NCBI RefSeq assembly: GCF_008831285.2
Contig: NC_045138.2
Span: 4,307,205-4,371,204, forward strand
From: Nymphaea colorata
Taxonomy: Eukaryota > Streptophyta > Magnoliopsida > Nymphaeales > Nymphaeaceae
Direction of reading: 5' to 3'
Length of the DNA: 64,000 nucleotides
The stretch's first letter is position 1. Every line of letters begins with the position of its first letter. Below the pieces are notes generated by a model. That model ran no database searches. It was not told the DNA's origin and saw nothing but the letters and a program-made list of their open reading frames with translations. The position numbers and the translations under genes were made by a program. Of this stretch, positions 1 through 64,000 are shown in pieces.

Positions 1-195
1 GCCAATGCAAAAAGCACGTGACTTGAAGATATGGTAAGTAAAGTTCCACTGCTACAGTGGAATTTTACTTATGCGAAAAGCACGTCATTTGAAGATATGG
101 TTTTCTCCTCCCTAGCAGACATGATGGAAGTAAAGTTTCGCTGCTACAGTGGAATTTCACCTATGCGAAAAGCACGTGACTTAGTGAAGAGATGG
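1..195. repeat. Imperfect tandem repeat at the left edge
   Basis: A motif reading AAAAGCACGTGACTTGAAGA, with variants, recurs at about 9-34, 73-100 and 165-195. The stretches between carry a second shared motif (GCTACAGTGGAATTT at about 50 and 150). The spacing is uneven (about 65 and 93 bases), so this is a decayed array of roughly 2.5 copies that is cut by the window edge. The short open frames here are by-products of the repeat. Confidence 0.55.
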
Positions 196-235
196 CTTTC
201 TTCTCCCCAGCAGACATGTTCTATGTGGAAAAGAT

Positions 236-1820
236 GAAGAGAGTATAGATCACTTGTTTTGGTGTTGTAACTTCATGCAGAAAGTAAACAAGAGGTGCCA
301 AATTCAGGCAGGTAGTGCTTAGACTGGATTTGTCATTGGAGATGTGTTCAGGGTCCCATCTTCTTGCTGGTTATCCAGAAATGCACGTCTACTCGGCTCC
401 TCTGTGATGTGGCTTCCATTGTCACAAATGATGTTGATTTCTGACGGGTGTAAATTATGTCACCGAAGGAAGGGGGGTTGTGTTAGTGGTTTTTTTTTGT
501 TATAATTTACATAAATTAAAAAAAATCATTTATCTTATATAAAAATATTAAAAAATTATATTTCAACCCCTGTTAAAATTTTGAAATCATAATTTGTCCT
601 CCCTCATAAAAAATTTCTTGCTGCACCCCTAGAATTACCGACACTACTTCATTAAATGATCCTACTGTTGCCGATGTAGCATTAGTAGATCCCATTTCTA
701 GCACTTTTACAATGTTTGATTCAATCCATTTCTTGTATTGATAGCTCCACATACTGAATATCATTTGATGCACTACTCATTGTATTTGGCAGTTTCTGCC
801 TCCCTAGAGTCTGATTAAGTGGCATGCAATATTACATGAAGTTTTGCTATCAGACAAATTAGTCGATTTTATAGGCCCCAATTGAAAAGCTTTTAAAAAT
901 GTTTTTGGGGCAATTACTAACACATGCATCAATATAATAAGAGTATTTATTTATTCAATTAAATAATTAAAAAGAAAAAAAGTGATGATTCAAATGTACG
1001 ATTATGTCCACTTTTTTCTTTTTGACAAACATGATATTTCTTTCCACCCAAAAAAAAAAATCTTCTAAAAGGCTGTCGAAGGAGATTTTTCTACATACAA
1101 ATCTTCTTTCTCCAGTTTGGTAAGATTGAAAGCCTATGGTGCTTGCAATTCAAACAGAATATTAAGCTTATAACTGATCCTTTCAGAACTTGAAGAAGGA
1201 AAATCAAACGAAGAAAAAGAAGAAGCAACACATCTCAATCATACTTGGTTTCTTGATGTAACTCCAAACAATCCAAATTAGGACAAGCACAAGAGTCCCT
1301 CTCAATGATTTTTCACTCACACATTCCTCTTCCGACCTTCATAAGATAATTTGAGTAAGAAAGGGAACCTAAATTCTAGACCTTAGGCCACCCATGTTAT
1401 GTTGCTCGTCGATCCCTCTGCTCCCATAACTTTTCGCTTGCAACATCACTCAATATTGATTACATGTTATATCAACATCCAATTGCTCTTAAACTAAAAG
1501 GTCTCCTGCAGAGAGACATACGTTCTGCATGCCAGCTTCCATGCCTCATTTTGCTATCAAGAGCCAGCAAAGGCAAGTGGGTGCTTAATTATGAGCATCT
1601 CACATGGATCAGATGTAAAATGTCACAGCGACAATAGAAAAAACCTTTGATTTGATTTTTAGAGTAGGCAAGAGATGCATCATGCTGTGAAAGCGCATTG
1701 TTTTGTTCATATACTTTTCAGGTTTCCTACATCCCAATTGTTCACTTACTGTGCAATAATGCCCAACTTGTCAAACAATTGAAAAACCTGCATATCATGA
1801 GTCATGTACACAAAAAATGA
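236..1820. other. No gene recognised; AT-rich intergenic DNA
   Basis: No frame shows a recognisable protein. A purine run (about 464-476, ending in GGGGGG) followed by TTGTGTTAG and an AT-rich stretch resembles the polypurine-tract/LTR edge of a retroelement, but no LTR pair or PBS could be found. Confidence 0.4.
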
Positions 1821-1828
1821 GGATCAGG

Positions 1829-1930
1829 TAGGGCTGTTCAACAAGTCGAGCTAACACGAACTCACTCGATAAACTTGACTCTAGCTCGAATCGTTTATTA
1901 AAGCTCGAGCTAAGTAGGCTTGGCTTAGTA

Positions 1931-2013
<83 letters not shown>

Positions 2014-2286
2014 ATAAGTTGCATAAAATTATCAGAAAAGTTAGACAGCTCAAATGGGTGCGCACGTGACTGGAATAGCTCAAGCTTAATCAAGCCGACT
2101 GGAGCCCAATTCAAGTTTTAAGAGCTCGAGCCGAGCTCGGGTTTCAAGAGTTCGATCCGAGTCGAGTTCGAGCTAATGAAGTCGAACTCAACTTGAGCTC
2201 GACCCAAGTTCGAGTTTTTCTCAAGATAGTCAAGCCAAGTTCAAGCTGACTCAGCTTGGCACGAACTTGGCTCATGAACAGCCCTA
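1829..2286. mobile_element. hAT-like MITE with TAGGGCTGTTCA termini
   Basis: The element begins TAGGGCTGTTCA and ends in the exact reverse complement TGAACAGCCCTA. It is flanked by GGATCAGG (1821-1828) and TGATCAGG (2287-2294), a 7/8 match to an 8-bp target duplication as expected of hAT elements. The subterminal sequence is rich in AGCTCGAG/CAAGTTCGAG motifs in both orientations. A CA/TA microsatellite interrupts the middle. It has no coding capacity. Superfamily assignment rests on TSD length and is an inference. Confidence 0.8.
1934..2012. repeat. (CA)n(TA)n microsatellite
   Basis: A nearly uninterrupted run of CA dinucleotides (one CAAACA break) passes into TATATA. It lies inside the MITE and generates spurious Cys/Val-rich open frames on the minus strand. 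Confidence 0.97.
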
Positions 2287-2778
2287 TGATCAGGTGCGAT
2301 GCAATTGTGCTAAAATTTTACAACTGCAGTTTAAAAGCCATGTTTTGAAGTCCACAACTTCAACTAACAATTTTAATAGATCCGCACTTAGATCTGCTTA
2401 TCTAGATGATAAGATTCAATAGCCTATGAAGCTTGAAAATTTTAATATGCCAAAAATTCTGATCATCCTACCTTCCTATGCAACTTAATTAATTCCAAAT
2501 GAACCCGTCGGACAGTGAATTTCATTTTAGACTAGGCAGATCACTTCTGTGCAATTTGAATTTTGAAAAGGAACCTAAGCCTCTGATTTCATAGCATAAG
2601 AATCCCAATAACTAGTCTGAGTTTGGATCCAGGTCTTGTAAGATCAAGAAAATGAATTCCAAATGCAACCCGCATAACTTAATCCACATCATATGTACAT
2701 GGATTTAATTTGCATCTAAGTCTATATATCCATGAGATGGACTAGTTTGGATTTTGGAGAGAATTTTTCATACTTTTA

Positions 2779-3424
2779 GGCCCCGTTTGATTGCCGGGGT
2801 AAATCACTTGGAGAGGGTGAAAAATGTACGGGTGGGTGAAATTTCACCCGCCCGACTAAACAAACATCAAACAGGGTGAAATTTCACCCGTTTAATGGAA
2901 AAGGGAGCGGGTGAACTTTCACCCGCTCGAAAATGCTTCGTTTTACCTCATTTCTCCCCAAACCTCCTCACCTCCGCAGCTTCTTCTTCGCTCGGCCTTG
3001 TGCCTTCCCGTCGCACAAGAGGCGTCGCCCCTCTCACCGTCACCACTCCGCCATCGCCGCTCCGCTCCTCCGCCGGTTCGCTTTCTCCCTTTCTCTCTTG
3101 CTCTTGTCGATGCATTCGTTTTCTCCCTTTCCCTCTTGCTGATGCCTTCGCCACCGTTCTGCAGCCTTTTATCTTCTCACAATCGAGCAAGCCAGCCATC
3201 TCTCTAACCTTCCTTCATTGCCAGGGACGAGCAAGGTTAATCTTACCACGTTAAATTCTTCCTGTGTATCAAACAGGGTTAAATTTAACATGTTAAATTT
3301 TTCCTGTGCATCAAACAGAGCCTCAGATTGGAAGAAGGAGAAATTTCATCCTGTAAATTTTTTTAGAAAAATTTACCATGGTAAATTTATCTCGTTAAAT
3401 TTCACCCGACAATCAAACGGGCCC
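2779..3424. mobile_element. PIF/Harbinger (Tourist-like) MITE with a GC-rich core
   Basis: The terminal inverted repeats are GGCCCCGTTTGATTG at the left and the complement of GGGCCCGTTTGATTG at the right (14/15 match), flanked on both sides by TTA (2776-2778 and 3425-3427). TTA duplications with a GGSCC-GTTTG terminus are characteristic of PIF/Harbinger-derived MITEs. Subterminal copies of GTGAAATTTCACCCG-type palindromes occur near both ends. The core at about 2930-3220 is C/T- and CG-rich, unlike its AT-rich surroundings, and resembles a 5' leader or coding start of a plant gene. It carries overlapping open frames but no recognisable domain. Confidence 0.85.
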
Positions 3425-3427
3425 TTA

Positions 3428-4880
3428 CTCTTGATTTGTTTTTACCCGGATAGATGTAGAACTGATGTTTTGGGTTTATGTATCTCCCAAACTGCATGAG
3501 GAGATTTTGCATATTCGTCTCGAGCAATTGAGATGGATCTCTAAATGTATTACCTTACTGCATGCAAGTGAATTAAGGAACCCACAATATCACAATGACC
3601 AACACGATCCATTTGCCAAATGGATCGTTCAGAGGGACAGCAGTAGCCCTAGTCCACACACGTATATGCACCACATTAAGGGACTTCCGAGACATTTTGA
3701 GAATTTCATTATTTTTTACTTTCCATCTTTTGTCCTCATAGAAGGGTTTTACCTTTGACAGACCAGGGGCATCCTGGTCTTTTTTTCACCATCTGCATGA
3801 GAAAACATGCACCAGCTGGTGCATATAATTAACTTGGCCTTCAAAGTGCTAGGGCTGCCTCTTATCCACTATGTCACATGGGTGCTTTCAAATGGCTGCC
3901 GCATTTGTGCCGCACCCATGTCGGTGTTGGTGGTTCTCCGACGTAGTACATTTGGTTTTCCTGTCAAAACCGATAATTTTAAATGTACACATAACTAAAT
4001 TATCTTTAATACAAAAAAATACATATAAATGTAAATAAATGAGACTACTCAACAGTTAAAGAACTATGTAACAAATGATTTATACATATACACATATATA
4101 TAATTATTGCACCCACACCCCGTACTCAGGTGACAGCTTATCCATATAAAAGAACTGTGTCTTGGGTGGATAAAAGAACTGTCTCTTGGGTGGATCACCA
4201 AGCGGTGAGGCTACATTCACATTACCATGTTGTCGTTCTGGTTTGAGGAAGACTTAGTAAAGCTACACGGTTCAGTAAGTGTAACTTCGCTCGTGGTACA
4301 TATCTTCACACAAAAATATGATTTTGGGAGACCATATGATTCACTAACACTAGTTTGAAAAACTATTGCATCTCTTGCCGAATCCAAATCAGGACGATCG
4401 CCTGGCCGTGAGCGACCAATGAAAGGGCTGAATGTCACTCAGTCAATGAAACTGTTGGATTTCAGATCTGGATCTGTCCATGTTGGGCCGGGGTCTATTA
4501 TGATACGGTTAAACAGCCACACGGTTACTGGTACAAATACGAGTATGGGGATATTGGTAGGGACACAACAATTTTAAAAGTTTTGAACATGGGAATAAGC
4601 CAATGTATATACAGAAGTGTACATATATGTACAAACTGTCATAAAAAATATGGATAATTCCACAAGAAATATGAAAACACCCCAACAATATGCAAAATTA
4701 ATTCCCAAAATTCCACAAAAGTATGCTAAAATTCCACAGAACCTTGCAAATTCTAAAAAGTACCCAAAAATCAAAACTACCGTGTCCAACTACATGGCGG
4801 TGCCAATGTTGACATGGGTATAGCAGCCTTCCGGCAATTTCTGTGTTATCTGCATTGGTGATGGCCCCTTGATCTTGAAT
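3428..4880. other. No gene recognised
   Basis: Short open frames on both strands have no recognisable motif and no promoter context. A tandem pair of short repeats (AAGAACTGTGTCTTGGGTGGAT and a variant) sits at about 4150-4196. Confidence 0.4.
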
Positions 4881-4883
4881 GTA

Positions 4884-5183
4884 AGTCTGGGCATAGTAAC
4901 GGGCTGCAGCCTATAACTATGGCCCAAGCCCGACGCGAAAATCCAAACCCAAGCTTGGGCGAGACCCAGCCCAGCCCGATTAACATTAAAAAATATATTT
5001 TTAATATAAAATAATATATAAATATAATTTAATCATAATAAATATAATTATATGTATAATAAAAAGTTTATTAAATATAAATTATCAGGTTGAGTCGGGC
5101 CCACCTGGGCCGACCCCACATCTGATATTCTGAGCTTGGGCTCGAGTTGGGCTGGGTACCGGGTACCCGGCCTCCTGCCCAAG
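4884..5183. repeat. GC-ended, AT-cored inverted repeat element
   Basis: The left arm holds CTGGGCATAG, GCCCAAGCCC and CAAGCTTGGGC. The right arm holds GGGCCCACCTGGGC, GAGCTTGGGCTCGAG and GGCCTCCTGCCCAAG. Between them lies a very AT-rich core. A second copy in the opposite sense lies near 25960-26260. The arms are imperfect and no target duplication was secured, so the edges are approximate. Confidence 0.45.
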
Positions 5184-5189
5184 CTTACT

Positions 5190-5935
5190 TGAATGGAAGA
5201 AAAGTGAGTGAACGGCAAATAAGAGATGGAAAAGAGATAGATATATCAGATGGCTGGGGATCACCATATCTCTGTCTTGGTTCATGAGTCTCAGCGATTA
5301 GGATTGTGGAACGCCACCAGGAGGTTCTGCACCTGTGGAACGCGGAAAATAGTGACCACATGTGATGTGAAACCAAATTTCCCTCTTCTTTTGCATCTTT
5401 TACCGTTCCCTTTCACTCTTATATGCAAGTAGATAGAAGATAGAGAAAAAAGGCACATTCGCCCTTGAAATGGAGAATTAATGGACTTCGAGCTTCCTCA
5501 TGGACATTGTGGTTCTAAGATCTTACTTTTAATATCATGAGAAGCAGAAGATTCCTAAAAGATGATGGAAAATTAAAGCCAAACTAAATGCTTAATATCT
5601 GCTTTGTCTGGAAGGAATCTCAAGGGACACTTGATCAGGACTCTCCCACGATTTGCCAGTAATCAAGACATGAGTACATTATGCATATGTCCTCCCCAAG
5701 ACTCATGCATTAAGTATATTATCAGGCATCACGAGGAATGTATGAGTCCAATATTATAAAGTCTTGAAACTTCTTAAGAAAATATGGGTCGGTATTCTTG
5801 TAATGTAAACTCATATAAAATCATGCGTAGATGCCATTTGGTAACAGGAAAGCTGCGTTCTTAGGAAATCAATGTTCTATCTATATGTCTCTAAGATGAA
5901 CAAATGCAGAAAACACTACATTCCAAAGAATGTAG
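5190..5935. other. No gene recognised
   Basis: Nothing coding is seen. The segment from about 5832 (GCCATTTGGTAACAGGAA) to about 6093 (CTGCCAAATGCC) has weak inverted ends around the 5S-derived sequence and may be the body of the element that carries it. Confidence 0.35.
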
Positions 5936-5938
5936 TGC

Positions 5939-6060
5939 TGATTGCAATTATACCAGCACTAACGCACCAGATCCCATCAAAACTCCAAAATTTGAGTATG
6001 TTTGGGCGAGAGTAGTACAGGGATGAGTGACTTCATGAGAAGTCCTTGTGTTCAGTCCCC
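5939..6060 (+). pseudogene. 5S rRNA-derived sequence (pseudogene, or 5S head of a SINE/Cassandra-type element)
   Basis: About 120 bases align end to end with plant 5S rRNA as I know it. Retained blocks include TATACCAGCACTAA near the 5' end, GATCCCATCA, ACTCC, TTGGGCGAGAGTAGTAC and AAGTCCTTGTGTT near the 3' end. The length equals a full 5S gene. The internal promoter is degraded: box A reads AAATTTGAGTATG where AAGTTAAGCGTGC is usual, and box C reads GGATGAGTGACTTCA. A single diverged copy outside an array argues against a working rRNA gene. Known carriers of 5S sequence are 5S-derived SINEs and the LTRs of Cassandra TRIM elements, and which one applies is not settled. Confidence 0.85.
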
Positions 6061-7189
6061 AAAAACATAGTGCTTGTACTGCCAAATGCCCTCTTAGATA
6101 TCTAAGGAAGATGATTCAGATCTCCCAATTATTCATTCCACAATGCATTCAAAGTTGAGGTTATATAAAAATAAGATACCAAAATAGTGCCTCAAAGATA
6201 AAAACTCAATTAATGCAGGCTTTCAAAATCTAAAGTGCCAAATGTAAAACAAAGAAGGTTGGTTGCTTTTGTTGGCCAAGTGATGTGGTTTCTCTCACTA
6301 AAAAATACATCTAAGTGCCCCAAGTTGCTCTCAAAGTGCTCTATCCAATTTCTTGAGGGCCTTCAAGTGATAATGGTACTTCAAAGTGGGGGTTTCCATT
6401 CATTTAATTGCAAAGATCCTGGCATTCCCATCAAGCCAACAATCCTTTAGGTACATGTATCAAATAAGGGAAGCCAAGGACATGTATACAGAATGTGTTC
6501 CTAACACCTGAAAGAAAATATTTCATTCAAAGAACAGAGTGTTCTACCAAATGATCTAGAACATCTTCACTCTTCCAATGCAGTAAGTTGAACAGGAAAG
6601 GTGGAAGAAAGAATGCTTCAGTAATGCTTTCTCCCCACTCTCCCCCTTTACTGATGTTTTTTTGGGGTCCGTGTCACTAAGGTAACATTTGGCTGCACCA
6701 GGATTGAAATCCTAGGATTTACACCCCCATTCCAAAATGTGGATGCCTTTGTCGAACTTGAATTATAATCCGCTGGATATCTATCCAGTAAGTTGACAAC
6801 ATGGAAAAAAAATTGGAATGTTGTTAAAGCTTTTAAGTAACAAGTTTTTCAAACCTTCAAATTGATCTGCTTGATAAAGTTTTTCTAATCTATACTAGTA
6901 TGTTTTTCATTTAATTGCCTCAATACATACTACACATATGGTTAAATGAATGAAATCTGAAATTAAGCATTTTTAATGTGGGCACTCTCAAATAATTGCC
7001 AAACTTTTGTTATTCATTCTCCATGTTCTTACAGCAACGAGAAACTGCTTTCATGGTGAAATAAACATATGGCGTATTTCAATTTTCAGGCTTACTTTTC
7101 TTACATAAATCCAGAAACAAAACTACTTTTAGAGATTTTAATGAAAATGGTCATTCATTTCATGAAAATTCAAACTAAGGGCTTGATAC
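6061..7189. other. No gene recognised
   Basis: AT-rich sequence with no conserved frame. Its last part may be the remnant 5' leader of the LINE that follows. Confidence 0.35.
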
Positions 7190-8081
7190 AGAAGAAGATC
7201 TGGCTGAAGTTGTGAAGAGAAGGGCATGGAGAGTGGGCGGATGCACTTTAATCACTAGCTGATGGCAACCTGGCCAGGAGATGAAGATTAATACAGTAGG
7301 TATAGTTATGTTGTGGATTCATCTCCCTCAGCTACCCATTCACCTATGGAATGAATACTATGACAAGGGCATAGCGACAACTCTACGAGGATAATATGCT
7401 AAGGAAGATAGCTGCTCGGACAAATGGGAGAAGGTTGGTTTTACAAGGGTGAAGATCGAAGTGCCGATCAATTTCTCCCCGTTTCCGTGGATTTCTCTGC
7501 ACTTGGGGGGATGGTCGATCGATCTTATAGGAGGTTGCTTACGAATCTAGAATTTCATTTTGTGACCTTTGTGGTGCCCTCACTCACACTAGGTCAACGC
7601 ATAAGAAACATACAGAGGGAGGGCCAGCCGCAACAAACTCCTAGTCCACGGTGAAAATGGCGACCAAAGTCTGGAGGGGGCACCAACGAAAGGGAGGACC
7701 ACACATTGCCAAACTGACCATGTTAGGTGATGCAAAAGTGAGGAATGAAATCTAGGGAGCGGGAGGTGGAACACACACCAATTGCTTATCAAAAGGAGCA
7801 GACCAAGGGGAAAGGACTGCAAGGCGACAATGGGACAGGAAAAGCCAAGTATCAAGCAATGGAGCTGAATCACCGAGCCTTAGGTAACCCTTTTGATGCA
7901 TTGGCTAACAAAAACAAGATGGAGGAACTCAGCTTTCCTCTCAGTTTCACCTTTGAATCTGGGAGGCCAGCGATTGTGCTAAAATCTAGTGAGGGCAAGA
8001 CCAAAGGAACTATACCTCAAGACAAGCTGGTGAGAGGCATCCACATTAATGGGCATAGACAGAAGAAGCAGGATTAGCAAT
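7190..8081 (+). pseudogene. LINE ORF1 remnant, 5' part (DUF4283 and zinc knuckle)
   Basis: Reading the plus strand gives RRAWRVGGCTLI, WQPGQEM and WIHLPQLPIHLWNEYYDKG, then KWEKVGFTRVKIEVP, which is the usual run of the DUF4283 RNA-binding region of plant L1 ORF1 proteins. It is followed after a shift by FCDLCGALTHTRSTH, a zinc knuckle spaced C-x2-C-x4-H-x4 with His replacing the last Cys. A later open frame (7745-8077) continues to a TAG just before the nested insertion. Several in-frame stops make it non-functional. Confidence 0.75.
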
Positions 8082-8849
8082 TGTTCGCATCCCCAAATTT
8101 TTTGGTTGGTTTTGGAGTGCTTAAGAAAGATGAGTTTTTATTTTGAAAATGAGAGAAAGTGACTCACCCGTTGGTACGAGGCGACCACTTCCGACGACTT
8201 TACCGGGAGTAATCAACCCAATGACTATGTTTATTATTGATGCATTTCATTTTCGCTTGAATATCTTTTCCATTCTATATGCGGTGTAGAAAAATATTGA
8301 AAGTTTGTTGTTTCGAACTTTTGAAAATGTTCTTGAAGAATCATTTGAGAATGTGAAATATTTTAGGGAAAACTAGAATTGAGAAATCTTTGTAAAGATC
8401 ATTTGGAAAGCTTGAGAAATCATTTTGAAGTCACTTTAGTGTTCTCTTAAGATTTTAAGTAGTTTTGATATTTTGATATAATTCGGTTACTACTTAGTTA
8501 TAGTTCCATCTCATCTTTCTTAAAATTTTTTGAAGAGGTGTTTGTGATCATAAGTGATATTAAGTGATTGTGGATGCATGAATGCATTGATCCTGCATAA
8601 TTGGAAAAGAAAATCATTCATTCTTACCATAACATTCATCTAAAAACATTCATACCATGATATATATTTAAAATTTTTGTTTTTATAGTTATGATACATA
8701 AGAAGAAAATGTTTTTGAAAATGGATTGAGGTTGTAGACCATCAAGCATGAATCTAATATTGGGTCATTACTTGACTTTGGTCTTAGTGAAGTCGGTAAA
8801 TAAAAAGATCAAGAGAGGAAAATGTTAAAAAGAATGGAAAAAATGCAAT

Positions 8850-9215
8850 ACTTTCATAAAAAGAAAGAGAGAGTAGATAGAAAAAGATGTACATACCATC
8901 ACATATGTACGTATGTGAAAGTTTGTAAAAATGATGTTGATTTGAATAGAAAGAGAGAGTTTTAAAGGAAAAGAGAAATATATATACATACATACATGTG
9001 TATGTATAAGAAAAATTGTAAAGAAAGATGTTTGCCTTGAAAAGAAAAATAAAAGATTCTATAAAGATAAAAAAGAACACATGCATATATGTATTCATGT
9101 GTATATGAAAATTTGCAAAATATAATGTGAAAACATAGAGAGAGAATGAGAAAGGGAATCATCACGTGCACATATATGTATATAATATGTATATACATAC
9201 ATGTCTTTATGAGAT
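8850..9215. repeat. Degenerate tandem repeat, about 90-110 bp units
   Basis: Three to four diverged units alternate a purine block (GAAAGAGAGAGTTTTAAAG type) with a TACATACATACATGTGTATG-type block and a GAAAATTTG(C/T)AAAA block. They lie inside the U3-like part of the nested element and give rise to Tyr/Ile-rich minus-strand open frames that are not genes. Confidence 0.6.
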
Positions 9216-9410
9216 TAGAAATGAAGAAATGACTTAAAATAACTGACTTCAAATTTGATGTAGGCCGGAGGGGAGTTTGGATTCATGCAAGAGCTTAAGC
9301 TAAGTCTCCAAAGCCACATTAGAAAGTGTTCTTTGGAAAATATTTTTGGAGAACATGATCGTGAACATAAAACATAGTTATTTCATTGGTTACAAGAGAA
9401 TATGTTTCTT

Positions 9411-10560
9411 CCACCGTTGGGTATGAAAGAAAGCCAAACCACACGATAAGGCGCTCAGTAGGTTTCCTAATCGGATTATTAAAAGGAAACTAACACGAAA
9501 TGACATGAAAATACATATTAACATATACACATTCGTGAGGGTTTTCCTCGAGTTGGACAAGCCTCAACCTCAAAAATTTATATAATAATAAAGAGTCACA
9601 AACCACACTCTCATTCTCATTGTGCATTCACATATATGAATAGAAAAATCAAGCAACTATGCATAAACAATATCTAAAATAGAGCAACATTAAAGTAATA
9701 GAGAGAACTTGTTAAATCATATAATGCAATAGTATCTCACATTCTCAGTGCACTCAAGAATAGCTTCTTGACTCTAAAATAGAGATTTGAGAGCTATGGC
9801 CATGAGGAGATGGAGAAGAGAGGAAACACCAATACTATGTTCTAAAAAAGAGAGCATGATTTAATCATAAATGAAACAACACTTCATCTTCTCATGGCCA
9901 TGAGGAGATGAAGAAGCAAAAAAACAACAATACTGTGTTTTAGAAAAGAGAGCATGATTTAATCATAAAATGAAACATCACTATTCCACTGTTGGGTATG
10001 GAAGAAAGCCAAACCACACGATAAGGCGCTCAGTAGGTTTCATAATCGGATGATTAAAAAGAAACTAACGTGAAATGACATGAAAATGCATATTAACATG
10101 TACACATTCGTGAGGATTTTCCTTGGGTTGGACAAGCCCCAACCTCAAAAATTTATATAATAATAAAGAGTCACAAACCACACTCTCATTCTCATTGTGC
10201 ATTCATATATATGAATAGAAAAATCAAGCAACTATACATAAACAATATATAAAATAAAGCAACATTCAAGTAATAGAGAGAACTTTTTAAATCATATAAT
10301 GCAATAGCATCTCATCTTCTCATGCTCCCAGTGCACTCAACAATAGCTTCTTGACTCTAAAATAGAGATTTGAGAGCTATGGCTATGAGGAGATGAAGAA
10401 AAGAGGAAACAACAATACTATGTTCTAAAAAAGAGAGCATGATTTAATCATAAAATGAAACATCACTTCATCTTCTCATGGCCATGAGGAGATGAAGAAG
10501 AGAGAAAGCAACAATACTGTATTTTAGAAAAGAGAGCATGATTTAATCATAAAATGAAAC
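9411..10560. repeat. Two tandem copies of a 575-bp unit
   Basis: CCACCGTTGGGTATGAAAG at 9411 recurs as CCACTGTTGGGTATGGAAG at 9986, and the match continues through the whole unit (for example AAACCACACGATAAGGCGCT in both). Each copy ends in two shorter, about 105-base repeats containing GGCCATGAGGAGATG and GAGCATGATTTAATCATAAA. Confidence 0.9.
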
Positions 10561-10569
10561 ATTACTTCA

Positions 10570-11690
10570 CATTCTCATGCGAATAGCTTATTGACTCTAA
10601 AATAAAGATTTAGAGGCTATCATATATGGTCATGGGAAGATGAAGAAGGGAAGAAATAAGGGAACAACAACAAGTCTATCTTCAAGAAAAGAAAAACATT
10701 ATTCAATCATGAAATGAAATATAATATTATTTTCTCATGCTCTCGGTGCACTCAAGAATAGCTTCTTAATTCTAAAATAAAAATTTGAAGGCTATCTCAC
10801 ATGGCCATGAGGAGATCAAAAGGAGAGAAAATAAGGAAACCAAAACAAAGCTATATTCAAGAAAAGAAATAATAATTCAATCATAAAATGAAATATTACT
10901 TCACCTTCTTATGCTCCTCGTGCACCCAAGAATAGCTTTTTAACTTAAAAATTAAAATTTTAAAACAATCTTATATGGCCATGGGGAGTTGAAGAAGGGA
11001 ATAAATAAGGAAACAACAACAAGTCTATCTTCAAGAAAAGAAAGAACATTATTCAATCATGAAATGAAATATAATATCATCTTCTCATACTCTCAGTGCA
11101 TTCAAGACTAGCTTCTTAACTCTAAAATAGAGATTTGAAGGCTATCTCATATGACCACAAGAAGATCAAGAAGAAAAAAAATAAGAAAACCAAAACAACA
11201 CTATATTCAAGAAAAGAAAGAATGATCCAATCATAAAATGGAATATTACTTAACCTTCTCATACTCTCGGTGCACTCAAGAATAGTTTTTTAAAATGAAG
11301 ATTTTAAAGCAATTTTATATGGTCATGGGGAGATGAAGAAGAGAAGAAATAATGAAACAACAACAAGTCTATCTTCAAGAAAAGAAAGAACATCATTCAA
11401 TCATGAAATAAAATATAATATCATCTTCTCATGCTCCCGGTGCACTCAAGAATAGCTTCTTAACTCTAAAATAGAGATTTGAATGTTATCTCATATGACC
11501 ACGAGAAGATCAAGAAGAGAGAAAATAAGGAAACCAAAACAACACTATATTTAAGAAAAGAAAGAATGATTCAATCGTAAAATGGAATATTACTTCACCT
11601 TCTCATGCTCCCGGTGCACTAAAGAATAGTTTTTTAAAATGAAGATTTTAAAGCAATCTTATATAGCCATGGGAAGATGAAGAAGGGAAG
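10570..11690. repeat. About 173-bp tandem repeats in an alternating two-type order
   Basis: The landmark CTCGGTGCACTCAAGAATAG, with variants, falls near 10741, 10915, 11093, 11266, 11436 and 11609, spacings of about 170-178 bases. Successive units alternate between a type with GAGATTTGAAGGCTATCTCA and CCAAAACAACACTATATTC and a type with GATTTTAAAGCAATCTTATA and AACAACAACAAGTCTATC, so the true period is a dimer of about 345 bases. Confidence 0.85.
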
Positions 11691-12002
11691 AAACAAGAGA
11701 AAAAAAGGAGAGAGATGATGACTACATACCTTTAATGAGAATGACTTTTGGAAAAATGAACGCCTTAGCTTGGAATGATCATACATCTCCTTTTAGTGAA
11801 GCTCCAAGATGATGAAGATGATGCCTACAAAAGAGTGGTAGTTTGATGAAGCTTGCTCCAAGTTGGAAAAGAAAAGAGAAATGGAAAGAGGAAGAAGGAA
11901 ATTGAGGAAGGGAGCTAAGGGAAAAACTCTAAGTTTTGAAGTGAGGATGCACTAGAGTTTCTCCAAGGATTAGCTCATGCCCAAGAGGGAGGATTGTGAG
12001 GG

Positions 12003-12012
12003 TATTTATAGA
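12003..12012 (+). promoter_or_regulatory. TATA box of the nested LTR
   Basis: TATTTATAGA in the context GAGGGTATTTATAGAGAG matches the TATA region of plant LTR promoters. It lies about 745 bases from the 3' end of the element, so transcription would start near 12040 with R and U5 downstream. This orients the element on the plus strand. Confidence 0.55.
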
Positions 12013-12755
12013 GAGTTTTGAAGCCAAAACTCAAAATTTGAATTTTTTTAATTTCACAATATTTTCATCCGAATTTCAAAGAATTTTGAATCATTTTTAA
12101 TTTTGTTTTTTAAAAAAGGTTTTAGGTGTGGGTAGGGCTATTGCCCACCCAAAGAAACCAAAACCGCCCCCAAGGGGGCAGGCCCCTACTCGGGCATTGT
12201 CGCGCACCAGGCGCAACAACGGCCGGTGCCTCGGCAAAACGCGTGTGTGCGATGCTCGATCTCATGTCGCTTGACGCGCGATCACGCCATTGTGTGTCGC
12301 GTGATGGGCGATGGATTTTTTTTTTAAATTTAAATTTAAATAATTATCTAATAAAATAAAATTAAAATGTTGTTTATATAGGAAGCATAAAATATTTTTT
12401 TATTTAAGATGTGCAAAAAGGAAAATTTTTGTTAAAAATGCACGGCCGACTCCATTTCAAGTGACTCCGGACTCGCTCCAAATCCGATTTTGGTTTAGTC
12501 GGTTGTCGACTCGTTCGAGCATGCGACTTGGGTTTAAAAAACGTTTTTGGCGTGAGAAATGAGTTCTTAAAACAAAGGGATGGTCCGTGCACACACGATG
12601 CTCAAATCTTGTCGTTTCGAACTTGATTCGAATTTTGGATTTGAAATGTTTGATTTGGATCTGAACTTGAGTTTTAGATCTAATTTGGATCAAAAATTGG
12701 GTTTTGTATTTTGATAAAAGAGCGTATCATTTTGGAAAAATTTGAGGTGATTACA

Positions 12756-12972
12756 GCAGTCCATTGATAGAATTCTTCTAGGAGACAAGACTAACCAAGG
12801 GGATAGAGAAAATGAATGGATGAGGGTTGCACGGAAGAGAAGGAAAGAAATATATGACTTAATTAAGGAGATAGGTCGTGTCTTAGATGAAAAAGAAAAT
12901 GAAATACAACCAGGGGGAATCGAAGTGGTTATGGAAAGGGGGGAGGGAGATAAGTCGGTGATGTGCCGATGA
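12756..12972 (+). pseudogene. LINE ORF1 remnant, 3' part
   Basis: Directly after the nested insertion the frame that left at 8076 resumes and stays open for 70 codons (GDKTNQGDRENEWMRVARKR and onward) to TGA at 12970-12972. The sequence is basic and hydrophilic, as ORF1 C-termini are. Its stop overlaps the ORF2 ATG (12969-12971) in an ATGA arrangement. Confidence 0.7.
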
Positions 12973-15760
12973 AACTCGCTTGTTGGAACATGAGGGGGGC
13001 TGCACAGCCGGTGGCCCAAGAAGACCTTGTAAATCTTTGTAATTCTGAAATGCCAATGATCTGCTTCTCCTTGATGCACAGGTTAAGGAGATGGTAATCA
13101 AGAGTGTTGCCTGTCGTTTGGACATGGAAGGGGTGCAGAGAAATGAAGAGAGGGAAGAAGGGCGAGCACGTATTTTTTGCTTTTGGAACCAAGAGTAAAA
13201 CCCTGACTGTTGACATGGGAGGGCCATCATGTTATCAGTGAAGCTTGGGAGGCAGCGGTGCAGGGGTGTCCTACTCTGCGGGTCCTTCAAAAGCTTGAGG
13301 TGGTTAAGAACAGTCTTATACACTGGAACAAAACTTCTTTTAGGAGAATTGAGGAAAACATAAAATCCCTACAATGTCGGCTAAGGCAGACTCAAATGAA
13401 TAGTGAGGCAGGGGATGGGTGGGCATCTAGGGAAGATGAATCCATCAAGAGAAAGCTGGACCATGCATTATACTTTGAAGAGATTATGTGGAAGGAAAAG
13501 TTTAGAGTCAGGTGGTTATTAGATGGTGACAAAAAACAAGCATTTTTTCCAAACAATAGCCAACAATAGATCAATGAGAAATCACACTGCAAATCTTGAG
13601 GCGGCAGACAAACCTTCTCTATACCTGACAGTATGTTGGAAGTAGCTAGCAGCTATTTTGAATGGTTTGTTAATGATGATAGGACGAGTAGCGATATCCC
13701 TAATGATATTTGGGAGGGAGAATTCATCACGACAGAGGAGAACTCCCCCCTTTTGGGACCAGTCACCTATGTGGAGGTCAAGGAAGCAGTTATGTCTCTT
13801 GACAAGGAGAGCGCTTTGGGGCCTGATGGGTTTCCGAACTCCTTTTATCAAATCATGTGGGAGGAGATTGGACAAGATATCTAGAGAGTGGTGGACAATT
13901 TTTTGAGAATGGGAAAGATGGTGCGAATTTTAAACAAAACTTACTTGATCCTCATCCCCAAGAAAAGAGGAGCTCGCCGGATTGAGGACTTTATGCCCCT
14001 TGCCTTGTGCAATGGCTTTTACAAGGTGATTGTTAGAGTTATGGCTCAGCGCATGAGGAAGATCCTGCCTGGATTGCTATGACCAATGAGCTGGTCCATC
14101 TTTTTGATAACAGGAAAGAAGTAGTAGCTTGTCTCAAACTTGACATCTCAAAAGCATATGATAGAATATCTTGGAGATTCCTGCAAAACAACCTTCTTTA
14201 TGTTAGATTTCACCCATCATGGGTGAAAAAGGTTATGGCTTGTGTCTCCACGGTCTCCTATGAAGTGATGATTACGAGTAGTGTTAGGCAAGGCAATTCG
14301 ATGTCCTCCTACCTATTCATTCTAGTAATGGAAATAGTAGCTAGGTATCTTAAGGGAAAAATAATGAGGAGGGCCATTCGCCTCCCCTCCTTAGTTAGAG
14401 CCATACAAGATGTCCACTCCTTAGTTAGAAGAGAGAGTGAGCTTCATAATCAATAACTCCAAATCATCTCTGTTTACCTTTAATGTAGACGCTCCTCTAG
14501 AGCAAAGGTTGGCCAACATTGGTGGCTGGCAGGTGGTTAAGCTACCCTTGAAATATCTAGGTGTTCCTCTTTTTACGGAGAACTTAAATGTGGAGCATTA
14601 TTACGTAGGGTTGATTGTTAAATTTGAGAAGAAGATGGCACCTTGGAAATCCCAATTCCTATCTTATGGAGGTCGTGCTTGCCTTATCACTCATAACCTG
14701 AGCTCCACGGGTAATTTTTGGATGCAATCTTTCTCTCTCCCATTTGCTGTAGTAAAGAAGCTTGAGAGATGCATGGCTGATTGCCTTTGGGTTGATATTG
14801 AGGACAACTTGCATATTCACCAAATAGCCTGACGTTCATTGTGCAAGCCTAAAGTGGAAGGAGGGATTGGAATATGCCTTTTTGAGGATGTTAATGATTC
14901 CCTTCTGGCAAGCAGACTTTGCTCTTCCTTTAATAACAACTTCCTCTTTGCTCAATGGTGCATGGCAAGATATCTTAAATCTAAGAGTTTGTGGACAATG
15001 CAAAAACTATGGAGGGGCTCTGGGCTTGGAAAAGCTTAGGAAAAGACTGGGAAAAGATAGAAAACTGGGTGAGGTGGAATGTTGGTAATGGGAAATCAGT
15101 CTCTTTTTGGTAAGATTGATGGTATGATGAAATTCTGGTGAAATCAAAGAGTGGGGAGGACTATGGTGTCATAATTGATCACCTGAAGCTTTCAGTGGCT
15201 GAGGTAAATGAGATAGGTGAGGCTAGACTAGCTCTGCCAAACAAGGCATTAGCTGCGACTAGGTATATTCAACTAGCTAGTGTGGCTGACCAACTAGTTA
15301 GTAATGCCCAAGAACTCAAGGATCTAAGCTCTAGGTGGATCTAGGAAGCTACATGGCAGAAGGGTAGTCATGAAGGCTGGCGGAAGGGTATATGGAACAG
15401 ACACATCCCAGATAGAGCAAGTTGGGCTACTTACATTGCCAGCCTCTCAAGCTTAAACTTGGAAGCCAATGTGCTTCAAATTGTCGCCTGCAAGAAGGGC
15501 GTAAAACTATGGTGATGGGCATGTGGAGATTGGGAGGCATGGAATCTAATGAGGTTCTTCTTATTGAAGCTCGCTCTAGGGATGATGAGGCTGAATTGCA
15601 CATGTTGATTGGCTGGCTGCAATCTATGGAAAGAGTTCACGGTAATGTTGAGACCATAGCGAACAATGAATACTGAAAGCGTAAACTCAGAGCTATACTG
15701 GAAGGCTGAAGGTCGATTAAACATAAATGTCAACATATTAGGGCACTCAGCCAACGTTCA
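12969..15760 (+). pseudogene. LINE ORF2 remnant (endonuclease start, reverse transcriptase, C-terminal region)
   Basis: From ATG 12969 the sequence reads MKLACWNMRGA, the start of an APE-type endonuclease, then breaks. A large part of the endonuclease is missing before about 13200. RT landmarks follow in order: KFRVRWLLDGDKKQAFF, ALGPDGFPNSFYQIMW (13810-13860), LILIPKKRGARRIEDFMPLA, CLKLDISKAYDRISW (14130-14175), VRQGNSMSSYLFILVMEI. The expected F/Y-x-D-D block is absent: the text jumps from the region after RQGN to SKSSLFTFN. Then come KLPLKYLGVPLF and a tail with NGKSVSFW. Several frameshifts and stops mean no activity. Confidence 0.88.
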
Positions 15761-16060
15761 AGGGTACTTTGCCAACTGCCTACAATAGAGGCTGGCAAGC
15801 AGATGCTATGGGGAGAGAGATGGGAGGGATGATGGTGGCTAATGCTATTTAAGCTCTACACCTACTGTTGCGCTTAATGTCTTTTGCTTTTCAATAGGAG
15901 CAGCTACTCAGGTGGTAGCTTGGCCTTTTGGTTTTGGTTTTGGGGCAGATGGGTTATACGTGCCTGAGTTTTTTTATCTCCTTTTGTGGCTGATGCTCGG
16001 CATTTTGTAATTTTTTTTTTTCTTCCTGTACACATTTTAATTTTTCTACAATAAAAGAAA

Positions 16061-16521
16061 GGGAGCCTATCTACCAGCAGCCATTTTATTGGCAACATTT
16101 CATAATTTACAATTAACCCCACATTTCGGAATTTATAATTAATTTGACTGCTTGGAGTAATTTATGTTCAAACGCTCCCTTAAAAAAAACTGAATGTGAA
16201 TTTAACTAGCATACAAACTCACATTTATATGTTATCAAGTTGGATCCTTATCATATCTCAGTCTGATATAGATCTTGGATTCAGATTTAGTTACGAAACT
16301 TCATTACCAACCCTAAATTCGATTAGTAGTTGGATCCACAATTTCTTACCAGATTTGACGAAACTCATTCCGAATCGGATACGTCCCCACTCCCTAACCA
16401 CCACCTTTTAAGCTAACCATGGTTGTACTGGGGTTAATGATGAACCTCAAGTCTCTTTTTCTCACTCTCCAATCTTTTCTGTTCTACCATTCTTCTCTGA
16501 GCACACAGAGCCAAACATAAT
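16061..16521. other. No gene recognised
   Basis: AT-rich spacer between the LINE tail and a CACTA-type MITE. GGATCC/GATATAGATCTTGGATTC motifs suggest an eroded member of the GGATCC-rich repeats seen elsewhere in the window. Confidence 0.35.
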
Positions 16522-16524
16522 CAA

Positions 16525-16680
16525 CACTACAAAACGATGGAGAGATAGACATCGGTGACTACTTTTATTGACAGTTTCTTCACCAATGATCGACACATAC
16601 GCCCGGAAAACCTTTACACATGCGTGGTGATGTTTCACCGACATTTTATGACAGTCGATGATTCTTCTGTTTTTGTAGTG
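16525..16680. mobile_element. CACTA-type MITE, 156 bp
   Basis: The left end is CACTACAAAAC and the right end is TTTTTGTAGTG. The exact 3-bp sequence CAA lies on both sides (16522-16524 and 16681-16683). CACTA termini with 3-bp duplications define the CMC superfamily. The interior is partly palindromic and has no coding capacity. Being so short it must be non-autonomous. Confidence 0.88.
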
Positions 16681-17561
16681 CAAACAGAAGTAATCAAACA
16701 AGGTCTTCAAACTAATGCTTGTGAATGGCAAAGACCAGCACAAAGAATCTCACACCTGTTTGATGCATGACTAACACATATATATCCACATCGACTTCTT
16801 GTCACAGAGAGAGAGCATGCTCCAAGGGAGACATGGGTGGATGGCACTCTGCAGGAGATCGATCTTTCCATGATGCTTACTTTCCTATCTTAAGTTCTGT
16901 AGCTTCTTCCTAACTCTCCTCTTCGTTTCTTCATATCATGTCAATGGGAACTTCTGTAAATTTATGTTAAGTGCCATATTTCCATTTCATACTAACCTAT
17001 ATTCCTAAGATCTTGGCGTGGTTATATATTATAAAATCCTTCTAAAAGTAAATATAGAACCAACCAAATGCCCTAATAATACACAAAGTAAGGAATGATT
17101 GTTCTCCAAATAAAATAGTTTTCTTTGTAGAACTTTAACTTTCCCAACCACAACCAATTGGTTTTGGAAATTTAACCAGCACATATAATGCTTGGATGAA
17201 TTCTGAATCCTAAAACAATTTCTTTTGGAACCATCATGTTCTGATCGTAAATTAATACTATTGAATAATTTTTTTAGGCATGGGTTTTCACGTTGTTTCA
17301 AGTTTTTGAAATTTATTCATACAAATATTTTTTTTTTCAAAATAATTATTAAAGAAAATTAAGTAAGGCCAAGGAAAAAAGGCTCAAAAGTTCATTTTTC
17401 GAACATTTTATATTATTTGATGGAATATGGTCCTAATACGTCTAAAATAGTGTTGTATAAAAATCAGCTCTTGAATCGAATCGACAGGGAAGCAAATTTG
17501 GTGAATTGGCCCAGTTCACTTGCTCAGCTGTAAATTAACCAAAAAATTATCGTTTTTAAAA

Positions 17562-18042
17562 AACATAAATAAGTACATAAAATTAATTGAAAAATACAGA
17601 AATTTTTATTATTTGTAAAATAATAAAGGTAGACACGTGGCACTATGAATCAACTACTGAATCGAATCAGTTTGACAATGATTCGATTCCTAACAGGCCA
17701 ATTTTATGGTGAGTTCCACAAGAAAGCACCAGACAGGGCGAGAGAAGAAGGGAAGGCGGGCTGGAATAAAAACTAAGACCGAAGGGCTCTGAACCAACCA
17801 ACCCCTCGAAGAACTAAAGATGGTAGGATTAAGCATTTCAGGATGATTTTTACGTACTTAGGGGACTCCAAACGAAATTACAAATTAGAAAAAGAACCAT
17901 AAATAAGTACATAAAATTAATTGCAAAATATAAAAAATTTTATTACTTATAAAAATAATAAAGGAAGACACTTGGCACTCTCAAACAACTACTGGATCGA
18001 ATCAGTTTAACAATGATTTGATTCCTAACAGGCCAGTTTATG
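17562..18042. repeat. Direct repeat pair, about 145 bp, 335 bp apart
   Basis: CATAAATAAGTACATAAAAT through AATCGAATCAGTTTGACAAT and TTCCTAACAGGCCA at 17562-17705 recurs with few changes at 17895-18042. The sequence between holds no gene. It is a local duplication of non-coding DNA. Confidence 0.75.
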
Positions 18043-18044
18043 CT

Positions 18045-19190
18045 GATTCTAATTACAACAATGGTCCAAATCAAGGGAGAACAAGATTGACCACAGCAAC
18101 ACATTCGACTGAAATAATACGATAACAAATCAGGTTACCTTTGAAAATGAAAACAAGATCCTTAAGTCACTAATAAAATATCTAGAATTCAAATATTTTG
18201 ATATTTATCACACATTATCAAACAAAATCATGACAAGTCACATAAATTATGAAAAATAGTTTTTTTTTTTTTTAAAGCGGGGGGTTGGTGGATTTCCAAG
18301 AAAGACACCTAGAGAATTGGAAAAAAAAAAAAACTAGAATGTTTATGTTGTGAAAAAACCCACATATGTTTCTCGATAAATCGAAAAATTCATATATGTA
18401 AGATAGTTTGCAAAGTTTAATTGTTAAATTCGTAATAACATACCATTTTACTTTAGAAAAATGATACTGAAATTAAAGTATGCCTAACTCTCACTACAAC
18501 AAAAAGGTAGCACACCTACGGGAGGTCATCTTTGAATTGGTTATTTTATAAATTAATTGGAAAACGGATTTAATTGGGTAGAATTAGTCACGTACTAATA
18601 TTATTGGATATAGTTAATGAAGCTAATGCAAACTAATGAGCTTATAGCTTTTGACTTGGTAACGATTTTGGTCTTTTTATCACGCTAACACAAGCAAAAG
18701 TTAGTAATAGCCTTTGTAGCAATTTATAAAAGTTACGTCCCTTTCATTAATTATTTTCATTTCTTTAGGTGTGTTTTTATCAATATTTTCCTTTTTCTTC
18801 TATCATCCCAAAGCTATATATGGGCTATTGACAAAAAACTGAATATCCTACTTTTATTTGCACAAATTAGTTTTTGAGGTTACCTTTTTTGTTAATAAAA
18901 ATTTTATTTCTTCTAATGAAATGGCATAAGCATCCCAAAAAGAAATAAAAATGAAAAGCAAACAGCTGGTTAACTGAAAGGCGACATATATATGAATTTG
19001 TAAAATGACCATGAACCTGCTGACCATGGTTATTTTTTAAAATGATTGTTTTTAATCTAAATATCGGGACGGTCTTGCCAATCTCAACAAACGGATGATG
19101 ATTTTGCGGAAACTAAAAAAAAAAGTAAGTTCAGTTGAAAACCTTGGGAAGTTTATTTTTATACAATTAAATCATAGGTATAGACACCAC
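18045..19190. other. No gene recognised
   Basis: CACTACAACAAAAAGG at about 18494 resembles one end of a CACTA element, but no matching right end was found. The remainder is AT-rich with no conserved frame. Confidence 0.35.
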
Positions 19191-19194
19191 AGAT

Positions 19195-19302
19195 GGTGTT
19201 TGATAATAGGAATTCTATGTTCTTTGGAACACAATGTTCTGGTGAACGTATTCATCGAATACTAACTTCTAAAGAACCCAGCGTTCCAGTTACCAAACAC
19301 CC
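19195..19302. mobile_element. Short palindromic MITE, about 108 bp
   Basis: The left arm GGTGTTTGATAATAGGAAT pairs with the complement of the right arm, GGTGTTTGGTAACTGGAAC, and the pairing continues inward through TTCTTTGGA/TTCTTTAGA. The whole element can fold as one imperfect hairpin. A target duplication could not be fixed. Confidence 0.65.
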
Positions 19303-19329
19303 TCATGGCGGTGACATTGCCAGAAATTT

Positions 19330-19490
19330 CTAGCTGTGGGGCACTTTAAGTTTAAATTTCAAACTTGAAGGGGCACTCATATATAAAAAACTAAAACTCA
19401 ATGATGTTTGAATATGTAAATAAAGTAAAATCTGTGGGCTAGTGCGGCAATTGCCCACACCAATTATAATGTAGCTCCACCACTGCCTCA
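19330..19490 (-). mobile_element. Degenerate member of the CAGTGGCGGAGCTAC MITE family
   Basis: The right end GTAGCTCCACCACTG and the adjoining CAATTGCCCACACC match, in reverse, the left end of the better-preserved copy at 39229-39407. The left end is worn and no duplication is visible. Confidence 0.5.
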
Positions 19491-19494
19491 GGAT

Positions 19495-20394
19495 AGTTGT
19501 ACAGTAGCACAAGGAATGGGCCTTATGTATGTTTTTTCTTCTGTCCTTACAATATCGTTATAGATTTATTGGAAAGGTTTTTATTTCCTATGTATTTCAT
19601 GAGAAAATATAGCTTTCATCTTTCTGGTGGAAGCAAAAGGCTAATATATTCCTCGCCATGCAGCAACCCATCTTGTAGTATCCACAAACTTTTTATATGG
19701 AAATGTTAAAATAAAGGCCCTAGCTAGCAAGAAATAAGACTTTAACATAGAGGGCATATATAGAAGCTTTGTTCCACATATATCTCCATCTTTCGATGTC
19801 TCTGTCCCTGGCATTGATATTTGGCCAGAAGCTTCCAACTTACCTTTCTACAGCTCTCTTCTCTCTTCCCTTATCGATGGTGCAAAGTAGATCTCACAAG
19901 GATCCACAAAATAAAGGCTGGGCCTTTTAGAACCTTGTTTGAACCACGCAATTGATGAATAGATTGGAACACTGTACCCGCTCTTTAGTGATGTTAAGTT
20001 GGGTCGTGAAGCGCTTTTAGTTCATGAAAACGTATAAAAACAATGGTATGAATGAATTTTTTCCTTTTTCATATCCTCATAAAATTTTTGAACGCGGTTA
20101 CCATGTCCCCACAAACTTCAACATAAGATCATCAATCTCTCCCCACTTAGATCTTCGATCTGACATTTTCTCCACGCACAAAAGTAAAATAAGGATCTTC
20201 AGTATGGATTTTAGTTATCCTTAGTTTGACAAACTATAGACTTTATCATGAAACTTGGCCGCCACATCAGTGAAAGCATATCGTGTCAGGTCCACATCAG
20301 ATCCATGGATTTCAAATCCAGAGTAATCAAGTGCCCCCTAAAGGTATATACTGTATAAACTTGACCTCATAATTATATTAAACTTAAGATTGGA

Positions 20395-20425
<31 letters not shown>

Positions 20426-21555
20426 TTGACTAAGTGCAGACAGTGGAGCTCACCAAGCACTTCTCAGTGTGATCATTTTATTTTCTCTCAAAAGTCTTAT
20501 TGTATATATGTCATCCACATCATTGCGTAGGTCTTTTCAACTCCCAAATATATATTTGGATAACCCAATTAATATACTTTCAGACCCTGCAAATCCAATG
20601 ACTCATAATTTTTTTAAAACATTAGCATACAAAAGAGTGTCATTTTCTGAAAAAGGTTGTAAAATATTTCTTCATGCCCCTTAATGGACCTGTAGTATAA
20701 CCATCAATTATACAGTCACATGCACTGTTATTATTTGTAGTCTAAATGAGTAGCACCCACGGTAAGGAAACCGACGACCATGAACTCACCAGCCTGCCAA
20801 CTCAACTAGTTATGCTACACCCTTGAATACAGCTACACCCACGTATAAGAAACTGTTCGAGATGAAGTCATTATCAACTTTCATGTAAAATAACTGTTAA
20901 TTATTTTTAGTACATCTTGCATATATGAGTATTTTATTGGGCGTTTTATTAATTATGGGTACAAATTATCTATGCAACTGGTGAAGCAACAGTATGTTGC
21001 ACCAATTAATAGCGACCATAGATCACTTCAAGCCCTCTTAATTAAGTATAAATTGACATTTCCGCATGAATGAGTTGGAACTCAAATGTTGCCAAGATTT
21101 CTAACATTTGTTTAGAAAAGCCACTGCACATTCATGAGTTGGAAGTTCAATTATCAATAACTTTGGTGCTTTTGACATAATTCAAGGCAATTTCCTGAAT
21201 CAGCGATCGATTTATATAGCTTGTTAATCATTAAGTGGAGACCTTATCCCCCAATCGACAACTTAAGGTCAGCTGCGAATTACAAAATATTTTAGTGGCA
21301 GTAACTTTTTTGTAATAGGAGAAACCTGTTCATATTCAATAACTAATTCATTTTCCCATATTTTGCTTACACGAAGATTTTCTCTTGCTCGCAAGCAATA
21401 TCACTAGTCGTTTATCTTTAATGAGATGCTCAATCAGTAAAACGTGTTGCGTCATAGAAGTCAATTTAGCGCTACTGTTCTCTTATGAACAGGCTTCTCT
21501 TTCATTCTTAGTCTAGCAGACAAACATACCAATGCTAATGAAACAGAAGCATATA
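19495..21555. other. No gene recognised; includes a TA/CA microsatellite at 20393-20424
   Basis: AT-rich sequence with short scattered open frames lacking motifs or conserved composition. Confidence 0.4.
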
Positions 21556-21559
21556 TCGG

Positions 21560-21945
21560 TGTCTAATTATGAAACAAGTTTCCTTTCACAAAATATATTA
21601 TACAATGTCTAAGGATATCACAACATCAATATCAAGTGAAACAAGTTTTTCTTTCATAAAAAATGAATTAAGGATATCCCAACATCGTACAAATAATACA
21701 CAATGTCTAATCATATCCCAACATCATAAATCAATAATGAAACAAGTTTTTTTCCACAAATATATAATATACAATCTCTATGGATATCTCGACATCGTAT
21801 ATCAATACCTTCACAAAAATATAATATACAGTGCATAGGCATATCCCAGAATCATATACTAATATCTAATGAAACTCGGGCAATCTCTAAGTATATCCCA
21901 ACATCCTATATCAATATCTAATCAAGCAAGTTTCTTTTGTAAGAT
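21560..21945. repeat. Degenerate minisatellite, about five units
   Basis: The block ATATCCCAACATC, followed by ATATCAATATCTAATGAAAC, AAGTTT(C/T)CTTTCACA and ATATACAATGTCTAAGG, recurs about five times with unit lengths of about 70-95 bases and many small indels. Open frames here merely follow the repeat. Confidence 0.75.
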
Positions 21946-22408
21946 CAGGCACAGTAACATATGAGGTGGTTAGCAGTTCAAACTTAGTAATACATTCGTT
22001 TTCTAATGAATATAAGTTTGTAGTAAGACTTTTAATTAAAGTCACAATGGAAAAGGTACCAAGATAAACTACTTGATTAAAAGAAGATGTACTGTAAATA
22101 TTCTCCTCCCTCTCCTCTCTCTCTTCAACAGCATATATTCATCATCGATGATCTCAACTCATGATGATCTCGAGAAAGCTAAATTTCACAAACACAAGAA
22201 TATCAAGACAACGAAGTTGAGTAAATTAATTATATAACAATTTTAATGGTCAAATATGGAAGACAAGTAATTAGGCAAACCAGTGAAAGGAACGGAACAA
22301 TGGAGGAGGAAGAATCGAAAAAAAGAGGAGCAGAGGAAAGAAACAAATAAGGAAACACGAATCGATTCCTCAAATCTTCCCTTCGAGAACAGCGGTGGAT
22401 TCACAAGC

Positions 22409-22927
22409 TCAGTTGGCGCCGAGATTGATTCGGACGCCCTTGGCACCGGCGGCGCTCCGCCGGCACTCCTCGATGAGCGCAGACTTGGCGGAGACAAGGC
22501 CGGAGGGAACGAGCGACCGATCGAAGGCGACGCAGTCGGTCCAGTCCTTGAGGAACTCCTCCTTCCCCCACACGTCCGGTATCCAGACGTTCCCCGCCAC
22601 CTGACTCCGGTGTCTCTGCAGCCTCTCCCTCCCGCAGTTCCCGCTATCGGTCAGCTTCTCGGGAGGCGGCGGCGGCTGAGGAGATGAAGCCTCTTGAGAA
22701 GTGCTCATGGCCCTCTTGACCGCCTTCGCGTCCTCTTCCTCCTCCTCCTCACATCTGTCCTCATGGCTAGGCCGTTTTTCGCCGGGAAAGGCCGATGGTG
22801 GCGGCGACGCTGGCGGTGGTGGTAGTGGCGATAGTGGTGGCGATGAGAGAGCAGATACCATATCCGGATTGTGGGAGGCGATGCTGCCGATCGTCGTCGT
22901 CCTTCTGGCGAGTTTCCGTCGAGCCAT
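22409..22927 (-). CDS. BIC-like protein (blue-light inhibitor of cryptochromes), single exon, 172 aa
   Basis: BIC1 and BIC2 of Arabidopsis bind photoactivated cryptochromes in the nucleus, block their dimerisation and so damp blue-light signalling. The C-terminal half carries the signature of that family: [20 protein letters not shown] at residues 99-118, [13 protein letters not shown] at 120-132, and [20 protein letters not shown] at 135-154, corresponding to the cryptochrome-interacting region. The N-terminal half is low complexity, with a basic start (MARRKLARR), Pro/Ser-rich tracts (29-47, 82-89) and an acidic run (60-65). I chose ATG 22927 (context CTCCATGGC, G at +4). The frame is open ten codons further upstream, but without an ATG. 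It is intact and ends in TGA. At 172 residues it is longer than Arabidopsis BIC1/BIC2 (about 140 and 120), the excess lying in the variable N-terminus. The coding region is clearly GC-richer than its surroundings. BIC1 versus BIC2 assignment is not possible from sequence alone. Confidence 0.9.
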
Positions 22928-23094
22928 GGAGAAGGGAGGAGGAGGATAGTTTAACAAGCGAGGTGGTGAAGATTGGGGATACCGAGGGAGAGGCGGCAGA
23001 GAGGAGGGAGGTTTGGGGAGTGTGTGGTAGAAATAGGAGAGTTGCAGCGGTGCAATGTCATGCCCATAGGAGTGTATGTGTGGGGCTGATGAGA

Positions 23095-23205
23095 TCCACG
23101 TTAGTTATGTTGTGTTTGCCTCTCTATCTCTCTCTTATGTTTCTCTCTCTACAACTCTTCCTTTCTCTCTCTACAAAAGCAAGGAGAAGAGGGCACCAGT
23201 GGAAT
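23095..23205 (-). promoter_or_regulatory. GA/CT-rich leader or core-promoter region of the BIC-like gene
   Basis: About 170-280 bases upstream of the BIC start codon, the minus strand reads as runs of GAGAGA with TAGAGAG repeats, as in many TATA-less plant promoters and 5' leaders. An ACGTGG core (a G-box/ABRE half) lies at about 23095-23100. The exact transcription start cannot be told. Confidence 0.4.
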
Positions 23206-23337
23206 TGACTTTGTTTTATTGTCCCATCTGCTTTTGAGTGATTCTTAGGAATTCACGGTTTTAGAGAGAGAAAGATGGAGACCCCTGTAGTCCGGTGGTA
23301 TTACTTTCATGGGTCTTAGATCTTTTGCTTTTCTTAC

Positions 23338-23371
<34 letters not shown>

Positions 23372-24887
23372 TTCTAATTAGACAAATTACCTTTCAAACT
23401 CATTTTAAGATTTACATGGTTCTATCTGTTTGATACGGTCATTATAAAGAGAGAGAGGATAGTAATCAGGAAAAAATATCGAGATAAATTCATGAAATAT
23501 TGTAACATAGTGTTTTATAAATGAATCTCAGTCTCTCAGTCAACCGATTTGTGGATCATAACATTTCTGTTTCTTATTGTCAAACAGCTCCTTAACATCT
23601 CCCGTGTTTTTTTTTAAATATTAAACAGTGAACATTAAGGATATTGTTTTGGATCTCATATTATTGAAGGTTATGTGTGGTAGACGTTAAGGAGCCATTA
23701 GTAATGAGTCTCAGTCCTTTTTTCTCTAGGGGTTCAGGCTTTGGGACTTAGGTGAGAAACTGTTTAGTTGCTGATTATGAGTTATGTTGCATGCATGGGC
23801 CTTATATGGATATACTATTTTATATTCTCTCTAAATGTCTTTATGCAAATAGCTATTTTATACAAATATACCCACGCTCTCTTTATCTAGGTAGCCATTT
23901 TATTTTATATTAGTCTCTCGCTCTCATGCATATTTCCAAACAACTGGGATTTGTAGTATATATATATATATATATATTTACATGCACCAAAGGAATGAAG
24001 GGTATTTTTTGAATTTTTTTTATAAAAGACTTGATATTTTAGACCTTTTAAATTTTCACAATTTTTTAACTTTTCTATAAAGTTTTTTTTTTAATTTTAA
24101 TGAAGGTATTTTGGTCATTGCACACCTGTGTGTACAATTTTTTTGAAGTAGGCACATAACCAGCGTTGGGCAGCAGGGGTCATAACCCTCCCTCACACTT
24201 TTAAAAATCAAATTTTAATTTTTTAAAAATAGGTATTGACCCCAATCAAAATTGTATTTAGTGTGTTGTATGACATATATTAAAAAACCTGGCTTCGCCC
24301 CTGGAAGGGACATTGCTGATTCCCCTGACTTTGAACTATGAGGCAGACATTTTAGTCTTTTTGAAATATTTTTTTCATTTGCTTGTTTTTCATTTGAAAG
24401 AGGGGTTTTTATCAACGGTATTCTAGTCATTTTAGAAGATTTCAAGCATTCTCGGGGCCATGCACATAAGATTGAAGGGAGAGATAAATACACATAAGAT
24501 TGAAGGGAGAGACAAATACATAGAGAAAGAAAGAATAGAGTAGATGATGTATAAAAGCAAGCCCAATGACCTTACCAAGGACATTTAAGCAGCGTTTTGC
24601 AATGAAAACAGAATTACTGTTTTATGAATCTGCCTAATCAGGGCATGTTCACGGAATATCGTGTTACAGTGTTTTATGAATTTGCATCAATCTTTGAATC
24701 TTTGAGACACAATCATGAGATAGTAATAAACTGTTATTGTAGCAGTGAAAACAGTTTCTTGTTGTTGTTGTTGTTCTGTCAATCAGCCCTAGATATTAGG
24801 GCACATTCCATTGTTCAGCTTTTGATGATGTTCTACGTTCCAGCTGTTAAAATTGATGCATGTATTTGAATATTTATATAAACACAT

Positions 24888-24944
<57 letters not shown>

Positions 24945-25325
24945 TCTCTCCCTTTATATTTTATATTATCTCACAGGTGACTATTTTATATTATCTCTCT
25001 CTCCCTCTTTGTGCAGCTAGCTATTTTATAATAATTTCTACCCTCCTATTCCCAAGTTACTGGGATTCTTAGTTTATGTTCATTATGTTTATTTGTATGG
25101 ACCCACTAGGATCAAATGTATCAGAAACTTTGTCGCCATCCTTTTCTTTCGATAAAGAAAACAGTTGTGCGTTGATGAACTTTCCTTGGATCTCATTGAT
25201 ACCAAGATCCAACCTCATGATTTCAATACTTATATATTTAATGCTCTATAGATAAAAATTTCTACTTTCATCCCTGGTGTGACAAAAACAATCTTTAGTT
25301 GCCTTTGACCAACACACCTCCGTCT
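23206..25325. other. No gene recognised; microsatellites and one worn MITE
   Basis: Contains (GA)n at 23336-23371, (TA)n at 23956-23978 and (CT)n(AT)n at 24889-24940. Around 24172-24303 the pair CAGGGG...CCCCTG with GGCTTCGCCCCTG looks like an eroded member of the GGGGCGGAGCC-type MITEs. Short open frames are not supported by any motif. Confidence 0.45.
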
Positions 25326-25327
25326 AT

Positions 25328-28300
25328 TATACGCATAGTGAGGTCATTGAAGCATGGGAAATAATGTACGTGATTGTGTCATGGCTGAATAATAATATAA
25401 TAATATAGCGAGGATATGAGAAGCAATATACTTAAAAAAATTGAAGTAGTTTCATGAACCATTTTAAAAAATGTTTTATAAATCTACTTCATTTTTTATA
25501 ATAGATACATGAAATTATTATTAATACGGAACAGTCCCTATGAGAACTTAGACTTGTAAGAAAATGAATGTTTTATTTATTTATTTATTTTTGGCATTTT
25601 CTCAATAAATTGGTGTCCAACTTACTGCATATAATTGATTTGCTTAGTGAAATTTAGGTGAACCTTAAATAATACGATTTAAAATTTTCCATTGGCTGAC
25701 AAAGAAGCGCAACAATTTCAAATGAGGAAAAAAAGTGAGAAAAACGCCAACATTGGGAAAGCACGTGAAACCTGTGGGCAGTTTTGTACTTCGTACTGGA
25801 GAATCTAAGAATCATTTTGTGGGCTGTGGTGCGTTTACGTGTCACTTCAATCTAAAGAGAAAAGGATTCTGCTTATGATTTGGGACAATTTCATTTAGGG
25901 GCTTGCATTTTTGCAATAAATTGACAAGGCACTCAACTACGTCAACCTTCTCATGCCCTGCCACAAGGTTAAACCCGGCAACTTTCAAAATCGTGAAAGG
26001 TACCGGGTATCTGGCCCTGTTGGGGCTTGGCCTCAAAATTTGGAGTTGGGCACAATTCATTTTGATAATTTATATTTAAATATGATTTTTATTATTTTTT
26101 ATATAATTATATATATTTTACTATAATTAATTATATTTATACATTACTTTGTATGGAAACATATATTTTTTAATGTTAATCGAGCCTGGTCAAGCTGAGC
26201 TTGGGTTTTAGGTCGTCTGCCAAGCTAGAGCTGTAGTTATGAGTTGCGGCCTACCCTAGCTCCTTATACTCAAACATGTAAGCAGGGGCGGAGCCAGAAT
26301 TTTCCTTAGGGGCGGGCCGACAGTCTAACCTCTGGATCTTGGTAAGGCCAAATTGAATTCAACACTAAAAAATACATTGCGCACTTAAAAAATTATATTT
26401 TTTTTAATGTAATTTTTTTTTTCATTTGCCAGGGTGGGGCCATGGCCTAGGCGGCCCCCCCCTTCCTTTCGCCCCTGCATGTAAGCATCCCACCTCCTCA
26501 TACTCATACTGGCATAGCTCTGAACACTAAAGAAGGGTAAAAGAGGTGGTTTCGGCTCGTGGTAGGATAACCTCTTGTTCACCTAAAAGAATGTTTGTAT
26601 TTGTATAGTTTTTCCTGTATTATGCTACACTTTTTTAAGATGGGTATTTTTTGGCGGTGCTAGAGCCACACATAGGCAGTCGAGGGTATTTGCCAACACT
26701 AACCCTACAAATGATATTTATTGTCATCCAAAACTCTACCCCCAAATTTCTAAGCTCTACCGCTAGCTTTTAATATTTTAGAAAAGAAAATTATCATTTT
26801 ATTGTTTTCAATTTTTACCCTTCCATAAGCGGACTTCCTTTTCACATTCAAGGGCATTTCATCATTTTTCCAGATAGTGCATAAAAATCTAAAAGTATAA
26901 AGTTATAAACCTCCATCAATATTTCTCTTCTGGGTTTTGTGTGATCTTCATTATAGACTTCGTCTTTTTCAACCCAAATTGTTTGGGTGCCATTTTGTCA
27001 CTGAGTCCATTTTTTTTTCTTGTTTATGCATACTGAGCTCAATGAGGCTTAAGAAATAATGTACGTAAATATGCTTTGGTGAACAATAATAACAAAAAAA
27101 AAAAACATGGATACAAGAAGCAATACAGAGCGCTTCATGTATTTATCTAATTAAGGTAAAACTCATCAAACATTTTAAAAAGTATTTTATGAATTTACTC
27201 CAATTTTTAAACAGTAACACATTGTTATTAACATGGAAACAACCCTACAAGAATTATAAACTTATAAGCAAAATGAATGTTTTTGTTTTGTTTTATTTCA
27301 TTTTTTTTGCATTCTCACAATAAATTGGTGTCCCACTTACTGCATATAATTTATTTTCTTAGTGAAATTTAGATGAACTTTAAATAATATGATTTAAAAT
27401 TTCCAATTGACAAACTAAAATGTTCAACAACGTGAAATGGCGAAGAAAACTAGGAAAACGCCAACATTGCTCGAGAGATCTCAGAATCATTTTGTGGACT
27501 GTGGTGTGTTTGCGTGTCACTTCAATTTAAAGAGGAAAGGATTCTGTTCGGGAAATTTCATGTAGTCTCTTGCATTTTTTCATAAAATTTAAAACTACTC
27601 AACTAGTCATGTTTTACGCACTGCGTTTTTTACAAGTGCCAAATGGGGACTTCAAGTTAGGCGACAAGGTGGTCCAGTTTCTCTAATAACTCGTTCCAGT
27701 GCACGCCATCTCTAAACCGTAAAAGGTTTCAAAACATGTCCTGTAAACTTAAGTGGCGGGCATGAAGGGAGAAGAGGGGCAATGGCCTTTCTCAGAAGCA
27801 ATGGATTGAACCACTCACTCTTAAAAAAAAAAAAACAGAAACAAATATATTAATTATTTCTTACATGCATTTTTAACTCAATTAATGATAAAAAAAAAGA
27901 AAGGTCATTATTGCCATGAGGGGCATAGCTGCATATAGGAAGTGTGGTCATTTGCCTACACTAGCCGTACAAACAATATTTGTTTTCATGTTAATGCGTC
28001 CAAAAATTTGTTTTATTTATGTATAGTGACCCCCCTTAAGATATTAGGGTTTCTTAATTAGTACCCCAAATTTCCGGTTTCGCCAATGGTTTTTCTTATT
28101 TTCAAAAAAGAAATTATCATTTCATTGTTTTCAATGTTTGCCCTTCCAGGAAACATATTTCCTTTTCACACCCGAAGGGCATTTTAATCATTTTTCGAGC
28201 TCTAACAAAGTACCATACACTAGGTCCTCAACATATGACCTAAAGTATAAACCATGTTTTAGAGTTTACAATAAAAGTAACCTCAGTCAAGTGGCTGATG

Positions 28301-28545
28301 GACATTGATGCATCTTATTATTGCAATTGATTGGGTGCATGTAAAACTACAGAGCATTGACATATGTTTGGTGTGAGCACTCCGTATGGTTAGGCCCGAG
28401 TCCGACACATGATAAATATAAATTTTATAAAGATTACACAAGCTGGGGTGGACAGTTGCCCACAACAGCCTCATGGTAGCTCCGCCACTGCTCAGTCAAG
28501 ATTTCTCTTGTGGATCTTGTGTGATCTTTATCATAGAGGTGGTTG
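25328..28545. repeat. Tandem segmental duplication, unit about 1.6 kb
   Basis: The segment 25328-25945 (AATAATGTACG, AAATTGGTGTCC, AACGCCAACATTG, GAATCATTTTGTGG) recurs in order at 27021-27612. A second block, 26650-26985 (TTATTGTTTTCAA, CTTCCTTTTCACA, TTGTGTGATCTTCATTATAG), recurs at 27915-28545. Divergence is moderate and each copy has its own indels. A MITE at 26283-26477 is present only in the first copy, so it arrived after the duplication or was lost. No gene was found in the unit. Confidence 0.75.
26283..26477. mobile_element. hAT MITE, 195 bp, with perfect 8-bp target duplication
   Basis: The ends are CAGGGGCG and CGCCCCTG, an exact 8-bp inverted repeat. CATGTAAG flanks both sides without a mismatch (26275-26282 and 26478-26485). 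The 8-bp duplication and CA-GGG start fit hAT. The interior is non-coding with C and T homopolymers. Confidence 0.9.
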
Positions 28546-28549
28546 AAGG

Positions 28550-28791
28550 TTGAGAGGTCAAGTGGCTGGATTTTCACTCAATTGTTTGCTGTGCAAGGGG
28601 AAAATGAAATGCTTTAACGCTCTGCCTGGTTGGATGTGAACCATTCAACCAATGAGATTGCATTTTCTGATTGAATCTTTTTAGGGTTTATGCCACGGAA
28701 GTTTTTGCACCACATGAGGAAAGGAAGGCAGTTGCGAAAATTTGTTGTGGTCTTTAGGAACTCACATGATTGGTATTGAATGGCCAACATG

Positions 28792-28830
<39 letters not shown>

Positions 28831-29640
28831 TGGATCAAAGTTTGTAGTCCCATTGTAGATCTTATACAGGTCAAAATCAGGCTGGACCCATAAAGGGTGT
28901 GGGTCTACTGGGCCCACATCTGAATTAAATATATGAAAAATCAAGGAGGTTTTGTCTCTTCTTGTAGACTTTACACATAAATGGATCCAGATCTTTGGTA
29001 GGTTTTGATCCAGATAAGAATTGGGACAACTGGGTCCAAGCTAGGTTGGAGTTTAGGTCTGATGGAAATGGATTAGGTACAGTAGGATATCAGATCCAAA
29101 ATTGGACATATTCTTGATTGGCATCTTTTTAATATGATCCAAATATGCAGTTGGATCAAGTGATCGGATTTAGTCACTGTGGGCATCTCAAATTTCATTT
29201 CGGCATGTAAGGAGCTCAACTAGTATACAGATTGATACTTGATCCAATACTGCCATACACACTACTCCGGATTCAGATACATTCGTTTAATTGGATATGA
29301 ACTATTAATGTTAAGACATCTCGAAATCCAAAAATACAAATTTTTAATCTTGTGTTTGATAGCCTTGGACTTGAGATCTGTGTTTATTTGACAACCAAGC
29401 AGGCTCACCGCCCCGGTTGTTGATTCACCATAGACTCTTGTTTGTTTATATAGTGGATTGTACAGCAGTTACCAATCTCAAATCACCTTAGATCATAAAT
29501 TTGAAGCTCTCAAAAGCAGCCCAAAGTTAGAAGCATGCAGTAATTGCAAAAACGACTAATATGCAAAATTTAATATGGAAGGACGAGGGACTGACTCAAG
29601 GGAAGATGTTACTATGGCTCGAATTTGAGAAACGTGTGAT
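28550..29640. other. No gene recognised; 35-base poly-T at 28795-28829
   Basis: A pure T tract could be the tail of an old minus-strand retroposed sequence, but nothing recognisable precedes it. GGATCC/GATCCAAAT motifs are abundant from about 28980 on, a composition shared with the repeats near 35400 and 38000. Confidence 0.4.
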
Positions 29641-29645
29641 ATGGT

Positions 29646-30068
29646 TAGGGATGTCAACGGATCGGATTCGGATCGGATACATCTTCAACTATATCCGTTT
29701 TTCGGATATTCATATATTTGGATTCGAATTCGGATAAAACAAAGTCATATCCGAATCCGAAATCCGATTTTACAATCCGAATCCGATCCAAATCCGATTT
29801 TTATATTTATATCCGAATCCGAATACGAATTTTGAACCGATTTTGCCATTTTTCAAGTATTAGATAGAGGATATTTGTCTAAAACTGAATTCGATCCAAA
29901 TCCGAATCCGATCCGATATTCATGTATATCCGAATCCGATTGGATGTCATTTATTAAATCCGAATCTGATTCGATTTCTTAATCGGATATTAAATTTTAT
30001 CCATATCTGATTTTTTCGGATCGAATCGATCGAATATCCGATTCAAATCGGATATATTGACATCCCAA
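29646..30068. mobile_element. hAT-like MITE with TAGGGATGTCAA termini, 423 bp
   Basis: The left end TAGGGATGTCAACGGATC and the complement of the right end, TTGGGATGTCAATATATC, form the inverted repeat. GATATGGT lies exactly on both sides (29638-29645 and 30069-30076), a perfect 8-bp duplication. The interior is a dense field of ATCCGAATCCGA motifs in both orientations. It has no coding capacity. Related, older copies occur at about 41559-41985 and 44195-44590, and a doubtful one near 37709-38095. Confidence 0.92.
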
Positions 30069-30122
30069 GATATGGTGGAGCATGAAATATATTCCAGGCG
30101 TATTGTCGACATCTCTCTCTTT

Positions 30123-30128
<6 letters not shown>

Positions 30129-30200
<72 letters not shown>
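30129..30200. repeat. (TA)n microsatellite
   Basis: An uninterrupted TA run of about 70 bases. It generates a poly-Tyr/Ile minus-strand open frame that is not a gene. Confidence 0.97.
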
Positions 30201-30203
<3 letters not shown>

Positions 30204-30369
30204 AAAATTTGTCACTAAAAAGTTGTATAATGATACACTTTAAAAAATTTTAATCATCTGGCACCAGTCGGCATACCTCATTTATGGATATTACCCTAAG
30301 AAGAAGAAAGGCTTGGCTAATTTTTGAAGAAGTAACAAGATAATTGTGCTTTATTCGCTGGGTGTCCAT

Positions 30370-30555
30370 CACTAGTGGAGTCAGGATTTTTTGATTGAAT
30401 GGCACTAGAGTCACCAGCTTCGGTCTCATATGAGCATAACATGCAATTTTTGAATTATCATAGTATAATTTTAAGTTGGTACATAAAAATTTTAATTTGA
30501 TGAGTGGGTGTGAACAGTAGCAGACACCAACCCTCAATGTATCTCCGCCACTGGT
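30370..30555 (-). mobile_element. Degenerate MITE with ATCTCCGCCACTGG end
   Basis: The right end GTATCTCCGCCACTGG is the complement of the CAGTGGCGGAGATAC-type terminus of the same family as 39229-39407. The left end (CTAGTGGAGTCAGGA) is a weak match. No clean duplication. Confidence 0.4.
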
Positions 30556-30559
30556 CTTG

Positions 30560-32300
30560 ACCGGGCATGGGTGACATGGTGCCCCTGTGACATAAATGCC
30601 GGATCAAGCGGATCTAAACCTCTGTTTGGGTTGCACGAAGAAGAAAGAGAGGGACAGAGACTTGGCTGCGGAGATGGATGAAGCTGCGCTCACGTACGTG
30701 TTGTCATTCTGTTCACAGAAACGTCCTCTATGAAAACGTCCTATCATTCCTTCAAAGGAAGGAAATGAAGGAAAAGTTTCGGAGGAAGGGGAAAGAGAGT
30801 CAAGTCGACATGCAAAAGATGGTACATATGAAGAGAGAGAGAGAGAGAGATGGGTGGATGAGAAGGTGCAAACGTAGGCCACATTGTCACCTTTAGTACC
30901 GGCCTGCTCTCGCATGGAAGAATGAGAAACCTACCTCTCTCTCTCTAAATCTCTTTCTCTTTCTATAACATAGATAATATCTGCTGATCTGCATTGATGA
31001 GTATGATGGAGGAATAAGTAACAAATCAAAGGTTCTCCACATTTTCCTGCCTAAAACCTTCAAATTGCCAAAGATCAAGAGTGTTGGCAAAAAAGATTTG
31101 GTAGAAGGTCCGCCCAAACAAATGGAAAAAGATATGCATGTCTTTGTTCTTGGTAGAGACCTCTTTCATCTCCCATCCTCAAATCACACTCTTAAGTTTA
31201 CCGTCATTCAATAATTCATTAAGATGGATTAATCGATTCAAGCAATTAGTCACTCGAAAATATGTTTTCCATGAGTCAATTACAACTGTTCATTTTTCAA
31301 ACTGATGGTAAATCTTACATGTGAATTGACTTACAATCATTTTAATGTCGACCCTGACAAATGAATTGGAGTGCTAAACTAAACGATCCATATAATGCAC
31401 ATTTGGGTAGTGAAGAACTAAACAGTCAAGCATTAGTCTTGCGATCACAGGTGTGGTCGATATTAAGTTCTGGTGGATCATTCTCCAAACAATTGCTACC
31501 TCTCTCTCTCTCTTTCTCTCTCATGTATATACATGTGCAAAAACATGCATGCATGTATGCTAATGCATTAGATGGGACCTAATCAAAATATACAAGGTCA
31601 AGCCAAAAGTTTTTTTCTTTTTTTTTTTACTTGCCTACATGGAGAAACAAGAGCCGCATGATATACTCAACTTAGACCAACATTGAAGATGCTAAAACTT
31701 TCTGATTAGGACCCTTTGCCCTTAAAGTTAGAGAGGATGTAGTCATGGACCAAACATATACCAAATGTATGATTTCTGACCATCTTTAATACACAACACA
31801 GCTAGATGTGTGTCTCCCAGTTATGTAATATATCTACCAAGCAATATAAAGCTCAATGTTTGTGATACAAGTAACATACTGCTCAATGTTTAAGACAGAA
31901 TGTTTTAATTGGGTGAACCAGGTCATATAGCAATGCAAGGATGCCTTTTACCTTTTGGTATTTCCCATCTCCTTGAAGCAGGGATAGAGCAAAAACTTTT
32001 CATGAGGTGGGCCAAATTAAAGTTTTTAAGGACTGAAATATCATTTTTCAAAATTTTTATATAAAATAAGTGAAGTTTTTTTAAATTTACATGTAAATTA
32101 AAAAAAAATTGAAGTGGGGCCAGCGCCCATGGGGGCCTTAGACCTGCCTGGAAGGTGAAAATATCATTAAGGAAAAAAAAAATTCCTAGTGAGTAGATCT
32201 TCCTCAACTCATGAAATGACCAAAATGTCCCAGAACTGCAAAAGGAAATTGGAGAAGACAACTTGTTTTGCAAAAAATGCTTAGAACGTCCAACTTTTTT
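30560..32300. other. No gene recognised; half of a dispersed duplication
   Basis: Parts of 30690-31120 (ACGTGTTGTCATTCTGTTCAC, GCAAACGTAGGCC, AAAACCTTCAAATT, TTTGGTAGAAGGTC) reappear, in the same order, at 32715-32735, 32889-32915, 34013-34023 and 34072-34090. A worn GGGGC-type element spans about 31977-32150. No protein is recognisable. Confidence 0.4.
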
Positions 32301-32306
32301 AAATGA

Positions 32307-32494
32307 CCAAAATACCCCTCGCACAAGTCTACGTGAGGGTTGAATACTTAATCAGATCTGTTTCTTTCTGTTCGTTAATATTCAGATCTTTCTACATTTA
32401 CCAAAATACCCCTTGCACAAGTCTACGTGAGGGTTGAATACTTAATCAGATCTGTTTCTTTCTGTTCGTTCATATTCAGATCTTTCTACATTTA
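32307..32494. repeat. Near-perfect 94-bp tandem duplication
   Basis: CCAAAATACCCC starts both 32307-32400 and 32401-32494. The two copies differ at only about three positions (CTCGCAC/CTTGCAC, TTAATATT/TTCATATT, last base). The low divergence indicates a recent event. Each copy carries two AGATCT sites and ACAAGTCTACGTGAGGGTTG. Confidence 0.95.
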
Positions 32495-32499
32495 GTATG

Positions 32500-34650
32500 A
32501 CTTGTCTAAGGTGGGTGGGTGTGCAGATCAAGACGAAAGGTGTATGAATGATTGAATGCTTTGGAGTAAGTACTGACCAATCAACTCAAAGTTGCATGGT
32601 TGCACCTTCATCATTAATTGTTGGACCGTTTATGTACATATGCATTGCATGGAAGAAAAAGAAAGAAAATAATAGAAGAAAGAAAGCATGAAGGTGGGAT
32701 CGCATGAATTGCTGATTACGTGTTGTCAATCAGTTCACACATGCATGATTATGTGGTTGTCCATTCATTCCAATCGTTGGTTTGCTGAAAGAAGAAAGCA
32801 AGAAAGAAGGAAAAGAAAGGGTGTCAGAAGCAAGAATGGTAGGAAAGAAGAGAACCTGGACGTTAATTTATGAGCGGATAGGAAGGGGCAAACGTATGCC
32901 CCATTACCACCTCTACTAGCAATCTCTCTCTCTCTCTCTCTCTCTAGCTTTTGCTAACAAATTTTGCCAGATGCTTATCAAAAACTATACAAGGATCAAA
33001 ATTGGAATATGCCAACTAATAGCTTAAGATTCAACGGGAGTATAATTTGATTTTTATAATATGTATAGATGTATCTTGGTTCTTCAGGTTTCGTTTTGTG
33101 GGATGACTGATCAACCTCATAGATCTGCATCCACCATTGTGTTACTTTTGTACGTTCTAAATGACAATAAATTCTCCTTTCGTTAGGAAATTCAAATTAA
33201 GAAAAACTGCATTCATGCGTGTATGCATCAACGTGTGTGTGTGTTATATGTATGCCAATTTGGTGGTTTAGTTCATGAAGTTTGTGAAAATTCTTAAACT
33301 GACTGTTTCCTAATTTAGGGCCTGTGGAATGCCTAGATACATTTGCTTTGTCTAGAGGTTAACATTGGTTATAAACAGTGAGGAAGTACTGCTGAACTTT
33401 CTTTACTGTGGCGCCGCACTGTTTTTGCCTTGAAAGTGGGAGAGAAAGTCGAGCGGAGGAAGAGAGGTCAGACTTTTTAGCGAGACAGAAAAGTCTCTTC
33501 TTGGGCAATTTTAAAGTGAAAAGTACACCATGATTGAAGTATACAAATGAGCAAAATCCGAAAAATCAAATGCGCTCTTAGATTTCCACATGAAATGGCA
33601 GAAACAGATGAAATACCACTGCTTGCAGCCAAGAAATTCTTATAGGCTCTTGCTTGTGAAAGTTCGTATCACTAGTAGATGTATAAAACCAAATCTTCAA
33701 CGTTTGAAAATGTTTCTGTAAGTTGATGAACTCATTAATGCCATGTTCTGTTTCTGCTTGCCTACCGTATCACATACCAACAGTTATAACCAATGACGCA
33801 AGGAGAACTAATGAATACCATTCGTAAACGTTAAACTGATGCTTCAACGTGCACTGCATAATCAGGGTGTTTCTGATCTTCTTTCCAAGTTCATGTTTCT
33901 AGGACTCACCTCAATTTCAGGCCCACAAAGTCGGTAGAATACTCAGCATAGTCAATAAATGAAAGTTGGAAGAGAACAGTCCAGTTGGCTGCATACGGCG
34001 TGAGGTGGCGTAAAACCTTCAAATTCCAAAATGTCAACAGTTCAACACTTAATTGGATTTGGCATAAATGTTTGGTAGAAAGTCTGCCTAAACTGGCTGT
34101 CTTATCAGACAATATCGGAGAAAACGTTTGCTTTATATGAGACTAGGCCCGCTCAAATGAACAAGATCACAGAAGCGATGCAGAGTAAAGAACAAAAAAA
34201 TTGAATGCATGTGAAAGGAGGTGCTGATTAATTTACAGCAACCAAAAAATTAAGAAAGGAAGAATCTGATCTTAAATACAGATTTACATCTTGCCCCATT
34301 TTACTTGTAAGCAGAAGTATTTTGTCTCTCAGGACAAGGAATTATACCATCTCCTTTCTCCCAGTTCTGCACAAAAGGAGAATTCCTGGTCTGCCTCTGG
34401 TTTGCCAGGGGCTTCTTGGTGAATTCGACCAGCAACTTCCAAGCCGGTTTCGCAATATTCTGGCTATGATTTGCCTTGATCCCATGCACATAGCTTCCTC
34501 ATGATGTGGAAGTGCAATTCTTTGCAACCTTCTGTATAACTTAAGCCGCAGCACTTTGGCAATCTTCTAAACAGAAAACACTGAAGATGCATTCTCGAGT
34601 CAAGGGTTCCCTTTCATTATACACTTTCATCAACCTGCATTTGTGAGATG
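32500..34650. other. No gene recognised
   Basis: (CT)n at 32921-32945. The rest is the second half of the dispersed duplication noted at 30.7-31.1 kb and the 3' flank of the IDA-like gene. Minus-strand frames at 34301-34554 lack an ATG start or a motif and most likely lie in that gene's 3' region. Confidence 0.35.
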
Positions 34651-34657
34651 ATCACTT

Positions 34658-34951
34658 CTACACAGTTGGAGAAGGAGCAAAAGCTACCAACATCTCATTT
34701 TTTGCAGTCAATGGTGCATCCTCAGCAATGGGCAGTGAATCAATGCCTCTAGATGGAGCAGATGGAGGCGTCGAAATCTTGGGCAACATCTGGTTCCAAT
34801 AACCACTGACGAATCTGTCATTCAACCAAACACCATTCCTGGCGAAGGCAGTCCGAGTACGAAAGAAGAAGACCAACAAGAAGAGGCACACCAACACAGC
34901 TTTCTTCACCTTAGCCATGCCCAATATTGTTCTCACTTTACAAAGAGCCAT
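34658..34951 (-). CDS. Small secreted peptide precursor, IDA-like candidate, 97 aa
   Basis: IDA/IDL peptides are secreted ligands of HAESA-type receptor kinases that control organ shedding and lateral-root emergence. This frame encodes an N-terminal basic stretch, a strong hydrophobic core (residues 18-30, AVLVCLFLLVFFF) and an Ala-x-Ala-like end (TAFA, 34-37), a good signal peptide. The mature part contains LPKISTPPSAPSRG (56-69), which resembles the EPIP motif of IDA (LPKG..IPPSAPSKRHN): LPK, PPSAPS and a following basic residue are kept, the terminal RHN is not. About 28 residues follow the motif, more than usual for IDA. A second ATG (codon 12, 34918, G at -3) is an equally good or better start. 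Single exon, ending in TAG. A TATAAA box lies 61 bp upstream. The family call is inference; a different small secreted peptide remains possible. Confidence 0.55.
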   Translation of the reverse strand: MALCKVRTILGMAKVKKAVLVCLFLLVFFFRTRTAFARNGVWLNDRFVSGYWNQMLPKISTPPSAPSRGIDSLPIAEDAPLTAKNEMLVAFAPSPTV

Positions 34952-35011
34952 GCAGTGTGTCAGGCTTTAAAGCAATAAGGTGCAACAAGCAAAGCTGAGC
35001 AGGTAAACTAG

Positions 35012-35017
35012 TTTATA
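35012..35017 (-). promoter_or_regulatory. TATA box of the IDA-like gene
   Basis: The minus strand reads CATTGTATAAACTAG. TATAAA here sits 61 bases upstream of the first ATG, leaving a leader of about 30 nucleotides, a normal spacing for plant TATA promoters. Confidence 0.5.
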
Positions 35018-35019
35018 CA

Positions 35020-36414
35020 ATGTACTACTTGGGTACCTCTAAATTTAGCACTAAGGCATAGTTAATTATATGATATGTCTAAAAGAAAGAGTACATGAGC
35101 TAATGAAACTCACTTTAGGCTCATTAAAAATTGTGGTGTGATGGGGAAAAGTGGGGCTGCTTCTCTTTCCACAGTAATATTTTATGAAGGGTAGGATGAT
35201 GCAAGTGGATCACTGTCTCACTGATGTTCTTGTTTTTGGTGAATGTGTGAGTTGGTGTGTGAGCTGTGATGTACTAAAGTAAGCAGAGAGTTGACAAGCA
35301 CTGACGGTTAACAAATCTCTAAAAGTTCATCTAACCATGCTCATGGATGCCATAGGATTGGACCCCTTTATCTTTACCTTTTTTTAGATACCTTTGGTTG
35401 GGTTCATGCTGCTAATTAGGATTTAAATGAACCCAGTACGTGGATTCAGTTCGACTTAGGGTTTACCAAATCTGGTTTAATCTGATCCAACCTAAACTTT
35501 TTCTGACTGAAAAAGTTACATACGTTTGGGTTTAATCTGGTTTAATCTGAATCAGACAGTTACATACATTTGGGTTTGGATTCGATCAGATTCCCAAATC
35601 ATTTTGGACTTGAACTAGGTTCTTAGATAGTCCAACACTATGCAGCTGTTTTTTATACCAAACCCCAGCAATCAGATTCAGTTGAATGGGTATTCAATCC
35701 TAATCTGCTCTGTTTTTTTTTTTCATGTTTGTTGCTGCAGGATTGTGTCTAGATAAACCCTAAGTGGATTTATGTACATGGAGGAACTAGATCAGGATTT
35801 GCATTAGGGATGCACTACAGTAAAACATACCAGAGTTTTGTATTATTCAATTTGACAGGGGAAGGACTGACTGAAATAAAAGAATTAGATTAAATTTGAA
35901 GTTTTAGTGAGTTGGATGGATATGTGAATTCTGATATATAACAAAACTACCCAGATTAACCAAATGAGCCTGATTAACCCAGTTCAGTAAATGCTGCAAC
36001 TTTGATCCAATTCGACTTCATGTGAATGATATTGTTGGGCAAGACAGATCCAATTGTAATGCATTGGATCCTCATTAAGTTGTCCATCCTTTGTCTCCCT
36101 ATCGTGTGTTTGACATGAACATGATGAGTACTGACCAATTATCTTGAATCTGATCCGATATTTATGGACTTGAGATCCACACAATTAATTGGATGTATTC
36201 CAGACCCTTATACTAAATGATTGTTGTGCCAACTTGGGGTTTTATTGGATTCCAACCCACCTTGGTTAGTGGCACTTGGAATCTTGGAATTAAAGGTGTA
36301 CTGTTTGTGAACAGCAATAGGGACAAAGTGTGGCCCTCTTGTTGGGCTGCCATCCTAACATTTTGCCCTCTCAACTTTGCACACTCTAGAAATGTTGGAA
36401 CAACATGCCATGCA

Positions 36415-36452
<38 letters not shown>

Positions 36453-36532
36453 GACTTATTCTTGTATGTAGGCGGCTTCCTGTCTCCAAATTTTGTTATG
36501 CATTCCCATTTTATCGGTCTCTCTCTCTGTCC

Positions 36533-36580
<48 letters not shown>

Positions 36581-39220
36581 GCTATGAGAATTTCAGTTTA
36601 TGGGTATCGCTAGTTCATAACGATTTCAAAGTTTCATTACTTGCTTGAATATAAAATTAAAGAGGAAGGATTAGATGAAAAGAAGGCAAATAAGTGAAAA
36701 CTATATTTTTTAGAAAAATCTCGGAAATTTTTATTTGAGGGCCAATTTTTTATTATAATTCGAAAGAACTGCGACTTGTGACTTTCTTAATAAGAGCTTC
36801 AGTTTTTATGAAAACAGTCAAATGAGGGTCTGAAGGCATGAAATTTGAATAACTTGAGAAACCAAGCAAAACTTTTTCAGTGTCACCAGCCTTCTACAAC
36901 TAATTTAATTACAAGGTCAGCACAAAAGTACTTCAAACCCTCATTTGGTGGTTTTTATGAAAAGTATGGCTCTTGTCAGAAAGTTGAATAAAAACGATCT
37001 CTTTTGAATTTATAGATAATAAGGTAAAGCTGAAAGAAACAATTTTCATTTTCATTTTAACCGTTAGGCCTCTTTTCTTTTTCTTTTTCTTAACGTCTAG
37101 GATGCAAGAATCTCCCAATCTACTCTCCTTTGTAATGCTTCTACTTTCCTTTGTAATGCTTTTCCTAGCTAATTTTTTTGTGAAGATTCCTCTTAATTAG
37201 TTACATGTTCCATGTATTCGTAGTTGCATGACGTATAAGCATCTGCAGAGATATTACCTAAAATCTTTCACAAAACATACTCAACTTCTATAGTGGTATA
37301 ACAAAAACATGCTGGCCTCAAGGGGCATAGTGTAATCAAGCAGCAAGACGTTGACACTCAGGGGGTTCAAAGTTTGAATCTCGAAGTCGTTATCACGTTC
37401 TAGTATATTACTTCTGTATGCTGCAAATGGTAGTAAGCATGACATTCGAGTTCAAGGACATACCATAGGTCTATCCAGGCCCCAAAGCAAGTGAAAACCT
37501 TAAAAGCATAAGAGTGTGATTTAAGGGGATTTATGTAGAAAGTGGATTCCCTTAAATAAACTTTAAAAAGAAAAACAAAAAACATGTTAGATCGATTATA
37601 ATTTAATTCCTTCATAGAATCACCCCGTTTATTTTTTCTTTTTACTTAATTTAGGTGGTTAAGTGAAAGAAATCCAAACTTAAGCATTGTTTGAATATGC
37701 CACCAAAGTAGACATCGATGGATTGGGGTCGAATTTTTATGCCCTTCGCCGTATCTGGTTTTTCTGATACTGACATATTTGGGTTTGAATTTGGATTTGA
37801 TACGAACAAAAAAAAGTCATGTCCAAATCTAAATTCAAAATCTGATTTCACAATTGCATTCCCATATGAATTTGATTTTTACATTCATATTTGAATCTGA
37901 ATCCAAATTTTGAACCGAAATTGACCAATTTTTATATGTAAGAGCATTAGATGCAGGATATTTGGTTAAAAAATAAATCCAATTTGGATCCGTATCCAAA
38001 TCCACTTAGATATTTATGTGTATCATAAACTGAATCTGATCCAATTTCTTAATTGGATATTAAATTTCATTTCATATCAGATTTTTTTTGAAACAGTTAA
38101 GTGGGATTAGGTTCTTTTGTATGTACGGTACTCAACTAAATAAATGTGAAAGTGTGCGTGTTTTGTAATATTATAAGCACATAAACCAACATTTCATGCA
38201 CACTTGCGCTGGTACGCATATATACGCACTAAAGTTGCAAGTGGTTCAAACCAGTCTAGTTTGAAGATACTGTCAATTTCCGATGTGCGAAATCCAATTC
38301 GGCCTCCGATATGCATTTTACTTGCCCCATATTCGATCCATTAGCAACACTATAATACACACATGCACACTCACAGGCACATGATGCTATATTTTTTTTC
38401 TTATTAGAGGCAAGGACTATATGGTTTTTAAAGTTTGAAATGTTTTAAAATTAAGTAGTAAAATGTTATTTTTCAAAAACCGAAGAGGGTCACGGGCCCT
38501 CTTGAGGTTATCGGGCCTAGTGTTAAGCCCAACTGTGCCTAGTAGACATGGGTTTATTAAATTTGTTTATTAAAATTCAATCTTTCGGTTGTATCATGCA
38601 TTGAGTGAAAATTCATATGGGTTTCTCCTCTAAGTTTGCAAAATCATCGCAACTTTATAATTGGCAATTTTTGAGATGCTAGAGATCTTCTTTTCATGTT
38701 AAACTCGGTCGAGTGATTTAGTATTTGAACCATATGTAGTGGTTCACGTCTACAAATTGAAGTCAAATTTGATCAGAACAGCTCATTTAACTAGAAGCTT
38801 GCATGTAAACCTTATAGGATCATCTTCTTCTACTTGCTATCAATTTGAAGGTTTTAGATTGTCGATTTGAAATCTGGAAGGGTTTAGATTATTGATTTGT
38901 CACCTGGAGCTTCACATGATGCCACCGCCGTCCATGGTATCAGGCTCTCCCACCATTTAGAGGGCGTTTGATTACTCTGGATTTGAAATCCACGGTTTGA
39001 TGTGGACGTGATATGGGATGCTTTTGCTAAGGATCTTAGGTCAGACATTACTGTTTGAAGAGGAGGGTGGGTTGGATTTTAAATCTTACTGTTTTCAAAT
39101 CCTTATTAAGGAACATGGCTTTTGGGTGTGCGAGACATTCTTTCTCCATTAATTTTATTTTCTCTTTTCTTCTTCTTCTTCTTCTTCTTCTTCTCTTTTT
39201 AGTTAATGTGTCCGTAGTAC
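35020..39220. other. No gene recognised; microsatellites and eroded repeats
   Basis: (CT)n at 36419-36450, (CT)n(AT)n at about 36515-36580 and (CTT)n at 39166-39194. GGTTTAATCTGATCC-type repeats at 35440-35720 and a probable old copy of the TAGGGATGTC family at about 37709-38095. Open frames over the CT tracts are Ser/Leu artefacts. Confidence 0.45.
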
Positions 39221-39228
39221 CAAGTAAC

Positions 39229-39407
39229 CAGTCGCGGAGCTACTTGTTGGTTGGTGTGGGCAATTGCCCACATGAACCCCACAAAAATCTTATTGTAGCG
39301 TATCAAGATCACATTGTCATGACTCGATAATTACACGTTATGCCCACCCCAAACTTGTGTCGCCAACTCAAGTGCCCCTTACCAAAAAAAATCTGGCTCT
39401 GTCACTG
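39229..39407 (+). mobile_element. hAT-like MITE, CAGTCGCGGAGCTAC end, 179 bp
   Basis: The left end CAGTCGCGGAGCTAC and the complement of the right end CAGTGACAGAGCCAG match at 10-11 of 15. The flanks CAAGTAAC (39221-39228) and CAAGCAGC (39408-39415) are a 6/8 duplication. The interior contains the palindromic GTGTGGGCAATTGCCCACA shared with the copy at 19330-19490. Confidence 0.65.
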
Positions 39408-40745
39408 CAAGCAGCTGATAAGTTTGACACATGACGGCTAAGCCAATCAGTTACAATACGGCAGATCAGAACAGATATATATATATATATATATATGAAT
39501 GGTGACTCGATATCAGCTTACTTATGAGGGTCATGTGGTTCATGGTGACAATGAACAGTTAAGAGAAAAATGCGATAAATATTTTTATCATTTAGTATTA
39601 GCTCATACTTTTTGTCCTTGTTTTTCTTTTGACCATCTATTACGATGGATCGGATGACCCTCATTGGATGATGTTAGATATCCAAAATAACGATTCACAC
39701 TCGCCACACACACACATGGGGGTAGTCAATCTTTTCTCTCACTTGTACATTCAAAATATTGAAATTTGATTAAAAAATTCATGAAATTCATATGTATCTA
39801 TGAACTAAATTTTATAATGTTTCAAAAATAAATGGTTTCTGATTCTTCTGCTCAACACATTTTCTAGAGATATGATTTTCATGATTTTTATGTCATGTAC
39901 TTCTCATTCGTATATATGGTTAGGAACTAGACAAATTAAAAACAACTTTAAATTAAACGACAAGAAGCACGCATAGCTAAGCAGCGTACGTGTGGAGGCA
40001 TAACCCAGAGACCCTTATATATGTATTTTGAATTAAACATTTATACATGAATGTTGCCTATCCCTTTCCATTTCATTTGTTATAAGCTAAAAACAATGGA
40101 GCAAAGAATAATGGTGTGTTCGGTAGGCTTCAGATTTCAGATTTGAAGTTGATCTAATAGGAATCAAAGTGTCAAAAAAAAAATACCGGATTTTCATATC
40201 CTCATCTTATAACCAAAATTTCTGATATAACATAAGATCTGCGAATTTGTGACTTTCAATAATTTAAAACCATATTGAATTTCAAATCTGCGGCTATTAA
40301 ATGCCCACTCACTTGAAAGCAGCCATAATTGCCAAAAGTTAACTGGCCGCCAACAGTTTTGATATAATCCGCTTGCATTGAGCAGTTTTGACCAACAAAA
40401 GAATGACAATGTGAACACGAGAAAAAAAACTTTGAAATTGACCAACTAATTGCCTTTGAAGATCTACGGCTTTGAGAATCTATAAAATTGGAAGATTGTT
40501 CAAAAGCATTCAGTTTTGTCCCCTGCAACTTGTCCAAAGTCGGTCCAAAATCGTGTAAATGTGCTGCAGTCTTTTATACTGTCAAGATATATCTATCAAA
40601 CATGTCAAACTGAAAATGCCACAAACGTGTGGAACTGTATGCAATAAATAGATATTATCGTGCATATATATGTTCATGAGGGGAAAAAGTATCCGCTCTT
40701 CTCTTGTTAAGCAAATCTGGATCCTGCCCATCATGCGCAGATCCA

Positions 40746-40965
40746 AGATCAGAAGCCCAACTGTATCAAACTTTTTCATGCTCTATTTGCCCTCCCAATC
40801 ATTTAACTTTCACTAAAGCTAAAAAGTTCATTCTTGTGGATGCATTTTTCTGCCAAGATCAAAAGCCCAACTGTATAAAACTTTTTCATGCTCTATTTGG
40901 CCTCCCAATCATTTAACTTTCACTAAGCTAAAAAGTTCATTCTTGTGGATGCATTTTATTTCAAA
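40746..40965. repeat. 110-bp tandem duplication inside unit A
   Basis: AGATCAGAAGCCCAACTGTA at 40746 recurs as AGATCAAAAGCCCAACTGTA at 40856, and both continue through TTTTTCATGCTCTATTTG to GTGGATGCATTTT. Unit B has only one copy, so this happened after the larger duplication. Confidence 0.85.
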
Positions 40966-42652
40966 AAAGGGAGGGATCGATGATGGAAATTGCTTTGGTT
41001 CACCAAAAAAACAAAAACAACCAAGTCTAGAGATAATTGGGTTGACATCTGATCTGGTGCAGATAAAAATGTCAAAGACTTCGGCGTCAGATTCCGGCAC
41101 TTCTGCACCCAAGAGGTGATAAGGACGTTCTCATAAGAAGCGTGGTCTGCAAGGAGTAGCGTGTTGTTCCTTTTCTTCTTCTACTTTTCTTTTCAGCAGG
41201 TAGTCAGCCACTTGTTAGTTTTTCACACTGTTCTTATCTTAAAGAATGAGAAGGAGACTTATCTTATACCTCCATCTGTTCACAGTCGTGGGATTCGTTT
41301 TGTGCCATTTGGATTTGGATCCAGCTCTTTATCATTTTTATGATTTATATGACTATTTGTGTATTGTTATAAACACTCATTAAGTATTAGAGCATTTACT
41401 GTAACCGTTTCAATTAGGACAATAACATTTATTAATGTTAAACACCACAGCCATTCCATCAATTGGATGTGTGATTTTTAGGCATATGTGAAGACAGTAA
41501 GGACAAGAATGGAATAGTTTGGAATTTCCTTCAGTATAGAGGAGTCCTATCAACAATGTAGAGATGTCAATAGATCATATTCAAATGAGATATATGCTTC
41601 ATATTATTCATTTTTTGGATATTCACATATTAGGATTCGAATTCAGTTTAGGATATAAACAAAGAAAAATTATATCTGAATCCGAATCTGAAATCCAATT
41701 TTACAATGCAGAACTGTTTTTTACATTCATATCCAAATTTTGAACTGAATTTGGTGATTTTCAAAATGTAAACTTTTTATATATAAGATATTTATTTAAA
41801 GGTAAATTTGATCAGAATCTGAATCTGATCATGTGTGTGTGTGTGTGTATCCAATAGATGTCATGTTTTGAATTTGAATCTGGTCTAATTTCTTAATTGA
41901 ATATTAAATTTTTTTCCCATATCTCATACTTTCGAAGTTGCTTCGCTCGAATATCCAATCCAAATCGAATATATTGAAATCCCTACTCCAATGGTACTTT
42001 TTCAAGTATCTCAAAATCCTTTTTACTGCATGAAACCCAAGAGATTACCTTAGACTTTTGACTTGTAAGATCTATCAATTTAGCAAACTTTTCACAAGGT
42101 GGACTCTCCCAATAGGTAGAATTTCAACAAGTTTATGCATGATTTGCCTTCTACCAAAGAACAGATTGATGAGCTGTTTGATTACCTCTTATTTACTCTG
42201 GTCTAACTCATTCAAAGTTTCAAATTCATAAACTCTCTTCTTATTTCGACTATGAATCTTAAGACCGACTAAGATTTTATTTGATGAACCTTTGATGTTT
42301 AGTGGATACATTTAAACCCATGTTCATTAACAAGTAAATTGAACTTCATTTTTTTATAGTGTAAGAGCGTTGAAAAGCACTTTGAACACTAGCAAGTATA
42401 TTCAACTTCATCTTTTTCTGGTTTAGGTGCGTTGAAAAGCAACTTCCAGGGAAATGGCAACAAAAGTGCAACGCTAATTGCCAAGAGTTAACTCGCTGCA
42501 ACAGTTTTGATATAAGCCGCTTATATTTGAGAGGTTTTGGTCAATAAAGTAATGACAATGTGAACACGAACTTCAAAATCTACAAAAACTGGAACAATAA
42601 TTCATGTGGTTTCAGTTTTCTTCCCTCTTAAAATATGTTGATGTTGGAGCAA

Positions 42653-42653
<1 letters not shown>

Positions 42654-42718
<65 letters not shown>
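42654..42718. repeat. (AT)n microsatellite
   Basis: An uninterrupted AT run of about 65 bases. It lies between the unit B counterparts of 40500 and 40590 and is absent from unit A. Confidence 0.97.
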
Positions 42719-42720
<2 letters not shown>

Positions 42721-45700
42721 AACATGCCAACTGAAAATGTCATCAACGTGCAATTGCACAGCCCAATATGTTGTTGAGGGGAGATATCTGAAGAGGTCGA
42801 AGCCCTTCTAACTTTTTCCCCACCTTTGGGTCACTTGAATCGTATTACTTAAAGTGCTTAATGCTTTCCAAAGATTTTACTTCTACAATTGGTAGGTCAT
42901 ATGAAGGAAGCTATATTTTTTTTGGTGGGGGCACTTATTTAATACTTTTAATTTTTTTGAGGCACTTATATGTATAACAATCAAATATATCAAAACATTA
43001 ACATATATATTAAACTAATTTTGTGAGATTGATGTGGGCAGCATGTTGTGTGGAGACTTAATTGGATAATTGAACACATATAAATAAGAGAGAAACCAGG
43101 ATTTTTTTCAAGGGCGGGCCAAACAGTCTGACACATCGAGCCAAGAGAAGCGACGGGTCGGGCCAAACTAAAAAAAAATGGACTTTTTCAATATAAAAAA
43201 AAATTCTGCACTCACAAGTTACAGTACAGTGAATAACCAGTTTGAGGAAAGATCTTGCTTATATTCATGTGCCTTCTATTTTGGAGAAGTAATGTCTTTA
43301 AGGGCAAAGATAAGTGAGGTTTTCATGGGGCCTATGCCCCATAAAGCCTACTTTTTGGAAGCTTAATTCAATAGTTAGATCTGGGTAAACTTAGGTCCAG
43401 TTATAAGAGGCAGTCCTTTAAGACCTAAGTCATTGACCCATCATCGCTCATTAAAAATTTGTTAATTATATATTTAGTGTCTCACAAAAAACAAAAATTC
43501 TAGCTCTAAATGGCTTTTCTCTTGTTAATATATATATATATATATATATATAAAAAGCTCCAACAGTATAAAACTTTTTTTATGCTCTATTTGGCCTCCC
43601 AATTATTTAACTTTCACTAAGCTAAAAACTTTATTCATGGGGATGCATTTTATTTCAAAGAAGAGAGGGATCGGTGATGAAAATAGATTGGGTTCACGAA
43701 AAAAAAAAGTCAAAAACTGCGGCGCTGAAGCAACACTTTTTGCATCTAACTGATGAAAAGTGGTCCGCAAGGAGTAGAATGTTGCTTCTATTCTTCTTTT
43801 TCCTTTTCTTTTCGGCAGTAGTCAGCCATTTGTTAGCTTTTCACACACATTGATATCTTATCTCAAAGAATGCAAAGGGAAATTTGTGGATAGTCCAGGT
43901 TCATCAGGGTACACTTCCATCTGTTCAGAGTCGTGGGGTTTGTTTGTGCCATTTGGATCTGGATCCAGTTCTTTATCATTTGTATGATTTATATGATTAT
44001 TTTTGTGTATTGTTATAAACACCCATTAAGTATAAGGGCATTTACTGTGACAGTTTCAATTAGGACAATACCATTTGTTAATATTAAACATCACAGCCAT
44101 CCCCTCATGTGGATGTATGACTTTTAGGCATCTGCGTAGACGGTGAGGCCGAGACTGAAATGGTTTGGAATTTTCTCAAATATATAAATTTTATCAGATG
44201 TTAACGAATCAGACAATCCTTAATTGTATCAATTTTTTAGGATATTCACATATTAGAATTCGAACTCATACCTGAGCCCAAAATCTTATTTCACAGTCTG
44301 AATCTAATGCAAAACAAATCTTTATATTCATATTTGAATCTGAATCCAAATTTTGAACCGAATTTGGCTATTTTTCGAAATGTAAAAGTATTGGATGTAT
44401 GATATTTATTTAAAATTAAATTCTACCCAAAATCCGAATCCGATTGAACAATTATATATACGTGAATCGATTGGTTGTCATTTCTTAAATCTGAATCCAA
44501 TTCAAATTTTTAATCATTTTTTCATATGTGATGCTTTTCAAATGGTTCGATTAGATATTGGATCCAAATTGGATATATTCACATCTCTATAATGATAGTT
44601 TTTCAAGTATCTCAAAGTCTTTTTTTACTCATGAAACCCAAGAGATTACCTTAGACTTTCTACTTGTAAGATCTATGAATTTAGTAAAATTTTCACAAGT
44701 CGACTATAATGAAATGTAGAATTTCTACAAGTTTTTGCATGATTTGCCTTCTACAAAATGAACAAATTGATGAGCTGTTTGATTACCTCTTATTTTACTC
44801 CGATCTAACATATTCAGGATCTCAAATTCATAAGCTTTCTTCTTTACTCAATGAGAATCTTAAATCCGACCTAAGATTTTATTTGATGAACCATTGATTC
44901 TAGTGTCGATCTTTGGATACGTTTAGATCCATGAACTTAAGGTCAAAGATACTCGCACACTATGATGCATTTGATGGTACTCTACAAATCCTTTTTCGAT
45001 TCAAAGCTAATCCAAATATGTTTAGGATTTTCCATGCCAAGCCTGCATGAGTTATTTTGAGTCTTTTTTACATTTTTTAATTAGGACAGTATTTTTTTAT
45101 TGTTGCATATTGTATTAAATATTTAATTTATTTCGTCAATAACGGTTTTTGATGATCATTTTTTTTAGTTAGTTATTTTTTAAGATTATATTTTATGGTA
45201 TCTTGTATTTAAATAGTTTTTAACTAGTCTAATTTTGAGCATATTAGGGGCTTTATCATGAGTTAAGTTAATTTTTGTTTTCTTTCCCCTCCTTTCTCTT
45301 CCCTTCATTAATTTTTTTTCTTTTTCTTCCCTTCCTTTCCTTTCATTAAATCCTATCCTTTCCAATGCTTTCTTTTCCATTGGTTCAAACGTTTTGAACA
45401 GGTGCAAAGGGAAGTTGCGTACGCGATCAAATTTCCTCTCAGCGTATGCCAAAACCACTCTGCTGCCAATGGTTTTGTGTTAAGCGGTTTTGGCCAATTA
45501 GAAGAAGTGGTAATGACCCAACCACAAAATATACTTCGAATTACAATATGCAGCTAATTTAGAACGCATAAATCTGTTTCATTCAATTGATGAAAGTTTT
45601 AGATGGGGGCCGGGGCTCTGGTTTGTCATAGTAATTGCAAAACAGAGGCTGTAAAATGATCTGCACCATCTTATAAACGTCTGATTCTTTTGAGTTTTCT

Positions 45701-46181
45701 CCTACTTTCTCTTAATGTCTCAAAGTAGATAGATAGAGATACAGAACTCAATATTTTAAATTCTTTGACACAGATCTAAAGTAATGATAAGACTTTTGTG
45801 TTGAGCAGATCTGCAAAGAGAGGTAATTGGGTGTTCTGCACTGCTTAGAACAAGGCACGGTAAAAATGCAGTGGCCAAGTTAGCAAGTTTAGCATGGTTT
45901 TCATAATTAAGAAAGAAATATTTATATGCATTAGTCGTTGAGCTTAATTTAGCTAAATTGAACTCAAGATAATGGCCAATTCGAAAGTTTGTGTTTTCTT
46001 TTGCAGTTTCAGGACCTGCATCAGGAAAACCAAAGATGTGAAACCCTTTTCTAGTTTTAGGTTCATAATGTTGGTCCTTGATGAATGTTGAAAGTCTCGC
46101 TATGTAAAATAATTTCCTGTCCCTGATTCTAAACGATGACTTCGTACCGAAGGATGGAATGTCTATTACTCCAACTGTGCC

Positions 46182-46188
46182 TATAAAG
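46182..46188 (+). promoter_or_regulatory. TATA box of the 46.3-kb small-peptide gene
   Basis: TATAAAG in GTGCCTATAAAGCGAAG lies 134 bases upstream of the ATG at 46316. A start about 30 bases downstream would place the duplicated 38-bp repeat in the transcribed leader. Confidence 0.5.
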
Positions 46189-46212
46189 CGAAGAAGCAAG
46201 CTCAGTCAGTTG

Positions 46213-46288
46213 CGACTCTCAGCTTTCACTCTGCACACTTCTTAGACTTCCGACTCTCAGCTTTCACTCTGCACACTTCTTAGACTTC
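46213..46288. repeat. Perfect 38-bp tandem duplication in a probable 5' leader
   Basis: CGACTCTCAGCTTTCACTCT and the following 18 bases are present twice back to back (46213-46250 and 46251-46288) without a mismatch. The unit is pyrimidine-rich and contains no ATG, so it would lengthen a leader without adding an upstream start. Confidence 0.95.
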
Positions 46289-46315
46289 TGTCACACCAGG
46301 CATCACCGCATTACC

Positions 46316-46495
46316 ATGGACAGATTTCAGAACGTAAACAGAGGTTTAGAAGCTCCCCTCCAGTCCAGTCCACCAAAGAGGGGAAAAGTAAAGGCAAACA
46401 TTTGGAAGAAGCTCAAGGCAGCAGTTTGCGGCAAGAAGGTTCATGCTGCAAAGTATTCTGGGTTGCCATCGTCCTCTTTGAAGGGTAAAAGTTGA
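46316..46495 (+). CDS. Small basic peptide, 59 aa, unrecognised
   Basis: The frame runs from ATG 46316 (context TTACCATGGAC, a near-ideal plant start) to TGA 46493-46495. The peptide has a polar start (MDRFQNVNRGLEAPLQSSPP), then a strongly basic middle (KRGKVKANIWKKLKAAVCGKKV, residues 21-42, broken here only by its single Trp and Cys), and a Ser/Lys-rich end. It has no signal peptide and no membrane segment. I do not recognise the family. Support is contextual: a TATA box, a leader with an exact duplication and an excellent start context. AGG/GTAAAAG near the end of the frame could be a 5' splice site, so this may be only the first exon of a longer protein. Confidence 0.45.
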   Translation: MDRFQNVNRGLEAPLQSSPPKRGKVKANIWKKLKAAVCGKKVHAAKYSGLPSSSLKGKS

Positions 46496-46499
46496 CAGA

Positions 46500-47673
46500 T
46501 ATTAAAAGAAAAACTCTCAAATACTATGTCCTTTATTTTTTCTTTTGAATGCATGTCTATATGGAATCTTAGTGAAAATTTGGTGATCCAACAAGAATTG
46601 TGTGGCGCGTGCTTCTGTACTGCGGATTCTTGTAGAAAGGGTATGACTCTGTTCAAATCTTAGCAGATCATTGTATACAGTTCTATAGCTTAAGCATAAA
46701 ATTGGGAAACTGGTCGAGTGAACTTTCTTTAAACGAACTGCCATGGCAAGTTTTGACAGATCAACAGGCTTTTCCGTATCTCATTTATCATCTTCCATTT
46801 GAAAGTGACAGGATTTCTTGAGAATAGAGAACAGGGACAAAATGTTGCAAGAATTTTCTCTGTTATCCATCTTTTCTGGAAGAAAACCTATGAAGAAAAT
46901 TTCCTGGCTTAGAAGGTTGACCATTGGGGTAAAAGGCCAACCTCCCCGTGTAGCTAATGGAGATCTAAGTCATAAGACATATCAAGAAGCAACTCATAGG
47001 TTTTGAACTTGCGATGATTCACCGACTTGGCTACCTTAACATAAAACTGCCTCCATCAAAAGACGCGAGTGGTTGAGGAATTTCCTTCCTCTGCAGAAAC
47101 AGGACAAAAGGAATTATCACAGAAGCAATCGAATCAATCGATGATGAAAGTCCTGAATGTAGTTTGATGCACAGCTGATAGTGGCAAAACTTAGAGACTG
47201 TTATTAAGCAGATTGCAGAAAATTTTAGAGTCAGAACATCCTTGCAAGTAAACATGACAAGCTGACTCTGAGAATGAACTTTAAAAGATGGCATCTGTTC
47301 TCATTCTCAGACAAAATCTAGTCATTAGATTTTAAAATTGTCCGTGTCTCACTTTCCGAAATGAGGACTTAGTATGTTTATGAACGATTTCTTGAATAAT
47401 GGAAAAAACAGATGTGTGCCCTCCGGTGATGAAACAGTCCAGGATTTGATGATTCAAACTAAAGGTGGTCTTTGTAAGCTGGCTGCGTCTAATTTGGAGG
47501 CGGGATGATAATTATGTGGTTGACAGTGACTCCCTGCTTTTCAGTATCTTTGGTTATAGCTTATCGTCTTCTCACGTGTAACACAATAAGCTGATCGCCA
47601 GCAACAATGGATGGAACTGTCACTGCAGCCACCACCGTAGGTTCCCATGAAAGCTTTAGATGCAAGTGGATTC

Positions 47674-47729
<56 letters not shown>

Positions 47730-49565
47730 TTATAACTCCAAACCTCGTCCAACCATTGATTTTCTAAGAGTCATTCCCTGCCAATTAGGGTTGGAGTAGT
47801 AGAAATAGTTAAGTGTTCAAGTAGTAGAAAGCAGTGTTGTCAAGGTCCGCATGAATAAGCCGGATTGGTGGCAAATCAATTCAATACACCTATCCTCACG
47901 TGATACACTATTCATTTTAAAATATTTCATGTTTTTTTTTTTTTGTAGATCTTTTCATTTTTGTAATAATATACTTGGCAATTCTTAGCCGTTCAGCTAA
48001 ATCACATCTTTTACTATTCGTCTTTTACTATTTGTAAAATATTTTAAAACTTTTTGTTTAAAAAATTATTTTGCCAACATTTTTCCTTCATTTGTTTGAA
48101 TAGATAATATATTTGGTAATTCATAGCCGCCTCGGTTGCAAAATGGTCAACAGTCCACCATCCAGTCTGTCTCCACTCTGTTGGCATAATCTCATAAGAA
48201 TCTGATTCACCATAGAATTTCTATATTTCCAACCAAGCTAGAATGCCTATATTTACTTTCGGAAAAAAATGATTGTAATAACGTTCAAGGCGCTAAGAGC
48301 CGAATGTCAACGATGCCAAGGTGAATATTTGCGCCCTGAATTTTACCATTATTTTGTAAATATGACATTCCCAATAGTGTAATTAATTTTCTATTTCTAT
48401 TTTTTTTATCATAAACATGATAAAAACACAAGTCTTTCAAATCTTCAATGATGTAAACTGTACTGTTCTCTGACCACGGGCAATCAATGGCGTGTTCTTG
48501 AATGGTGACCAGCTTATAGGAAAACGTAAATTTTTTCTTTCATATGTAAACATGTCGAATAAGTTTGAAAATTTTCGAAAAAACGTGTTCAAAAGTTAGG
48601 TTGGAACGAACGTAAACTTTGGAATTGCCTAACTTATGGGCGAACAATATATGAAACAAATTCAAACATAAATGTGTTGTTAGTATAGCACCAAAAGTTG
48701 GGTACGCTTTTGTAAGATTTTACAGAAAAGCTTCTCCGAGAAGCAACGAAAAGGAGCAATGAATGAAACATTTTAAAAAAATGAACAGGACCACAAGCCT
48801 ATCTAAAAGCCCTACGGGATAATGCGCATGCTTTGAACTCATTTTAACTCTTTATGCTGGGACTCCAAGCTTCTTATTAATTATTTTATAGTATCTTTCT
48901 GGTATTTGATTTGAGAATCATGTCAATTTTAAATTTCTAATGTACTGGATCAACATTCCAATCCTACCTGTAATGCATTTTTGCTGTCCCAGATCCAATA
49001 CATTTGCAACCCATTCTCTCTCTCTCTCCCTCTCTCTCTGTCACAAGATCGGATGGACATCAGTTATCTGGATTTGTAACAAGAGCAGGAATGCAAAACT
49101 TGTGCCCAGTATGATCCATTATTACAAGGCTTTTCAATCAGCTCATGTTCATCCCTTTTCTCGGTACACCATTAGCAGCATTTGCTTCTCCCTCTCTGAC
49201 CAGCTTGCATGTCAAAGAGGCCTGCTCCACGAAGCAAATGATAAAATAAAGGATCAAAACAGGAACCTGCTTCCTTCATAACTCCAGCTGATCCCTTCAG
49301 GAGGTGAGCTTGCCCACCCCAGAAACTAGCTTGAGTTTAGCAGCCAGGGATGCCAACTCTGTGCCAATCTCAGAAAGAGGGACCAGTGCTTATCAACAAA
49401 CACCCATTTACGCCACAGACTGGCTCCCTGATGCAAACAGCAAAGGCATCAACATGAGATCAACACTACAGTTCAAGTAAATTGATGGTTCCACTTTGAC
49501 AGCATGAAAGGAACTATTTGCACGAACCTCCTTGGCAGAAAAGTTCCATAAGCAAAAAGATTACC
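46500..49565. other. No gene recognised; (TA)n at about 47683-47720
   Basis: The plus-strand frame at 46818-47006 has a codon-like look (KKISWLRRLTIGVKGQPPRV) but no family resemblance or promoter. The rest is AT-rich with a CT tract at 49015-49040. Confidence 0.4.
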
Positions 49566-50414
49566 ATCTCAAAGCTTCCACCTATGTAATTGCAATTCAG
49601 CTTCTGCCAAGTCCTTCTGGGCTTTCTTCCTCCGATAAAATATAGGACAATCACGACTGTGAAAAGGAGATGCCATAATTAGCAATAATGATCATGTTTA
49701 GACTTTAGACATACATGAGAAAATGATGCAGACCTTGTACAAAGAACATCTTGGTGTAGAGATCCTTGGCATATTTGACACTCTGTCCATAGTCTACCAA
49801 ACTGTACCTCTAACTCTCTCACTGCAAAGCCAAAGCCAAATATAAAAGTAAAAAAAAGCTGGAGGTGAACACAAGTCATAGTTCTCTCGCAGTAGGTACC
49901 GTTGGAAACTGTTTTACTGTACAGCTCAACTTCTCTTACCTTGCAGTGTATGCAAATTGTTTGCTCTGCATTACTGCCAATATAGAAAAGAGAAAAGGCT
50001 CATCAGCTGCATATCAACGCCGCATGAATGGTTGCTATTCAATAGAGTCAACAGAAAACAATACTACAAAGGCAAATCATGAAGACATAATGTCTAAGAA
50101 AAAAATTGCCTATAACACTTAAAAAAATTATGTAGATTCAGCCTAAATGCACCAAAGGTATGTGAGAAAATCGCATTCCTGCAACTTCATATGAACATGA
50201 GAAACCATGTAATCTACGTCGCATGGCACTTTAGTACGGTCCCCATTCCAGTGTTGCCATAACAACACAGCAAACAGGGTCCTTGGACACACCTCAGTAA
50301 TTTTTGGATAGAAACCGATCCAAATTGGTTACTTTAACTAGATTTAGCTTGTCTCTAACTCAGTTTTCATTCTGTTTTTGTGAGTTATTGGTCATTAACA
50401 TGTAGTGTTTGAGG

Positions 50415-50417
<3 letters not shown>

Positions 50418-50451
<34 letters not shown>

Positions 50452-50624
50452 GAGGTGAAATCCTCCAGCCATCCAGATCTTCATCCAATCATGTCCCTCG
50501 ATGCAATGCATCGAGCAGATGTGCTTAAACACACAGCTTGATGAAGTGCATCAGGCAGTATGCTGTTAGAGGCTGGAGGATTTCTCCGTCCAAACCCAAA
50601 CAAAGAAATCTAAGAACCCTATAC

Positions 50625-50650
<26 letters not shown>
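50418..50650. repeat. Two (AT)n microsatellites in a POLD1-relic intron
   Basis: AT runs at about 50418-50448 and 50625-50650, the second followed by a CA-rich stretch. Both fall in the intron between the exons ending at 50968 and starting at 49973. Overlapping open frames are artefacts. Confidence 0.9.
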
Positions 50651-50657
<7 letters not shown>

Positions 50658-51181
50658 CACAAACACACCCCCATACCCACATCTCCGTACGAGTACCCAA
50701 ACCCCAACCATGTAACTTAGCATGTAATGCTTAACCAACAAAGTTACAGACCAATCAACTCGAAATGCATGTGGTTTGACCTACAACAACATAGAAGAAA
50801 TTTCATAGCAGGCAAGCTGCTCAAACATCATCATCTCATTATAAGTACCAGTCACTTGTACATCACCACTAAGCAGAATGTCAGACTCTGGTGCTTCATT
50901 TCAGGGCAAATTAAAGTGTGCAACATCAAAAATTTATTTGCACTGCAACAAAAAACCAGTCAGCTACCTGATTGGAGTCTTGCAGCCAATACAGCTAAGT
51001 TGCTTCTTTGCAAATTTCATTATACCACTATTTGAAGGAGTTGAGATGGAAATAGCTCTTGTGTGACTGCCATGAAGAAGCTCCTCTTCTGCATTCTTCA
51101 AAATTGGCTCGAATATTCTCAAGAGAGGCTGCAAGACAAGAATAAAAGGTGCGTGAACTTTTGAGAACAGAGCATGCGAAC

Positions 51182-51230
<49 letters not shown>
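51182..51230. repeat. (GA)n microsatellite in a POLD1-relic intron
   Basis: An uninterrupted GA run of about 48 bases directly follows the donor site at 51234 and, on the minus strand, extends the pyrimidine content of a roughly 105-base intron. Confidence 0.97.
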
Positions 51231-51232
<2 letters not shown>

Positions 51233-54200
51233 ACCTTACTAATTTGATTCTCAAGATAGTATTGATGATCTATAGGAATATTATTCTCCAACACAAATAT
51301 AGGATCCTCTGATTTTTCATAGGCCTGTTTAGCACCAGAGCAGTGTTCCCAAATGAATCAGATCTTTCACATCTATCAGATAGTTCTCAAGTCCATCAGA
51401 CTAAAATCTACCTTAGCACCTTTAGCAGCTTTAATAATTACATAAGGAACCCGATCACCAACATTTGGTGCAGTTGCAGCATCTCTCTATCATCAGAACC
51501 AAAGTGTCAGATGCAACTAATCATGTCCCCAAAGCACAAAAACAACCAGCATGATTGAACACCTTACCATGGAACCACTATGAAACAAATTGAAAAGTAC
51601 AGACTATTTACAATCAAATCCCAAGGCTACAATATCAAAGAGATCACTTTTAGATTAGGGTACTCTATCACAACCAATAACTGAATAAAGTAGTTCAGAC
51701 TATGGTAATCAGGCAAGCCATAAGGCAGTTGCATAAACAACACAAAGTAGCTGCTAGCTTGAAAATTTAAAGTACCAGAAGGACACAGACAGTATAACCC
51801 CATGCTGCACGCAAGCAAAAAGGAGGGAGAAAGAGAGTCCATGCGGATTTGGTCAATGGATGCAACAACAATTTCCTTAGCCATTAGGTTTATCAAATCC
51901 CTGTCTAGATCCATGAAGGTGTTTGCAATTTATTTAGCTCCAAAAAGATGTATCTCAACTTTCACCCATGCGCTTTTGCCCTTTAACCATTATGGTTTAG
52001 GGTTTAGAGCACTTAAGAATAATAAACAGAAATTTCCAGAAAGTGGATTTTTGTTCTGGAAAACTCCTAATTTAATTTGTAAAAGCAAGAAAACGCCCAT
52101 GATCAAACCATCAATATTTGAACCTAAGTCCATCGAGGTTTCCAGAGTTACTATCAGTGTCCTACAGCTGTAGAACACTAAAAGTTAACATCAGTATTTG
52201 CGAAAGAGACTTCAAGATGTTCAATATATTCTGCCCTTAATTTCAATCAAGTAACAAATTCCTCCTGAGATCTTGTTAACTCATCAGAAGAAATTGTTAG
52301 GCATGATCCACTAGGTTTCAGTTTACGCAAGAATCAGATAACCATCTTAAGCACGTCATGCCAAAAAATTATTGTACGAACGGCATGACTTGCACTGTGC
52401 TAATAAAAAGGAGAAAAAAATACAGCAAAAAGGCTTTGTTCTGAGACTTTGAGACCCATTAGGAAATTGACATAGAAAGGAGACAGATTATTTCACATGA
52501 ACAAGAAAACCAAAAGATTAAACTAATAACCATAGAATCACCTAACCCCCATGCTCATCACTAGCACCCCTTGTAAGCCTCTTGTTGTTTAATAAAAAAC
52601 CATAGAGTTGCTAAAATTGTGTGCTGAACTAGATTTAATTTGAAAAGACAAAATTTAAGGAGACATATCTTCTGGGAACATGTGAAAAATGATTGAAAGA
52701 AGAAGGTGCTACAGAAGTTTCAACCAAAATTCAGAACATAACTTTTGGTAATTTACCTTGCGCATGCGTTCAGCAAGTTCAACATGTGCAGCCTTCACCG
52801 CATAGGCATCTCCAGTTTTTGTCAAGCCCTATTAGCCATCATATTTAACCCCTAAAAACTATTAAATCATCCAGACCAAAAAATTCACACGAGTTTATTG
52901 TGACAGCAAATAAAGCATATGATACTGGTTGGCAGTTATTAGTAGCCACCAGCCACACAGGTAATTCACAATTAGCTGTGTCTCAAATTGCCCAGTCTAA
53001 CAACTGCAGAGGAGAGGATCTCTGAAGTAGAAAACCACCACTAAACCAGAGACACTAGTTCCCGTGCCCATATACCTCATAGTGAGACATAGATTTTAGA
53101 CGCCAGTTAAAATAAGAAAAAGCACTAACCTTTGTTATCACCAAAAGAGACAAATCCATGCGATTCAATAGAAGATCAGCTATTGTGTTTTTAACATACT
53201 TAACAGCAGCTGGAATGTCCCGTTCAATCAGTATTTTATGAAGGCATCCATTCACCAGGTTCTTTACCAGAAGACAGTTGTCTCTTCTAACTGTTTCAAT
53301 GCCTGCTCCATGCAACTTGGCAAAATTAATAAGGAAAATAGAGGAAAATAGTAAGTCTAAAATATCCAGATCAAACCCACCCTTTGTGTCCATCTTATCA
53401 TATTTTTCTGGTTTTGTCCACAGAAGTCCTGCATACCTCTTCTTACTGATAAGAAGATATGGATAATACACTTACTTTCTCAAACTCCAGCTTGATGGGC
53501 TAATAGTCAACGCAAACACAAAAATGCCATCCATCAAATTTCTATATTGCGATTGTAATATAAACTTGGTATAAGTAATTGACAATATAGTAGAGATGAG
53601 GATAATCATTGTGCTTATATAGACCAAGATCCACTTTAAAATAGTTATCTAGTCTCACTTTACACAATTTTATGCTCTTCAAAACACATCAGTTAATTCA
53701 TAACCAAGGAGTTGTTTATTTATATATATATATATAATTTTCACTGAATTGCAAAGGGACGTCAGTCAAAGTTTTATCCAGTTTTTTGTTATGAAGTACA
53801 CACAGTTTCCATGCTGGGCACCAAGTTAATCATGGAAAAAAAGGACGTTCAACACAGATAAACTTATGAAGAAATATCTGGGATCCACTCTTCTGAAACA
53901 ATTAACATTGAAAGCTAAAAGACGAACAAAATTTTTAGACAAAGGTTTTCCTCCTTGAAGAGATAATCAATTTTTCAACAAAATCAGCCCTTCTGGAAAA
54001 AGTATTCCCAGGCCAAAATGTAGCTATGTTCAAGTTATGTGAAAACAAAAAGGAAACACATCTATCATGTACTTTTTTGCAATAGAAAGTAAAATTTCTC
54101 CTACAGCACCTACAAAGTTAAAAACTGAACCAAGCTGCTGATTAAGCTACCAAGTTTAGCATTAAGGCATCCAATTTCTTAGTTCTTAGTTGGCAAAGAA

Positions 54201-54477
54201 AATAAAAATATTACTCCATGTAGTAGTTTCAAGATAACCACATACAGAGGGTTATCCAAAATTGATAGAGGAAGTGGAAAATATAACAGGTTCGGGCATT
54301 CAGGGTAGTTTTCTTCTGAGTACTTATGAACCCTATAGACCATATCTGTAGGTGGTCAAAGACTCTAAAACAACTCCCTGGGATATCCTGCACTTGGGAA
54401 CAAGGGGAAAATGAACCTGGTGATACTTCTGTTTTTCACCTCCACCAATAAAAATAGGAAGCTAATGCCATGCATAC

Positions 54478-55221
54478 CTTCGTGAATGTGTCGCTGATAT
54501 ACTCAGCCCTCTCTACCTAATTTCATTGCAGCATCTACAGTTGGTACTCCAAACTGTACCATGACTGAATCGGTGTCTCCATATACAACCTGACATTAAA
54601 GGGTTTGTTCCTCAAAAAGTTTCAGATATTTACTTGTACATCTGACTCTAAAAAGAATAACATTTTAGCCAGCATATGTAGCAGTCAAGAAAGCGGAAGA
54701 AAAGGTACCTCAGCATTATGCTCATAGCCACCTTTAGTAGTAAATCGTGCCTCAACTAGCTTCTTGGTTTCCTCTATCATCTGACGACCTCTGTGATGTT
54801 CAGAACACTATTCCGTGAGGCTAATGAGTTACATCAATGAATGCTTTACACGTCCATTTAATTGCAGAAAATAGACAAATCTTGCACATTCACAAGTAGG
54901 ACATAGACAGTATGAAATTGATCTCACATATTACCATAGCTGGTCACACTAGAAGATATTTCTAGACAAGGCAGCTGCCCAACAGTAGCTCCAGTAAATC
55001 CATAGACAGAGTTTGCACTGACCCAGAATTTCCGGTTTCATAGTGTCAAACAATATGAAGCATTACAAGATCATCAAGACCCTTCTAAAAATTATCTTGC
55101 ACTATATACATTTAAAATTTTAAAAAAATAAGGAATCTGAAAAAAGGAAATTTCCAAGCAATACCTTTAAAGCCAGCTGGCGACCATCCAACACAGCCCT
55201 CTCAAATGGATCTTTGGCTTC
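54478..55221 (-). pseudogene. POLD1: POLD1 relic, fingers/palm exons with motif C
   Basis: Four exons. 55165-55221 reads EAKDPFERAVLDGRQLALK. 54935-55022 reads [18 protein letters not shown] and onward, with a GG in place of the AG acceptor. 54709-54788 reads GRQMIEETKKLVEARFTTKG. 54478-54589 reads VYGDTDSVMVQFGV and holds the catalytic Asp pair, but loses two bases after GRE and runs into TGA. Other splice sites are GT-AG. Confidence 0.85.
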
Positions 55222-55637
55222 CTGAAACATAGTGTAAGATACTGTAAGGGACAAAGAACTAGATTGCCTTGTGAAATTCATTACATAGTACCACATGAAC
55301 ATATGAAAGAAAGACAGCATATGTCAACTATCAAACCTAATATTTCTTTTACTTTGTTCGTTAACAAGATATCTGCAGCCAAGTTTGTGGTTTTCTAAAG
55401 ATTTCCCTTTGAATGGGGAAACAGCTCCCATGGTTGAGATTTGAGAGCGTTAACAAGATATATGCAAAAAATTCATTTGCCGAAGAAAACAGGAAAATTC
55501 GTGTTTCTTTAAAAAAAGGAAAACATGAAAAAGACACAAAAAAAATGCATTCTTCTTGTGTATTTTTTTATGCGTACATGTTTTTTGGAATTCGGTGGCA
55601 TAACTTCTAATATTTGAAAATCATAATGGCTTTGAAA

Positions 55638-56383
55638 CTTAGTTGTCAGGCGACGCCTAGGCATGGACTAGTCGTCTGTCTACATCCCATGCCAAAGTCC
55701 ATCACTTAGGCATGGGGGTTGGGTTTGGCATTTAAGCTGGACTAGGCATGCTGGCGCCTATTTGGGTGACTTCCTCTAATACTTTATTTGTTTTGCTTTC
55801 CAAGACCTGTTATCCCTTGAGTTTAGTTTAATTTTACTGTAGGGAGTCTGATTGACCCAGTGATTGCAAAATTTATGTTGAAAACAAAGAATTTTTGCTA
55901 CAAGTAACTCAGAAAATTACAATTTGTGCAGAAATTAGATTGCTTACAATGTATATCATTTACCTGAATTGATTGAGTTAGTAGACAACTTAAGTCAAAG
56001 TCATGTAGGCGTCTTTCACAGTCTTCCAAATTTGTTCATATTCAGTTGCCATCTACCATAGGTACAGTTTAAAGAGCACTGATTTCAAAGTAAGTATTAT
56101 TTTGATTATTTTATGTTTCATGTATGATGTATATTGTTTAGAGCTCAGTTTCAGTTCTCCAATAAGAAGTCTATCATCTGGTTTATTCTTCACTAAGCTT
56201 TTTCCTCTCCTGTTTTACAAGTTGATTTTGACTAATCCTAACTTACTAACATGGTAGCTTAACACATAAAACATAAAGCTAACATTTTAGAATTAAAAAT
56301 AACTAAACAAAATTGCAACAACTTTTGGACACCTTTTTAGGGTAGGCACACCTAGGCAGCGCCTAGCCACCTTGACAACTAAG
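55638..56383. mobile_element. hAT-like element, copy 1, in the POLD1 gap, 746 bp
   Basis: The left end CTTAGTTGTCAGGCGACG pairs with the complement of the right end, CTTAGTTGTCAAGGTGGC. CTTTGAAA (55630-55637) and CTTTAAAG (56384-56391) form a worn 8-bp duplication (6/8). CGCCTAGGC motifs sit inside both ends. It lies where POLD1 exons are missing. No transposase frame. Confidence 0.8.
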
Positions 56384-56391
56384 CTTTAAAG

Positions 56392-57230
56392 TAAAAAAAC
56401 GTTAAAAAAAAGGTCGACTTCATCGATCATGCCTGAATCGATTTATTTGGGGAGGAAGGAGCTGGTGCGTTCTTGGGTTTTGGAGAAGACAAGTTATGCC
56501 GTGGGAGTTGGAGAAAACAACTTCTGCTCACTCAGTCCATTGAGGTAGGCAACAGATTTCATTCTTGATTTTCTTTCTCCGGTCTTATCCAAAGTTTAAA
56601 TCTCCTCTTCCCCATCTCTCTTTCTGTTTGTTCTCCTCCCATCTCTCTCGATTTATGTCCATTCTTTTCCTCACCTCTCGGTTTCTGCCATTGCTCTGCT
56701 GGGTTTCCAGTTTCCACACAACCAGTGCGTCTCTCAGTCTCTCTCACTCCTTGTTATGTACAGTATTCTTTTCTAGTTTTTAATCTCCCACGTTCTTATG
56801 CTGATGGGATACATGTTCAATGGACTGCACACATCGTGTTGAAGCATGTCCATTAATTTTACTGCATATTTTGAACTTCACCGTGATTACTAGGTTTGTC
56901 ACATGGGTGCTCACCACGCTGCAAATTTTCTGCTACACAAGAAATCAGGTGCACACTGGGTGTGCAATGCTGTTGATAATTGATGGTTATTGTGGGTCAG
57001 AAACACAATTACTGGCAAAGAAGCAGATGAAATGTGCTTTATTTTCCTAGTGGGACCAAGAGAACTTTCTAAATTATACAGGAAGGCAGTGTTTAATAGA
57101 AAAATGAACTTCAAATTTCTATAATAATTTGCCGGACAAACTTGAAGATGTTCAGGACTACAAAGAAGCTATTGATGAATCAAAGATACAAAGTGAATGG
57201 CAGCAACAATTCTAGGTAGCATTTCAAGGT
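56392..57230 (+). other. Transcript-like insert in the POLD1 gap
   Basis: The plus strand shows a CT-rich leader-like stretch (56560-56780) followed by fragments of codon-like sequence in shifting frames: KEADEMCFIFLVGPRELSKL and YRKAVFNRK near 57010-57100, then YNNLPDKLEDVQDYKEAIDE and [11 protein letters not shown] ending in TAG near 57213. I do not recognise the protein. It could be a fragment of another gene joined into the locus. Confidence 0.35.
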
Positions 57231-57248
57231 AAGAGGAAAAATGCATGC

Positions 57249-57335
57249 CTTCAGGCAGTACACTGCAAGCCGCCTCCTTGTCTCTGCGTTCCCGTTTTGA
57301 AGATCAGAAATTATTGAGTGGTGAACATCCTCTTT
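57249..57335 (-). pseudogene. POLD1: POLD1 relic, exonuclease-domain exon (29 codons)
   Basis: The exon reads [18 protein letters not shown] then [11 protein letters not shown], a well-conserved POLD1 block near the end of the exonuclease domain. It is preceded by GGAAACAG as acceptor and followed by GCATGC, so the donor is GC rather than GT. The next expected exon (DAYLPQ...) was not found. Confidence 0.85.
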
Positions 57336-57339
57336 CTGT

Positions 57340-58510
57340 TTCCAGTGAAAAGTAAAATCATATGCATAGATATTCTCAACCATAAGATGACAAAATGGAA
57401 AATTTGAAGTTCAGATGTGTTCACATACTAGAATATGTGTAATTAAATAACTAAATCATGCATATCTTATAACAAAATGTAAACAAAAGAAAAAGAAGTC
57501 ATTGAATGAATGCCCATCTATGTGTGTGCATTCAAGTGGTATATGGTTGAGAACAATGTTGTAAAAGGTGTGGTGTAATGCCTATCAATTGGGCTGACCT
57601 GTACACTATATCATAACGTACTATAAGTCTATAATGTATGGTAAATGTATCATAAAATTGATTTTTTTAATTCATGAAAAACTAAGAAAAAAACAAGAAC
57701 AATTATGAAAAAAGTGTTCCATATAAAAAATTCATTACACGTAATGACCATGTTACATCATTCATAAGCCAGATATGTTAATAACACATTAAGAAAATAA
57801 AATAATATGTTCATAAAAAAATGGTAAACTTTAGAAAAAAAATAAAAATATATGTAAATTTTAAAGTTGAGAAATTGTATATGGAGAAAAAACAAAAAAC
57901 GCCAAAGCCCTCTTTTCCAAACACGAATGGGTTTTCCACCAGTGATTTTCCTTCAAATCGATGATTAATTTGGCAATTTCTCTCTAAAACCAGGAAAAAA
58001 AAACTCCCTCCTAGAGCGCTTAGAAGTGTTAGCAACGGAGGGAAAGAGGCGGTTTTGAAAAAAAAAATGATCAAATGGGGAGTCAAGTCCCTTTTTTAAA
58101 AAATTACACCATATCGTAAGGTACCAGTCTATATACCTACATAAAAATGTGTATCGTAGGTGTATCGTACAGATTTTTCCGACCTATATGTTATTATGTA
58201 TCCGTATCATGTGATATGGATAACACTGGTTGAGAGTACTTAAGCTCAATGGCAAAAAACCAGTTTTCCGGCAAGCCTAGTCAATACGTAAGAAAGACTA
58301 AAAAGGAAAATAAAAAGCAAAGCACTTAAGCACATGTATTTATGGCTATAATAATAAAAAAATTTGGAAATCTTGTAAACCATGATAACAAAAGATATGA
58401 AACAATTAAAAGAAACGAAAGGAACAAAGAGAAGGAAAATGGCATTCCTATCAAGAAACAGACGAAACCACTGCTAAAAAATATCTGCTCGTGTTTGCAC
58501 TTTGCACACA
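57340..58510. other. No gene recognised
   Basis: AT-rich. Contains a TATCATAACGTACTATAAG / TATCGTAAGGTACCAGTCT pair (about 57610 and 58112) suggesting one more worn inverted-repeat element. No further POLD1 exon was found upstream of 57335. Confidence 0.4.
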
Positions 58511-58518
58511 CCACAAAC

Positions 58519-59504
58519 CTTAGTTGTTAAGGCATGGACTAGCCCACGTCTAGGCGTGAGTCCACACCCGTGGCGCCTAGGCTGGACTAGGTGCTAGCAC
58601 GCCTAGTCAGGGCAAGGTGAAAAGTCACCTTCCCTTCAAATTAGGTCCTGTAATTTTATTATACATTGTTATACCGTATATACTTATATTATATAAAGGT
58701 AGATTATCTGTTCTACAGTTTGTTGTACGTTAATTACATATTCTATATCAACTCATGAAGTGGAAGTTCCAGCCATATGTTAAGTACATATTCTATAAAA
58801 CCAATGAATTTCTGTATATATCTTATGTTCTCTAAAACATATTTTGTGCAACCGATCCCAGCCTTCTTACCCATGTTAAAACCTAGGTTTATGGTAAAAA
58901 GACCACCAGTTTCTCTTGTTTAATGCATGTCTAGTAAAAAGAGAAATACGTGAAGACCTCATTTTTGCAACCTGAATACGGATTTATTTTCTCATTTGTG
59001 AGGGTGTTTTGTATTACATGTATATTATATGTTATATGTACAATCTGCTGTAAACTTGTAATGTATATGGTACGTATTGATTTGATATGATTTTTGTTTG
59101 AAATGATTCAAATGAAATAGTTTATAAGGTCTATAACTGAAATAGTCTATAAGAAATGCAAACATTGTCCTGTATGTAAATAAGAATGATGTGTTTTCTT
59201 TTGTGTATCGAATTAAGGCATCAGTTGGAACAGAACAGCACAGTTTTTCAGTATGTCAACAAGCTGGAAATGTACTGTTAATCTGTCAAGTAAACAAGAA
59301 CAGAGCAGTCCTTTATGTTTTACTTTTTGGCTTTACTTTCGAAGTATAATCATTCAATTAAAAACAGAACAGAACAATTTTTCAAGTTTTACTTGGAATA
59401 GAATCTTACAGTTCAGTCAGTAAGTACATAATTTTATTATGTAATGGTTAACATAACTAAAAAAACAAGAGCCTAGGCGCGCCTATTCTCGCTTAACAGC
59501 AAAG
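58519..59504. mobile_element. hAT-like element, copy 2, 986 bp, perfect target duplication
   Basis: The left end CTTAGTTGTTAAGGC pairs with the complement of the right end, CTTTGCTGTTAAGCG. CCACAAAC is present exactly on both sides (58511-58518 and 59505-59512). The subterminal GCGCCTAGG motifs are shared with copy 1 at 55638-56383. The interior is AT-rich with CAGAACAGAACA-type motifs and no transposase. Confidence 0.88.
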
Positions 59505-59512
59505 CCACAAAC

Positions 59513-59994
59513 ACTTTGAAAAGCAAACCAGAAAATCAAATAAAAATTTATTTGTTACAATTGCCATTAAGTTCGACATATAAACTCAACTGTCCCAAAT
59601 TGAAGAGATTTGAGAAGGAGCAATGGTGGTCAAGAAAATCAAACAAATTGAATATAATGTATCAATGTTGTAAAGCGTAAACTGTCCATGAAATCAGTAT
59701 GACTTAGACTGATAATTAAATACATAACATAACATATAGTAATGTACAAAACATGAAGTCAAGTTTTGGAGTTTTAAGCCTATAGTTTTGTTGGCTGATT
59801 GCAGTTTCCAACCATAGTTCAGGTGGAGGAGCAGAAAAGCAAATATATCTGAAAACTATTGGGAGGAGAATTGGTGGCCTTACTGTGTTTTCTATGTGTT
59901 CTGTATTCTTATTTATCCTTTAATCTGTTTTGTTTACGTTGATATACTGGATGTGTTAAATATATTCAACAGAAATTTATATTGGTTCTGTCTT

Positions 59995-60054
<60 letters not shown>

Positions 60055-60430
60055 CTGGAACTTTTCTCTTTACTTGCGAAGGATAAATGTTTTACAGGTT
60101 ATTTGTTCTTATTCTCCTTACTATTTACATTGTAATAAGTATGTTTTATGTGAACAATGGTTGTAGTTTGTGTCATTACTGTATGAACTAATTCAGATTT
60201 AATTTCTGTTTTATTCTTTTAAATTTTAACTACAAAGGTTTAAGTTTATAATTTTTTAAGTTTGCAGTTTGCACACCATATTCTGCTCTGTCAGACTGCT
60301 TGTTTCTGTTTTCCCAATTTTTATTTTGTTGCTTATGTGGTTACCTTTTTTTATGTTATCTTATTAGTTTATCATTTATTTATTTTTTCCTATTTTCTAA
60401 GATTTTTTAAATTTTTAAAAAATTTGCTGT
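59513..60430. other. No gene recognised; (AT)n at 59999-60050
   Basis: An AT-rich stretch leading into the hAT transposase relic. The open frame across the AT run is an artefact. Confidence 0.45.
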
Positions 60431-60499
60431 TGTTCCCATTCTTTTCCCAAAAAAACAAGGTTGCCGTATTATACCCATACAAAATTGCATCATTTAAAA

Positions 60500-60958
60500 G
60501 CCAAAAACGCTATTTGTGGCTATGCTCCAAATATGCACATTGTTTACTACAAGATTTGAATCTTTAAAAAGACTTACAATGAGCTTACCATCTCATCCTG
60601 CTATACTTTCATGTTGTAAAAGAAATTGGAGAAGATATCCTCAAATGCACAATATCAAAAGTGGCAAGCATGCAGAGGATTTCGATTTTGTGTATTAATT
60701 TCTTCATGTTTGATTTTTTGCAGTAAATTGGATTATGCTCTTATAGTTATTATTCAATTTTCCAATTTTTATGTTGCAATTACATGCGATTGTGGGTCAT
60801 CCAAATTTTGGGATGTAGATCCAAAAGAATTTCGCTCTGTAGGAGGGAATGACTTCCACATTCTTAATGTGGATTTAGATCCAGTTATTCCTTCTTTTGA
60901 TGATTATGAGAACATTGAATGCATGGAAGATATTGATGAAACGACAAAAAGGTCATGA
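60500..60958 (+). pseudogene. hAT transposase C-terminal relic
   Basis: The plus strand reads WLCSKYAHCLLQDLNL and, one frame over, RLTMSLPSHPAILSCCKRNW, RRYPQMHNIKSGKHAEDFDF and VY. This matches the hAT dimerisation region pattern, in which a Trp-containing start is followed by CERNWS.F..IH.KKRN and a D.VYV motif. After a break an acidic tail follows (DLDPVIPSFDDYENIECMED, to 60958), as many hAT transposases have. Only this C-terminal part is present, with at least one frameshift and stops. It is not clear whether it belonged to the CTTAGTTGT family. Confidence 0.6.
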
Positions 60959-60959
60959 C

Positions 60960-61325
60960 TATGATTCTCATGAAGTATGAACTAAGAATAACATTACTTG
61001 ATTATGTAACAATTTGTTGGTTTTCCATGAAATCATTGATAGAATAATAGCTTGCTAATTGTAAACTGATAATTTTTGTTATTTGTAAACAATTTTTGTA
61101 TTTCAAAATCGCCGCACCTGAACCCCAAACCTGTGACATAGTGTGTGACCAGTCAACAAACTAGTTATGCAATCAAACCCAGGCATATAATTAATTAGGC
61201 CTCCCTAATCCACTCAATGTCAACTACTCCAGTTGACCTGGCCGAGGACTAATTAGAGGTTGAATAGAGTTCATCAGAGTGCATTGTTTTTAGAGATTGA
61301 ATAGAGTTTATCAGAATGCACCCAC
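60960..61325. other. No gene recognised
   Basis: Spacer between the hAT relic and the G-poor tract. No motif seen. Confidence 0.4.
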
Positions 61326-61329
61326 TCAT

Positions 61330-62250
61330 ATTCACTAAAATCTAAGTGAATCAAGTAGGAATCGCTACCATGATTAAGTCATATTGCGACAAAAAATTGA
61401 GCACCTCACTTATTTTGACGCAGAAACACAAAATTTTCAACATAGTTATAAAACACAACATAAGAAATCAATTTCAAAATGATTCCATTGGATTTTTCTC
61501 AAAATCAAACCGATTTTCAAATCCAAAAATCTACTCAAGCAAATTTTCATAACCTTGAATAACATTCAAAGAAAAAATCAAAATTTCAATTTTTTCCAAT
61601 CAAGAAAATTCTCCTAAAACTAGACTTGGACTCTCAATTTCCAATTTTCTAATCCCATTTCAAGATCAAATCCAACCAAATCAAATCAAATCTCTCAAAA
61701 TACCAAAACTGGATTCAAATATCAAAATATTAAGCCCAAAGATGTTTTCAAAAATTTTGAATTGGTCGAGCTCCAACCATTCCAAACCCAAAATTTCAAT
61801 CTCAAAGATCTGAATCTCAGAAATTTCAGCTGGAATTCAATCCAATTTTCCCAAATTCAATTTTGGCTTCCAAATTGAATTCAGGTTCCAAGGCTTCCAA
61901 GAATTTTCAAGTCACATTTCAAATCCCAAAATCCAAACTATCTTTGAAATTCTAAAGTCTAGCCCAAACTATCAATTTTCAATTCCAAGATCCTAGTTTC
62001 AAGAACAAAGCTTCAAATTTACCCAATCTCTAATTTGATTCAAAATCCAATATTCTGATTGTCAATTTCCAATTTTAAATTTTAAACTTTGGGATCAACT
62101 CAAGGTTGAATTGCTAAAAATCCATGATTAATTAAAAATTCTTTTTCAAGGATGAACTCCCAATCTTCAAAATTTTGAAATGCAGAAATATTTTCAAACA
62201 AATCCAAGTCTTTGCTTAAAATGAAGTTTAAAATCCGAATTCCAATCTTC
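61330..62250. repeat. G-poor, strand-asymmetric tract
   Basis: For about 900 bases the plus strand is built from short variants of CAAATTTCAA, AATCCAAA, TTCCAATTTT and TCAAATCC, with very few G. It looks like a highly degenerate short-period repeat. The complement resembles the TTTGGATTTGAAATG-rich last 150 bases of the nested LTR (12600-12720), but no alignment could be run. Confidence 0.5.
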
Positions 62251-62254
62251 ACAC

Positions 62255-64000
62255 ATGGTGCAGAGAAAAAAAAAAACTTGTCAAGCTACAGAAAACTCAG
62301 ATATTGGATCGATTACCCCTATTTATGGTGGCAGGGGCAGTTCCCTTTCTCTTAAAATCTATTTTCAAGCAAAACTTGATGTTTGCTGCTTCGTGCAAAC
62401 TTCCCAGCCCACACGGCTGGAAGTGGGGTGCGAACATAAAATCATAGATATGTTCAACCAAAATTTTGTTGTTAAAAAAGGCCAAAATTTTAAACATATT
62501 TTTAAGATGTAAAAGTTATGTTTTTTTAACTCATCAATCTTTTATGCATTGCGATCTCTTGAATTTGTTTGCGAATTTTGAAATGGTTTTTATACATTGG
62601 GACAGTGAAGAATGGACGAAGAACATACTTGCTTTCAGCCATCGGCTCTGTCTCGATCAGCTTTGTTTTCATCCAATTGTAATAACCAATCAATATAAAC
62701 TCAGCAGATAGGAGTAAAAATCAATTGCAACCAGGAAAAAGAACACCAAGTCTGATTGCAATCACAAAAGCCATTGGTAGGAGTAACCAAATACAGAAAT
62801 AGAAATTTATGGAAGAAATGAAGAAAATTATTCCAAAAATTTCACAGGAGAATTGAATCAATGAAGACAACCACAAAGAAATGAAGAGTCTCAAGATGAT
62901 TGGAGAAGGCAATAAAGAAGGGAAGCCAAAAAACGAAAAATCCACAACTCTCTTCCTTGTCTGGAATTCAACACAAGGAAATCCACCAGCTGAAGGCAAA
63001 CTTACCAATCCGAATCGCAAGTCGCCCAAGTCAGTTAGGATCATCCCTTTATTGCAAGTCGAAGCCGCCGAGTTAGCTGGGATTGTCAACTAAGTTCGTT
63101 TCCTTTTTTTATTGTGCATTGGTTAATACTGAAGTTTGTATTTTTTGAGTTGTGAAATATAGTATACTTTATTACGTATACAAACATACTCATATTATAT
63201 GTCATTCACTTTTATTTGATGATAAAATCAAATATGAAGTCTCAACAGACTTACCACTTTCATTTATTAATTATTCCAATGATATAACTTAGCCGAGTTG
63301 CCGAGCCACTCTCTCTAACCCCATAACCCAGTCTTCAACCAATCCGAGTCTGAGTCATGAGTTTACCAACTATGTGCTCTCCTTTTAGTTCCCACTGAAG
63401 GTAAGAGGAAAAAAAATTGGTTTTTAGCTTAGAAAAGGAGCAATGAAAAGTTTGTATCCACCTGGTTGAATTGCTCTTACGGGTATAGGCTGAATTTTTA
63501 TGAAACAAAAAGAAGCAAAATCTCAAAACCATAAGGGTATTTGGTTAGTTTGCATTTTAATTTATATATACATGATGTGGTAAATGTTTGTTGGTTTGAG
63601 CATTTCTTGATATGACAAAAGATCCACATCAATAAATATAGTTCATCAAACTAAGGATCTTAAATCAAACAAATATATGTACAATTGAGATCCTCATTTT
63701 ACTTCTTGCATTAGCAAAAGACTTGATCTAATTAAGATTGGTGAGAAAGCTCCCATACTAAATCTATGGACCTCAAATCCTGAGGGTCTTCCCCCACATT
63801 CACTTCTTTGAAACTCGAGGCACAGGATCGCTGATTTTCCAACGAGTCCAAGTTGAACAAGTCTTCCCCGATTTTATGATCTCCAATCACTGGTATTTAG
63901 ACCTCAAAAAAAAAAGACAAATTACATGTAAATTTTTACAAAAATTTCTGATGTAAAAAAAAAAAAAAAAATATGTTTGCTGTTGTTAAAGATTTTGAAA
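62255..64000. other. No gene recognised at the right edge
   Basis: A plus-strand frame at 62881-63093 and a minus-strand frame at 62721-63089 overlap and neither shows a motif. An A run at 63955-63970 may be an old retroposition tail. Confidence 0.4.

Follow-up and report, generated by a model that had tools for sequence, protein, structure and literature searches.

Ogre elements, which belong to the Tat clade of Ty3-gypsy LTR retrotransposons, have long LTRs. In the part of the classification of Neumann et al. 2019 that deals with them (PMC6317226), a second RNase H lies between RNase H and integrase in both Ogre and Retand, and a plant mobile domain is given for 57% of Ogre elements. LTRs of Retand elements range from 315 to 1,194 bp in the survey section of PMC11963269, and tandem repeats between pol and the 3' LTR are described for Ogre/Retand in passages of two papers (PMC7004042, PMC11963269). 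Recombination among family members of LTR retrotransposons has also been described (PMC5668417).

Here we analyze a stretch of 64,000 nucleotides from Nymphaea colorata, referred to below as the window. An original prediction, made from the letters alone, had placed in it a 4.7-kb TG...CA element of the LTR class, inserted in ORF1 of a LINE after the LINE itself had arrived. Comparing the element, its flanks and its relatives within the same genome, we found that the element is very probably the solo LTR of an Ogre-like Ty3-gypsy element, lying on the minus strand in the LINE ORF1 and left there by recombination between two LTRs.

Results

Edges of the insertion and the ORF1 reading frame

The insertion comprises the following features:

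8077..8081, no strand, left target-site duplication GCAAT, matching 12756-12760 at four of five bases
8082..12755, minus strand, solo LTR of 4,674 bp, probably Ogre-like Ty3-gypsy, with ends common to other copies and a strand read from paired elements (coding strand in two, order of PBS and PPT in four)
12756..12760, no strand, right target-site duplication GCAGT, paired with 8077-8081

The bases between GCAAT and GCAGT are exactly those claimed: read from the window, the segment opens with TGTTCGCATCCCC at 8082 and closes with GGTGATTACA at 12755, so that in its sense, the minus strand, it runs TGTAATCACC...GATGCGAACA. It has TG...CA termini, a target-site duplication on both sides and no internal region. 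Neither a PBS nor a PPT adjoins it, both flanks being target sequence that rejoins the LINE. The flanking pentamers hold as a target duplication, with one mismatch in five, and to the original prediction, which gave the element no strand, we add the minus orientation. Two pentamers would match at four or five of five bases by chance in about 1.6% of cases, by our own estimate, so that the duplication alone is weak evidence, and the proof comes from empty sites and common ends.

The LINE has gained 4,679 bp (the segment and one target copy), a multiple of 3 plus 2, and the insert consequently breaks ORF1; for the same reason its removal on paper returns the frame. The joined flanks read KKQD-stop-QSIDRIL, followed by about 70 codons before the next stop, which reproduces the predicted reading of KKQD, TAG, Q, SIDRIL and 70 open codons. 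The excision that had been proposed along with it fared differently: the frame does return on paper, but no excision took place.

The host LINE and its empty site

The host has these limits and this coding remnant:

7180..16094, plus strand, decayed LINE that hosts the insertion (outermost alignment limits with five fetched copies)
14037-14453, plus strand, LINE reverse transcriptase piece (RVT_1, E 4.5e-11)

The left limit is reached in L047, L048 and L049 and the right limit in L047 and L051. The ORF1 frame extends to about 12972 and is followed by ORF2. We take the host to be a plant L1-type LINE, which it resembles in having ORF1 and then an ORF2 with reverse transcriptase; compared with that type the window copy is decayed, and otherwise unremarkable. 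About 0.52 kb present in every one of the five fetched copies is missing from it at 13195/13196, as is about 0.45 kb near 15440 found in all three copies that reach this point (L047, L048, L051).

A genome search with the right flank (12756-13160) gave 18 matches, of which one is the flank itself. Fourteen of the 17 relatives align straight across the joint and thus hold an uninterrupted empty site, and three (L036, L037, L046) stop short of it; the left flank was compared within the loci recovered by the right flank. In the alignment of one relative, L035, a gap of one base falls at the joint. A single pentamer stands there in the relatives, in several spellings that include both window states, CAAT (L030) and CAGT (L033). 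Twelve of the 14 empty-site relatives keep the ORF1 residues aligned from one side of the joint to the other; L035 and L038 are shifted by indels. Six of the 14 (L030, L033, L039, L042, L043, L044) are free of stops for about 20 codons to the left and to the right, and each of the remaining eight has its own stops or shifts. The TAG at the window's joint codon is absent from all 12 in-frame relatives; L031 has a stop one codon later. The search for LINE copies free of the insert, suggested with the original prediction, thus recovered them, and the insertion is younger than the LINE, as had been claimed.

A related LINE, L048 (C10:2563500-2572500), carries an LTR of the same family, of about 2.8 kb, at a different LINE position. 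This LTR is flanked by GAGAA/GAGAA and its orientation relative to the LINE is opposite to that in the window, and its insertion is an event separate from the one described here.

Elsewhere in the window, an ORF at 53055-53471 on the minus strand matches DNA polymerase family B (E 4.5e-20). Another, at 22409-23104 on the minus strand (231 aa), has no Pfam match and is reminiscent of plant BIC1-like proteins. ARAGORN found no tRNA genes within the window.

Copies of the LTR in the genome

The segment was searched against its own genome (408 Mb, 783 contigs), where, with 40 of 2,424 candidates scored, at least 129 matching stretches were found, the window included. The copies examined amount to 18 distinct LTR places (23 loci, five being duplicates). 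In 14 of the 18, element position 1 is the first base of the match; in L004, L009 and L018 the local match begins at 3, 13 and 7, and these diverged starts were set by eye, and in L026 no start was found. At the other end, 13 places match to the very last base and three (L014, L023, L024) stop one base short, the end not being found in L005/L028 and L027. Most other copies examined therefore share both terminal bases, in agreement with the base-exact edges that had been predicted. Neither of the two findings named as refuting the prediction was seen: apart from PBS and PPT, none of the copies examined has sequence in common with the others past 8082 or 12755, and none of the related LINEs examined carries the segment in this place as LINE sequence of its own.

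Fifteen other LTRs were compared: eight in four pairs, six solo, and L023, which shows a PBS-like site at just one of its flanks and was left out of the duplication count. Among the six solo copies, which adjoin neither PBS nor PPT, the target duplications are identical in four (AACTC, CAAGT, CCAAC, CCAAC) and differ by one base in two (AGCTC/ATCTC, CTCTG/CTCTA). No near-identical sister of the window LTR appeared among the 15 copies, to which it is 81-86% identical over the first 1.3 kb.

Structure and orientation of paired elements

Four pairs of LTRs, on C6, C15, C1 and C7, were fetched, each in the same orientation and 11.9-13.2 kb apart from start to start. Their outer duplications (ATACA/ATACA, GAAAC/GAAAC, GTGGA/GTGGG, ATGTT/ATGTT) are identical in three pairs and agree at four of five bases in the fourth; the pair flanked by GAAAC lacks the final A of the LTR. 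All four elements have a PBS-like TGGCGAC two bases past the LTR and a PPT-like AAAGAnGGGCA ahead of the other LTR. Two internal regions out of four, those of L010 (C6) and L016 (C1), had their ORFs read, and relative to the plus orientation of the window these ORFs are on the opposite strand. The order of the PBS-like and PPT-like sites agrees with the coding strand in all four elements, and the two together place the window LTR on the minus strand.

In L016, Pfam places RT_RNaseH, a second RNase H (RVT_3) and integrase, in this order, at 6140-6664, 6830-7141 and 7541-8266. This is the Ty3-gypsy order, with RT-RNase H ahead of integrase; the RT piece (RVT_1, E 4e-4) and the integrase piece (rve, E 0.009) are both below the Pfam cut-off in this copy. 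L010 has RVT_3 and integrase, with rve above the cut-off, and its first RNase H falls outside the scan. The RVT_3 match may represent the archaeal-type second RNase H of the Tat clade. For Gag and protease, no Pfam match rose above the cut-off (Ty3_capsid E 0.069, Asp_protease E 0.076). An upstream ORF of L016 gives a weak match to the plant mobile domain (E 1.3e-6; 28.3 bits, the cut-off being 34.9), and the corresponding ORF of L010 has no Pfam match to it. The genome thus holds what had been proposed as a check on the LTR-class reading, namely paired copies with a PBS-like site in all four and pol pieces between the LTRs in the two that were read.

LTR length and internal repeats

Three features were located within the window LTR:

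9409..10566, minus strand, 583-bp tandem duplication (9409-9982 and 9984-10566), copies 94% identical
10581..11706, minus strand, array of units of about 175 bp, also readable as 344-bp dimers (TRF, marker counts, genome copies)
12003..12010, minus strand, TATA-box-like TATAAATA, lying some 0.75 kb inside the LTR when read in its sense

The 16 LTRs measured range from 2,369 to 4,674 bp, the window LTR being the longest because of its array of ~175-bp repeats and its 583-bp duplication. Variation in length comes mostly from the middle region of ~175-bp units, of which the window LTR has eight markers and the 15 others zero to seven. L057 (C7:1831500-1836500), another LTR of the family, also has eight, so that the window array is long but not unique. 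A marker for the 583-bp unit occurs twice in the window, once in eight and not at all in seven of the 15 other LTRs. Twelve of the 16 LTRs have TATAAA in this context, at a distance of 0.3-1.0 kb from where the LTR begins in its sense. This site may be a promoter element, which would place the repeats in R/U5.

The copies of the 583-bp duplication differ by K 0.062, less than the K 0.103-0.142 that separates the paired LTRs of the four elements, which makes the duplication younger than these pairs. This low value is consistent with duplication in place, as it would be with conversion. The 344-bp dimers differ by K 0.090, 0.129 and 0.155; they are about as old as the LTR pairs, which speaks against late expansion of the entire array. 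Seeding of a satellite was considered and rejected: among the matches listed for the 344-bp unit (40 of 986 candidates scored) arrays are short, none outside the window exceeding about 1.4 kb (C7:1833715-1835150), and no satellite was seen.

Relations and age

In the LTR tree the partner LTRs of every paired element, four in all, group together as sisters with bootstrap 100. The window LTR has no firm placement, its tip measuring 0.084 (0.093 after six rows were added). The short inner branches agree with an old burst followed by decay. At the substitution rate of grasses, 1.3e-8 per site and year, the four pairs would be about 4-5.5 million years old; we do not adopt this age because the rate of grasses may not be that of this plant. 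The LTR in the window has no partner of its own from which its insertion could be dated.

Discussion

In the explanation that we hold to be very probable, a Ty3-gypsy element, putatively of the Tat clade and most like Ogre, integrated in minus orientation into the LINE ORF1, creating a 5-bp target-site duplication, and recombination between its LTRs would later have deleted one LTR together with the internal region, leaving the solo LTR. The mismatch in the window duplication and the lack of a near-identical sister among the copies compared weigh against it. Two other origins of the segment were weighed. It might be native to a LINE subfamily and not inserted at all, a reading that nothing was found to favor, in which we place hardly any belief and which we reject: the relatives with empty sites pass through the joint without the segment, and other copies of the segment occupy different target sites. 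It is also very improbable that the segment is a single LTR surviving from an incomplete element, the remainder having been lost by ordinary deletion and not by LTR-LTR recombination. The one-sided PBS-like flank of L023 suggests that partial elements may exist in the family, but beside the window LTR PBS and PPT are both absent, a target duplication is present, and both flanks are target sequence rejoining the LINE, and this reading too was rejected.

With a solo LTR as the preferred reading, there is an even chance that it is also a mosaic of two LTR subfamilies, produced by template switching or gene conversion. When the LTR was scored in 200-bp steps against group A (11 LTRs) and group B (five LTRs), A surpassed B at the left end (all seven steps, 1 to 1201) and at the right end (the two steps from 4201 on), and B surpassed A in all 13 steps between element positions 1401 and 3801. 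The groups, however, were picked after trees and searches had been seen, and the middle region is repetitive. Moreover, step 4001 has no match, the C7 pair surpasses A in two of the seven left steps and L026 surpasses B in four of the 13 middle steps; at 4401 just one of the five B loci gives a match, and the ends of some loci in this group are unclear. A fuller version, in which a recombinant Ogre-like LTR took its repeat part from another subfamily and its repeat region, or at least the 583-bp duplication, grew in place once the element was immobile, seems to us rather doubtful. If true, it would make arrays inside the LTR a site of satellite-like growth, as against the 3' untranslated region described for Ogre/Retand.

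A solo LTR nested in a dead LINE is ordinary genome debris of a known kind, and the one in the window leaves biological understanding unchanged. Its use is as a clean, base-exact case of one element nested in another and reduced to a solo LTR, with empty sites for comparison, which serves annotation and relative dating; the growth of repeats inside the LTR is a small point for studies of satellite origin.

Domain order and LTR length point to the Ogre lineage as the closest match to the element. Retrosat2 (PMC3485330), which has long LTRs and an additional ORF, was weighed on that account; it belongs to another lineage, being a Tekay chromovirus in the relevant part of PMC6317226. A second RNase H in the same position is shared with Retand as described there; unlike the Retand LTRs of the survey section (PMC11963269), those of the present family measure 2.4-4.7 kb. 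Tandem repeats lie inside the LTR here, in contrast to the position between pol and the 3' LTR given in the Ogre descriptions cited above. The likeness to Ogre comprises a second RNase H placed after the first and ahead of integrase in L016, the 5-bp target duplication and the very long LTR; a plant mobile domain match upstream in one of the two elements read is weak and stays below the cut-off.
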